Positions 1-64,000 of a stretch of DNA of 64,000 nucleotides are shown one piece after another; the stretch's first letter is position 1, and every line of letters starts with the position of its first letter. The notes under the pieces are model-generated. The model saw nothing but the letters and a program-made list of their open reading frames with translations. It was not told where the DNA came from and did no database searches. Made by a program: the position numbers and the translations under genes. This DNA is from Styela clava (lineage: Eukaryota; Chordata; Ascidiacea; Stolidobranchia; Styelidae). The stretch covers positions 21,443,395 through 21,507,394 of the forward strand of contig NC_135250.1 of the NCBI RefSeq assembly GCF_964204865.1. The letters are read 5' to 3'.

Positions 1-3000
1 CAAAAGAAGTGTTTTTTTTTTATCACATCTAAGCGACATATTTGCTGAAGTTCAGCACGGAATGCTATTTTGCAAAGTGCTTTGTAACTCCCATGATGTT
101 AATAATATTTAAAATTACATTTTAGGTAAACATCGGAGATATATGCAACGCCCTTAAAATTCTAGTATCATTTATGCCCAGTTCTCGATGGAAAATGACG
201 AAAACACTACAACACTACAAAAAATAGTGAACTATATTAAGTTGTTCGTGTAGTCCCATTTCCGGGACGTGGTCGGTGTTGTTCACTTTATAAGCTATTC
301 AGATTACCGAGAGATCATCGAGGGATATATTTAAATGGGGCTACGGGGGCGATAGCCTGGCTGTTTTTGCATTAACTTCTTAATTTAGCAACGATAATAG
401 CGCTTAGTCATAAGTTTGGTTAACATAATGTTTGCAAAATAATATCATCGGCAACATATATATAGCTATTTACGACAAGTTTGTCATTTTAAAATTTACA
501 GTGCGTTAAATTAGGCGAATGAAATTTTTAATCGCAATCACTAAACAACGGTCTCTATGTTTGAAATCTAATGAAGTGGAATAACTACGTAACCAACTCA
601 AAAGTAAAAAATTGTGGTTGATTAGACATAAAACATTAAATTTATTGACATTTGACACATGTGCAATGCTGCCACCATAATTCTATATGATTACAGTAGC
701 TTTTAGAATATCAGTGATCGACCGTAAGTTTGCTTTTTCAAGTCTCCTTCACTTCTCAAGTACACGTGATCTTGCTCTGAGTGAATTATCTTGAAAATAC
801 AATAAAAAGAACGAAAGTATCAAAGACCCAAAATTAATTTCACTGCGACCATTTTTACCTTGCAACCCCATTGTATTGGTAGCGTGGCACACAAAAAAAT
901 CGGAGAAGCAATTAAGCAAGAGCTACAATTTGTCCGTCCTATGTCATAGACATAGACCAATGTTAAACCTAAAAATCATGTACTCTGAAGTAATTTTGAC
1001 ACTTGTACGTCTTACTAAAGAATATACACGTTCCACACTTGTCGTCTCTAGATAGATGTAAACTGAAACAGTTGCTTCCACAGAGCCCAAACTTTTTGAT
1101 TCTGCTGTCTATTGCGTATCCCAGAGTTGTTTTTACCGTTTGCATATGCAATAGGTGACTCACTAAAATGCAATAAAACTTATTAATGAATATCCTTGAT
1201 TCGTCATCAGTATTGAATTCCGAAGCTTCTGACTGGGATAAATAATGTGATAAATGGGATTTTGTATTCCGAGAAACAACATTATTAAATTTTATTTATG
1301 ATTACAAAATTCCATGTGTCAAAATATTTTGTATCAGGTCTCACGGACAAGAAAGACTTTTTAAAATTCTCTTTTAGACCTGGACTCAATGGAAGACAGG
1401 AGTGGTGTAGAAGTTGACATGGCTAAATATTGGCACGTATTAGTGTTAAAAGCTTTGGACAAAAGGGGAATAACAATTCAAACAAGCCGTGAATAAACAT
1501 CTGCTCATAATAACTTTAGAATCAGAGTTTATACAACGACGACGAAGTTTAAAAGTTCTTCGGATCCCATTGACCCGATGTCACAATTTATATAAAATAC
1601 GTCATAATGCACAATGTTTGACGCAGGAAAAGTAGTGTTTGCGTAACACAATAATACAAATTTGCAGTATGGATCATGTCCCATCGGTCATCTCATAGAG
1701 ATCAGTATTAGACCTATTTACAAGGATATTTACGTATATTGTCTGCGCTCGAATATTAAGTAATGTGGTCACGAAATTAATAAGTGAAAGCGAGGTCTGT
1801 ATTCATCCGCTAGCTGTGACATTTGCCCGGTGCAAATGAGGTTTTCCAACTTTAGTTTATTCGGTTAAATGCAATGATTCATTTGTTACTGACCACATCA
1901 CAAGTGATCTATTGGGAATTGATTCCATAAAAAGTCGATCGTCTGGTCGTCGTCGGTTGGCGCGGCATTTGGTGGTCACACGCAGGCAGAGGGCACGTAC
2001 GCCCCCGATGTTTGCATCGAGTTGTGCTACGATCAGCTGAAACCGACAAGTCTGTTCTAAATTCAATAGCGAGGAGCTTACAAGCAATCAGCATTGCGAG
2101 GTCTGATGCGGCCATTTACGAAAATCATATTTCAAACTCCCAAGCATGGTGTGAACACGGACAGCTTCCGATACTTACAGATTAACTTTTATTGCGTTAG
2201 CGCTTTTGCATTTTCTCGCTGTATATTATTAGCCTGGTATGGAATGCGGATATAATTAAGTTAACCAATATGTTTTTATATCATTTAAGGCAAGAGGCAG
2301 TGTGACCATCATATGCATTTGGAACTCAGTTTGCAATTAACTCGTCTGATAGAAACGCTGTCGTGGCTATACTAGAATGATAATTCTAAAGTTAGAATGA
2401 GCAATGGGACTTCAAATAAGTGTAATCGACTAAAACGCATGCCAAGAAGACAGGCGAAAGGCTAAACTAGTTGTTGCAAGTACTTTGGCCATATGTAACT
2501 AATGTAAGCAAGCGAAGATGCATAAACACAAGTATCCTTCGCGACTGGGCGCTTATTAATTCCTTAGTAAGTTACGCTAGTGTCTCACTTAGGTCGTTTT
2601 TTCTTGATCAGTTCTATTCGGGATACAATTTTTTGCATATTCGCGTGAGAAGTGTGCATTTTCGTGTTGTTTCCATAAAAATCACTTTTACCATTTTCGA
2701 AAAAAAAAATCTGTAAATCACGCTTGCTTTAGAGTCGGTAAAAAGGAAAAAATAACAAATTTTCATGTTTTAATAAAAATAAAAACAGCGGGCGAGACAT
2801 AATCTCTGTTAGTAGATGTAACGCGATGATCAAGTACTTGTTAAATTAATATGAATACCATAGTTCGTCAAACTAAATTTATAGTTTCAGCATGCAAAAT
2901 TTTAATGTTTGTGTCAATTCTGGCCATTGAGTAATTGCTTTCACCAACCCCCAGCGAACCAGGGTGTATGTGACTTGTAAATGCCAAAAAAATATTATTA

Positions 3001-3654
3001 ATTTGCTCAAATTTTTCAACAGTGCTCGCTTTTACCTTTTGAGGGTCTTTATAAGCGAAGTCCCTCTCTGATTCCAGGAACAATGCTTAGGACTGTCAAG
3101 TCGCCAACAAAACCAATAAATTCATATTGAATCAGTTTTTTTATCTGTGAAATCTGACTTGAATTGAATATTACTTTTTTCGGTTGATGTTTATTTTCAG
3201 ACAGTCAGACAAGGTCGCAGGGCATTGTTTTACGTAGAAAATAGTATGAGTCAGTGTGATCTCAAGAACACATAAAACAAAACAAGTCTTGTCAGTGTAT
3301 TTAACGAAGTATTTGAATTTAGATTGAATATATTATGACAACAGCTAAGGGATAATATTAGTAGAAAAAACGTGGAGCTAGGAAAAGCCAAATCAGAATC
3401 ACATATTGGGGAATATTGATTGATTAAAATCAGTGCATTTTCTGATAATCACTCAAGAAATATATGAACGTTTCTAGAATGACATTTTTGGTTGAAATTG
3501 ACGTATAGGGCAAGCATTTAATTGGTCAATTTTAGTTGAAAAATATTTTTTTATTGTTGACGTTTTTTAGCATTCTCGACTTCTTTTAAAAACTAGTACA
3601 TTAATGAATATATTCGAGCGGAATAATGATTGCAAGATCTCCAAATGAAACAAC
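1..3654. other. intergenic region upstream of the FGF gene
   Basis: No coding exon that I recognise. It is AT-rich, with a comparatively GC-rich island at about 1920-2110 that has short overlapping minus-strand frames but no family motif. The FGF promoter should lie in the right-hand end, but no clear TATA or initiator stands out. Confidence 0.5.
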
Positions 3655-6646
3655 ATGCTCCTGCCATTTTCTGTATATTGTCGAAGAATAAAAGCAACAA
3701 CGTCGTCAACAATATCAGTGTGTTTTAAAACGCCAAATCGACCTCAAATCATCTTCAATTTTCTACTTCATTTACTTATTTTAATCAACAACAGTGTTAT
3801 CAACTTCAAACGTGCAAACATTTTTCTTCTTTTCGTTGCCTTGAACTTGTTATTTGTACCAATCATGGGGTCGCCGTTGATCGTCAACCCCGAGGATAAA
3901 TCGGGCCTGGCCAATAAAGAAAATCCGAGTATAACACACAATCAAGTATCAACAAATGATAACTTCAACCTTTATGAAAGCACCACCAAAAAACGTGATT
4001 TCGAAAGACAGACTCCTTTAGATTTTCTTCAAAAGGAGAAAAATACAAACTGTTTATTCTGTAAAATATTTTCTTATCATCGGAAGGATTCACCCAATAA
4101 AGTAACGCATACAGGTTCATCAAATTCATTACAGCAAAAGACTGCTTTTTCATCAGAAAGTACAACAACAGGTCACCTACCAACGATTCAAACTAATACA
4201 GCCAAATCAGAAACTACTTCTAGCGGAAAATTGCGTCTAATGGGTGCAATTTCGCACACCGCCATGGACTCGTTTCCGTTTAATAAGCCCAGGACGCGAA
4301 GAAGATGGCGTCGAAATGTCGGCGATCGACGATTGAAAAGACTTTATTGTAGAACTGGATATATTTTACAAATTCGTTCAAATGGACGTGTAGATGGGAC
4401 ATACGACCATCGAAGCAAACTCGGTTAGTATTAGCTTGGAATTCTTAGTTGAAATCATTTACATTCTCACTTATTATTATCACACATGGTCACAGGGTAG
4501 ATGCATTAGAATAATCTGATTCACGCAGTCGATATTAAATATGAACCCAGTGCACCGTCCTGTAGAATCAGATTCGTTTACTATTTTAAATTCATAAATA
4601 TGTAGTGCGTGTTATTATTATCACATTTAGTGTGTTGAGGCCCTTCAATCAAGGCGAAATTTTATTTTAAATATGTATATATTTCCCATATTACATTGTG
4701 GTTCACTATGAGATTATCACGGGAAATTATCAAAAAAAATTTTGTTACTAAGGTGTAATTTTAAGAAGAATTCGCATAACTTAATCTACATAAAGTCCCT
4801 CTACGCTCATCGTAAATGTGCTATGAATTCCAGTTGAATATATGTTTATTTTGACCTCGTGGAAAACTGTCCATTAGCGTGTCAGCAACTTGCGCGTCTC
4901 AACATAATTGTGGACGTTAGTTTGTTTTTGCGATTTAACTGGACAAATGGACAGCGATTGTTGTTTAGTTTACCATGGAGATTAGGGGACCCCCGGTGAG
5001 AAGGATTGAATTGGTGCGTGCGACGCCATTGCGGGTAAAATTATACCTATTTTGATATCAAAAGTATAAAATGAAGAAAGTGTGGTGAAGATGCTCCCAT
5101 TAAAACAGGACCAACAAAAAAATTACCGTTTGATGTTTCAAGAGAGTAAGATCCGAATACAAGTTGGAAAAAGCATTTGGGTTTACTTGCGTCAACACTG
5201 ATATTTTCACAGATCAAATATCGAGTATTGGTATTGTCTAATGTTGTGTAACTTTCGACTTAAGGTACTAAATTTATTTGCTGACGCTGCAAGCGGTCTT
5301 CTACCCCTAAAGTTCCTTTTTAGCTGCTACTGAGAATAGTAACGCTACTCGTTTTTTGAATACAGTCAACACGTTTAATCTTGTTACCGCGCTTCTAATG
5401 AAATAGTACACCAAGTAATCGAACGAAAGCGAAGCCGAAGAAGGCCGACCCTTAAGAGTTCAAATCACGACTGAATTCAAACGAAAAAGTTGTTTTTACA
5501 AAACAGAATTTACCAGATAAACCTATTTGGTTTTTGTGGATTTTTCATGGGAAACTAATAAAACTCGAATTTAATTCGATGAGAACACAGAATAAATTTG
5601 TTTAAGGGATTCATATTTATACTAATAATACAGCACCATTAATCTTATTTAAAACCAAAATGCCACCTTTTTGAATTAATTAAAAAACACACACCTAGCG
5701 AGACTTTGTAAAATAATAAAAGTAGTTTTAAGGTCACTCACCCTGCTACCAAATGCTGCATAAACTTTTCATTGTACCCACAAATCTCGCCAAAAATGTA
5801 TTTTCGCAAGACCCAAACCTTCTAATTTTAGTTAGGGTTAATTATCTTCACTTGTACGCACGGAGATTAAGTACCCATGCCCTCAAAAAACGGATAGTCT
5901 ACCAAATAAGGGTATGTACCTACCCCTGCCTGCTATTTACTTAACCGATGTACTTACTAATTTTATTACTAAGCTCGGAATTTATGTTCCTCCTCTTTAT
6001 TTTTAGGTGAAATGCTTATACAAACGGTCAGCAAAGGTTTAGTTAGAATTCAAAGTCGAGCTACTGGACTTTTTCTTGCCATGACTCGATCGGGGAAATT
6101 ATACGCCACGGTAAGGATTTTCTATAAAAGTTCTAAAGTTCAAAAAATGTAATTAAAAACATTTAATGAAAAAGTACCATTATTTTTAACAGAATTTGGT
6201 TTGAACGATTAAAATATAACAGCAAAAGCTTTTTTTGTGAAGCGACACTTTTATATCGGCCCTTGCACGCAAGGTCAACCACAAATGCCTTGAAATAGAA
6301 TCAATTTGTTTACCCATGTTAAGACTACTTTCTCGTAACGATACTAGATTTCATAAGTTGAACAAGTATTAGGACAAAGAAACATATGGGTTTTATTAGC
6401 AACTGTATTGTAACAAACATCTGATAAGATTTTATTTTACAGGAGGTGTACGACCCCAACAGAAGTAATTTTGTGGAAAAGGTGGAAGAAGGGTGGTATA
6501 ACACATATTCAAACTGGATATCGCCCAGCGACAAAAGACAACGAAAATCTTATGTCGGTATAAGCAAACACGGAAAACCCAAAAAGGGGACGAGAATTTC
6601 ATACACCAGTAAGTCGGCACATTTCCTGCCTCTGGACGTCGACTGA
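3655..6646 (+). CDS. Fgf9/16/20: fibroblast growth factor, FGF9/16/20-like, three coding exons
   Basis: Secreted receptor-tyrosine-kinase ligand. Exons: 3655-4423, 6007-6110, 6443-6646. The donors are GTTAGT and GTAAGG, both acceptors end in AG, and phases 1 then 0 keep one frame to the TGA at 6644-6646, giving about 358 residues. The beta-trefoil core starts near residue 227. LYCRTG (230-235), then GLFLAM in exon 2 and EGWYNTYSN and HFLP in exon 3, are the FGF hallmarks; LYCRTG plus the WYNTYS block is closest to FGF9/16/20, with FGF11-14 the next alternative. The two intron positions match the conserved positions of FGF cores. Residues 31-49 and 54-70 are hydrophobic and may serve as an uncleaved or internal signal. 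A basic cluster RTRRRWRR (213-220) precedes the core and could be a proprotein-convertase site. The N-terminal extension is far longer than in vertebrate FGF9. The true start is uncertain; the ATG encoding MGSPLIV (residue 71) is an alternative. Confidence 0.87.
4424..6006 (+). other. FGF intron 1
   Basis: It separates the exon ending in the KLG codons from the exon starting with GEMLIQ. I see no additional exon or recognisable repeat inside it. Confidence 0.75.
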
Positions 6647-9600
6647 CTGGACGTAACAATGCTGACGGTGTTGGAAAACACAAAAAGGCAGCTTGCCATA
6701 TAGCAGCGTTCATAAGAAATCGGGAAGTGATGATGAAAACAAAGGATGCTTGAACTGACTTGCGCCAATGAAAGTGCATCTAAAATGGGGTTCTGGTGTG
6801 GGTGTTTATCGAACAATTATGTGGCGATGTGAGATTAAATTATGGAGAAAATTGCACACGCTATACCTTTGGAGAAAAGTTCAATATAAAAGCTTAAAAT
6901 GAACTACGCGTTATTTTAGTGCATTTCTGTGGAACGTTTTTCAAACTGATTATTAAATCTGAAATTTTCTAAAAGGTAGACAGATTTTAAATTTGCTGTG
7001 TAAGACAAAAATGGTTATTTGTGGTATTCATGTTTTAATGGTTTCAACGAATTTATTTGTTTCGAAACTATGAAGCGAGTATTTTTGTCATGTGGCCCTC
7101 TACTAGTATCGCTGATTGGTTGATTTCATTGTTTTGTGTCGTCAACAAAGACAGATCGAGAATGAGTGTCTACGAAAATTGCACCCCAATTCGTTGTAGA
7201 CGTACGCAATAGCACAGCTTTGTAATTGTTATCGTAGGCTACCAGCTATCATGCGCATAGTGTCTTTAATGCATGCTTATGTGCAGGACTAAATTTGACC
7301 GACAATTCGCAAGGGAATATGCTGTTGTTGATACACAGATAGGCATTGCGGTGTCGCAAGCTTTAAATAATATAATACAATAAACGACGTGTTTTTCACC
7401 GACTTCATTAAGACGTGATAAAATGTACTAAATTAACTGGCGTTTGCCTGTAAATAAATCCCTGCTGGTTCTGTGGATATACATTTGTTGGGTCTCACTT
7501 AGTATGCCATTGGTTTGAAATTACTGTTATTGTCAAGTAAAATATAATGCGTTTACAATTCATCTGGAATATTAAATTGTGTCTTCGCAATTCATAATCA
7601 CGCTATATTAAAAACAAGATCCTATTTCTCCCTTATACCGATGAATTTCTGGCATCCATGAAATGCTTTTCTGCATACTCTTTTGCAAATTATAAGATTA
7701 CCGTTCTATTTTTAAACAACATTTCACAAATTATGCATGGTCAAGCATGGTCATATGATATTAAAGACATGAAATATCATAACATATAGGATCATATTAA
7801 AACAAACTATAATCTTTCTCGCACGAGCAAATTCCTTTTCGTATATTGAGTTGGCTACGTAGGTCGATTGGCCACATTTAATAGAAAAATATAATACAGC
7901 TCATGCTTGATTCAAGTCCGTTAATGGTGTTGAAAATATTTCGCAAGAAAAATATTTTTCGTAGTAGACATGAGACGAATATACATCATTGTCAGTATGC
8001 AATTAAGCTCAATAATACGCGACGAATGACCGAATTTGTACCACACAATTTGTTAAAAATTACATCAGAATAAACTGACATTTCATCATATATCTAACCG
8101 GACACAGGGTGAAATATTCCCACAAATCTATATAAGTGTTAGTGAGAGGTGATACAATTTTAGTAGAGCATTTTTCAACGACAGAAGTGCATGGCATATT
8201 CAGGATCAAACTACATGCATATGCCAGTTTATTTGGTACATAATCTTAACAATTGAAAATTAATATCCATGTCTTTCTAAATGCTTAACTTTCAGTATTA
8301 GAATTTTAATTTTTCCTTATTTTTATATCACTCTTTGTTTTTCTACATTTTTATGCTATTTATTTTGCCTCATTTTTTATATTTGTTTTCATTTTTGTTC
8401 TTTATCATTTTTGTTCGTTATTTTGACAAAAATTGCCTTTTAATTTCAATAAAGCAATCAAAACAATAGTTTATTGCCGTGGCCTATTTGAAGGAATTTA
8501 TCGCGGCCAAATGTGGGCTCGTGATATAGGGCGCTAAGTTATCTTGCTATATCTATGAGCCTAAGTATGTTGAGCCCTGGCAAAGGTATAAGCTAAAGCT
8601 TAATATTCAACATTTAATTAAATTATAATTTGACTAAAGTATTTCGAAAGAATCATGCGTGCATAACATACTTTCTACTCTAGTGAGAAATGCTATAGAT
8701 AGATTATAAAAAATTATATAAAGAAAGAAATAGCGTGCGTGCGAGCGAGTATGGGAGATAATTAGAGACATTTTCCTCGACTTGCGAAGTTTCGAAACAA
8801 AGGGAAATCAGGTAGCATGGGAGCAGAATAAAATGATTTAAACTTGTAAACCGGGAACCCTGCACACTGCGAAACAAATTTTAGATTCTGATTTATAAGG
8901 AAAATTTTGTTCCGCATTCACAATGTATCATTGAAATGACATTGTAACTAAAGATTACTCTCACGCTATTTGTCAAAAAAAAATATATTCTTTTGAATTC
9001 CCACACCGTCAGCGTGTAAAATAACTTGATTGATTCATGTTTAGGAGTATTTAATAGAATAGGTGGCAAAATTGGAAAAATTCTCCGAATACAGAGATAC
9101 AGTTTCATGCAAAAAGCAAAAAAAAGATAACAAATTTCGAATTCTTATTTTAGGTTCAATTTTGTGTTTACTTATATTTTTTTCAAAATCTTGACCTTTA
9201 AATGAGACTTACTCCATTGGGTTAAGGCACTCGTCTCCTCTAAAATAAGTTAATTTAATAACTTTCGTGCCAGGTAACGTGGAACATCTTCCCAGACTCG
9301 TGCGAAACATTCTCTCAGTCGAATCGGCATCTTGTCTACAAAGGCTTCTTCCAAATTAATTCGAAGGGAAAACAAAAATCAAGATAAGTCCTTGTAAAAA
9401 CTATTTCACCACTAAGTACGCACGTACTTGCAAAATTTTCGCACGTGAGGGGCGCACGACAGCTTTACTGCTAAATTTAAATAAATAAAAATTGTAAATA
9501 ATACACCGTTTAAAAATAGCCAAATAGTAAACAAATGAGTTGAATAAAAGAAAAATAAATTTAAATATATGTTATATAATGTAACAGCTACTACTAAAAT

Positions 9601-10744
9601 TTCTTTGTTGAATTGCATTTACTTTGCTACCGCTGCTGAGTAATAGTGAATATTATATACCAAAATCTGATTTGGATGAACAGTATTATCACCGACTTCA
9701 TAATTTGTTGTGGAGACTTGACGTCGTGGAGCATATTCACAGCTAAAACGTAATAGCATTTAATCGTCAAGTGAAATCCAGGACCACATTCGGAAAGCAA
9801 GCAAAATTGAAAATAATTATTCAGTTTCATACCTAACGAAAAAATAATTAAGTAGACTATGATAAAGTTGAAAATTAGACTTGATATTAAGTTTATAAAA
9901 TGATGTGAGCCACTCCTCTTTTTTACATACGCCGATTTGAATCCAATGCGTTAGATCTGAACCATATTTTCATTTATTTATTCAAGATTACCTTCAATTA
10001 GACGTAAAAGTTGAAATATGTAGGATACTTATATTTTGTTCAGCATCATTGACAATATAAGCCCAGTGGTTTTAATCTGTTGATGTATTAGAATGAAGTT
10101 CAAATTAACGTTCACTCGTTCTGGGGAACAAGGGGAAAGTATTCTTATTATAGCAGTTATATCATCCTTTTCTGCCTTCAATTGGCGATTATAAACCTCA
10201 GAGTTCATAGGCGATACTTAAAAAAATTAATACACAAAACAGGATTAATACCATTATTATCTCTCTCAAATGCAAACTAATTTTTCTCTCCAAGTACTCA
10301 AATGTTAGGCCACATGGTAATTGTAGTGGTCTGAACATGCTTGGTCGTTTTCAAAAAAAAATATTCTATTATTCAGTCTTGATGCGAAAGCACGCTTTCA
10401 CTCGTTTCCTATTGTTCATACATGATATTCAATTTGGTTATAGTGCTATAAGCATCGGAGATGGCAGGTAAATAGGGTAGGGCTGCGATTCACTAACTGA
10501 GGTTTCAATTTATCGAACGCGGTATGAATTAGTGAGCTTAATAGAATTTTTTCTGGGATTAAAGGCGGAGCAACGGGTTGGGCACAAACCGTCGCACGAG
10601 ATATTGTGGCCAGGGTGAATACCGCACTATAAGGTGCTATTGTTGGGTTTGTTTATTTATTTTCTGTTGAGTAAAAATGAAGTGCCTATTTTAAAGTGAC
10701 AAAACACTTTTTTTGCAGTAGAATGAGAAGAAATAAAGGCGGAT
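6647..10744. other. gene-poor region downstream of FGF
   Basis: It contains the FGF 3' untranslated region of unknown length. A T-rich tract at about 8310-8450 ends in an AATAAA near 8449 and could be a distant polyadenylation region or the tail of an old retroelement. No exon could be supported; short open frames here have no family motif. Confidence 0.4.
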
Positions 10745-10902
10745 GGGTGCTCCCGAAGTATGCGAACCAAGATGGCGGACATCGGAACGTAACATGGGTA
10801 ACAGGTTAGGGTTAGGCGATAATTTCTTTCCAATTTTCCTTATTTTAGTCCTATTATCAGTTCGAAGACTAGCCAAGAGGTTCGCATACTTCGGGAGCCC
10901 CG
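10745..10902. mobile_element. palindromic MITE with near-identical inverted ends
   Basis: The left end carries GCTCCCGAAGTATGCGAACC and the right end carries its exact reverse complement, ending at about 10902. Internal sequence is short and includes AAGATGGCGGAC and a GTTAGGGTTAGG stretch. The arms and small size fit a non-autonomous DNA transposon. I recall similar ends in Ciona sequence, but this is memory and unverified. I found no convincing target-site duplication. Confidence 0.75.
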
Positions 10903-13095
10903 GCGGATGCCTGGAACATAACTGAGAGTAAATCGGTATTTATTCACAAAAATAAAAAAAAATCAGCCCAAATAAAAAACAAAGTCAATATTTTCAGTTT
11001 CTTTAATTTTTTAAACTCTAGAATTTATTTCATTTCTCCAGTATCAAAACATTTTTTTTCTTGTCAGGTTGTTTCCGTGAGCGCCGAAGCGTGATGGTAC
11101 GACGCCCAATAGTTACGCCGCCATTTAGTGGTGAGGCACTAAGCCCAAGCTTGTAAGGGTTAACCATATGTGACATTTTGACGGAGCAAAACATGTATGC
11201 ATTTGTTTTTAAAGCTAAAGATCTTATCCATAACTTAATCCCGCCATCAGTCTAGCTCTCACAACACCTTAGCACGATAGTAAATTTTTAACTTGACTTA
11301 ACATTTTTTACGATTTTAAATTTTTTTTTTGTTTCTCTTTTTCATAGCAAAAATATTTCCGATTTTTTGTTGTCTTGTTTGAACAGTTCTTTTTTATTGG
11401 TCTTTTTTTTTGAGTTTTGAAACCAGCTGAGTTAGCTAGCCAGTCACGCGGTTCGAATTTTGGCATTGCGTGACCAGTAATCTAAATTAATCGATGTCAA
11501 ATTACGGAAAAAAGTGAGTGGACCTGCCTACGTCCAAGATAGGAGATCAGTGTAAAATAAGATATATGAGCCTGATCATTAGTTAAAATTAAAAGGCTCT
11601 GCCCACTTTCTAATTTGCAATCAATATTTTTATGGTTTGAATATATAGTTAATACAAAAAACTTGTTACGGAATGACCAATAATGTCATTTCGAATAAAA
11701 GTTATTTTGTTCTGTTACTTCGTTATTTAAATCAACAATTGTGCCGACAATATACGAAAATTTAATTCAATTTCTTCTTTTATCAATAAGTTTTTCCAAA
11801 TCAGCGATAAAGAATAACTAGGATGCACACTTTCAATATAAATCATGAAGTGCGTTTATAAAGTTGATTATATAATTTCTGTCGTAGTCAGAGTGACGTA
11901 AGTCTGCGTGACTTTATAAATTTTGATGACTCATTATCTCTGAGGAATTTCCTTGTACGTCAGTTCTCTGATGCATGTGTGGCGTAATAATACGCTAAAC
12001 GTGGCATAAAATTCGGAATTTAGTATAGTATTGGGATATATGAAAAACAAGAAAAATAAAATACTGCTAAACTACAAATCGCATGACAATACCGCCTGTG
12101 GTAGCTTAACGTTAAGTATACGAACTCTTGTTTCGGTCAGTTCACGATGATCGATCGACAGATTTCGACGGTCAAATTAATTATTGTGAAAGAATATCTA
12201 ACGTGATCAAACATATTCACAAGAAAATACCTTTTTGGTATAGTATGGAGGCTTTGCATATGTTTCTTACAAAACACAAAATTGAGGAATAGCCCCAATA
12301 TAGAAAATTAACTGACACCCAAACATTCATACGAGTAGCCTACTAACAGGATGACGTTGTACTGTATGTGGACGTTTTAAGTTGTTATTGGCTGACCTAT
12401 ATTGTTGGAAAAATTGCTTTTCTTCGACACTAATGGGCAAAGAATTTTTAAAATATCAGTAGTCGCAGATGGTTGAAGCGGATAGAAGGTCATTACTTTC
12501 AGAAGCTAGACATTTCAATCAAAATTTTGGTATTCCTACACCAACGCCTGATATCAGACCAGTCAGGTACTTTCCGACATCTCCGATGCCCACTTTTCTA
12601 CGATCTTACCTGCATTGATGTTGCTGATGCAGCAGCGCGGCATCATTTATACTTTTAATTTGGAGCTTTTGAATGATGGAACAGAGCGCAGAAAAGATGA
12701 GACCATCACTGCACCTGTTGGAATCGTGATCGTTCGTGGAAATTCGGTAATAATTTTGGAAGCATTGGAACGGATACAATGATTTTAAATTGAACTAATG
12801 GAAAACGACAAAAAAAAACGATACCCCAATCGTTGATTTGTGCATAGACTGCTATGGAACATTCAATCTATTTACCGATCTTGTTTTTAGTAACCATTTT
12901 TGTCACTGTGTTATTTTTGCAATGAAATTGAACTAGGCCTACAACATCACCATTTTACGTCAGCAAGTGTTTTCTATTTCATAATTTTGTAGTTAAAGCG
13001 CTGTTGTGTCACGCATACACGTCTCACATTTTAAATTTAATTGCCCGTTTTTTTATATCGTGTTTTTGTTTTATTGTGTTTTGACTGTTTTTGGT
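10903..13095. other. intergenic, no gene seen
   Basis: AT-rich sequence with poly-T runs near 11310-11410. I see no splice-compatible coding segment and no clear repeat boundary. Confidence 0.4.
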
Positions 13096-13235
13096 GGACG
13101 GACCCGTACTTGTACGTTTTTAACTTTTTATTAAGTTATGCCCGTCCTCCAGGTCCTCTGTATTTTGTTTGTCCGTTTGTTATTGTTTTTGTTTTGTTTC
13201 TATCAGAGTGACCAAATAAATTAGATTTGAATGAT
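13096..13235 (+). repeat. retroelement tail-like repeat, copy 1
   Basis: The segment CAGGTCCTCTGTATTTTG, then TTGTCCGTTTG, a poly-T-rich run, CAGAGTGACCAAATAAA and a TTGA-type end recurs at about 15266-15340 as CAGGTCCTCTTCATTTTG with CAGAGTGACCAAAATAAA. Two dispersed copies ending in a simple TTGA-like tail fit the 3' end of a non-LTR retrotransposon or its SINE partner. No reverse transcriptase is visible. Confidence 0.5.
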
Positions 13236-15265
13236 TTCAGTTTGGTTCGCAAAGGCTACCAGTACTGTGTCTGCTTATTGTACCCTCATCCGAGCATTGC
13301 TCGCTTGTTATTTTCTTGAACTTTTCCTATTTCCTAATCTGGTTCAGCAATGGCTATAGAGTTAGAACGTAGACATCAAAGTCTGTTATAAAAAAAAAGC
13401 TGTAGATTGGTCATTGTATAACTGTATCATTAAATATCAAAATACTCTTCTTTTTACAAAGCTACATTGTATAGAGTTTTGTTCCTCGCGCCCATTTCAC
13501 TATTACAAAGATTATGTAAGAATACGATCGACGGGCATAATGAAGATTGAACTTTGAGGCATTTATAAATAAGGCAATTAACATCAAACCATAACTATTT
13601 TAGATAAGAGTTTAAATATTTTATACGTTGTCTTCTGCCTAAAGACGGCAAAATTGGCCATAAATCACCATATCTTATACAAAAAAGTAGTAGTGTATTT
13701 ATGTATCCGTCTAATTAATGACAGGGGGAAATAAATTGATTCAAGACTGTATCTAAAACACATTCACATGGCGTGTACCCTAAAACCAAATATAAATGTC
13801 TACGCCAAACTGGTAATATCCCAAGTTTTCCAGAGTCATCGTCAATGGGCGATCAAATCGTGCCCTATCTCACCCGTGATATCAATCTTTATAAGCCGGG
13901 ACGGCACAAAGCGATCACGAGTTTTCTTTCCACCATAAAAAAACGAAGGTAGTAACGAACTTTCTGGATAATAATTCGATCGACTAATACCACATGATGG
14001 ATGTGTACAGTTTTAATTTCGTGTGTTAATAATAACGTTGAACTGGTAACTGGACACTGCACGGAAAAACAGATGTACTGTGCACGCAAAAGCAGGCGTA
14101 AATTTTGAGATTCAGTAATTCTAAATATCAAAAGCATAGCATGGACACCAATATAATTTACATAATGGGATTCCTAACGCAAACCATATGCAAGTGAAAT
14201 CAGATTTCTATCTCTCTATTTTTCGTTCTCAAGGCAGGATCATGGATGTGCAACATCGAAATGTTTGCTTGGAGTGCAGTTACTGCGAGTATGTATCTAA
14301 ATTACTTCAAATGCAAAGCAGCGGGAAAGAAAATGCTAGCTATACAGATACAGTACAGATACAATCTCCAATTGAGTTCGTAAACAAGCTCTGACAAGCA
14401 TTTTCCAACTTTTCGACGTGCACAAAGTCATAAATAAATTTACTTGTGCAAATACATTTGTATGAAATACACCCGATGAAATCATTCCCATGACGTACTC
14501 TCCACCTGTCCTAAATAACATGTTTTCAAATGAATAAGGGGATTTACCTACTCCACAGCTCAATATAGAAGGATGTGCCGGAAAATATACAGTTTTCATG
14601 ATTAGATTTGTGCCTGCTGCAAAACAATTTCAAGGCTGAGACTCAACAACCACACGGTATCAGTATGACGCAACCTTTGCTATAAAAGATCAATAACAGA
14701 CTCCTATAATATATTTTATAGGTGAGCTAAGACCACTTAAGCATATCACTTAGCGATAGAAATCAACGGAGATCTAACAAGCTTCTCGGCAGCTTTTATG
14801 TAGCCTAACCTTAAAATTTCGTTACAACTTTGCAAAATAATATTCTTCAAAACCGCTTTAATACTATTTGTTTAACTAAGATGCCGACATAATGTGATGC
14901 AACCAGGAAGAATTACTTTCATATTTTTCAAAATAATCAAATGCACGAGAATTTGAACAAATTTACGTGCTGTTTCCGCTCATTACTTATCGATTTTAAT
15001 CGGTATGTATGTTGATAAGTATTTGTCTGTCTGTCTGTTAGACGCACGCGATATCTCACGGAAACGAGATTTGAATCTGCTCCAGATTTTGCATGTGCAT
15101 CCATCATATGTCGGACCAGAAGCCTATTGATTTTGGATGAATTATGTCGTATAATTAGCGAGTTATTTCGTTTTCTTCTTGAGAGAATACAAAGATGGCG
15201 GCGCGACTTACGGCCCAAGAATCGTGAGAATGCTTTTATACGTGACATATGATCATCACATTCAC
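13236..15265. other. intergenic, no gene seen
   Basis: No coding exon supported. Short frames on both strands are scattered and carry no motif. Confidence 0.35.
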
Positions 15266-15342
15266 AGGTCCTCTTCATTTTGTTTGTCCGTTTTTTTCTG
15301 TTTTGTTTTTTCAGAGTGACCAAAATAAAATTGATTGATGTG
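15266..15342 (+). repeat. retroelement tail-like repeat, copy 2
   Basis: It shares CAGGTCCTCT, TTTGTTTGTCCG and CAGAGTGACCAAAATAAA with the copy at 13.1-13.2 kb and ends in TTGATTGATGTG, a short TTGA-like tail. It lies directly before the split SINE. Confidence 0.5.
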
Positions 15343-15344
15343 TT

Positions 15345-15625
15345 TGACAGGGGCTCGGCGTTGTGGCGCATCCTGCTTAGCGTTAAGAATGGACCTTTCC
15401 CCGACCTTTGACCCCCAATAAATCTACCTAGGATGCGAAAAGGGAGCATTGTTACGTCACTTTTTGCATCTTGCTGATTGGCCAATGTCAAGAAGTAAAC
15501 AAGAAATTCGATGCTCGGGGAAAGATTGATAGGCTCGACACCGCACCTCTGAGTACCCTGCGTGAGTTCGAATCCAATGCTGGGATAAATACGTGCAAGA
15601 AGATTGCTGGACTCCTCGTCGCCGC
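15345..15625 (+). repeat. tRNA-derived SINE, interrupted by a MITE
   Basis: The left part carries a box-A-like TGGCGCATCCTGCTTAGCG (about 15364-15382). The right part, after the inserted element at 15389-15530, carries a box-B match AGTTCGAATCC (about 15567). The two halves together look like one tRNA-related head of the usual spacing. The inserted element explains the abnormal distance between the boxes. Low-level degeneration suggests it is old. Confidence 0.5.
15389..15530. mobile_element. short foldback element of the GGACCTTTCCCCG family
   Basis: The left end is ATGGACCTTTCCCCGACC and the right end CTCGGGGAAAGATTGAT is its imperfect inverse. The interior matches longer copies at 41136-41637 and 55472-55950 (for example TGCGAAAAGGGAGCATTG and GCTGATTGGCCAATGT). 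It is an internally deleted member of that family. Confidence 0.65.
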
Positions 15626-16084
15626 AGGGTGATTTACGTTACCGCTGATCTGTTACCGGTACGACTTCCTCCACCACAGACGAGATATTTACGCATATCC
15701 CAGCCCAGACCCCTGCAACATGGCATTGGTGTCCATGAATGAACGAACCTCAATTCTAGCAGTTGACGAGGGAATGTGTAGCTTATAACAGTTGTACAGA
15801 ATACAGTTAGTTGAAGCGCGACTCATTTTGTTTGTGCTGATATTGGCGTACTTGACAGACAATACATGTAAATACAGCTGGGACATCTAAACTAAATCAC
15901 TCTTGACGATCCTTATCAAATCAGCTTTACCACCTCTACCCTGATTAGGTTCCTAACCTCCCCAGGGGCCCAAGAAAAGTCAAGGTCAAAATCCCAAGTA
16001 AAGGAGGGTAGGTTACGGCTTTCTCTACAATCAAATTCATGGATCTGGAATAAGTATTACCAATACCTAACAGTCTCGCTATAT
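15626..16084. other. intergenic, no gene seen
   Basis: No feature recognised apart from flanking repeat material. Confidence 0.35.
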
Positions 16085-17867
16085 CAGGGGTTCTCAAACT
16101 TTTGGTCTTGCGGAGCCCGTGAAGAGGTTGACTAATATTCACGGAGCCCCAAAATAAATTTAAAATTGTTACTTTCCGATTAATATTCCTGAGTAAGTTA
16201 AAGGTACTTTACGAATTTAAAAGCTAAACCTTTTTTAATGGGGTTAATACAAGCCATAAATAAATCTAAATTTCACAGATAAATTATATATATAAAGGCT
16301 GTAAATTTGACACTCGACAAACGTATTAATAAAGTAGGGGTCGAATCTTGTCCCTTTTGATATTTTTAAAAGACTTAAAAGGTCGCTGCGCGATTGCATT
16401 TTGTTACAATCGTCTATTGTTTTTGTCAGCGTGGCGTGTTTTTTTAAAACCCTAACATCTTTACATCGGTGTTTATTCTCCCTAAATCAAAAATTTCCTA
16501 CCGTATATACATGTATTGTTACACAATGACGACGATAATTGCTCTTTTGTTCTTGTGGGGAATTATGAGTTCAACGTGAAAGCATCGTTACCATATTGCT
16601 TGATCGGCGACGAGAGGCTAAAATATTTAAAAAAGAGGTAAATCCACAACTCAAATTCTTTAATTTAAAAGCGGCATTATGAATGATTAAAACTAAAACT
16701 TAAAACGGAGGATAACACTAAGTTTTGTTTCAACAGACTCACGACAGATTAAAGCTTTTTTAGACATTGTAAATCCCAAAATTTGGTGTTATGTTAGATT
16801 TTCTTTGGTTATTCATCGTAGTAACTGAAATCGAAACACAGTCAATTATGCGCGCGATGATCTTTTATCCATTCTGAGACTACCGACGGAGCCGCATGCA
16901 AAAACAAAAATTTCTATCGTTCGTATTTTGCCCAGACCTTGTGATTTTTTAAACGGCGATATCTTGCAAAGAATCTGAGTTGCAGACCTGCGCGGTAGGA
17001 TTTAGTGTTGCAAGAACGGCTCAAATTTGTCGAATTCGCTAAATCTACCACACTGCCATGCAATCAGCCATGATTACGATTATGAATTGGGAAGGGCACA
17101 AATATCCACAAGAACTTCGTTCACTTAACTTTGTTTCTCATTTCATGTCCGCGTATTGCCGTGGTAATTTGAGAAGTAAGGATTTATTAGGATTTATTAA
17201 ATATGCCCGCATCTGTCATAGATTGTAAATTGTACTTTTTGAGTTTTAACGTCAACCTAAGGCTTTTTGTAACGCCGATATCTTGCTTAAAAATAATCTC
17301 GAGTGCGAAAGTACAAATCAAGTTTGACAAATCCCAAGATCGCAAAAATACGATTTCAATTTATTTATTGTTGGCAGTTTATCACGTATTTTATATTATT
17401 TTAGAATAGTAATCTTTTATTTTAGTAATCCTAATAGTAATCTCGAATCAAACGTGAGTAACGGTAAGCACAATTAAATTATTATGACAAGACATTTTAA
17501 ATGCTGCTCGCAATAGTCATGGATTGAATATTTTACGCAACAGAAATCTCGTTATCCACTGCAATTTTTTTTTTCAATCGCGAAGAATGTTGCGCGAAAA
17601 TTTCCGATTCCAATTATGAACCCCTCTCCCTCTTAAGAATCCTGGCTTCGCTCCTTCTTATAAATAATGTCATTTCTGAATTCCGCCTCTATGCCATATT
17701 TCGAGGCTATACTGTTGTCAAATTTTATTAAACCTGTTATTGCTTCTTTGAACAATTATAAAATTAGCAAAGTAAGTATTTTGAAAAGTAATAGAATAGC
17801 ACGCGGAACCCCTAGGTTTCTCCCGCGGAGCCCTGGGGCTCTGTACAGAGCACTTCGAGAACCTATG
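16085..17867. mobile_element. non-autonomous hAT element with a nested second element
   Basis: The left terminus CAGGGGTTCTCAAACT and the right terminus CGAGAACCTATG are imperfect inverted repeats. They are flanked by the identical 8-bp direct repeat CGCTATAT (16077-16084 and 17868-17875), the hAT target-duplication size. No transposase frame is present. The interior from about 16337 (GGGGTCGAATC) to about 17660 (AATCCTGGCTTCGCTCC) resembles a second family seen at 30.67-31.96 kb and 46227-46580, so this looks like one element inserted in another. Confidence 0.88.
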
Positions 17868-18547
17868 CGCTATATGATTCGAGCTGCCTGATCTCCTTCC
17901 TTCTCCCCAGGAATAAATATGAAAATCCTATCCTAACTTTGAATTGTGATCTTCAAGTTGGTGAATAATTAGTACAAATACAAATTTATGAAGAAGATAG
18001 ATATATTTACAAATTAATGTAAAAGGATAGATCATAGGAGAGATAAGATTTCGGAAAATTAATTATACAATGAACATAATTCCATTTTCAATGAATAAAA
18101 CACTACTCCAAGATCGCGAAAATTCTCGAATCTAATATAAAAATTCACTCATATGACACTCTACTTCCAAAAGGTTTCAAACTGTGAACCAAGGGTGTCA
18201 AATGTGTAATCATCTATAGTAAACAGCAGTACATGAATATACCACAAAAATTCAGGATCTCCACTTTTAAGGAAAAAGGCTATCAGTATACAATTTTACA
18301 CACCTGTCAAAATTTTCAACTTGATTTCATTCCTCATAATTTCCATGATACAGATATGAAATCAACAAGAAAATCGGTATTCTGTTAAAAAGGTTGTATA
18401 TATATAATAAAATATGCTGGATAAAAAAAACAAAAAAATAGTGAAATCCATATTTTTTGAATTTCTGAGAGATATTTCCTCAAATTGAATTTGAAACATC
18501 GTCTGCTTGAACACAAGAGCGAATTAATGGAGGACAGAGATACAGTA
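17868..18547. other. intergenic, no gene seen
   Basis: AT-rich sequence with no supported exon or repeat boundary. Confidence 0.35.
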
Positions 18548-18693
18548 CAGGGTATTTATGAAGTCCTGTTATAATTCTAATTTTATTATGAAGTTAGTTC
18601 TCAATATATCTTAACCAGGTTTGTTTTATTTCGATCAGTTTTATACACTTTTATATGCCTACCATTTTTATACAGGAATTTATGAACACCCTG
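18548..18693. mobile_element. Tc1/mariner-type MITE flanked by TA
   Basis: The left end CAGGGTATTTATGAAGTCCT pairs with a right end whose inverse begins CAGGGTGTTCATAAATTCCT. The element sits between TA dinucleotides (18546-18547 and 18694-18695), the Tc1/mariner signature. It is 146 bp and has no coding capacity. A related truncated copy lies at about 27175-27265. Confidence 0.72.
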
Positions 18694-18939
18694 TAAATCT
18701 CTCATGCACATTCACGAAAAGACAACAGGGTAATCAGGAACAGATACACATTTAGAGAGGATTTTATCCTAAAAGAAGTATTCACCCCTAAGAAGTCGTC
18801 TAAAAATGATAAGCTGATATTATATTTACACAAATAAATGCAGATTTATTTAGGCTCAGACACTATAATGTATTAATTAAAAAAAATCACATGAAATTAG
18901 ATTTAAGAATTCTACTATTCTTGTTAGAAGCTTTGAGGG

Positions 18940-19257
18940 CGGTGGTCTGCAAATTTTACATACCATTGTGCCAAATCTGCTCACGGAAGCATGCGGGCCA
19001 CATTAAACTTAAAATTATAATGCACTTGAACTCCTATTTCGGTGTTGAAAAAAATTATTGGTAGTAAATGACATACTGTGCACAATAATATGCCCTTGCC
19101 CTATTAATTACAACAAAACAAACGCTGTACAACAGCCATTGCGATGATATACATATGTGTGCAAAGTTATGAGCAATTTTTGTGTGTATGTATTAAAAGT
19201 GAAGTTGTTTAGGGGTAACAAAGAAATTGTTTCCGGGCCACAGTTTGCCAACCACTG
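18940..19257. mobile_element. short degenerate hAT-type element
   Basis: The left end CGGTGGTCTGCAAA and the right end TTTGCCAACCACTG are imperfect inverted repeats of the common CAGTGGTT type. The flanking octamers TTTGAGGG and TCTGAGTG agree at 6 of 8 positions, which fits an aged target duplication. GCGGGCCACA and CCGGGCCACA occur subterminally. Confidence 0.62.
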
Positions 19258-20783
19258 TCTGAGTGTCTGTAGGATGATCTTAAAGATAAAAATTAGGGGT
19301 ATACCTATTTAGCTTAAACAAAATTAAGACAATTTTTTTTCGAGAATCCAGATAATTCAGGTTACTGAATTTGACATACAGTTTCCAATTTTGCAGTGAA
19401 GTTATGATTTGGGTAAAATACTACTGATCAATATTTTGCCAAATTCTTATAATAATAATTCCAAAACACAAGATCAAATATAAAAACCATAACAGAGACG
19501 CTATGTCAATGTGGAACTATTAGAATTCATTTGAAGACTTTATAAATCGAAACATTCAGTTCAAATAAATCCCCGTTATTAACATTACCATCCAGGCAGG
19601 ACTATAATGATAAAAATTTATGAGAATTTTTAAAGCCACTAAACCCTATGTTTCTAAAACAAGGCAACGTAAAAAGTAAAATATTTTAAATGTATTTCTT
19701 TACCCAGAAAGGAAAAAAAATCATAAAATTTATCAATCATAAGGATCAAATATTATGGCTGAAGACTATGGTTGTACCAATATTCGATAGGCATACGCGT
19801 TGGTGGGGTAAAATTCGAAAACAAAAATAATTTGGCAGACGACGGTACTTGAAGTAAAATCACAACAATAAGTCCTTATTCTACATATTTGCCTTATTTA
19901 AATGTTTTGGGATCTAGGGGCACATTGGAAATATGAGTTGAATCTCAATAGTACAAAAAACAGTCTAAAAAATAACTGGAAGGTGAAAATGTGACAAATT
20001 TTTATCAGCAGGTAATAGGTTTTTATATAGTACTATAATTAAGCTGTACAAAGCCAAGTAAACCGCAGCAAATATGGCAAATTTAGTAATGGATGGGCAG
20101 GCAGAATAGTATGTTACATGGATGTCTGACGACTGGTCAACTAAAGAGCGCAAATTGTTCCATGGTATTCTCTAAACAATCCAGTGGGAGACATTCAGAA
20201 TGCCAGGATTATATTGATTATAGGCTTGCGTTTTGTTTTTTCTTTAATTTCAAAAATGTTATGCTACAAAATGCAAAAACTGTAAAAGTAAAATGACTAA
20301 TTTTAATTAAAATTCATCCAGAATCACATGTTACGTACAGCCAGAGTCAGGCTTCCAACCTGTTAATGATAACCAGGTTGAGCATAATGGTCATATGCCA
20401 CCATAGACAATAGTAATCATTAGAATCCTTCCCAGAAAATCCTGCATTCATCGAGACTAAATTTAATGGGTTACTGTGATAATTCATGTGTTAGAATAAA
20501 CATTGAAGTTTCAGCAAATGGTTGTATAAGCATATGAAGTGGGATTTTCAATTAAGCTGATAGGTCTCTTACATCTTCGAATTCCTCCCATATATTTTTA
20601 CATTGACCAAGTCAGAACTTACGAATTGCTCAAACAATTCCTCAAGTTGGCAAGACAGCATACAATTAGATGAATTTGAATTTATCATAAATTCAAGCCT
20701 GTCATGGCTGAAAACAATATTGTCAGTTAGCCTTTATGGCAATATACATGTTATAAAACAAGTGTTTATTGCGATCCTGCTCA
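19258..20783. other. region 3' of the receptor gene
   Basis: It presumably holds the receptor 3' untranslated region (minus strand). No other exon recognised. Confidence 0.4.
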
Positions 20784-23700
20784 TCAAACGATTTTTATTC
20801 CTTCTTCGTCCTGAAGTTTTTTCAGAGCTTTTTTCACTCTCAATGCTGTGAGTCGAGCAGAGCAATTTTCATACCAGCACTCGCACATGATCTTATAAAC
20901 TCCTCTTAGGCACTGAAATAAGAAAACAGAAATTAGGTGTTATGTTATCAGTATGTGCATAACTTTAAGTAGCAGAGTCCAACCCAAATCATTACACCCT
21001 GGCTGATATGGCAGGCACAGGATTGAAACCTGAGATTTTCAACTTACGCTGCCAAAGTAGTTAAGTTCAGCATTTCAACCATTAGGCCGTCGACGGCCCA
21101 CACTATTTGTCCCAGTTTCTGTTTTGTGGAAAATCTCATTTCCTGGCATTATTAACTTGCATTGTTTCTCACCCATATCAACTAGTATTTAATTACATCT
21201 TTCTAATATGTAGCTAATCACTCTTTCCATTTTTGTTGGGGGATTGGGACATTACTAAAGTGAACTTGCACTCAAAATGAAAAGAAAAAAAGAAACAGAA
21301 AATAGAAATCTTACATCGTTTTGTTCCCAGAGTGGATATGCAGTAGGACGTTGTTTCTTTCCGCATACAACTGCACGCATATCTTCAACAGATGGATCGT
21401 TAGGAACAGCATCAAAGTATGGAAGCTCGTACTCCAGCGCTTGTCCTAAAAATGATTAGCCAAATGATGAACAATTGCTAATTTAATAAAAGAGATGAAA
21501 GATTTGCAGTCTGTAATACTAAGACAATTAGCAGGGCCGTGAAATCAGAGAAAATTCCAATTGCCTGCAAATCCGGTTGGCTCAGACCTCCAGTTGCAAA
21601 AACTCGTCTCAAAATACGAACTGTAAGAAATCCAATTTGGGAAGTTTTGACTAATTTTATCACCACTGAAAATGTGCAATATCGACTTTGTAATTTCTGG
21701 GAGAAGAAAAAAAAGACTCTGGTTCAGTCTCCAGTGAAAACATGCCAAACTCCGACTCTATAGCCATGGACGGCTTGGACGCATCAAGGTATTGTAATAA
21801 AAAAACACACCTCCAACATCTGCACGTCGAGCAATTTCCCAGAAAACGAGACCAAGAGAATAAATATCAGCTCTCTTGAATGAATCGAAATGTCTCATGT
21901 TTAGTGTTTCGTCTAATACTTCAGGTGCCATGTATCTAAATAATATACAAAGATATAAATTACACAAATGAGGTCATCTATCCAAACTACCACAGAATCA
22001 TGCCCTGCCAAATCTAGAACAACATTAGAAATATTCTAAACGAAGCATTTTTGTACTAGTCTAGCATGACTGTGTGGGGCAACAAATGGTGAAAAGCTAT
22101 TAACTATAACTGTTCCCATACCTGGCATGCACTGGTAATCGAACGAGAGGCCTTGATACACAATATAATTAAGCCGACTTAATATAGGCTTTCCTATCCC
22201 TGTGATACAAATGACAACTTATCCTTATTGTAAGAAAAAAAACAAGGCAATCAATAGATTTTGTTGATCAAAATTTATGTGAGCTTTTTTTAATAAATTG
22301 TGAATAACAGTTTTTCAATTTCGATAGAAAATGTAACTTCAATTATCACCATTATAATTCTGGAATTATAACTCCGAGGAATTGAATATTTCATTTCCAA
22401 CACCTTACTTAGGGGAGTTTTAAAATATAATTTAAAATATGACAAACCCTAACTGCCTTGTTTTGATATTATGATTGGTAATCATTTTTAATTTTGAAAA
22501 ACTCAAATTCTAAAAAATAGGAACATTTGAATAAAATTTTGATGAATCGAAAGAAAATCTTATGTGCAATTTTCACCTTATAGTTCCAACTTTGTTATTC
22601 AGCGGAATATCGATGGTGTCAGTCTGTGAGTCATGTCGTACTGCGAGTCCAAGATCAGCAATTGCACATTCACCGTTCTTCTTCACCAAAATATTTTTCG
22701 ATTTCAAATCACGATGAGCAATCGGAGGTTTTGCTATAAAAAGAATAAAAAATTTAAATTGACAAATTACCTCTTTAAATGTGGTAAATAGATTTAAATA
22801 TTTAGAATTTTCAAATACAAAATGAAATGAATGAAAATATAAATGCATTCCTGTCAAAATATTTCGGTTATGTTATGTTATGTTGGCTTTAATAGTGGAT
22901 ATCATTCATGAAATGATCCCATATTATCTGTCTCAAAGTTTGAATATCTTGAGTCTTTTCAGGAAATTTCCTTGAGAAAAAGTAATATTGTGTACTGTAT
23001 TTAAATAAGGACCATAAGGCACACTTTAAATACTGTTTTTTCTCAAAATTCGATTGTGCGTCTGAAAAGCTTAATGTATGAATAAGGTAGTGCTTTATTT
23101 CCTACACACAAAATCAGTAGTAGTACCGGTGGCGCCTTATTTTAGAACAAACCTGAGCAATTTATTAACATTATTATGGTCAGTAAAATAAGGTAATTCC
23201 AATTTTGTTCAATGAACAATACTTCCATGCATTTGTTTGTATCTAGTTCAAAAAAGAAGGCTGTATTATCGCTTTGAATAGACTAATCCTGAGGCAGATA
23301 AAGTAGGCATGAATCTATTAGATTTGTATTACACACATATGTGAATACAACTTCAGATCATTCTCATGGAACATCAGTCATTAGTAACTTCAAGACATAA
23401 GATTAGGATATTCAAAAGATTATTGTATAGACATGTTCACTCCTTGTTCCGATAACAATACCATATTCGAACAGAATCATGTCATGGCAGCATGTCCAAC
23501 AAACGATTCAGACATATTTTGCATAAATTCGTGACACAGAATCATTTTAAAATAACGTAGATTAATCAATTGATTACGTGTTGTCTAACTAATAGCCTAT
23601 TGAAATCAAGCCACATCAAGCCTAAAAAATGTATGTATGAATATGCAGTTGAAATCATTCACATAGATAATGTAAGGCTGAATAAAAAAATATTAACAAT

Positions 23701-26700
23701 TAAGTCAGGGATGGCCAATACCGAATAGTTCACTATTTCGAATACATTCGGAATTATTTTTTTCGAATATGAAATTTCGAATACTTCGAAAATAAAATCC
23801 ACTAATTGAAGCTTATCTAAATGTATGTAGGAATTTCCATACAATAAGCAATGGAATAACTGCTATCTACAAGTTACAACCTAACTATATTACCAGGCAT
23901 TTCATATTTGCAGATTATTGCAGTATATATTTTATATACCATGAGTCATGTTAACATGTTAATTAAATTAATACGACAATAGTGGTATCGATGATGGATT
24001 TGAATATTTGCGCAACACAAAATCATCCTAGTAAAACGCCCATACTTTTAAATACCAACCATTATCCAAATTATTTGTCGAAAAGCGGGATAAAGTATGA
24101 GGTATTTTTCCGACTTGTGACAATTTTTTTGTGCGTACAAAAATACGAATCAAAAATTAATTATATTCGGGAACTTTACCACATATTTTAAGTCCGCAGA
24201 TCGCCGTTGTATGTTTGAGTAATAATACTTTTATTATTTCATCAATATGAAAATAGGAATCAAAAACTATTTATAATCGGGTAGTTTACCACACATTGTA
24301 AGTCCACAGATCGCCGTTGTATTTTGTAAATACGAAAATAGGAATCAAAAGTTAATATTAATCGCGAGTTTGCCACACAATTTATGTCCACAGATTGCCG
24401 TGATATTGGGCCGAATATTATTAGTTTTGATTCTTATTTTCGTACTCACGAAAAATTGTCACAAGTCGGAAAAAGAATTTATATTTTATCCCGCTCTTGG
24501 GAACTAATTTGAATAATGGTTGCCAGTGGTTTGTATTTAAAAGTATGGACTTTTTACGAGGATGATTTTGTTCTGCGCAAAATATTCGAATCCATGACCG
24601 ATACCACTACTTGAAATGCCTTACCGCGTTGTTTTAATTCTATTATCATAACTCAAATGTTGGTAAATCGGGCAGTTTACCACACATTTGAAGGCCACAG
24701 ATCGCCGTTGCATTTTGAAATTATTAGTTTTATCATTTTGTAAACACGAATCCGAAATTAATTATAATTGGGCAGTTTACCACATATTTCATGTCCACAA
24801 ATACCCGTTGTATTTGGCATTAATACTTTCATTATTTTATCAATATAAAAATAGGAATCAATATTTGATAATATCGGTCAGTTTACTACACATTGTATGT
24901 CCACAGATTGTCAATACAACCCATGAGTTACGTTGAACAGAATTAAATTAATACGGCATGACATTTTAAATGCTGGTACCAGTCATGGATTGGATTATTT
25001 TGCGCAACAAAAAATCAATCATTTTGGACAATTTATTAACCCGAATGTTGAAATAATTTTCGAATGTGATAAGTACTACACTGTACGTCCACGGGTTATT
25101 TCACAGCTGTGTTTTCCTGTCCCTGTCGTGTTTTGCTGAATCGGCAAAACGAAAGGGTCACAAATCACTTTATCTTGGTGGCCGTGTTTCTCTTTAAAGT
25201 AACGATAACCGGCCTGCGATTAAATATCATGATTGGCAGACCCTAAGACCCATATATAAGGTTACACAAATCATGCTTGAGAAGACTCATGCGAATAATA
25301 AGCAGGCCACATAGAAATAAAATAAACATACTTTCTCAATTTTTCGACATAATGGAATTGAATTTGTAAATTAAAAGCCTCGTACACGAATGTCGGCAAT
25401 GTCCACCCACGCAAACGTGCAAATGTGTCGCAACACTATGCGACGTACGGTCGCACAGAATATAAACAATCAAAGTGCCGATTCTATTTCATCGTCATTA
25501 CGTGAGACAGCGTAAAAAGTCGTTTAAAGATTCCCGTAAAACGAAACACCACGTTTACGGCAAAAAGTGGCTACTATTCGGAATTATTCGAAAATCAGCC
25601 GAAAAGGTATTCGAATACTTTGATATTCGAATACATTCGAATATTCGATTCGTTTTGGACAAGCCTGAATTAAGTAAAGGTACTCAAACGCTTCGAAAGA
25701 GTTCAGTATAATAATTGGAATTATTTGGTAAAATCAAACCACCTGAAGCAGCTTGACATACACTCAAAACAAATCTGAACATTAACATGTATAGCCTATC
25801 TGAATGAGCTTCCTAAAATTACATAATTCAATATATGGTTTCCAAAATTTGCTATTTGGCTTGATATGCTCCGTATAATCAATCAAAGTAATGTGCCCTA
25901 TTTGAACCATAGTAATTGATTAGGTCTGATGTCTATTAAATAGCATTTAAGAAGAAAAGCATATTAGTCTAGGGCGAACTTGCTTGTCTCAATGATCCAG
26001 TTCAAACCCCAAAAAATTAGCCGACACAACTTCCGTCCGTTTGGAAACGAGTTTGTGTCAAAATCAAACGATTTGGGTGGAAATTTTATTTCAATATTGA
26101 AAAATTTGATGACATTTTCACTGTTCACCAGAATTACGAAAGCATGGTATATATCTTATTAAAACATATCATACTGAATCCATTCCATGATTTATTTTTG
26201 ACTAACGCAACTACATCGATTACATACTAAGCCCAGAAAATGAATGATTTAGGAATACTTTTCCAAATTAAAATAAAATATAACAATATCCACGATTCTG
26301 GATAACAATCTTGTTATCCAGAACAATAACAACAATATGATAGTTTATTTACATGATATCAAATTATTACCAGTCCCAACTTAGCGTCAGGTATAGACTG
26401 TTGATTGATAGGATTTATGGTCTAATGATTCATGTATCGGTTATATATTAAACTGATAAAAATGAGAGAAGTTTCGGGATAGCTCATGTGTGAGTCATTG
26501 CTGATGGAATGATACATCAACATATTGTTCAATACTGAAGAGAAGGGGTCTACAATATTGTACAAACTAAATTCTTTATATTTATGTATGTCAGAAACAC
26601 AATACAAAACTTATGTCATGAGAACAAAGATCCTATCAATCCTTTTTTGATAAGGCAAGAAAAGCTATCAGACCCCAAAATTTTGTTAAATACAGGTGAT

Positions 26701-29700
26701 GTTAAGATATATTGAAGGCATCTCCGCATAATTAGGTCTGTCTATGAAATACCAATTAATACAACAAGATAACTAGGCTAATTGATGAATTAGCTCAAGC
26801 TATGGTATCGCAACAGTCCTATTCCAATGTCAGCACTACTTAGGACTTTGTGATTGTAGATGAAACATATATCTATTATAGGTGCTCAATGTAGAAACTC
26901 ACAGATCATGCTTTCATAACCAAGCCACATTGTTTTCAGTATTATAATAAAATTGTAAAAAGAAACCATGAAAACACATCAACTTGACATTACCATTGCA
27001 GCTTGCAGGTATCTATATAAGTATTTTACACTTCGCCCAATTTAAACAAATAACAGTGTTCATAATATAGTCCTCAATTAAATTACGGTAGGTGAAAGAA
27101 CTTTGATGTGCTTGGTGCAACTAATGGTGGGCAAATAAACTAGTATTAAATAAAATAGAAAAATTAGTGAGCACTGATTAAAATAAAACAAACCTGGTTA
27201 ACATATATTGAGACCTGACTTCATAACGATACTTTGATTGCAACAGGACTTTATGAACACCCTTTATTATGGAACCAATTTAGTGCTTAAATTGTGAAGC
27301 AATAGTTTTAAATTGAGTTGCGAAGAAAACAACCTAATTCATAAGTTTCAAATAAATCCCTAAAAAATTACTGGGGTCACAGTGTTCACTATTAGCGCAC
27401 TTTTTTGCGAGGAGTGCGAAACATTTTCACAACTTTTTTTAGGGGCTGCGAAATAGCACTTTTTTTGATTTTGCAGGTCAAAAATTCAAAGTTGACAAAT
27501 ATTTTCATGCGAGTATGAAGTTGACAAATAAGTTGCGTACTAGTAGATTTATAACCCAATTTGCATTCCATAACGATATTTGCTGGGATTCTAACCAATG
27601 TGGTGCATACATTGGAGATAAAGCTTTTGCATTAACGCAGAATTCTCGTTTATAATATGATTATTATACAAGCACACCGATTCCCCTTGATTCCCCTTCT
27701 CTCGCGAAAACGCTCGGCCGCGTCTTTGAAACCAGATGTTAAAATGCTACACAGTGCGTTTTTTTGAATTTAAGAGTGGTCTTGTGACTATCGTGGCCAA
27801 AGTGTGTGATTTTCTAGTGCTGGTTTGACAGGATTTGTTCTCTTTTTAGTGAATTTATTGGAGCCATTCATAAAGTTCGACATTGTTTAGTAAAGGAATG
27901 TAAACTTGGGCCATTATTTATTAAATTAGAAGAAACTTTTAGCAGCTATCACAGATTTGTAAAATCGCCAAACTCACTACATACACAGGCTGTATTAACA
28001 GCCATTTTATTGTAACCACAAATATTAAAACCACATGGCGTTTCCCGAAATTTTACCATATTCAATATAATACAGTCTAGTCATTCACGATAAATCGAAC
28101 TCAGCCCGGGTCAAAAATGAATCGCAACTATTTCTCATTGATAGGCGAGTAGGGGAGGGCAAAATCGAATAGTTTTATCGAATTAATTTTCGAAACATTG
28201 AAAAATCAGCAACAAAGCCTTTTTACTGGCTAATTTCGTTATAATTGTTTTGGCGGCGATATCCTGGATTTGACAATCTATATCCTTTCTCTTTTTTGCA
28301 AGTATGAATTCTTGCGGGTCGGCGGACGTCGAAGTTCTATATTTCAAGTTTACCTGTGCGTTCACATCCGCAACCGCTGTTAAAGACATCAATGACTAAT
28401 TTCAAAACCCAAATTACCATTTGCGGTGACTTGATATCACCTATCAAGGTTTGTAAATTTACCGTCCCAATTTTAAGCGAATTGTAATATTATTATTGAT
28501 ACCGGGATGCAGATATTTATTAAGATGATAATCAACTTTCTTGTGCTTTACTATAGTGTCTGTATTATTTTACAGATAAACCTCCGCTAATCTGCAATTG
28601 CGTCAATCCTGAATGTTGATTTAAAATAGTAATTAAATAATTAGACAATGAAGGCATTTCTTGAAAGATATTTTACATTTGCGACTTGATTTGGCTAGAG
28701 TGCTTTTGTTCCTAATAAAGGGTCAGGTGCTAATTATAACTAATTCTTTCAAGTTTTTTAATTTTTTTCAACAAAACAATACCCCGTCGATAATTAAAGC
28801 TAAAATGTTACCAGTAATTTACAATTTTATTTACGGAATTTGCAAATTCACCACTTCACTTGACGACTTTGATAACGTCACGCCCTAATTATTAGTGCAA
28901 AAATACTCAAAATATAACGAATGTAATCATTTCCGATGATAATAGGCGCAACAATTCGTGAACGAAACAGTGTGCCTTGTTACATCGAAATTCACAATTG
29001 ATTTTACTTTATATTCTAGTTCACAATTTCCCCACTCCACCGCAATTTTGGCCAAGGATGGAAGAGATCATTAAAGAGCTAATTGAAAGTACATTAAAAC
29101 GATTACGATCTGTCATTTTTTTCTGGATATTGCTTGTACGTATTATACCATGTATTGCCTTTCGGAAACGCCAATCCAACTTTAGTTATTCAAAATTGAA
29201 TATTTTTTATTCGAGTTGAATAGTTCGAATATATTTTACGAATACCGAATAGTCGAATAATTTTTTTATACACAACGAGGGTCCAAAACGTCGGAGGTCG
29301 ATACTTCCTTCGGAATTAAAAGATACCTGGAAAAGTCGGCAACAAAGCGTTTTTTTTTTACTAGTTAAATTAATCATAATCGCTATTTTTTTTTGTCACC
29401 GCGCTCGCTTCGACGGCGATTCCCTAAAGTTGGTAATCTCTATTCCCGCGCTTTCTCTTTTTGGGGATATTACCGGTAATTCTTGCGGGTCGGCGAATAT
29501 CGAAGTTTTATATTTCAGGTATACCTTTGTGTTTACATCGACAACAGCTGTTAGACATTAAGGACTGATTTCAAAACCGAAATTAATTTAATTCTGATTT
29601 TTATCTTTTGCGTTGGCTTTGGTCTTACTTACCACCGTTTGCAAATTAACCGTTCCACTAATATTATTATCGACACCGGGATATTATCAGATACCTTGCA

Positions 29701-32700
29701 AATATGCGATTGCGTGAATCCTGAATGTTGATTCAAAATAGTGATTGAATAAATTGGCAAGAAAAGCATTTATACGTGATTAGATCAGACTCAATTGTAA
29801 CTCTATTTATAACTGATTCCCTCAAGTGTTGACTTGTTTTTAACAATACCCCGACGGTTATTATAGTTAAATTCGTTACCCAGTAATTCACAATTTTATT
29901 TACGGAATTTGCAATTTCAACACCTCACTTGACGATTTTGAAGTCATGCCCTAATTATTACTGCTAAAATGCTTCAAAATACAACGAATGTAATCATTTT
30001 CGACGATAACAGGCGCAACAATTCGTAAACAAGCCAGCGTGCGTTGTTATAACGAAATTCGCGCTTGATTTTACTTCTCTCTTGTTTACAATTTTAATAT
30101 TCCACCGACCCTGTATGGTCGAATAAAATGTCAAATGGAAGGGATCACTAGAGAGTTAATAGAAAGTACAGTGTATAAAGGGAGTATGGCCTGTCATTTC
30201 TTATCTGGCTACAACTTAAAAATTGTTTTCATACCAGTTACTGATACCAGCTCTGGGAAAAACGTTGACTAGTCATTTTCGTACCGATGTTATTTATCGA
30301 CGTTAGGCGCAAAAATAAATCAAATAACACCACAACGCAAAGTAAATACTGTAATATTTGATTCGGTTTTCGAATATTTTGCCCAGTCCTATATGCGAGG
30401 GCATGATATTAATGCCCAGAACATTTGTGAGCATATGGACTGGACGGAAATATTTTGCACCCGGCTGTTGGTTTGCGGAACAACGATTCGCTAAAGTTAA
30501 TTGATCGAATACAGAGGAAGTATTTATTTATCATCTCACTGGCGAACATCGGGGTTCGATCATGTTGTCTTCCTTAAAAATAATAACTTTTTCAATAAAT
30601 GTCTATTTTACTTTTGCGTCTTAATTATGATATGTAGGGTTTTCATTTATTTCTAATTCGAAATTGTCCGAAATACGGGGGGGGGGGGGTCGGGGTCGAA
30701 ACCCCCCCTTTTAAATTTTCTGAAAAGTGAAAAAGTTGCCGATAACACGTGCAATTGCCTTCTGCTAAAATCGCCGTTCGTTTTCATCAACGCGGCATGT
30801 TATTTATGCCGTAAACGCCCTTTACATTGGTGTTTATTCTCTTTAAATCACAAATTTGTACCGCGGGAACAATGATAATTATTTTATTTTTGTACCCGCA
30901 CGGAAATGTGAAAACTGAAAAAGCGTGCAATTAATTGCCTTCTGCTGAAATCGCCCATGTTTTCATCAGCGTGTTATTTAGGCCGTAAACGCCTTACGTC
31001 GGTTTTTATTCTTTCTAAATCATAAATTTGTGTCACGATAAACATGATAATTATTTTATTTTTGTACTTTGCACGGAATTGTGAATTATTATACGTTCAT
31101 CGGTGGCGAGGTTCTAAAGACAAAAGAAGGAGCAAAACCGCGATCTAAATCTGATTGAAAAGCGGCATTATAAAATACTGAAAATAAAACCGTAATCTCA
31201 AATTTGTCGAATTTGCAAAATAGAAAAAATACGGATCAAAACAATATATGATAGGCGACGGGCAGTTTTTTACCACAACCACAAATTTTTATTTTATATT
31301 TTATTTACCACAAATTTTTATTTTTATGTCGGCAAACGCAAACGACACAAACGCTGGTTGAATTGAAGACAATTAAATTAATAAAGCAATTTAAGACATT
31401 TTAAATATGCCCTTATCGGTCACGAATTGATTACTTTGCACAACAGAAAAATCATTTTTCGTTGTAAACGTCGGTTCTTTTAACAAGTGGCGTAATCGCG
31501 GCGATGAATATGTATTTTTGATTCAACGATATATATACTTCAAATGCATTTTCATTGCACGAAATAAAATTGTACTTTTCGGGATTTTATATCAGTTATT
31601 GAGATTTTTCTAACGGCGATAAGGAGTTGGTAAGATTCCAAAAATACGTATTAAAATTAAATACACCGTTTATCTCATATTTTTATGTCCACCGATCGCC
31701 GTGGCATTTCAGAAAACTAATATTTTAATTTTGACGTAAGAAGAAGCAACCGCGAGTTACGTTGGACAAAATTAAACTAATATATAAAGACATTTTGGAA
31801 TTTTGTAGTTGTCAGAGATTGAATATTTCACGCCACAAGAATAATCATTATACGCTGAAAAGACGTCCCTTTAACGAGCGCGTAATGCGAAGACTGTTAC
31901 AGACCGCAATGGGAATTTATGATTATGAAACCCCCCCTTTTGAAAATCCTGGCTGCGCGCCTGTGTATAGGTATAATAATAATAATAGTATAGTGTAATC
32001 GAGTAACCAACTTAGCAATGGGAAGTTTAATACACATGATGTTTTGAGGGCGTCGTAACCCCCGTTTTTTTTTTAGTTTGATTGTTCTACCTTCTGCTTA
32101 AAGAAAGAACAACGTCGTTTTGAGGGCGTCGTAACCCCCGTTTTTTTTTAGTTTGATTGTTCTACCTTCTGCTTAAAGAAAGAACAACGTCGTTTTACAG
32201 TCATCTAACGTAACTATCCCGACGAAATCTTTTCTGTTTTGTATGGCATCGCCTTGGCGCAATTTATTGCCGGCTGAATTTTAATTGTTTTAGGATAAGT
32301 TATTTTTTGTTTGTTGGTTTCTAAACTTTACAAACTCGGGACGCAATTACTATTAAAAATATCAGTAATGTTGCACGGAATAACGAATCTGATTTTATTG
32401 AAACACACAAATAAGAGTTTTTCATTTCATGCACAACTAACCGATGCTACATGTGAGATTTGTGCACATGAACGATTGAATATCCGGAATGGATGTCTGA
32501 TATCTGAGAACGCGTACTTCCCTTTCAACATTAATTTTAAGGATATCAGCGTTTCATGCGGTTAATGCGGTTAAAATTATTTATCAAATGGATTGGTTTT
32601 TCGAGACACTCTCAAAATTATTTGGGAACCACTATCATATCGTTCGTTTATTTTTTATATTCAAATTTTTTTCGAGAATCACCCTCGTTGTATTTGTGTA

Positions 32701-35700
32701 CCTTCGCAAAAGAAAACTCTTTGGTGTCATTGTTCCTATTAGTGTAAGTGTAATCCGAATATTTCATACTAGGTCAGCAGCATTACAAAGAGTGCTATTT
32801 ATGAATGCTGAAAGTAAATGGCATTCCAAAAAATATTGCCAATATATGATGTTTTTTGCTGGATTTAAACTAACTCGCACGAAGGCACGCCGACATGTCA
32901 CGTAGGCACGTACATGTCTTTGCATAAGTTCTGAGATAGTATACTATAAATGTAAATGAAAAAATAGGTCAAGATAGCTCATGAGAAGGGGAAGTATTTT
33001 CAAAGTGATCATCTCCTTAATGGGGAGAGGAGGGACTTATTCCATGCATATTCTTCCGGATGCGTGTTATACTAAAGCAATATCAGTGACGGGGATGTTA
33101 TTTTGCATCTGCTTTGTACAAATGACCCCTCTCCCTAGCTATGGCGGTAGTAACTAATATCGATTCCTGCCTGCATGAATCAATCCTTGTCTCATGTTAA
33201 ATGGAAGGAGTAACACAAATGTGCAAGGCTTTCCTGTTCAGACGAAGGAGTACGCTTCCCCTTCGCAGCTGACAGGGGTGGTTGGTAGCACAAAAGTTTT
33301 GTTCGGGACAGGTGTGCTTAGCAGGTGTCCTTATGTTACCGATGAATTCCCTTGTTTTATACAAGGATTTAAGCGAAACATTGCGTTAACGGAAAAACTC
33401 CTCTTTTTAATAAGTAATATTAACGAAAGGAGCGTTTTTTCCAGTATCTATGCTGTTTTAAATGAGTTAAACAAAAGCTAGGGCATCTAACTTGTTTAAA
33501 TTGAAAAAAGCACTCTAGCACTTTTTTTTTCAACGGCGAAGCACTTTCTCACTCATAATTTCCTTAGAGTTAACACTGACAAAGAAATTAACTAATATGA
33601 TTTAAATTGACAGAAATCTTTATGAATCAGCAAAGCCTGCCAGATTTCTTACAACTTTGATTGAGATTATGATTTAAAGCCGGCCACTAGACTAACAAGG
33701 CAAATTTGTAACTTCAATAAAGTCACGCTGCTGCTGACCCCTAAGTTGGACCACCACTACGTATGAACTTTGATTCAAGGGAAGTTATTTTTAGTTGTAC
33801 TAAATTGTACAGTTCTATCAAATACATTGTTAGAAAGGTTGCTGTATGTTATTAATAACAGGAATAAACCTTAAGTATTTGAAAAACATTTGAAATAACC
33901 TGGTACAATTCAAACTGCTGACTTATTTATAGTAAATATACTGTGTGAGCCCAAAAGAGATCACAGATCACAGAGAACATAACTTTGTGCAAAGTGTCCT
34001 AGATTCCTAAACTTTCGGTACAAATATCGAAAAATCGGCAGCCAGTAATCGAAAAATTAAATAAATTTTCTTCATTTTCGTAGAAGTAGCCTAATTACTA
34101 AATGGGTTCTGTTTTTTTGGGTAACCCTGTATATATAATTAACAAAAACCATTCTGTGAATGTACCTTGAGTGCCGAGAAACTCCATATGAAGATGTTCA
34201 AGTCCGCTGGTGATTGAAATTGACAATTTAAAAAGTCCGGCTTGGTCAACTTGGGTTCTTTCCAAGTAATCAAACAAGGATCCATTCTCATGATATTCCG
34301 TAAGTAACCATAATTCAGTCCATGTTCCTACATCTATAAGTATAAAATAATGGGAAAATAAATGTCAGAATATGGTTATTGGGGCGTTTCCGTGCACTTT
34401 TCATATATCAAAGCTTACCTTTGAACAAACTTGCATATTACAATACAAATAATATTGTATCAGCATTGGACAAGAAAAAAATTTCTGAACAGTTAAAATT
34501 TGAATTTCATAAAAAGTGACAGATTTTATTTAAAATTAGGTTATTAGATTTTTCAGTACAGTTTGCAAATTTTGGGGCTTGTTTTTTAGCAAACTTGCTT
34601 AAAACAAACTATATAAAAGTACTGGGAAAAAAAGTTCTTGTACTTCTAAAATTTAAATTTAATTCACACTGAATCCTTCAAAAAACTGATATGTGATCAT
34701 TCACAATTTTTCCACTTTTTTCTCTTTCAAGTCAAGTTATAATATTTTTACCTTTGTTATCAGCAGCAATAAATCCGAGCACATTCTCATGTCTAAGCAT
34801 AACTGTTTGATAAATCTCCGCTTCTCTAAACCAAGATCTCTCATCACGAGAAGAAAATTTTTTCACAGCTACATTTTCATCCCCTCTCCATTTTCCTCGG
34901 TAAACCTCCCCATATCTGCAAATCGAGCATGAACAAATAATAAAACGAAGAATTTAAAATATATGAAAGGCAAATTAGTATTTTATATGGAATTAACCAT
35001 CCATCTTTATGAGACTCACCGTCCCTTTCCAATGACTTCTTGTAACTGAACTTGTCTGGCTATTGTCCTCTGGACCAGTAAAGGCTGGCCAGCTCCAGAA
35101 CCGCTTGACCAATCGTCAAATTCTGAAGAAACTGTTGGGAATGACCATCAAGTTTTCAACAAAAATAATCAATCAGTAAGTAAAAGAGACCTAATCAAAC
35201 AGCTAAATCAGTAATTTGGCCAAACTAGTATAATTGGTACCGCAGAACCAAATTAGCTGATGTGTTTTTTAGAGTTATCAGAAAATTGAATTTTTGTAAA
35301 AATTTAGTTCTAACAGCATAACCTAAAAACTAAAACTGATAGGCCTACTGCTTTAAAATCCAGATCAAAAGATAGCTCCTGGTCCAGAAAACCAAAAAGG
35401 TCCATTTTAAAAAAATGGGAGATAAGGAACTACGGATTTACTGCGACATATTGTGCATTTATTTGTAGACTTTGACATATGTTACTGTAAGATAACTATA
35501 AATCTAGGGATGCATGAGCATATCAGATCATTATCTTTGTTTTTAAAATTTCATGGAAATATATATCTATATTGCAGCATTAATGTGAGACGAATAGGAA
35601 GTTTCTTTTAAAATATTTCACTTAGCTACCAATCAACAGACAGGCTTGTGGGACCTACTGTGCATTTCAGTATATATTATTGAAGGCAAATTCAGAATTA

Positions 35701-37641
35701 ACCTTGCTATCATAATTCAACAAAACAGAAAAATTAAGAGCTCTTTACCTTTATTGTCAGTGACATAACCCTCCTTTATGGACAAAGATGAACCGTTACT
35801 TCCACTACTACTTAGAGGATCTTTAATCGTACTTCTTCTTTTTACGAGAACAAAGATTACAACCACTAATATCAACAAAATACCAGCTACACCTAAGAAG
35901 AGATTAAACTGCATCAAACATCAATCTTGGAAGTTGGAAGCGAAAAAAAAAAACACTGCATCTGGAGGCAAATGCCATATAATGTCCTAATATGAAACTA
36001 AAGCATTTCAATGTAACTGACCGTTTTCTGCTTTCCAGTTTTTCAATTCAATTTACTTTAAACAAAAATTCTTCTCTTTCGAGTGATATTTCAGCCAAAT
36101 AATTCTGGTCTTAAAAGTCAAGGATCAAATTTGGTACATTGGCAGAAAAAATCAAGTATATAAAAGAACTGTAAAATTATCAGGTAAAATAATTAAAAAT
36201 GCTTACTTGAAATGATTGTAGCTTGATGTGAAGAAGTTAATCCTGATTTTTCTGGAACTAAAAATACAGATATATAAATAATGAAAAAAGGAGATTAAAA
36301 TAAAAAGAGCTTAGGCTTAGATGTATGAATATGGGAGTTATGGCATTGATGCCTGTACATAACTGAGTATTGAATTTGTTGAAAAGATCCACTGGCGTAG
36401 GTGGCAAGCATGAAAACATGAAAAAAAAGTGATTCCCATTAACAATTATTATTGAAATATAACACCAAAATTTTGGGTGACATATTGGAACTTAGAGGAA
36501 AGTTGTCCATCTTCAAGTAATGAAAATTTTCAGTCATGGAGTAAAGCGATTTTTTCACAAAGACTAGAATTTAGAAAAACGATCATGTCCAAAAACAAAA
36601 ATAACAAAATTTCCACAGATTACCCACCAGTAGTCTCAGGAGGTGGCAAAAATATAGGTTCTCCGTTACAATAATCTTCATCATTGCAACATGTTTGTAC
36701 AAGATATTCACTCGTAGATGGTTTACAAACAAAAGGACTAGAACGTAAAGTTCCTTCTGTAAAACACCCATAAGATTCATAGATCTGAAATAAGAATTAG
36801 AAAAATGAAAACTTCAAATACAATATACAAAATAAAATAATACATGATATATGGGAAAAAAGAGTCAGAAACGAACGACATAGTTGAAATAAAAGACTTT
36901 AGTCATAACAACAATGCTCTTTTGGTTTTTCTTTACTTTCCAGTAAATTCTTTGGAGATTATTTCAAACAAACATCCCAAAATCTAAATATCTTCAAATA
37001 TTGTTTTTCAACTAGTGAATTGATTATCTTTTTCTTCAGATGATATTTTAGTATTTTTCAATTTGGATTCAAAACTTTCCAAACAGTAAAAATCCGTTAT
37101 TTCACGATTCAGTGTGAACAGTTTTTTTTTCAATATCAATTGTCAAAATATAACATACATTTCCACTCTCTGGCATTTTCTGAATATGATGATAACATTG
37201 TCCTTTTCCTTCTACAGTACATGTATCACTTGAACAGAATGGATTTGGCTTGTTGCCTCCACAATGACAATGTAGCTCTGAAATAAGTAATAAATTATTA
37301 TTTCAAATGAAAACTCCTAAGAAGTAATTAGTATCAGTATAAATATCCAAACCTGTCAGGTATTTTTGGAAAACATACTAATATTTCAATATTAAAATCT
37401 TAGTGAACAAGTTTTAATAAGGACAACTTTAACTTTATCTCAATCCAACATTCCAGTATATCGGTATGTAGCTAGTTATGACAATGCTAGTATGCCATTA
37501 ATGACATGGTTATGCAAATGAGCTATTGTCATTACTTATGAGTGCCTCTCGGTTCTTCTATTTAGATTACTAACCTGCTTGTGTTTGATGTATATGAAAG
37601 CAGATATAAAAAACTACAAAAGTAAAACTTTTCATCTTCAT
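20784..37641 (-). CDS. Alk4/5/7: TGF-beta/activin type I receptor serine/threonine kinase, 12 coding exons
   Basis: Membrane receptor that phosphorylates R-Smads. Exons, 5' to 3' on the minus strand: 37641-37575, 37277-37159, 36784-36628, 36257-36207, 35892-35749, 35131-35020, 34915-34752, 34333-34166, 22733-22577, 21935-21811, 21445-21315, 20912-20784. All introns are GT-AG and phases agree, giving 507 residues, a normal length. Seen in order: signal peptide (1-22), cysteine-rich ectodomain ending in [10 protein letters not shown], membrane helix (133-148), GS box [15 protein letters not shown] (188-202), glycine loop GKGRYGEV, ATP lysine 235 in [14 protein letters not shown] (334-341), DLG (354-356), MAPEVLD. 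The L45-loop region [11 protein letters not shown] resembles ALK4/5/7, the Smad2/3 group, rather than the BMP receptors; that assignment is inference. The minor uncertainties are the exon 3 donor (GTGGGT chosen to keep frame) and the exon 5 acceptor. Confidence 0.95.
20990..21110 (-). repeat. possible degenerate tRNA-derived SINE in receptor intron 11
   Basis: On the minus strand a box-A-like GGCCTAATGGTTGAAATGC precedes a box-B-like GGTTTCAATCC about 45 bp later. Both depart from consensus, so this is tentative. Confidence 0.35.
23706..25667. mobile_element. non-autonomous hAT element with internal hairpin and tandem module
   Basis: Termini CAGGGATGGCCAATACCGAA and, inverted at the right, CAGGCTTGTCCAAAACGAA. 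The flanking octamers are identical, AATTAAGT (23698-23705 and 25668-25675). Both subterminal regions are rich in TTCGAATA motifs. Inside are a long inverted repeat (23981-24171 against 24413-24611) and about six copies of a module containing GTCCACAGATCGCCGTTG. No transposase frame. Confidence 0.9.
24185..24920 (+). repeat. tandem-like module array inside the hAT element
   Basis: The phrase TTTACCACACATT followed by GTCCACAGATCGCCGTTG recurs near 24193, 24304, 24387, 24695, 24794 and 24899 with variation. Related single copies occur near 17145 and 31685 in two other elements. Confidence 0.65.
27175..27265. mobile_element. truncated copy of the 18.5-kb MITE
   Basis: It shares AATAAAACAAACCTGGTTAA and CAGGACTTTATGAACACCCT with the inverted sequence of the element at 18548-18693. 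One end is missing. Confidence 0.5.
28150..30391. mobile_element. hAT element built as a head-to-tail dimer
   Basis: The left end TAGGGGAGGGCAAAATCGAA and the inverted right end TAGGACTGGGCAAAATATTC pair. The flanking octamers TAGGCGAG and TATGCGAG match at 7 of 8. The two halves (about 28180-29270 and 29270-30380) are diverged direct copies: both contain CAGCAACAAAGC or CGGCAACAAAGC, ATTCTTGCGGGTCGGCG, GATTTCAAAACC-type and CAATACCCCG segments in the same order. No transposase frame. Confidence 0.82.
30672..31963. mobile_element. degenerate element related to the GGGGCGTAGCCAGG family
   Basis: A G-run and GGGGTCGAAACCCCCCC at the left and CCCCCCCTTTTGAAAATCCT plus GGCTGCGCGCCTG at the right resemble the ends of the element at 46227-46580. 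The interior shares GGTGTTTATTCT and AAATCA-AAATTT phrases with the nested element at 16.3-17.7 kb. The outermost terminus at the left is lost and no target duplication was found. Confidence 0.6.
30740..31085 (+). repeat. tandem duplication of about 170 bp inside the element
   Basis: Two successive units share GTGCAATTGCCTTCTGCT / GTGCAATTAATTGCCTTC, CCGTAAACGCC and AATGATAATTATTTTATTTT / CATGATAATTATTTTATTTT in the same order. Confidence 0.65.
32041..32191 (+). repeat. two-copy tandem duplication, 76-bp unit
   Basis: The units 32041-32116 and 32117-32191 start GTTTTGAGGGCGTCGTAACC and end AGAAAGAACAACGTC. They differ only by one T in the central T-run, so the duplication is recent. Confidence 0.92.
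32192..34165. other. right part of receptor intron 8, no feature seen
   Basis: Several short + strand frames (for example 32311-32565 and 32588-32905) have no conserved motif or splice-consistent context. A CAGGGTTACCC-type motif near 34120 might be a lone transposon end. Confidence 0.35.
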
Positions 37642-38399
37642 ATTTGATAGATTTCTAAAAACTAAATTGATAAAAAAATCGAGCATCAAAAAACATAGCA
37701 GCAAATTAAAATCGTATGGTACAGTTCTCCGATTCTAAGAATGGCCCCCACATCAAAAAACATGGTCGCGATTGATTTAATGGCGAAAACCCTATTTTTT
37801 CGCTCACGTATCATTTGTCTCCTTTTGACATCGTAAGTCAGGCGGTGCGTGCTTATTTTGTGCGACAGGAAGTAAATCTCTTAGAGCAGTAATTTCTATC
37901 ACTGGTGTTTCTTCTGGGACATTTAAACACCAAATCGTAGTAGTCTACCGATGATATATTGGTTAATGCCGTCACTCAGAACAAAAATAGGGCGTGATTC
38001 CGCGCCGACCGCGTCTTCTCTGGCTAAAAATATCGATCTAGTGGATATTTTTACACTTAAAACAGTACGTGCATTGACTTCGTGATTGTTTGCCCAAAAT
38101 AAAGAAATACGTCGTTATTCGCGTCTTTGCCCTTAGCATATAATAATGGATCAGGTCGTCGTCGTTTGTGCACCTAAGTCCGTCGCATAGCTGCAGGGCC
38201 GTTGAAAAGTTAAATTATTATGGAGAAGAGCATGGCGCAATCACACGCATCTGCTGTCATGGCAGACGCCCTCGTTTCAGAGACAAATAGAGTGTTTGAG
38301 TGAACATCTTGGAATTGGAAAAATGTTCCTTACTGCAGTACTGAAAATTAAATCATGATACAGTCCAAAATCAGTATATAAAAGTAATTCCCAAAACTG

Positions 38400-38857
38400 G
38401 GGTCTCGATGTAGATTCGAACCTAACATACTTCTAGTGGGAGTAGCATGACATTTTTTTCACGTATCAATTCTAACCAACCCCCACCTAACTACACCATC
38501 CAAAAATGACGTCATTACGGCGTCACAGTGACGTAATAGAGCCCCCTCAAAATATACGAACTGCCATCCAAGACGCGCAAACGAGCACCCGAAATTGAAC
38601 AGTTATTTCTCTCGTTTTCTCGTCGCAACGATTCCAATAGGAGAGAGATCGATAATGTCAGTCAGTTCTTTATCGTCGGCGCCAATGCCATTTCGGTCGA
38701 TCGTGTGTATATTTGGCAACCTCTATGACGTGATTGTGATGTCGTAGTGATTTAATTTTTGGATGGCGTAGTCAGATGGGGGTTAGGATTGACATATCAA
38801 AAAATTGTTATGCTACGCCCACTAGAAGTACGTTAGGTACGAAACTACACAAGACCC
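38400..38857. mobile_element. foldback MITE upstream of the receptor gene
   Basis: Arms of about 110 bp: left GGGTCTCGATGTAGATTCG through CACCATCCAAAAATG, right the inverse through CATTTTTGG-type sequence to AAGACCC. The direct repeat CAAAACTG flanks it (38392-38399 and 38858-38865) and could be extended to 9-10 bp, so the superfamily (hAT or Mutator-like) is unresolved. The element starts about 760 bp upstream of the receptor start codon. The remaining 37642-38399 stretch, probably the receptor promoter and 5' end, shows no certain motif. Confidence 0.8.
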
Positions 38858-39527
38858 CAAAACTGCAGCTATCATGTTTTGCCTAAAACAATAAATATAG
38901 TAGCTCAAGTCCAGAAGTCTGTGTGCAGATATAAACTATTAAATTCACCCCCACAGTTCTGCAGTTCCTGACTCTGGCCCTTCGTTTCTCCGAATATTTT
39001 TTTCTGTTTACTGGTTTAGGTGAGGATTGAAAAAATAACAATAACACACGTCTTCTGTCGTAATTGCTAATTAAACTAGTTAGATATTAATCTGACTACA
39101 AACAGAATATATAATAGGTTGCTTGTTCAAGTTGAGATGTCTGTTAATTTGATATAACAGCAAGGATCTAGACAATTGCCTGTATAGATTTGATTTCCTT
39201 CGATAAAGATATTACGATAAATCAAATAAACCAACTTACAATTCCAAGTTACTATTCTTAACAGTTGATTGGTAGAGATCATCAGATTATTAATAATGCT
39301 TGACGATAATGACCTCCTTGTATGTTTAAGATCGTATTTTAAGGTGTACAACAATTTTATTTCACTCGTCCAAAATGGTCTGTTTCTTTATTATCCTAAT
39401 ACATTTGTTTCCACGATGTAAGATTTTACTCCTCGATTGTTCGAGACCGTTACACAGATTATTCATGTAAAACATATCACACGGGAATTATTCGCTATTT
39501 TGCATGTTATGTTGAAATATCATATAG
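38858..39527. other. intergenic, no gene seen
   Basis: No coding exon or repeat recognised. Confidence 0.35.
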
Positions 39528-40009
39528 GAGTGTTCTAGAATATTCTCCAATATTTATGACTCGAGAACTATATTTAGTCTTGATGTTTTTATTTCCAAAA
39601 TTATTAGTTGATTTGTTACACATTCAAGAGACCACTTGCGAAATATTTAAACAGGACATACTAAAATTAACCGATAATTGTATAAGTCTTAAAATCCCTT
39701 GAAATATAAGGATAAATTTGAAAATATTATGTCATTAATGCACAAATGTCCAAATTTAAAATCTCAAAATATTGAAAATAATAATTGAAATGTCAATGTA
39801 ATACAAGTTAAAAACTGTTTGATGTAAATAAGCAATGATATAAGACTCAAAACAGCAAGATACGGTAACGATTAACTTATGTCACTTAAACTGCAATTGA
39901 AAGAATTATATACAATTAGTAAGACAATAAAATAGAAAAAGAAATAATGACATCAAGACTAAAAACAATTCTTTAAGTCATAAATATTGGAGAATATTCT
40001 AGAACATTC
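39528..40009. mobile_element. foldback element with long inverted ends
   Basis: The left arm TGTTCTAGAATATTCTCCAA continuing through ATTTATGACT and TTAGTCTTGATGT is mirrored at the right end, which finishes GAATATTCTAGAACA. The arms are about 65 bp and the interior is AT-rich and non-coding. No clear target duplication. Confidence 0.7.
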
Positions 40010-40084
40010 CATTATTTGAATAGTCGGGTATGGAATTATTAAGCCAATTTTTTTCAGAATATTAAAAGGTGTTAAACATACTGA

Positions 40085-40465
40085 CATACGGTAACGGTAC
40101 CGGTAGTAGTTACGGTACCGTAACTGACCGACTCTGATGACCGCATGCAGGCATGGTCGTATTGCAGTATTGTCAGTACCGGTACGGTAACGGTACAGGT
40201 ATCATTGTCAAATGTCAGCCAGGCCGTACCGCCATAATACTGTAATACATGTAATAAAATAACAAAACTTCACTTTCTTGAAGAAATACCGGTACCAGGA
40301 CGGTACGGGTAGACTATTCCATCTCGCAATTGAGACTTGCGTACCGGTACCGGTATTGCTAACAAACGCATGTCGCACTCAAGCCTGCGTGGGCCAAAAC
40401 GTCAGTGAGCCACTGATAATGATATGTCAGTATGTGCCAGTACCGGTACCGGTACCGGTACCTAT
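40085..40465. repeat. GGTACC-rich simple repeat cluster
   Basis: Repeated GGTACCGGTACCG-type motifs occur across about 380 bp, with the longest run at about 40438-40462. The overlapping + strand frame ending in VPVPVPVP is a translation of the repeat, not a gene. Confidence 0.75.
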
Positions 40466-41135
40466 TTAACTTGAATCAATATGCAGATAATGATGCTGAA
40501 TGAGGACAAGCACCTCATTCGAGGCCATCGTAGTTTCAGTGCAGTAACGTTACCGGTAACTATATCAAATTAGCATGTTTACTAGTCTAGCGAACAAAGC
40601 CTAAACAAACAAACAAATGAACAACCAAACTGATGAACAACTTCGTGTCCAACAAGTTCAGAAGTAACAAACTTGTAGGAAACCAACTGCCGGATTCTGG
40701 AAGATTCCGACGTTTCGTCGATCTTGACTCCAAATTATTTCTCATTTTTCGATTACATTCACTGCGCGTGTTTTCGGTCTAATATGTCTGCGTGTGGAAT
40801 TAGCTCAACATTCAAAATATCGTCATTTATTGATTCCACACCCAAGCGTTCACGCCCGAATTATCTTCCGTGTAGTTTTTTTTTTATTTCCTTCAATCAA
40901 TGTGTTGTTTGAGGTAAGTGAGCACGTGCTTCACCATTTCCTAAGTTTTCTCAGATTTTGCCTACTTTACTGATTTTCCTGTATTGATTTTTTGTTGAAA
41001 CGGAAAATTAAAATAAACTTACTTACCATGTAGCAGAAACTGATGCCGAAACAATTTATTATTTGCGATAGATATACAGCAGAGGGACAACTTCGCTTTA
41101 AACAACTTTTGAAATAATAAAAAGTTTTAGCTCCA
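40466..41135. other. intergenic, no gene seen
   Basis: Nothing recognised apart from short frames. Confidence 0.3.
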
Positions 41136-41637
41136 ATGGACCTTTCCCCGAGCATCGACCTCCTTGTTTACTTCGTGACATTGGCAAATCAACAAATTGC
41201 AAAAAGTGACGTAACAACGCTCCCTTTTCGCATCCGCTCAGACACTTTTCTCACTCAGACAGATTTTCAAGCGTGGTCGTAAACATTACCTCGTTTTCGC
41301 ATTTTTGAACTCTATTCGTTAGTTTTCAGTTGTGTTTTGGAAACTTAAATGTAAATCAGATAATTCAATGGTCACCCTGTCTTCCTAGGAATTTTAATTT
41401 AATTGCAGTAATAAAAATTAATGTAGAAATAGCTGTGATAGACTAAGCTAAAATTCTTTAACGGTACATTTAGAAAACAGATTGTTGTATGCGATGAATC
41501 ATAATGATGGTTTGAAACACATACCCCATTTCACAGGCGCCAACACGCAAAAGCACTCTTAAAATAGCCCCGAAATTTTTGCAAGGATAAAGTATAGGAA
41601 TAATATTTCGGGGGTCAAAGGTCGGGGAAAGGTCCAT
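41136..41637. mobile_element. full-length foldback element of the GGACCTTTCCCCG family
   Basis: The termini ATGGACCTTTCCCCGA and TCGGGGAAAGGTCCAT are perfect inverses. Interior segments (TTGTTTACTTCGTGACATTGG, CTCAGACAGATTTTCA) recur at 15.4, 47.6 and 55.5 kb. About 500 bp, no coding capacity. Confidence 0.82.
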
Positions 41638-41680
41638 AAGCTTCTTCGTTTTTAATCCAAAAAAATAATAATGGTTAGAT

Positions 41681-41900
41681 CAGGGGTGGGCAACTTTTTT
41701 TTGTTTGCGTGTCCAAATCGGCTAAATTCAATGACAAAACTCTTCCCTGTGCAAACCGAAATTTGTGTGAACACACTACTGACATTTGAAGCTACTTTCA
41801 AAGAAAAACATGCTCATTCATAAACTTTTTACAAGTATTTAGATTACTACTTATAAAGTATATATATATTACTTAAAATGACTGTTGTATTCGTTAAATA
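41681..41900 (+). mobile_element. orphan hAT-type left end
   Basis: CAGGGGTGGGCAACTTTTTT is a typical hAT terminus with the octamer GGTTAGAT before it. I could not find the matching right end nearby, so the right boundary is a guess. The ending at 47342 is of the same style but its flank does not match. Confidence 0.35.
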
Positions 41901-42652
41901 GGTTAAAACAAGAAAAGCAGACTTGCGGCGTAGGTACCGCCTTCCTTATATCTCGAATAAACATTGCTCTTAAATTCTAATGACTTCGGCGTGAGTACTA
42001 ACTTGCCAATAATGCGATGCGAGTGAAAAGCAGAGCAAAAATTTTTGGTGGTTAGGCGGGTGTGTCAAAAAGTTGTTGCTCCTTCTCTTTTCTCTTTGCT
42101 CCTTGCAAAAATCTGTGTGTTTCAAAGATGTAAACCAGGCTTTGCATGAACGGATTCTTCAATTTTGCTTTACAATTACTGTGACATTCTAGCCGCAAGC
42201 TTCAGGATTTGTCTGCCTTCATGGACCTGGTATTTAGGTTATATTTGTACTCCAAAACGTACTAATTATTTCATCCCACTTTACCTACTCAAGGAATACT
42301 CTAAAAGGGGCGTGCAACTGTTTATCGCAATGGGCTAAAACGTATCAATTAGTGACAGATTTTAGATTATAGCACCTCGAAGATAAGTTTCCAAGTGCTC
42401 ATCTGTAAGCTGGTACATAAATTTCTCCTTGTTCAGGGTCATTTTTTATTGTCCTGCTCGCAGCAGTACGCGATGCCGAAATAGAGATTATTTTATGACA
42501 TGATTTTTAATCGTGTTATGCCTATACACACATAACCCCTGTAAAAATATGCAACAAATCATTTCCAAGGTAGGCTCGTTTGTGCTCAACGGTTGCTTGT
42601 AATTGCAGATATATTTGTCAGGGATACAGGGGAAAGTGTTACAGCATAAAAC
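41901..42652. other. region downstream of NAT-A
   Basis: No feature recognised. On the minus strand AATAAG follows the NAT-A stop within a few bases and could be a weak polyadenylation signal. Confidence 0.3.
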
Positions 42653-44929
42653 TTATTCAACACATGGTATATTGAGTTCAAAATCCAGATTAATTCCAAA
42701 TTCTTTTCGTAGAATGTCATACATTTCTTCTACGGAGCATTTCTGAAATCTCTCTAATTTCAATATGTCGGGGTCAATATACTTCTTTTCGTAATACAAA
42801 TTTTTGACGAAAAACTTTCTTTTTTCTACGCTTTGAAGAACGACGATTGGCGTTGCTTTCAAAAACTCATTTTCGTCTTGAGCAAAGTCATGCCCCACTT
42901 TGCAATCTTCGAAGGTGCAAGGAACTTTTCCCACTCCGAATACAATGTTCCAGGGAATGTCTTTGTAGCCCGTTTCATCAATTTTTGCCAAATGTTCCTC
43001 GGTTTTGCTGTTAAACCTAGGTTGATCTTTTGTTTAAAGCAGAAAAGAGAAAATAATTGGTAATTTTTTATTATTAATAAAATATGGTTCGTCTTATCGG
43101 GCATTGGCAACCTAAAGAGGTAGTGAATACTATGTAATGCTTGGATGTATGAAATTGACAAAAATGATTGAAATATATAACGAAAAATTGCTATGTGTGA
43201 TACAGAAACAGGCTTTTACTTTTTTTACATTTCCGAGGGAGAGGGGTCCGGCCCCCAAAACCACCCCCTGGTTACGCATCCTGTCTAAAATGAATTTTAC
43301 TTCAAAATAGGATTTAGGAATATTTTAATGTCACATAAAGCTGTAATTTCAATTCCAGCTGACAAATTTATCGTAATTTTTATTCTGATTCAGGCTCTGT
43401 GTCAAACGCACCTTCGGTTTTCAAGTATGTTTGTTTCTTCTTCTCTACAATATACATGTCTTGATTTTCACCCAAGCGATAAATTCCATTTGGTTGAGAT
43501 TGTTCAACTCCCATTTTGAAATTAAGCGGGAGAACGAATGATGATCCACCCCACCCGACATCTGTCAAATATTTTTCTTCACTATTCCAAGACACCTAAA
43601 TATATTGTAGCAAGTACATAAGGATAGTTACTGTGTATTTTAATATTTTCACCACTTATTGTTAGTAGTGCATGTTATTTGCCTGAAACAAGGTCGTTGT
43701 CCCAATTCATTTCCTTTATGATATATTTCTCTCACTCAGTGTAGCTTGTCTTTGCCGTTCTTTGTTAGTTAGAAATTTGGTTTCATCACATATACTTGCT
43801 TTAAGGTTTCAAGTGTAATTCGTTATTTGGATCAATTCGATTGTGCAACCTTACAATATAACAATTGGCATTCAATACATTGTGTGCTTTTCGACCTCTG
43901 AAGGAGTCAAGATCGGAGTTACACTCTGTTAACGTGTGTTCAATAACACGGGAGTGTGGACACGCAGATAGGGTCGAATCTTTGTTGCCCTATAATATAG
44001 TCTTATAATCTAAAGTCAAACGGATATGGAGAGCTAATCCAGTCTATGACTCTATGTAACAATACTCGAACGTACAGTGCACAAAAAAATGGTTGTTATA
44101 GCTAAGATAATAGTCACTAGTCTATCGCGTAGGTCGTAGAGTACCATGCAAAATATATCTATATCAGCCTACGATAATGGGATCGCAAAGATAAAAAGCT
44201 ATTGTTAAAGGACGGAATTAAGTGAAAAAAATATTACACCAATTGGAGAATAACAGCAGTCCAAGTTAATTGGAGCAGTTGCTATAGCAACGCCACTGAA
44301 CACCAAGAATAGATTGCCCTCAGAACAAAAGTTAAATTACATATTGTATTTGGCCTCGGGGATGTAACTTTTGAAAGATACAGTAAATGAGTCTCGTTAC
44401 TCGAAAAGAAAAATATTGACTTGCATAGGAAAGAATGATATCGCATATATGACCCCGATTATGAGTATTTCTGTTTCCGATCAGATATAATTTGCACCTA
44501 AGTAGATTACTTCACGAAGAAAACATGAAACATCCACTCATTTCCAACCAATGAAAGCAAAACGCATAACTGGATAATGAAAAAAAAACATCTTACCAGC
44601 AATACCAGGTGATCACTGATGGATTGAAACTGATTGTCTTTTGAAATGTATGTATATCCCTTAAGCAATTCAACTTTATATCCAAGTAATTTCAGAGCCC
44701 ACTGCAGAAGCCCATTCAATTCATAACAAAATCCTCCTCTTTTCTTCTCTACAATATTTTGATATATTGTTGGCAAATCCCAGATCTTCCGTTTACCTCC
44801 AAACATGTCCAAAGTTTCAAACGGGATATTTGATACAGAGCCCATGCAGATGTCTTTTAACAGCTCTAGCGAAGGTTGACGACTTGAGTTTTTCAAATTT
44901 ATTCTTCCGAAATACCTTTCTAAATCCAT
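42653..44929 (-). CDS. NAT: arylamine N-acetyltransferase (NAT-A), three exons, intact
   Basis: Cytosolic enzyme that moves acetyl from acetyl-CoA to arylamines or related acceptors. Exons on the minus strand: 44929-44597, 43595-43412, 43026-42653. The donors are GTAAGA and GTGCGT and the acceptors TTTAG and AAAAG; phases 0 and 1 agree, giving 296 residues, a normal NAT length. The catalytic triad is complete: Cys68 in RGGFCYELN, His107 in SDHLVLL and Asp123 in TDVGWGG. The C-terminal exon has the family's FxxxNxYYEKKY-like block (KFFVKNLYYEKKY). I chose the start MDLERYF because NATs start there; an upstream in-frame ATG at 44947 would add six residues. Four related NAT-derived pieces lie on the opposite strand between 53 and 62 kb; of these loci this is the only one with an intact active site. 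The physiological substrate cannot be told. Confidence 0.93.
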
Positions 44930-44947
44930 GATTGTGAAGTCTACCAT

Positions 44948-46226
44948 TGTAGGCTACTATGTAGGTTTTTCTATGTCGTCACCGCATGCTAACACCGCTA
45001 CCAACAATCATCGCGCTTCCTGGCCTTCTGATCGATCGCGTTTTGTTTACTGAATAAATGTTTACTTAGTGGAAAGGCATTACTGTTACAAGAGAGTGAT
45101 CTCGTACTATACCCTGATCCACTATTAAAGTCTTATTGGACACGTTTAGTGGCCATAACGATCGTTTCAAGATTTTGTTGTTATTGTTATTTTCTTTCGT
45201 CATTATCATTAAAAAATCGCTTTTCTCTTCGAATACTGGACCAATTGCTTTGGAATTTCCAGTGGTTCAAGATTGATTTTTTTGCCAGAAGGCTATTACT
45301 TTCATTTATTCCTGAATTTTCTATGAATCTTATGAGATCTAATATTTCATTCAAAATTGCGCTGTATTAATTTTTAATTATGGGAACACGGTTTTTAATC
45401 CGCCAATCGTGACGGCTGACTTTGAATATTCTTGCGACTGAAAACCCGGAACTTTTTGAGTGTACGGTACCGGTAACGTCGAAGGTAAACCCTGCTTCGC
45501 TCTAGTCCACGTGTCCATGTATTTGAGCGTTGCTCTCTTGTTTTTACAAACCAATGAAAATTGCAGATGTATGCGATATTGGATTGGTAATGACGAATGC
45601 TTAGAACATTAAACGCCCTCGACAGGATACACACCGCTAGATCGTATCTCGTGATTAATCTTTAAGCATTGTCCATATCTCTCTTGTAACTTTGACGTCG
45701 TCGTGATGCGCAAGTTTCCTTCGAGAAATTTTCCACGCTATTGAGTCAGAGCGAAAGATACACGCCGCGAGATCTTATCTCGTTACTTATAATTACTCCT
45801 TAAAGTTTAAGCAATGTCCATATTCCTCAATCAGGTTCGGGGTTGCAGAATTCCTCACCAAAATATCGCTAGGCTGTGTTTGAATAGCCGTCGCAACCTG
45901 GGTTAGCGCCGTTGTATTTGACACAAACTATAGGATTGGTAAATAGGCTATTGGCTGGAAACTAATCGAAACAATCCAGTTCAGATTTGCAGAATTCTTC
46001 ATAAAAGTATTTCCTCGAGCAGTATTTCGACGACGACATGGGGAGTTGGCTATTGTTTCCTACATTTTTGATATTGGCTGAAAACTAATCAAAACAATCC
46101 AGTTCGGGTTTGCAGAATTTTTCGAATCGAAAACGCAGTTTCTGTTTTGGGGGATCCCCTAACTTTCGATCGATAAGTCTTCGGTCTCTTACTGATATTC
46201 TCGTTTGTCATTTATCGAGCGAAAAC
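44948..46226. other. NAT-A upstream region with local direct repeats
   Basis: It contains the NAT-A promoter, without a recognisable TATA box. At 45630-46130 several phrases recur as diverged direct repeats: GATACAC-CCGC-AGATC, TTTAAGCA-TGTCCATAT, and AACAATCCAGTTC followed by TTTGCAGAATT. Confidence 0.45.
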
Positions 46227-46580
46227 CAGGGGCGTAGCCAGGGGGAGGGGGAGGGGTCGAACCGCCGCCCTTATTTGATACCCTTATTCCTGGCAAATCC
46301 TAACATATTTAGTTTCGCTTTCTAAAATCATTCTGTATCACACATAGCAATTTTTAGAACATCAGTTCTCTTAGAAACTCGCGTTTTGCGGCCTCCGGCC
46401 AGACCACCTGTTGCTGTCAAACTTGGCAATTACAAATTTCGGCGCTCCGAAAGTATTCGTACCAGGATGACGCACAACCTGAACCCTAACCTGGCACACA
46501 TACTATTTTCAGGTTGTGCAACATTCCGTACACACCTAAATTTCAGAACCCCCCTTTGAAAATTCTTGGCTACGCCCCTG
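46227..46580. mobile_element. hAT MITE of the GGGGCGTAGCCAGG family
   Basis: The left end CAGGGGCGTAGCCAGG and the right end CTTGGCTACGCCCCTG are inverted repeats with one mismatch in 16. The flanking octamers GCGAAAAC and GCAAAAAC match at 7 of 8. It is 354 bp with no coding capacity. Ends of related elements occur at 16.3/17.66 kb and 30.67/31.96 kb. Confidence 0.85.
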
Positions 46581-47269
46581 GCAAAAACCAACAAAAAACT
46601 CACTAAAACGTGCAAAAATCGTAATATATCTACATTTAGTTTAAAATTTCCAATTCTTCATAACGGAGAAAGTGTCATAAGGAGAAAACGCCGTTTTAGA
46701 TTGTCACCGACACAACTTGCAGACATATTAGGCAAGCATTGTAGTATTTTCCCTCCCATATTCAGTCAAAAATCTGTTCGATCTGGTCAGCTTTTTTTCA
46801 AACTCATATATATTTACGAAATAACTTGCAAAGAACTCCAGAATGATTGATCACCGAATTTTACCAAATTTGAGATACAGGAGGGTAATTACTAAATTTT
46901 CTGACTTATATAGGCAGCCTTTTTTGTAATACTGTTTAGGCTGCTTGCCAAAAAACACCCGGCAGGAATTATATTGTTTGGCCATAACATTGATATTTAG
47001 TTATCAGGCATAGCCGACCTAGGCTAATAAATTCCTCATTCGATTTTTAATTTTCTATGGGGACTATTTTGTTAACATATATTCTCGATCAAAAAGATAG
47101 AAATCCAGTTAACAATTTAGATTAATTGGCTTGCCAAGCATATTGTTCAACTTCGCCAGTTGCGTCAATTCAGTGACACTAGTGATGTAACGATATGTTA
47201 AATGATTTTTTTTCTGGTTATTTTTATGACAAAACAACACCAAATGCGATTTATGTTTACCCCTCCGCA

Positions 47270-47342
47270 AATGCGACGCGGGCCACAGATAATGAAGCGG
47301 CGGGCCACATGTGGCCCGCGGGCCTGGGTTTGGACTACCCTG
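47270..47342. mobile_element. orphan hAT-type right end
   Basis: GCGGGCCACATGTGGCCCGC followed by GGGCCTGGGTTTGGACTACCCTG has the GC-rich hairpin and CCCTG terminus of hAT elements. The left end was not identified. Confidence 0.4.
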
Positions 47343-47570
47343 ATCTATATCTTATTACCTTATCATTAACATCACTACTATATCGTATTGAAGCGTTAGT
47401 TAAATGTCAGATTATATTTGATACATGACCTCTCATACATGTAACTGCGTTATAACTTAGAACAAAATAGCCAACGTCGTGAAGTATCTTTTTCAACTCT
47501 CTTGAAATTAATTAAACGCAACGACGGTTCTTCTATAATCACGTACGAAAGAATTGTGACATCGTAGAGC

Positions 47571-47745
47571 AAGGGACATTTCTCCGAGCATGGAATTACT
47601 CGTTTGCTTATTACCATAACATTGGCTAATACGAAAGATGTCAGCAGCGACGTAACAGTTACATTTCTAGCGCGCCCAAACGCATTTTTCACCCAGACAG
47701 ATTTTCAGACATAGTTGTAAAAATGGCTTGTTTCCCGCAATTATC
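47571..47745. mobile_element. partial GGACCTTTCCCCG-family copy
   Basis: GGGACATTTCTCCGAGCATG, then ATTACCATAACATTGGC, GACGTAACAGTTAC and ACCCAGACAGATTTTCAG follow the order seen at 41136-41637. The right terminus is not visible. Confidence 0.5.
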
Positions 47746-49005
47746 GTGGCTTCATGTCGAGTGCTTTTAATTTTCCACGAATCCGTATTCTTTTAAGTTT
47801 GCAACAGCTCGATCAGGATATTCGTGAAAAAACCTAATTCAAAATTTCATCGTCAAAATGTTTGCGCTTAAACTATGAATTGTAAAATGGCACACGGTTG
47901 AAACAGTCAAAAAATTAAAAGCAAGTTTCTAACGACAGCCTTGTGTAGCCCAGAGGGCATTTAAAATTATTGACTTTTTGGGATGAACTGTTTCCAAAAT
48001 TGAAGTCCAATTGCTGCAAAAAAATCCTTCACTCCAATAACTTCTGTTTCTTCGTAACATTTGATATTTTGTTAATCACCATTTTTATTTTTGATTCAGG
48101 TTCGATCTGAGAAGGTTTTATCTTTTTATATTGCTTAAATTAAGTATTAAAGTGGTAGCGTCGGAAGGTTTTCAACAGATTTCAGACAACGGTTAATCTT
48201 TGAAATTTGAAAACCGAATGAAAGCTCAACAAAAAGCATAACTAATTTTTCGTCTTTCAAGACATGACATAACTTTATATATAGCTTATTACCATACTTC
48301 GAAAATAATCATCTCTATATTTATAGCTATTTACATAATATATACGATTATTTACAGTGCATGCCGTGCACGATTGCAGAATGGTTTATTGTTATTACGA
48401 CTAGATATTTAATATAACGCTATTCGAAATGAGGCATTTTTCATTTAATAACAGTTAACTCGAGCTCATACACATATCTACATAAAGGTCGTTGCAATAT
48501 AATAGTCATATAAAAAGTTTTATTACTCCACATCTGAAATAAACGCACAATTGTAAACCAGATGGAGCACATTTGTACATAAGGTACAAATATACAGACG
48601 CTCATATAAAATTTCACGATCACCTCTGCGTGGTATAGAGGAGAACTAACAGCAAAATTTTATAAAAAAAATTCGTTATGGGAGGAAGGCGGGAGAAATT
48701 TTATTCGTATTTCCCGGGCGAAAAAACAGTGCAAAGAATATCATATCAAAATGTCGAATGATTGTTTTTGATGAGTGTACTCAAAAAATGATCTCATTTC
48801 ATTGCCAATGCTGAAAGTACCTGGGATTACCTGAATGAAGTATGGACAGGTAAAAACTTAAAGAGCTCTAGCTTAGACAAATGTGCATAACACAATTCTG
48901 TAACACCAGCTATTAAAAAATATATGTATTATAATTGAGAAATTTTATTTATTCTTTTTCAACCTTGTATTGTAGTTTATTACTTTTAGGAAATCCAGAT
49001 TAAAA
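47746..49005. other. upstream of CYP-A
   Basis: No exon recognised. A TTACTTTTAG at about 48981-48990 immediately before the CYP-A start region could be a 3' splice site for an upstream non-coding exon. Confidence 0.35.
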
Positions 49006-51560
<2,555 letters not shown>

Positions 51561-51961
51561 AACAAGAAATCTCTGTTCAGAAGATGAAATTTTCTAAAGA
51601 AGAATATAGGTTGATGTTTATCAAAGTTAACTTATATGACCATTTTCAATTTCGCGTAATTAAATTAAAGAAAAAACTCATATATATATATATATTGCAA
51701 GACCAGACGACAGACGATTTTAACTAGATCAATGGTTTCACACTTTATCGCCTATTTATTTTCAGTTTGACAATTAGTTTATGACTCTCAATGAAATCTT
51801 GGAACGATGTTCATTGAAAACACAATTTCATTGCAGTAATATGCTTATCCGATATGTAGCAATAGCAATCGAATTACATAGATAGTTTACTACGATTTTG
51901 TCATAGAAATCCTTTTAATCATAACATTAGTTATTTGCACAAGAGAGCACAATGCACAATG

Positions 51962-52783
51962 CGTCACGCTAATAACCGAATTGCGTAAGTCATTTTTGGC
52001 GATTTTGAGTTTTTTATAAAATAGGTATTTATGTAATGCTGCGCACCTGTCTGTTAACTCAGATTTTATTTTAAGAATTCCGAAACCCATAAAAATGGAG
52101 ATTTAGTATGACATGCACATTTGTACAATTGTTTCGTCATAATGAATTATCATTGTTACCGCAGGACTATTGTGACGTCACAAAGGCAAAATAACCTCGG
52201 CGAAGTATTTTCGAGTTTTTGCATCTCAGATTCTAACTTAGCGCGTATTAATTTAAATTTATACTACAGCATAGGAAGGCGTGCACTTGTGTTTTTCACT
52301 GTCCGAGTCCAATTCACCTTGGTTGGCTTTTATATTGGGTGCATTGCTGTTTTATTCTTTATATTTAATCTTAGTCTTATTTCGGTGGGTGTGCAGAACG
52401 TGTTATATTATTGAAATATATATTTTTAAACATAAAAAATAATGTAATTGAAACTGATTAGCTATTTTTGGGATTAGACATTGTAGATACTAAAAATTAC
52501 ATTTGTTTTTGGAATGTTTAGTTTTCAGGACTGGTTCATATACTAAAGTTGCAAAATTGCGTATGTCCCCAAGTCATAGACACATTTCTGCCTAGGTCAC
52601 AGTGTGTCATTATGACGTCACTTAACTGCGTCATACAAATTAACTTAAATCCGGCTAGGATCAAAAAAATGAACCATGGCAAATTATTGACTCTCAATGG
52701 CATAACAATATCATTAGAAAGTTTTTTACGTTTTTCTCAAAACTGCTGAAAATGACTTACGCAATTCGGTTATTAGCGTGACG
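51962..52783. mobile_element. foldback element with about 50-bp inverted ends
   Basis: The left end CGTCACGCTAATAACCGAAT is perfectly mirrored by ATTCGGTTATTAGCGTGACG at the right, and the match continues inward for about 50 bp. The 822-bp interior has no recognisable transposase. AATGC sits near both edges but does not make a clean target duplication. Confidence 0.78.
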
Positions 52784-53442
52784 AATGCTCAAATACGAGC
52801 ACATGGAAACGAAGACCAAAATGAATATAGCTTCGTTACACTTGATGATATTAGTTGCTTATAGATGGTTATAGGATTGTTGCTAGGGGACTACAGGTTA
52901 GTTAGTGTATTGATATATATTAAATGAGGATATATGCTGATGATTAATTTTTGATGACGTCATCACGCACACAAAAAAACGAATCCATTTAAGCACACAG
53001 AAATTTATTAAAGTAAGGAAACAAATGTGAAACAAATACAATCTCTAACCAATGACAATTTCAGAGAAATTGTTCTGATTTTCTTCACAACATGAAGGAA
53101 AAGAATAAAATAAATACAAAATACTCTACAAGAATCCCATGAATAGATGGATGGATTAACGCTTCATAGTAGCAATACACAGTTCGTGACAGGTTAATTT
53201 CTTTTTCTTCAACGGACCAGAAAAACGCCAGCAAAACTGAAAGTAGTCAGCTAGTTAGTCCATCCTATGCAATCGGCTCGGATATCAAGATGAAAACACA
53301 TTAATTAAGTAATCAATAAAACTCAATCACAATATTTTTTGGCATATTTATATGCGTCACTGACGTTAAACATGCGTATGTGTGGCTATTATTTCAGTAA
53401 ACAATAAGCCCATAGCAGCGAAGAGATTTGTTGTTCACAAGT
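52784..53442. other. NAT-B upstream region
   Basis: It probably contains the NAT-B promoter. CTATTATTTCAG (about 53387-53398) looks like a 3' splice site for a 5' untranslated intron, and the same feature appears before the chimera at 61.68 kb. Confidence 0.4.
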
Positions 53443-55181
53443 ATGGATGTGGAAAAGTATTTCGGAAGGCTAAATTTGAGAAACCGAGCACGTCAACCTT
53501 CACTAGAGCTATTGAAAGATATATGCATGGATTCTGTGTCAAACATTCCGTATGAAAACTTGGATATGTTCGGAGGTGAACGAAAAATCTGGGATTTGCC
53601 AACAATATATCAAAATATTGTAGAGAAGAGACGAGGAGGATTTTGGTTTGAATTGAATGGGCTTTTGCAGTGGGCTTTGAAATTTCTTGGATATAAAGTC
53701 GAATTGCTTATGGGATATATGTACGATTCAAAAAATAATCTATTACAAACTGTCAGTGATCGTCTGGTATTAATGGTAAGAACGAGAAACAATACGTTCT
53801 GTTTATTTGTAAAACCTCACATTACGTTCATCTTGTGAAGAACGAAAATCTAAATTTTATTATACTGGCTCAGCAATAAACTGTCGTTTATGTTCTTCCT
53901 CGCAAAATATCTATGATATTTCAATACGACTATACTTGATACTAGTAGTTGGCGATTTCATCTTTTAAACCTACGCGCGATAATTTAATTACATCTGTTT
54001 TTAATTCCCACAATAGTTTATGTAGCTTGCTTAATCAGTTAATCTATCGTAAATTGGACGTTAGCCAAACACAAATTTCCTACTTTGGGGAGTTGTTCTG
54101 TGGCCGCTCAATAGTCACCTCATATACTCTATTTTTGGACACGAAATGTACATATGAATCGTTTTGTTATTATGTTGGGGTTCTTCGTAATCATTCTTTT
54201 TTCTTGTTCTTGGAAAAAAAACGATTTCTACCAGACCAATTTGGAATTTTTAGTTAAAGATTGTATTCTTCGCTAGAGGGGCATTGCTTTTATGTATTTC
54301 AAAATTTCTGTGGGCTCTTTCTTTATTTTTGCGTGCGGTGACGTGAGCAAAATTACGCATCTTGTTCCGGTCCCTTGCTCGCAGTCAGACAAGGTCGTGA
54401 AGTCTACTTTGTTAGATTGCATACCCGGGCTTTTTGGTTTTCGTGTCCATATATTTGAGCATCGCTGTCTTTTTTTTCATTACAAGTGACCAACATAACG
54501 TTTTCTAGAAATCTGATTATTGTTGGTAATTTTTGAAAGATTTTTTTAAATCCTATATTTTTTAAATGCTTTCCTTTTACCCTGTATATACTTTAAAGAT
54601 AAGTGGGTGGTAAATTAGCGCCCCAGTGACCTGACATGCATCTACCCGTTCTGAGCCGAATGCCAGGGCTCCGATCAAATCAGGCATCGGGCCCTGGATA
54701 TGCTCTCACAGACGTGGTTCCACCGCAAATTGTATTAATATTGTATTTTAGGTTTCTTGGGACACTGAAGAACAATATCTGACAGATGTTGGGTGGGGTG
54801 GAAAATCATTTGTTCTCCCGTTGAATTTAAAAGTGGGAATTGAACAATCTCAACCGAACGGAATTTATCGCCTGAGTGAGAATCAAGATATGTATATTGT
54901 GGAAAAGAAGAAACAAACATGTTTGGAAAGTGAAGGTGAGTTCAGTTCACAGTCTAAATCGAATTCCGGATTATTGCGAGAGATCATTGGAAAATTTTGT
55001 TCGTAAAATGAAACTCTACATTTGAAAGTATCACGATGTTAGCATTCGTATATATCATTTTTAATCGTGAGTTTTTCATGTTGGCGTATCATTTTTAAAA
55101 TGGTCGTGAATATGTAGCAGTTTACGGATATCTTACAACTGATAAACAATGTATAGCTGGACTTTTTTCTGTTGTGTAGAT

Positions 55182-56580
55182 CAGTGATTCCCAAAGTGGG
55201 CGATATCGCCCCCCAGTGGGCGAAAACGATACAGAAGGGGGCGAAAAAGTTGAAGGGGGCGATAGGGGGGCGATTTCGCGAAACCTGTTTTATGTTCGGC
55301 GCACCTAATTCTGTAATCTGTGTGCATTCGCAGACTTGAATCACGTGGGCGATTATCACACGCGAAAGGATTTCTGGACTCGTCTTCGCTGTAAGGTACG
55401 GTAGTTGCGTATCCCAGTGGTCGGCAAAATACGGCCGGAGTAAAATAATCTGGCCCGGGACGATTCACTGAATGGACCTTCCCCGACCTTTGATCGCGGA
55501 AAATTCTTCCCATACTTTACCATTTTAAAATTTTCGGTGTTTATTTTAAGTGTGGTTTCGCGAGTTGTTGCCTGTAAAATGGGGTATTTGTTTCAAACTG
55601 TCATTCTAATACACACCATTCAACAATCTGTTTTTTAAAAGTACCGATAAAGAATTTCACAGCTATTTCTACACTAATTTTTGATTCTTGTAATTTAACT
55701 GAAACTCATAAGAAGACAAAGTAATCATTGATTTATTTGATTTATATTTAAATTTCCGAAAAACAACTAAAAACTAACGGACATAATTCAAAATCGCGAA
55801 ACTGAGGTAATGTTCACGACCACGCCTGAGAATCTGTCTGAGTGAGCGTGTCTGAGCGGATGCGAAAGGGGGCATTGTCACGTTTTTTGCATCTTGCTGA
55901 TTGGCCAATGTTACGAAGTAAACAAGGAAGTCTATGTCCGGGTAAACATTCAAATGGCGGTTTTGACGATGAAATTTTTTTATTTATAATCTACGCTCGA
56001 GGAGTAAATTACATTTTTTTACGTAACAGAATTTATCGTGAGACACGTTCGGACTAAATTTTATTATATCCTAAAGCAAACTAGGATTAGTGATTCCCAT
56101 TTAGAAAATATTCCAATCTTGGCGTCGTAAAGCTATCTAGCGTGATGCAGCAACAAGACAGTGCCACATTAAATGTCATTGTAATATTTTTTTAATAAGA
56201 CGACTGAGTTGAGTTCACGAATTGTCGCAGTTTTCGCGCACTGTTCCGTTTTTAATTTCAAAAAATTTATGCGACCCGCAAAAAAATGGCAACCCTGAAT
56301 TTTGTCCCGCGAGCGACATAAAATTTGCCGTCCCCTGGGCCGTAGCCGATAGTCGATCACGGCTTCTTTCACATCCGAGTCCATGAATCCAAAAACAAAT
56401 GGCTGATTAATTATGGACTGGTGATCGGACTGGAGGCCGTGGTAGGATGAGGAATCGGGGATGAATTTTACCAAAGTATTTTGGTGCATGTCATCATGCT
56501 GTACGAATAAATGAGATGTACGATGAAGTTGTATAAACTACTATAGGGGGGCGATTGTCAAAAAAGTTTGGGAACCACTG
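55182..56580. mobile_element. hAT element inserted at the NAT-B exon 3 splice acceptor
   Basis: The ends CAGTGATTCCCAAAGTGGGC and, inverted at right, CAGTGGTTCCCAAACTTTTT pair. The flanking octamers are identical, GTGTAGAT (55174-55181 and 56581-56588). Subterminal GCGATATCGCCCC and GGGGCGAT tracts are typical. A member of the GGACCTTTCCCCG foldback family (55472-55950) is nested within it. No transposase frame. Confidence 0.92.
55472..55950. mobile_element. GGACCTTTCCCCG-family element nested in the hAT
   Basis: It begins ATGGACCTTCCCCGACCTTT, contains GAGAATCTGTCTGAGTGAGC and TTGCTGATTGGCCAATGTTA, and ends near GTCCGGGTAAACATT. It lies in the opposite orientation to the copy at 41136-41637. 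Confidence 0.72.
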
Positions 56581-57349
56581 GTGTAGATGATCAACTTTGC
56601 GTCAACAGCAAAGCCAAAAAAGATTGCGTAAACCTTGATGAAATTTGCCTCAAAAATATTCCGTGGAACATCCAATTGGGTGTGGGAAAAGCTCCGTGTA
56701 CCTTTGAAGACTGTAAAGTTGGGCACGACTATGCTCAAGATGAAGATGAATTCTTGATATCAAATCCAATCGTGAGCTGTCAAAACGTGGAGAGAAGAAA
56801 GTTTTTCGTGAAAAATTTATATTACGAAAAGAAATATATCGACCCCGTAACACTGAAATTGGAGAGATTTCAGAAGTATTCCGTGGAAGACATGTACGAT
56901 ATATATTCTAAAAAAAGAATTTGGAATTATTTTGAATTTTAAACTCAGTATACCATTTATTGAATAAGTTGTACTTTGGGAAGTACTTTGTGTTACTGAT
57001 TTATTTTAAATATTAAATTACATTTACATAACAATTTTTTGCAGTTCATTATTATTTGAATTCAAACAAAAATATTTAAGACTGAAACTCAAAGACTTAC
57101 TGAGCCTTGGCCAAAAAGCTGTTTGATGCAATAATAGCTACCATGATCAAACATGCCATGAACCACCACGCAGTTAATTTTTTGTAGATAAAACCAGCAC
57201 ATCATCCAGGTTGACAAATATATAACATTTTAACATGAATCAAGTTGTTTAAAAAAATATATTTTTGTGCTGTTGTGCAACAACTCGCTCCTGTAACATT
57301 CCACCACGTTCTCCCATAAATATATAACGTCTAAATAAGACGGTGTTTT

Positions 57350-57550
57350 TACTGAAAAATAAAAAAAATAATGCAATATTTAATGTAATTCAATTATAAG
57401 TAACTTTTTAACTGGCTTATACCAATTACTGATGGATGTTCAAAGGTCGCATTGGAGCTCTTCAAGTGTCGCAAGTTGTTTCTCATTTGTGGGCTAATTG
57501 CATATCATTAGAAGTATCACAGCGTAAAATTTGGCAGCATCTATTTTGCT
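57350..57550 (+). repeat. NAT 3'-flank repeat, copy 1
   Basis: AATGCAATATTTAATGTAATTC and AAGGTCGCATTGGAGC recur at about 58862-58980, and CGTAAAATTTGGCAGCATCT recurs at about 61546. These mark the edges of tandemly duplicated NAT units. Confidence 0.7.
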
Positions 57551-57639
57551 TAAGTTAGGCCAGGCCACAATTACAAAACTCACTGAAGGCGAATAAGCGC
57601 ACGTTTCTCATTTTAAGGTCATATCAGGTAAAATAAATG

Positions 57640-58850
57640 CTATTTAAAAATGTATATTTTCATCTTGTGAAGAAGAAAAATTCTAAATTTTGTGATACTG
57701 GCTCAGCAATAAACTTTGGCGTTTATGTTCTTCTTCATAAAATATCTATGACATTCCAATACGACTACACTTGATATATACTACTAGTAGTTAGCAATTT
57801 CTTTTTTTTAACAGACACGTAATAATTTATTTACATCTGTTTTAATTCCCACAATAGTTTTTGTAGCTTGCTCAATCGGTTAATCTATCGTAAATTGGAC
57901 GTTAGCCCAAAACAAATTTCCTACTTTGGGGAGTTGTTCGGTGGCCGCCCAATAGTCACCTCATAATACTCTATTTTTGGACACAAAATGTACATATGGA
58001 TCGTTTTGTCATTATGTTGTTGCTCTTCTTAATCATTCATTTTTCTTCTTTTTGGAAAAAAACGATATTCACATAAACTTCCAGACCTATTGCTTTCATG
58101 TAATTTTTAGTTGAAGATTGTATTCTTCGCTAGAAGGATAATTGCTTTCATGTATTTCGAAATTTCTGTGGCCTCTTTCTACATTTTTTTTGCGTACGAT
58201 AATGTCAGCAAAATTACGAACCTTGTGGCGATTCCGCGTTCGCAGTCAGTCAAGATCGTGAATGTTAGATTGTATTTTTTAAACGCGTTCCTTTCCCCTG
58301 CATATACTTTAAAGACGAGTGGGTAAAATAGCGCCCCAGTAACCTGACAAGCATCTGCCCGTTTTTAGCCGAATGCCAGGGCTTCGATCAAATCAGGCAT
58401 CGGCTCCTGGATAAGCTCCCAAAGACGCGAGTCATATTAACACTGTAATTAAGGTTTCTTGGAACACTGAAGAAAAATATCTGACAGATGTAGGGTGGAG
58501 TGGATCATCATTTGTTCTTCCGTTAGTTTTAAAAGTAGGGATTGAACAATCTCAACCAAACGGAATTTATCGCCTGAGTGAGATGTATATTGTGGAGAAG
58601 AAGAAACAAACATGTTTGAAAAGTGAATGTTAGCTCAGTTCACAGTCTAAATCGAATTTCAGATTAGTGCGAGGGATCTTCGGACAATTTTGTTTGTGAA
58701 ATCTAACTCTACATTTAAAAGTATCACGAAGTTAACATTCGTATGAACGAATATACTCGTATATCATTTTTAATCGTGAGTTTTTAATGTTGGCGTATCA
58801 TTTAAAATGGCCGTAAATATTTAGCAGTTAGCACCGGCCGGAGAAGAGAG
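57640..58850 (+). pseudogene. NAT fragment carrying only exon 2 (NAT-C)
   Basis: Homologous to NAT-B from within intron 1 (CTGGCTCAGCAATAAACT) through exon 2 to the middle of intron 2 (ACATTTAAAAGTATCACGA). Exon 2 lies at about 58456-58630 with DVGWSGSSFVLPL. Three residues of the LSENQDMYIV block are missing (LSEMYIV), and the donor is GTTAGC instead of GTGAGT. Exons 1 and 3 are absent, so it cannot encode an enzyme. Confidence 0.82.
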
Positions 58851-59112
58851 CAATTTGAATTTCTCCTGAAAAATAACGCAATATTTGATGTAATTCAATT
58901 AATTAATCACTTTTTATCTGGTTTATAACATAACAATTACTTTTGAATGTTCGAGGGTCGCATTGGAGCCGCAAGTTTGACATTCTCATTTTGCTACCTA
59001 AATTTTTTCCTGCGTGGAATGGGTTTGAAATGATCAAATAAGAAAAATTCCCTGTAGAAGTTCCTTTTTTCATAGTAAAATTGCTATATTGCGTAGAATG
59101 CAACACTTACAA

Positions 59113-59758
59113 CAGGGGTCGGCAACCTTTTGTCGCTCGCGGGCCAAAATTGAGGTTGCAAGTCATTGGCGGGCCGCACTTATTTTTAGAAAGTTTAAAA
59201 ACCTAACGGATGGTACTTCTTAAAATAAAAATCAAGCAGTGATACATCTCTCGAATAGAATATAGTTTTATTTCCTCATTGCATCTCATAAAATTTCATT
59301 TCAATAATTTCAGCGCCATTGAACCCTTTGCACTTAGCATCAACTTTTCTGCGTTTTGTTGCCATTTGCCTAATTATAATTAAATTATATGCTCATTAAA
59401 CGAGTAATTGTGAATTATATAATTGTTAGGTTATAATATAATTTAGTCTAAAGAATATATTCGTCAAAGCGGATGTTTTGTTACTATAATTTAGTGAAGC
59501 GTCGCGGGCCGGATCCGGCCCGCGGGCCGTAGGTTACCGACCCCTGGCCTAAGTAGTAAAATCGGAAAATGTGAAGTTACAAAATCACAGCTAAGGGGTC
59601 GTTGTCTTTAGAGGCGTCCCACTTTGATGTCACAAAAATATGGTAACCCTAATTATAAACGGATGTTTTGTTACTATAATTTAGTGAAGCGTCGCGGGCC
59701 GGATTATAGTGCTCCGCGGGCCGGATCCGGCCCGCGGGCCGTAGGTTGCCGACCCCTG
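59113..59758. mobile_element. hAT MITE with an internally duplicated right end
   Basis: The left end is CAGGGGTCGGCAACCTTTTG, the right end GGTTGCCGACCCCTG. The flanking octamers are identical, ACTTACAA (59105-59112 and 59759-59766). The subterminal part is rich in GCGGGCC. A second right end (GGTTACCGACCCCTG) lies internally at about 59532-59546, and the stretch CGGATGTTTTGTTACTATAA onward occurs at 59470 and again at 59659. Confidence 0.93.
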
Positions 59759-59766
59759 ACTTACAA

Positions 59767-61629
59767 CGTGAACAAAATATTATGTTATCTAACTCATTAT
59801 TTTAACAATACAATGTACGATACATAAGCTAATACACGAATTTAATCGTACTTGAAAATAAGTTTGAAATACTATTCGACTTTTAGCATCAGCTCTTAAT
59901 TTTCCACTATGATCAGCAATATCCTTTTTACATGTATAATATTATTTGCTAGTATAAAATTGAGACTATTTTTACCAAGGTTGCATTTGTAAATGAAAAA
60001 TTTTGCACATTATAATGCCATGTTAGTCATGCATTTACGATTTCGCAAAATTGCCGTAAAGTTCACAGAAATAAAATAAATGTCTCTCCTGCCTGCTCCA
60101 GCTAAAATCATTTCTGAAAAAATCCATTTTTCATGAAAGCCGGTTTCAACAGCAATATATTTCCCCGGAATGGTCGCCAATGTAAGTAGACTAGTAAGTA
60201 AATAGGTTTATTTCGAATTCTCGTTACAACAAAACAAAGAAGCAATACACGACAAAACAAACAAATATGCGGAAAATCAGGAAAGTAAGCAAAATCTAAT
60301 AAAGATTTAAGACGTGGTGATTCACGTGCCCACTTACCCCATACAGCAAACGACACATTGAAGTAATTAAAAATATACACGGAATATAATTCGGGCGTAA
60401 ATACTTGGGTGTGGAGTTTGAACATAGGCTGCAATTTCTACCATATATATCTTATACAAGAAAAAAACGAGGGAAGTGTGCAGCACAACAAACAAACAAG
60501 CGGCGCTGTGATAATTAATGTGGTTCCGAACACACGAAACTAATAGTCGACTGGGCGATACCCAACAATAGCAGCCTAAAAGTAAACAACAACAAACGAT
60601 GTACAGTATAACAATGTATTCTATGCCCTGGCGTTCCCACTTCAGTATTAATCAGAATCCACGAGCTTTGTGAACTTGTGCTGTGCAAGCGCTCGTTTTT
60701 ATGGAATCCATTATATCCGCTACATCTGACGTTTGACTTTTCATGTTATTCTCAGCTTCAGTCAGTTTTCCACGATGAACTCCATTTGCGGTTGCACGTG
60801 TGAAAGTATGTCCCTCCGCCTCATGGAGTACTTTGACTGAATGTAAGTTTGCGATAAGGTAATTTTGTATCAAACAGCTTTCACAAGAATGGATTTGAGT
60901 AGAAAATATCCACCTTAGTCTATACACATCCTAACCTTTCAAGTTATAAATGCCTCGTATACCGGTATAAAAGTTAGCCATAATGCTCAAAATAAAATAT
61001 TACTGTAGCATACCTCACAGCCTTTTTTGCCAAATAAATTCCAATGCCAATCCAAGAGATTTTAGTGTCGAATCAGAATAAATTGCCCCAATTTTTTGAA
61101 TTATGATTTCATAGTTTTAAACACATTCCCCACGAGTGTAAATAGTAAAAATTAAAATATAAAACCATACAATTACCTGAATTTTGTTAATCCAATGTAT
61201 GTCCATAAGAAATAAGTTAATTCATTTTATCATACAGTCGTCATCCAATTCGTGCGTCCATTTTATATACATTTATCAGTAATTAATCGAACTAGTTAAT
61301 TTTTTGTATGGAAATTGGAAAAATAGAAAAATTAGACAGAGAATCAGAAAACAACTAAAGTGGGTGTTTTGTTATTTTTCTTTTCTGTATCTATGTATGA
61401 ATATTAAATCTAAATAAATTTCGACATTTAAATTCTTTCATATAATATTCAACAAATCTGGTGTTGCCTAGAAAATGTCAAATCATGATTGATCTAGGTA
61501 TGAGATAGTGCATATGTTCATACAATAATAAATCATAATCGTAATCGTAAAATTTGGCAGCATCTATTTTGCAGGCGTTGCATCAATAGGCGAACCGAAG
61601 TGTCTAAATAAACGTGAATCGGTCAAAAG
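59767..61629. other. intergenic, one weak exon candidate
   Basis: Mostly AT-rich. The only part with coding-like composition is the minus-strand segment at 60652-60852, listed separately. Confidence 0.35.
60652..60852 (-). CDS. possible unassigned exon
   Basis: On the minus strand a plausible acceptor CTTACATTCAG at about 60842 is followed by an open frame (VKVLHEAEGHTF, then KLTEAENNMKS and VADIMDSIKTS) that ends at a stop at 60652. Its amino-acid mix is balanced and helical, and it is less AT-biased than its surroundings. I do not recognise the family and see no partner exon, so this may be chance. Confidence 0.2.
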   Translation of the reverse strand, partial: ANLHSVKVLHEAEGHTFTRATANGVHRGKLTEAENNMKSQTSDVADIMDSIKTSACTAQVHKARGF

Positions 61630-63003
61630 ACGGTTATGCCACGTTGATGGCTGGCATGTATATACATTAATGACGTGTCTATTCTTTCAGTAATCAATAA
61701 GCATTATAACAGCAAAAAGTTGTTCACGTTCAAGTTCAAGTATGGATGTGGAAAAGTATTTCGAAAGGTTAAATTTGAGAATTGGATTGGTGATGGATTA
61801 TTAACAAGTTATGGCGGCAAGTGGAAACGAAATCGTCGTCTCCTTACCCCGGCATTCCATTTTGATATTTTGAAACGGTATCTTGTGTGTTTCAACGATT
61901 CTGTTGCCGAGCTTATTCAAAAATGGTCAACTTCAAGTGAAAATTGTGTGAGTGTAGAATTGTTCACCGATATCAGTGCAATGACGTTAGACAATTTGCT
62001 ACAATGTATTCTATCCAAGAAATCTGGATGTCAAAGCGGAAAAAGCATGGAATATCTTAACGCTATAAAATGCATAACAGAGGGCGTTGTTGGCCGACTT
62101 CGAAACCCATTATACCATTTCGATTTAATTTCCTACTTATCGCCAGCGGGGAAAAAGTTTAAAGAAGCTTGCAAAACTGTTCATTCTTTTTCGAGTGCTG
62201 CAATAAATGAAAGAAAATCTTCTTTGAAGCACGGGAACGAAAGAGATTCAACCGACGATACTACGAAGTTGGATTTTTTAGATATTATGCTGCTAGCAAA
62301 AGATGATAATGGAATAGGTATGTCACACCAAGAAATATGTGATGAAGTTGATACCTTCGTATTTGAAGGGCATGATACAGTGTCAAGTGGAATATGTTGG
62401 ATAATTTATAATTTGGCAACTAATCCAGAACATCAAGAAATTTGTAGGAATGAGGTATTTGAAGTACTTGGTGAACAACAAAGAGTTAATTATGAAAACT
62501 TGTTTAAATTCAAGTACCTCACGATGTGCATTAAAGAAAGCATGAGACTTCATCCACCAGTACCGTCGGTTGGTAGAAAAATGAACAAACCATTTTTCTT
62601 TTCTAATGGATTTGGACCTGACCAATACAACACGAATTCGTCTGAGAGTTCGGGACCGGAATCTTCTAAGATTATTCACACTAACACACTCATCGGGGTC
62701 TCCATTTACAGACTACATCGCAATCCTTGCATTTGGAGCAATCCAGAGGTTTTTGATCCTGAGAGATTCACTCCAGAAAATATATCTAAGCGATCTTCTC
62801 ATGCATATGTGCCGTTTTCCGCAGGATCACGAAATTGCATTAGACAAAATTTTGCAATGAATGAAATGAAAGTTACTCTTGCATTAGCACTTCAAAGATT
62901 TCGTTTCTCCCTGGATGAAACCTACCCAAAACCAGCTGTCCAGCCACAGCTTGTCTCGCGATCAACCACGGGTATCCATGTAAAGCTAGAAAAGTTGGAA
63001 TAA
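61630..63003 (+). pseudogene. CYP4: NAT 5' end fused to an anchorless CYP4 body (CYP-B chimera)
   Basis: About 61678-61781 matches the NAT-B 5' end: TTTCAGTAA-CAATAAGC, GTTGTTCAC, and the NAT start region ATGGATGTGGAAAAGTATTT. At 61782 it switches to the CYP4 body at WIGDGLL. The first 115 or so CYP residues, including the membrane anchor, are gone. The NAT ATG (61742) is out of the CYP frame and stops after 20 codons; the open CYP frame extends back only to an ATG at 61675, which would lie inside an intron if the upstream TTTCAG is used. The CYP frame is otherwise uninterrupted, lacks the one-base deletion of CYP-A, and keeps EGHDTVSSG and KESMRLHPP. The haem motif has CIR where CYP-A has CIG (codon AGA, 62842-62844), replacing the conserved glycine. 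AATAAA lies at 63226. A functional enzyme is unlikely. Confidence 0.87.
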
Positions 63004-64000
63004 TCTAGAAGCGACAAATGGACTACTTGATATAACATGGCTTAGTAAGATGATAACGATAAGATGCTTTAGGCTTATGACTAATCGCTACATCAACTCT
63101 GTACATTTCAAATCTTTCAATCGTGTAAGATGTATATTGAAGTGTATATGTATTTTGATCATACCCGTGAAAAATTACGTCATTCCAATGAAAAGATGAT
63201 AATTTTCCTGTTTATATAATTGTTGAATAAATAATTGTTTATGTACTCACAGCTGATTTTATTCGTGTTCGACAAAATAAATCAAATATGTAAGGTAGAT
63301 TTTTACAAATAATATCCAAGACTCGCCAAATATTTCACACTGAAATAACTAATTACTGAGGTAGATACTTGAGGGTTTGAATATTCAGTCTTGGGAAGAG
63401 ACAAGGCCTTCGCTTCACATACGCGAGTTATACAAATAGGAAGAAGTTTTGTAAATCATATTAGGTCACACGCACAGTAAAGAGAAGGAATAACAATTTT
63501 TCGCATTGTAATCTAAACACTGCCATCCGCCCATCTTCGAATCAAGAATATCGGCTACATCGTTCAGATTTACAGTGCTATTCCCCCATTAGTCATAATG
63601 ATATTTTAACATACTTCTTCGCACATGCAATCTAGGATAGAACATTTATCACGGGGAGATAAAAATCACTAATGTGAATTAATTATATGGCGAATCGTCA
63701 TTACTCGGTCGGCTTTCAGTCCATGTCAAGTACGGTTAACCAGTTATTATTTTCGATTGCAAAAGCTTGTTCATTTGAGCATATTATAATGACAGAATTT
63801 CAATTCATATACTACTGGTAGCTACAAGTTTTGCCAGCAAGCTATTTTTGCCATTATTTTTTGAGCAGCATTTAATGATTTATTTTAATCATGATAAAAG
63901 GGACTAGATCTTTGAAAAGAGTTAGATCTCTGATTATTGCTGATGAGATCATCATTAGGTGATGTTATTGTACTTGTGACAAATGAATATGTAAAAAAAG
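61782..64000 (+). repeat. segmental duplication, copy 2 (CYP body plus 3' flank)
   Basis: Near-identical to 49353-51560 and continuing to the window edge, so its true length is unknown. Confidence 0.93.

Follow-up and report, generated by a model that had tools for sequence, protein, structure and literature searches.

The window analysed here, a stretch of 64,000 nucleotides from the ascidian Styela clava containing no N bases, carries genes and gene fragments of two detoxification families, NAT and the P450 family CYP4. One short NAT-like fragment runs directly into the body of a CYP4 gene, and the features surrounding this joint are as follows.

42653-44929, minus strand: NAT-a, with its ATG at 44929.
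49006-50573, plus strand: CYP4 copy 1, full-length and without visible introns, with an N-terminal anchor and a one-base frameshift near 50160.
49353-51553, plus strand: first copy of the putatively duplicated segment, 96.3% identical to 61782-63999.
53443-56942, plus strand: NAT-b, three coding exons in a splice model, with PF00797 on exon 1; aligned to human NAT2.
57659-58829, plus strand: NAT-c, a pseudogene consisting of intron 1 and an exon 2 fragment only.
61675-61781, plus strand: NAT-d 5' fragment, with an acceptor-like site TTCTTTCAG, a short leader, an ATG at 61742 and 13 codons.
61781-61782, plus strand: novel joint from mid-exon NAT to mid-exon CYP4, placed by the ends of the BLAST matches and the sequence itself.
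61782-63003, plus strand: CYP4 body (copy 2) without residues 1-116, running to the stop codon, with Gly to Arg in the heme signature (codon 62842).
63004-63999, plus strand: putatively duplicated CYP4 3' flank, in which homology persists to the window edge.

Pfam matches to PF00797 were found at 53416-53835 and 44510-44953, and the presumed exon 3 of NAT-b (56547-56939), searched alone, matched no Pfam family. The frame of NAT-b is open over the three exons of the splice model. The NAT catalytic triad is given as Cys68, His107 and Asp122 in the available part of PMC3601968; in the alignment with human NAT2, NAT-b has Trp at the catalytic Cys and Arg at the catalytic His, and keeps the Asp. 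NAT-b could be either a NAT without catalytic function or a pseudogene at an early stage; NAT-a retains both the Cys and the His. NAT-c matches 53827-55122 in two pieces at 82-83% identity (self-BLAST), and tblastn detected neither exon 1 nor exon 3 beside the fragment. It is flanked on both sides by a directly repeated element of about 95 bp (57364-57458 and 58869-58969, 81% identical).

NAT-like sequence also precedes the CYP4 body, and we use NAT-d here as the name of the further NAT paralogue to which it is assigned. The fragment at 61675-61781 matches the 5' end of NAT-b at 53382-53482 with 81.7% identity over 109 columns (E 8e-21, self-BLAST). Because it is only 82% like NAT-b, NAT-d is, as judged from this alignment, a paralogue separate from NAT-b. 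The homologous stretch comprises roughly 67 bp of leader followed by 40 coding bases. In the alignment of the 5' ends, a pyrimidine-AG acceptor-like site is common to the fragment and NAT-b, and the ATG is common to the fragment, NAT-a and NAT-b, which bears out the original prediction that a NAT acceptor and start codon are included. That prediction had also placed a NAT-like front at the beginning of an interval from 61630 to 63003; about 107 bp of it (61675-61781) are indeed NAT-like, and 61630-61674 lies outside the match. Its suggestion that a NAT promoter had been captured is not sustained, as the homology consists of leader and 40 coding bases, and a BLAST comparison of the DNA upstream of 61675 with that upstream of NAT-b gave no match. 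A scan for promoters of the bacterial type returned five sites where 2.5 were expected, a result that says little about an animal-like locus and was set aside. When the NAT-a protein was used as a tblastn query, a full exon 1 was recovered in NAT-a and NAT-b only, together with 13 residues at 61742-61780; nothing of the remainder of this exon in NAT-d was detected within the window. The open reading frame that spans the fusion has no PF00797 match at E 0.01 and includes 13 NAT codons only, so that it lacks the Cys-His-Asp catalytic domain.

The change from one homology to the other is abrupt. In the self-BLAST of the window, the NAT-like match ends and the CYP4 match starts at 61781/61782, exactly where a sharp switch had been predicted. 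The NAT-like side ends in ...TTTGAGAA and the CYP4 side opens with TTGGATTGG; at the corresponding position, CC precedes in copy 1 and NAT-b continues with ACC. No microhomology is visible at the joint when NAT-b stands in for NAT-d's own continuation. BLAST between the two ends of the proposed duplication likewise gave no match, and on this ground recombination driven by homology at the joint was rejected. An exact 27-bp repeat (57523-57549 and 61546-61572; no such match in 100 shuffles) was considered as a recombination substrate and discarded, since 209 bp separate it from the joint and a search of the window allowing up to three mismatches turned up no third occurrence. One of its two copies is located upstream of NAT-c and the other upstream of the NAT-d fragment.

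Across the joint, the hybrid consists of the first 40 NAT coding letters, out of frame, followed by the back three quarters of a CYP4. The P450 frame can be read without interruption from 61648 to its stop at 63003. The reading frame 61648-63000 belongs to PF00067 (Pfam), with its best stretch beginning at profile position 73 of 462, and among solved structures its nearest relative is CYP4B1 (5t6q, E 2.8e-107), to which it aligns from query residue 43; the fusion sits in codon 45, two residues past the start of that alignment. As predicted, the body comes without its membrane anchor: the highest 19-residue hydrophobicity is 0.9 in the front of copy 2, against 3.2 at the N-terminus of copy 1. 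The NAT start codon at 61742 is out of the P450 frame and reads 20 residues before a stop, again in line with the prediction. Among the ATGs listed between 61550 and 62100, the only one in the P450 frame before 61981 lies at 61636 and stops after three residues; that at 61981 is the first to read into the body, giving 340 residues. The hybrid thus has neither the membrane anchor nor the in-frame start codon of a functional CYP4.

P450 enzymes carry the heme signature motif FxxGxRxCxG, and further motifs are ExxR and the oxygen-binding region of the I helix. The latter two are present in the hybrid frame as KESMR and FEGHDT, aligned to CYP4B1. The heme signature of copy 2 is damaged: its last Gly, at position 399 of the reading frame, is Arg, where the DNA of copy 1 and CYP4B1 both have CIG. 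An expressed and functional hybrid, in which the NAT leader would drive an anchorless P450 whose translation begins at a non-AUG codon or in an exon further upstream, draws on the open P450 frame from 61648 to 63003 and on its 134 stop-free bases upstream of the joint, a run seen in 1.5% of mononucleotide shuffles in a test that was post hoc. Such a hybrid is nevertheless highly improbable, given the want of a usable P450-frame ATG before 61981, the missing residues 1-116 and the change of the heme Gly to Arg. Equally improbable is that a NAT-side transcript yields, through the same kinds of start, a CYP4-like protein that lacks the anchor and serves some non-catalytic role, so that a phase II leader would re-express a phase I body. 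Most likely, the hybrid is a chimeric pseudogene, either silent or incapable of being translated. It had been put forward as a frozen intermediate in the making of a chimeric gene, and this appears unlikely with the frame lost, residues 1-116 missing and the heme signature damaged.

The sequence beyond the joint is not confined to a coding fragment. Positions 61782-63999 are a direct copy of 49353-51553, 96.3% identical over 2224 columns with five gap openings (self-BLAST). The repeat is at least 2.2 kb long, starts at the joint and remains homologous up to the window edge; at the joint the two copies are offset by 12,429 bp. Both CYP4 copies lie on the same strand in direct orientation, as is expected of a tandem duplication for this 3' part. 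The second copy extends past the stop codon through about 1 kb of 3' flank and shows no end at a poly(A) site, which disfavors a new processed retrocopy at the joint; the argument is weaker if all of this flank is 3' UTR.

The joint at 61781/61782 is probably the novel joint of a direct tandem duplication whose unit measures about 12.43 kb; the resulting hybrid is likely dead. This reading is favored because the 2.2 kb direct repeat (96.3%) begins at the joint and runs on to the end of the window, and it is further supported because the fragment derives from a separate NAT paralogue, as a right breakpoint in another NAT requires. A segment with its left end within the CYP4 gene (49353) and its right end within exon 1 of the NAT paralogue (61781) would have been duplicated in direct tandem, with end joining without visible homology producing the joint. 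At that point NAT-d would contribute its leader, start codon and 13 codons, placed ahead of CYP4 codons 117 to the end in another frame. The 5' end of the downstream gene would thus be placed on the 3' part of the upstream gene, while both originals would be kept and the middle joint alone would be hybrid. The second copy would extend past the window, measure about 12.4 kb overall and end near 74.2 kb in an intact NAT-d. Its right end falls beyond the window edge, and this counts against taking the tandem structure as proven. A transcript from the NAT side, if any, would give the 20-residue peptide only and leave the P450 body unread, and the hybrid would be a pseudogene under little constraint. 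What had been described as an isolated capture is more readily understood as the seam left where the copies of a direct segmental duplication meet, 61782-63999 copying 49353-51553. The same joint would result from two steps, namely a larger duplication with other ends and a subsequent deletion of the rest of NAT-d together with the second CYP4 front, and the region does hold other rearranged NAT pieces such as NAT-c. This sequence of events is distinctly unlikely, two events being invoked where one suffices and nothing in the window calling for two.

The divergence between the copies bears on the proposed duplication in several ways. The coding regions differ at 19 of 1221 positions (1.56%), with one 1-bp gap, and the 3' flanks at 35 of 974 (3.59%), with four gaps, the coding part being less diverged than the flank (Fisher p 0.003). 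By the Nei-Gojobori method there are 8 synonymous and 11 amino-acid changes, with dN/dS 0.37. Synonymous sites (8/259) are more diverged than nonsynonymous sites (11/956; p 0.04) and similar to the flank (p 0.85). A transition-weighted neutral simulation of 19 changes, however, gave 13.0 expected amino-acid changes against the 11 seen, with a probability of 0.23 for 11 or fewer and of 0.085 for 11 or fewer together with no stop codon. Constraint may thus have acted during part of the divergence of the copies, as the site comparisons suggest, though the simulation tempers this. The lower coding divergence, the dN/dS of 0.37 and the 134-base open stretch of P450 frame count against the favored reading, in which the hybrid is a pseudogene under little constraint.

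The same figures can be read in terms of the assembly. In very heterozygous animals, the range of allelic identity includes 96.3%, and the sequence from 61782 onward might be the other haplotype of that from 49353 onward, falsely duplicated and misjoined to the NAT fragment. The lower divergence of coding sequence and the dN/dS of 0.37 would suit alleles of a constrained gene. A one-base gap relative to copy 2 shifts the frame of copy 1 near 50160, and this frameshift could be a sequencing error. Such an artefact is nonetheless unlikely: unrelated sequences would have been joined in mid-exon with no shared repeat found and no N, an unusual join for an assembler, and a frameshift in one copy with a heme change in the other is unexpected for alleles of a working gene. 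False duplications are reported to be widespread in assemblies in the available part of PMC9516828. Returning to the tandem duplication, neither visible CYP4 copy is predicted to encode an intact P450, because copy 2 carries the heme Gly to Arg change and copy 1 the one-base frameshift.

The 11 amino-acid differences were polarized by eye on the CYP4B1 alignment, a single relative being a thin basis, and 6 of them could be assigned, 3 as derived in copy 1 and 3 as derived in copy 2, with 5 undecided. Those derived in copy 1 are at positions 272 and 423 of the reading frame, where CYP4B1 has the residue of copy 2, and at 229, where the agreement is of residue class only; those derived in copy 2 are at 399 and 437, where CYP4B1 has the residue of copy 1, and at 162, again by class only. 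Conserved residues thus seem, on this alignment, to have been lost in both copies. The coding region of copy 1 shows no visible introns. Vertebrate CYP4 genes, by contrast, have many exons, and copy 1 may descend from an old retrocopy.

The hybrid, so interpreted, is a fresh instance of chimeric genes made by tandem duplication, a kind already described. Tandem duplications that ignore gene boundaries are reported to join parts of genes in Drosophila yakuba in the available part of PMC5460883, where a population sample and RNA data were used, whereas the present case comes from one assembly and sequence alone, with the frame broken. CYP337B3 of Helicoverpa armigera is likewise a P450 locus made chimeric by rearrangement; according to the part of PMC6211633 available, it has two P450 parents, is thought to have arisen by unequal crossing-over and is active on fenvalerate, whereas here a NAT and a P450 are joined out of frame, and no homology is visible where they meet. 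Human NATP and the birth and death of NAT genes, as covered in the accessible portion of PMC3601968, similarly involve small clusters with duplicated and broken copies; the coding regions of human NAT1 and NAT2 are described there as intronless, in contrast to the three coding exons and the broken copy fused to another gene at this locus. A narrow literature search found no paper on a NAT-CYP4 fusion, and among the matches listed for chimeric P450s, chimeras from tandem duplication and intronless or ascidian CYP4 there was no title of this kind. The available part of PMC8537429 does not mention exon, intron, CYP4F or CYP4B, and none of its five uses of the word genomic concerns gene structure. 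A genuine duplication here would clearly illustrate how one step can put the leader of one detoxification gene on the body of another, and would show why such hybrids can be dead at birth, with both frame and N-terminus lost. Counts of CYP and NAT genes taken from the locus would include broken copies.

Two further features of the window were observed. A dispersed repeat occurs at 41143-41637 and 55472-55946 in opposite orientations (79% identical), one site lying in intron 2 of NAT-b and the other beyond the 3' end of NAT-a, and a shorter related piece is found at 15431-15527. An open reading frame at 3649-4425 has a weak FGF match at its end (4330-4419; 23 bits, against a Pfam cut-off of 24), and this FGF-like frame is perhaps a first coding exon.
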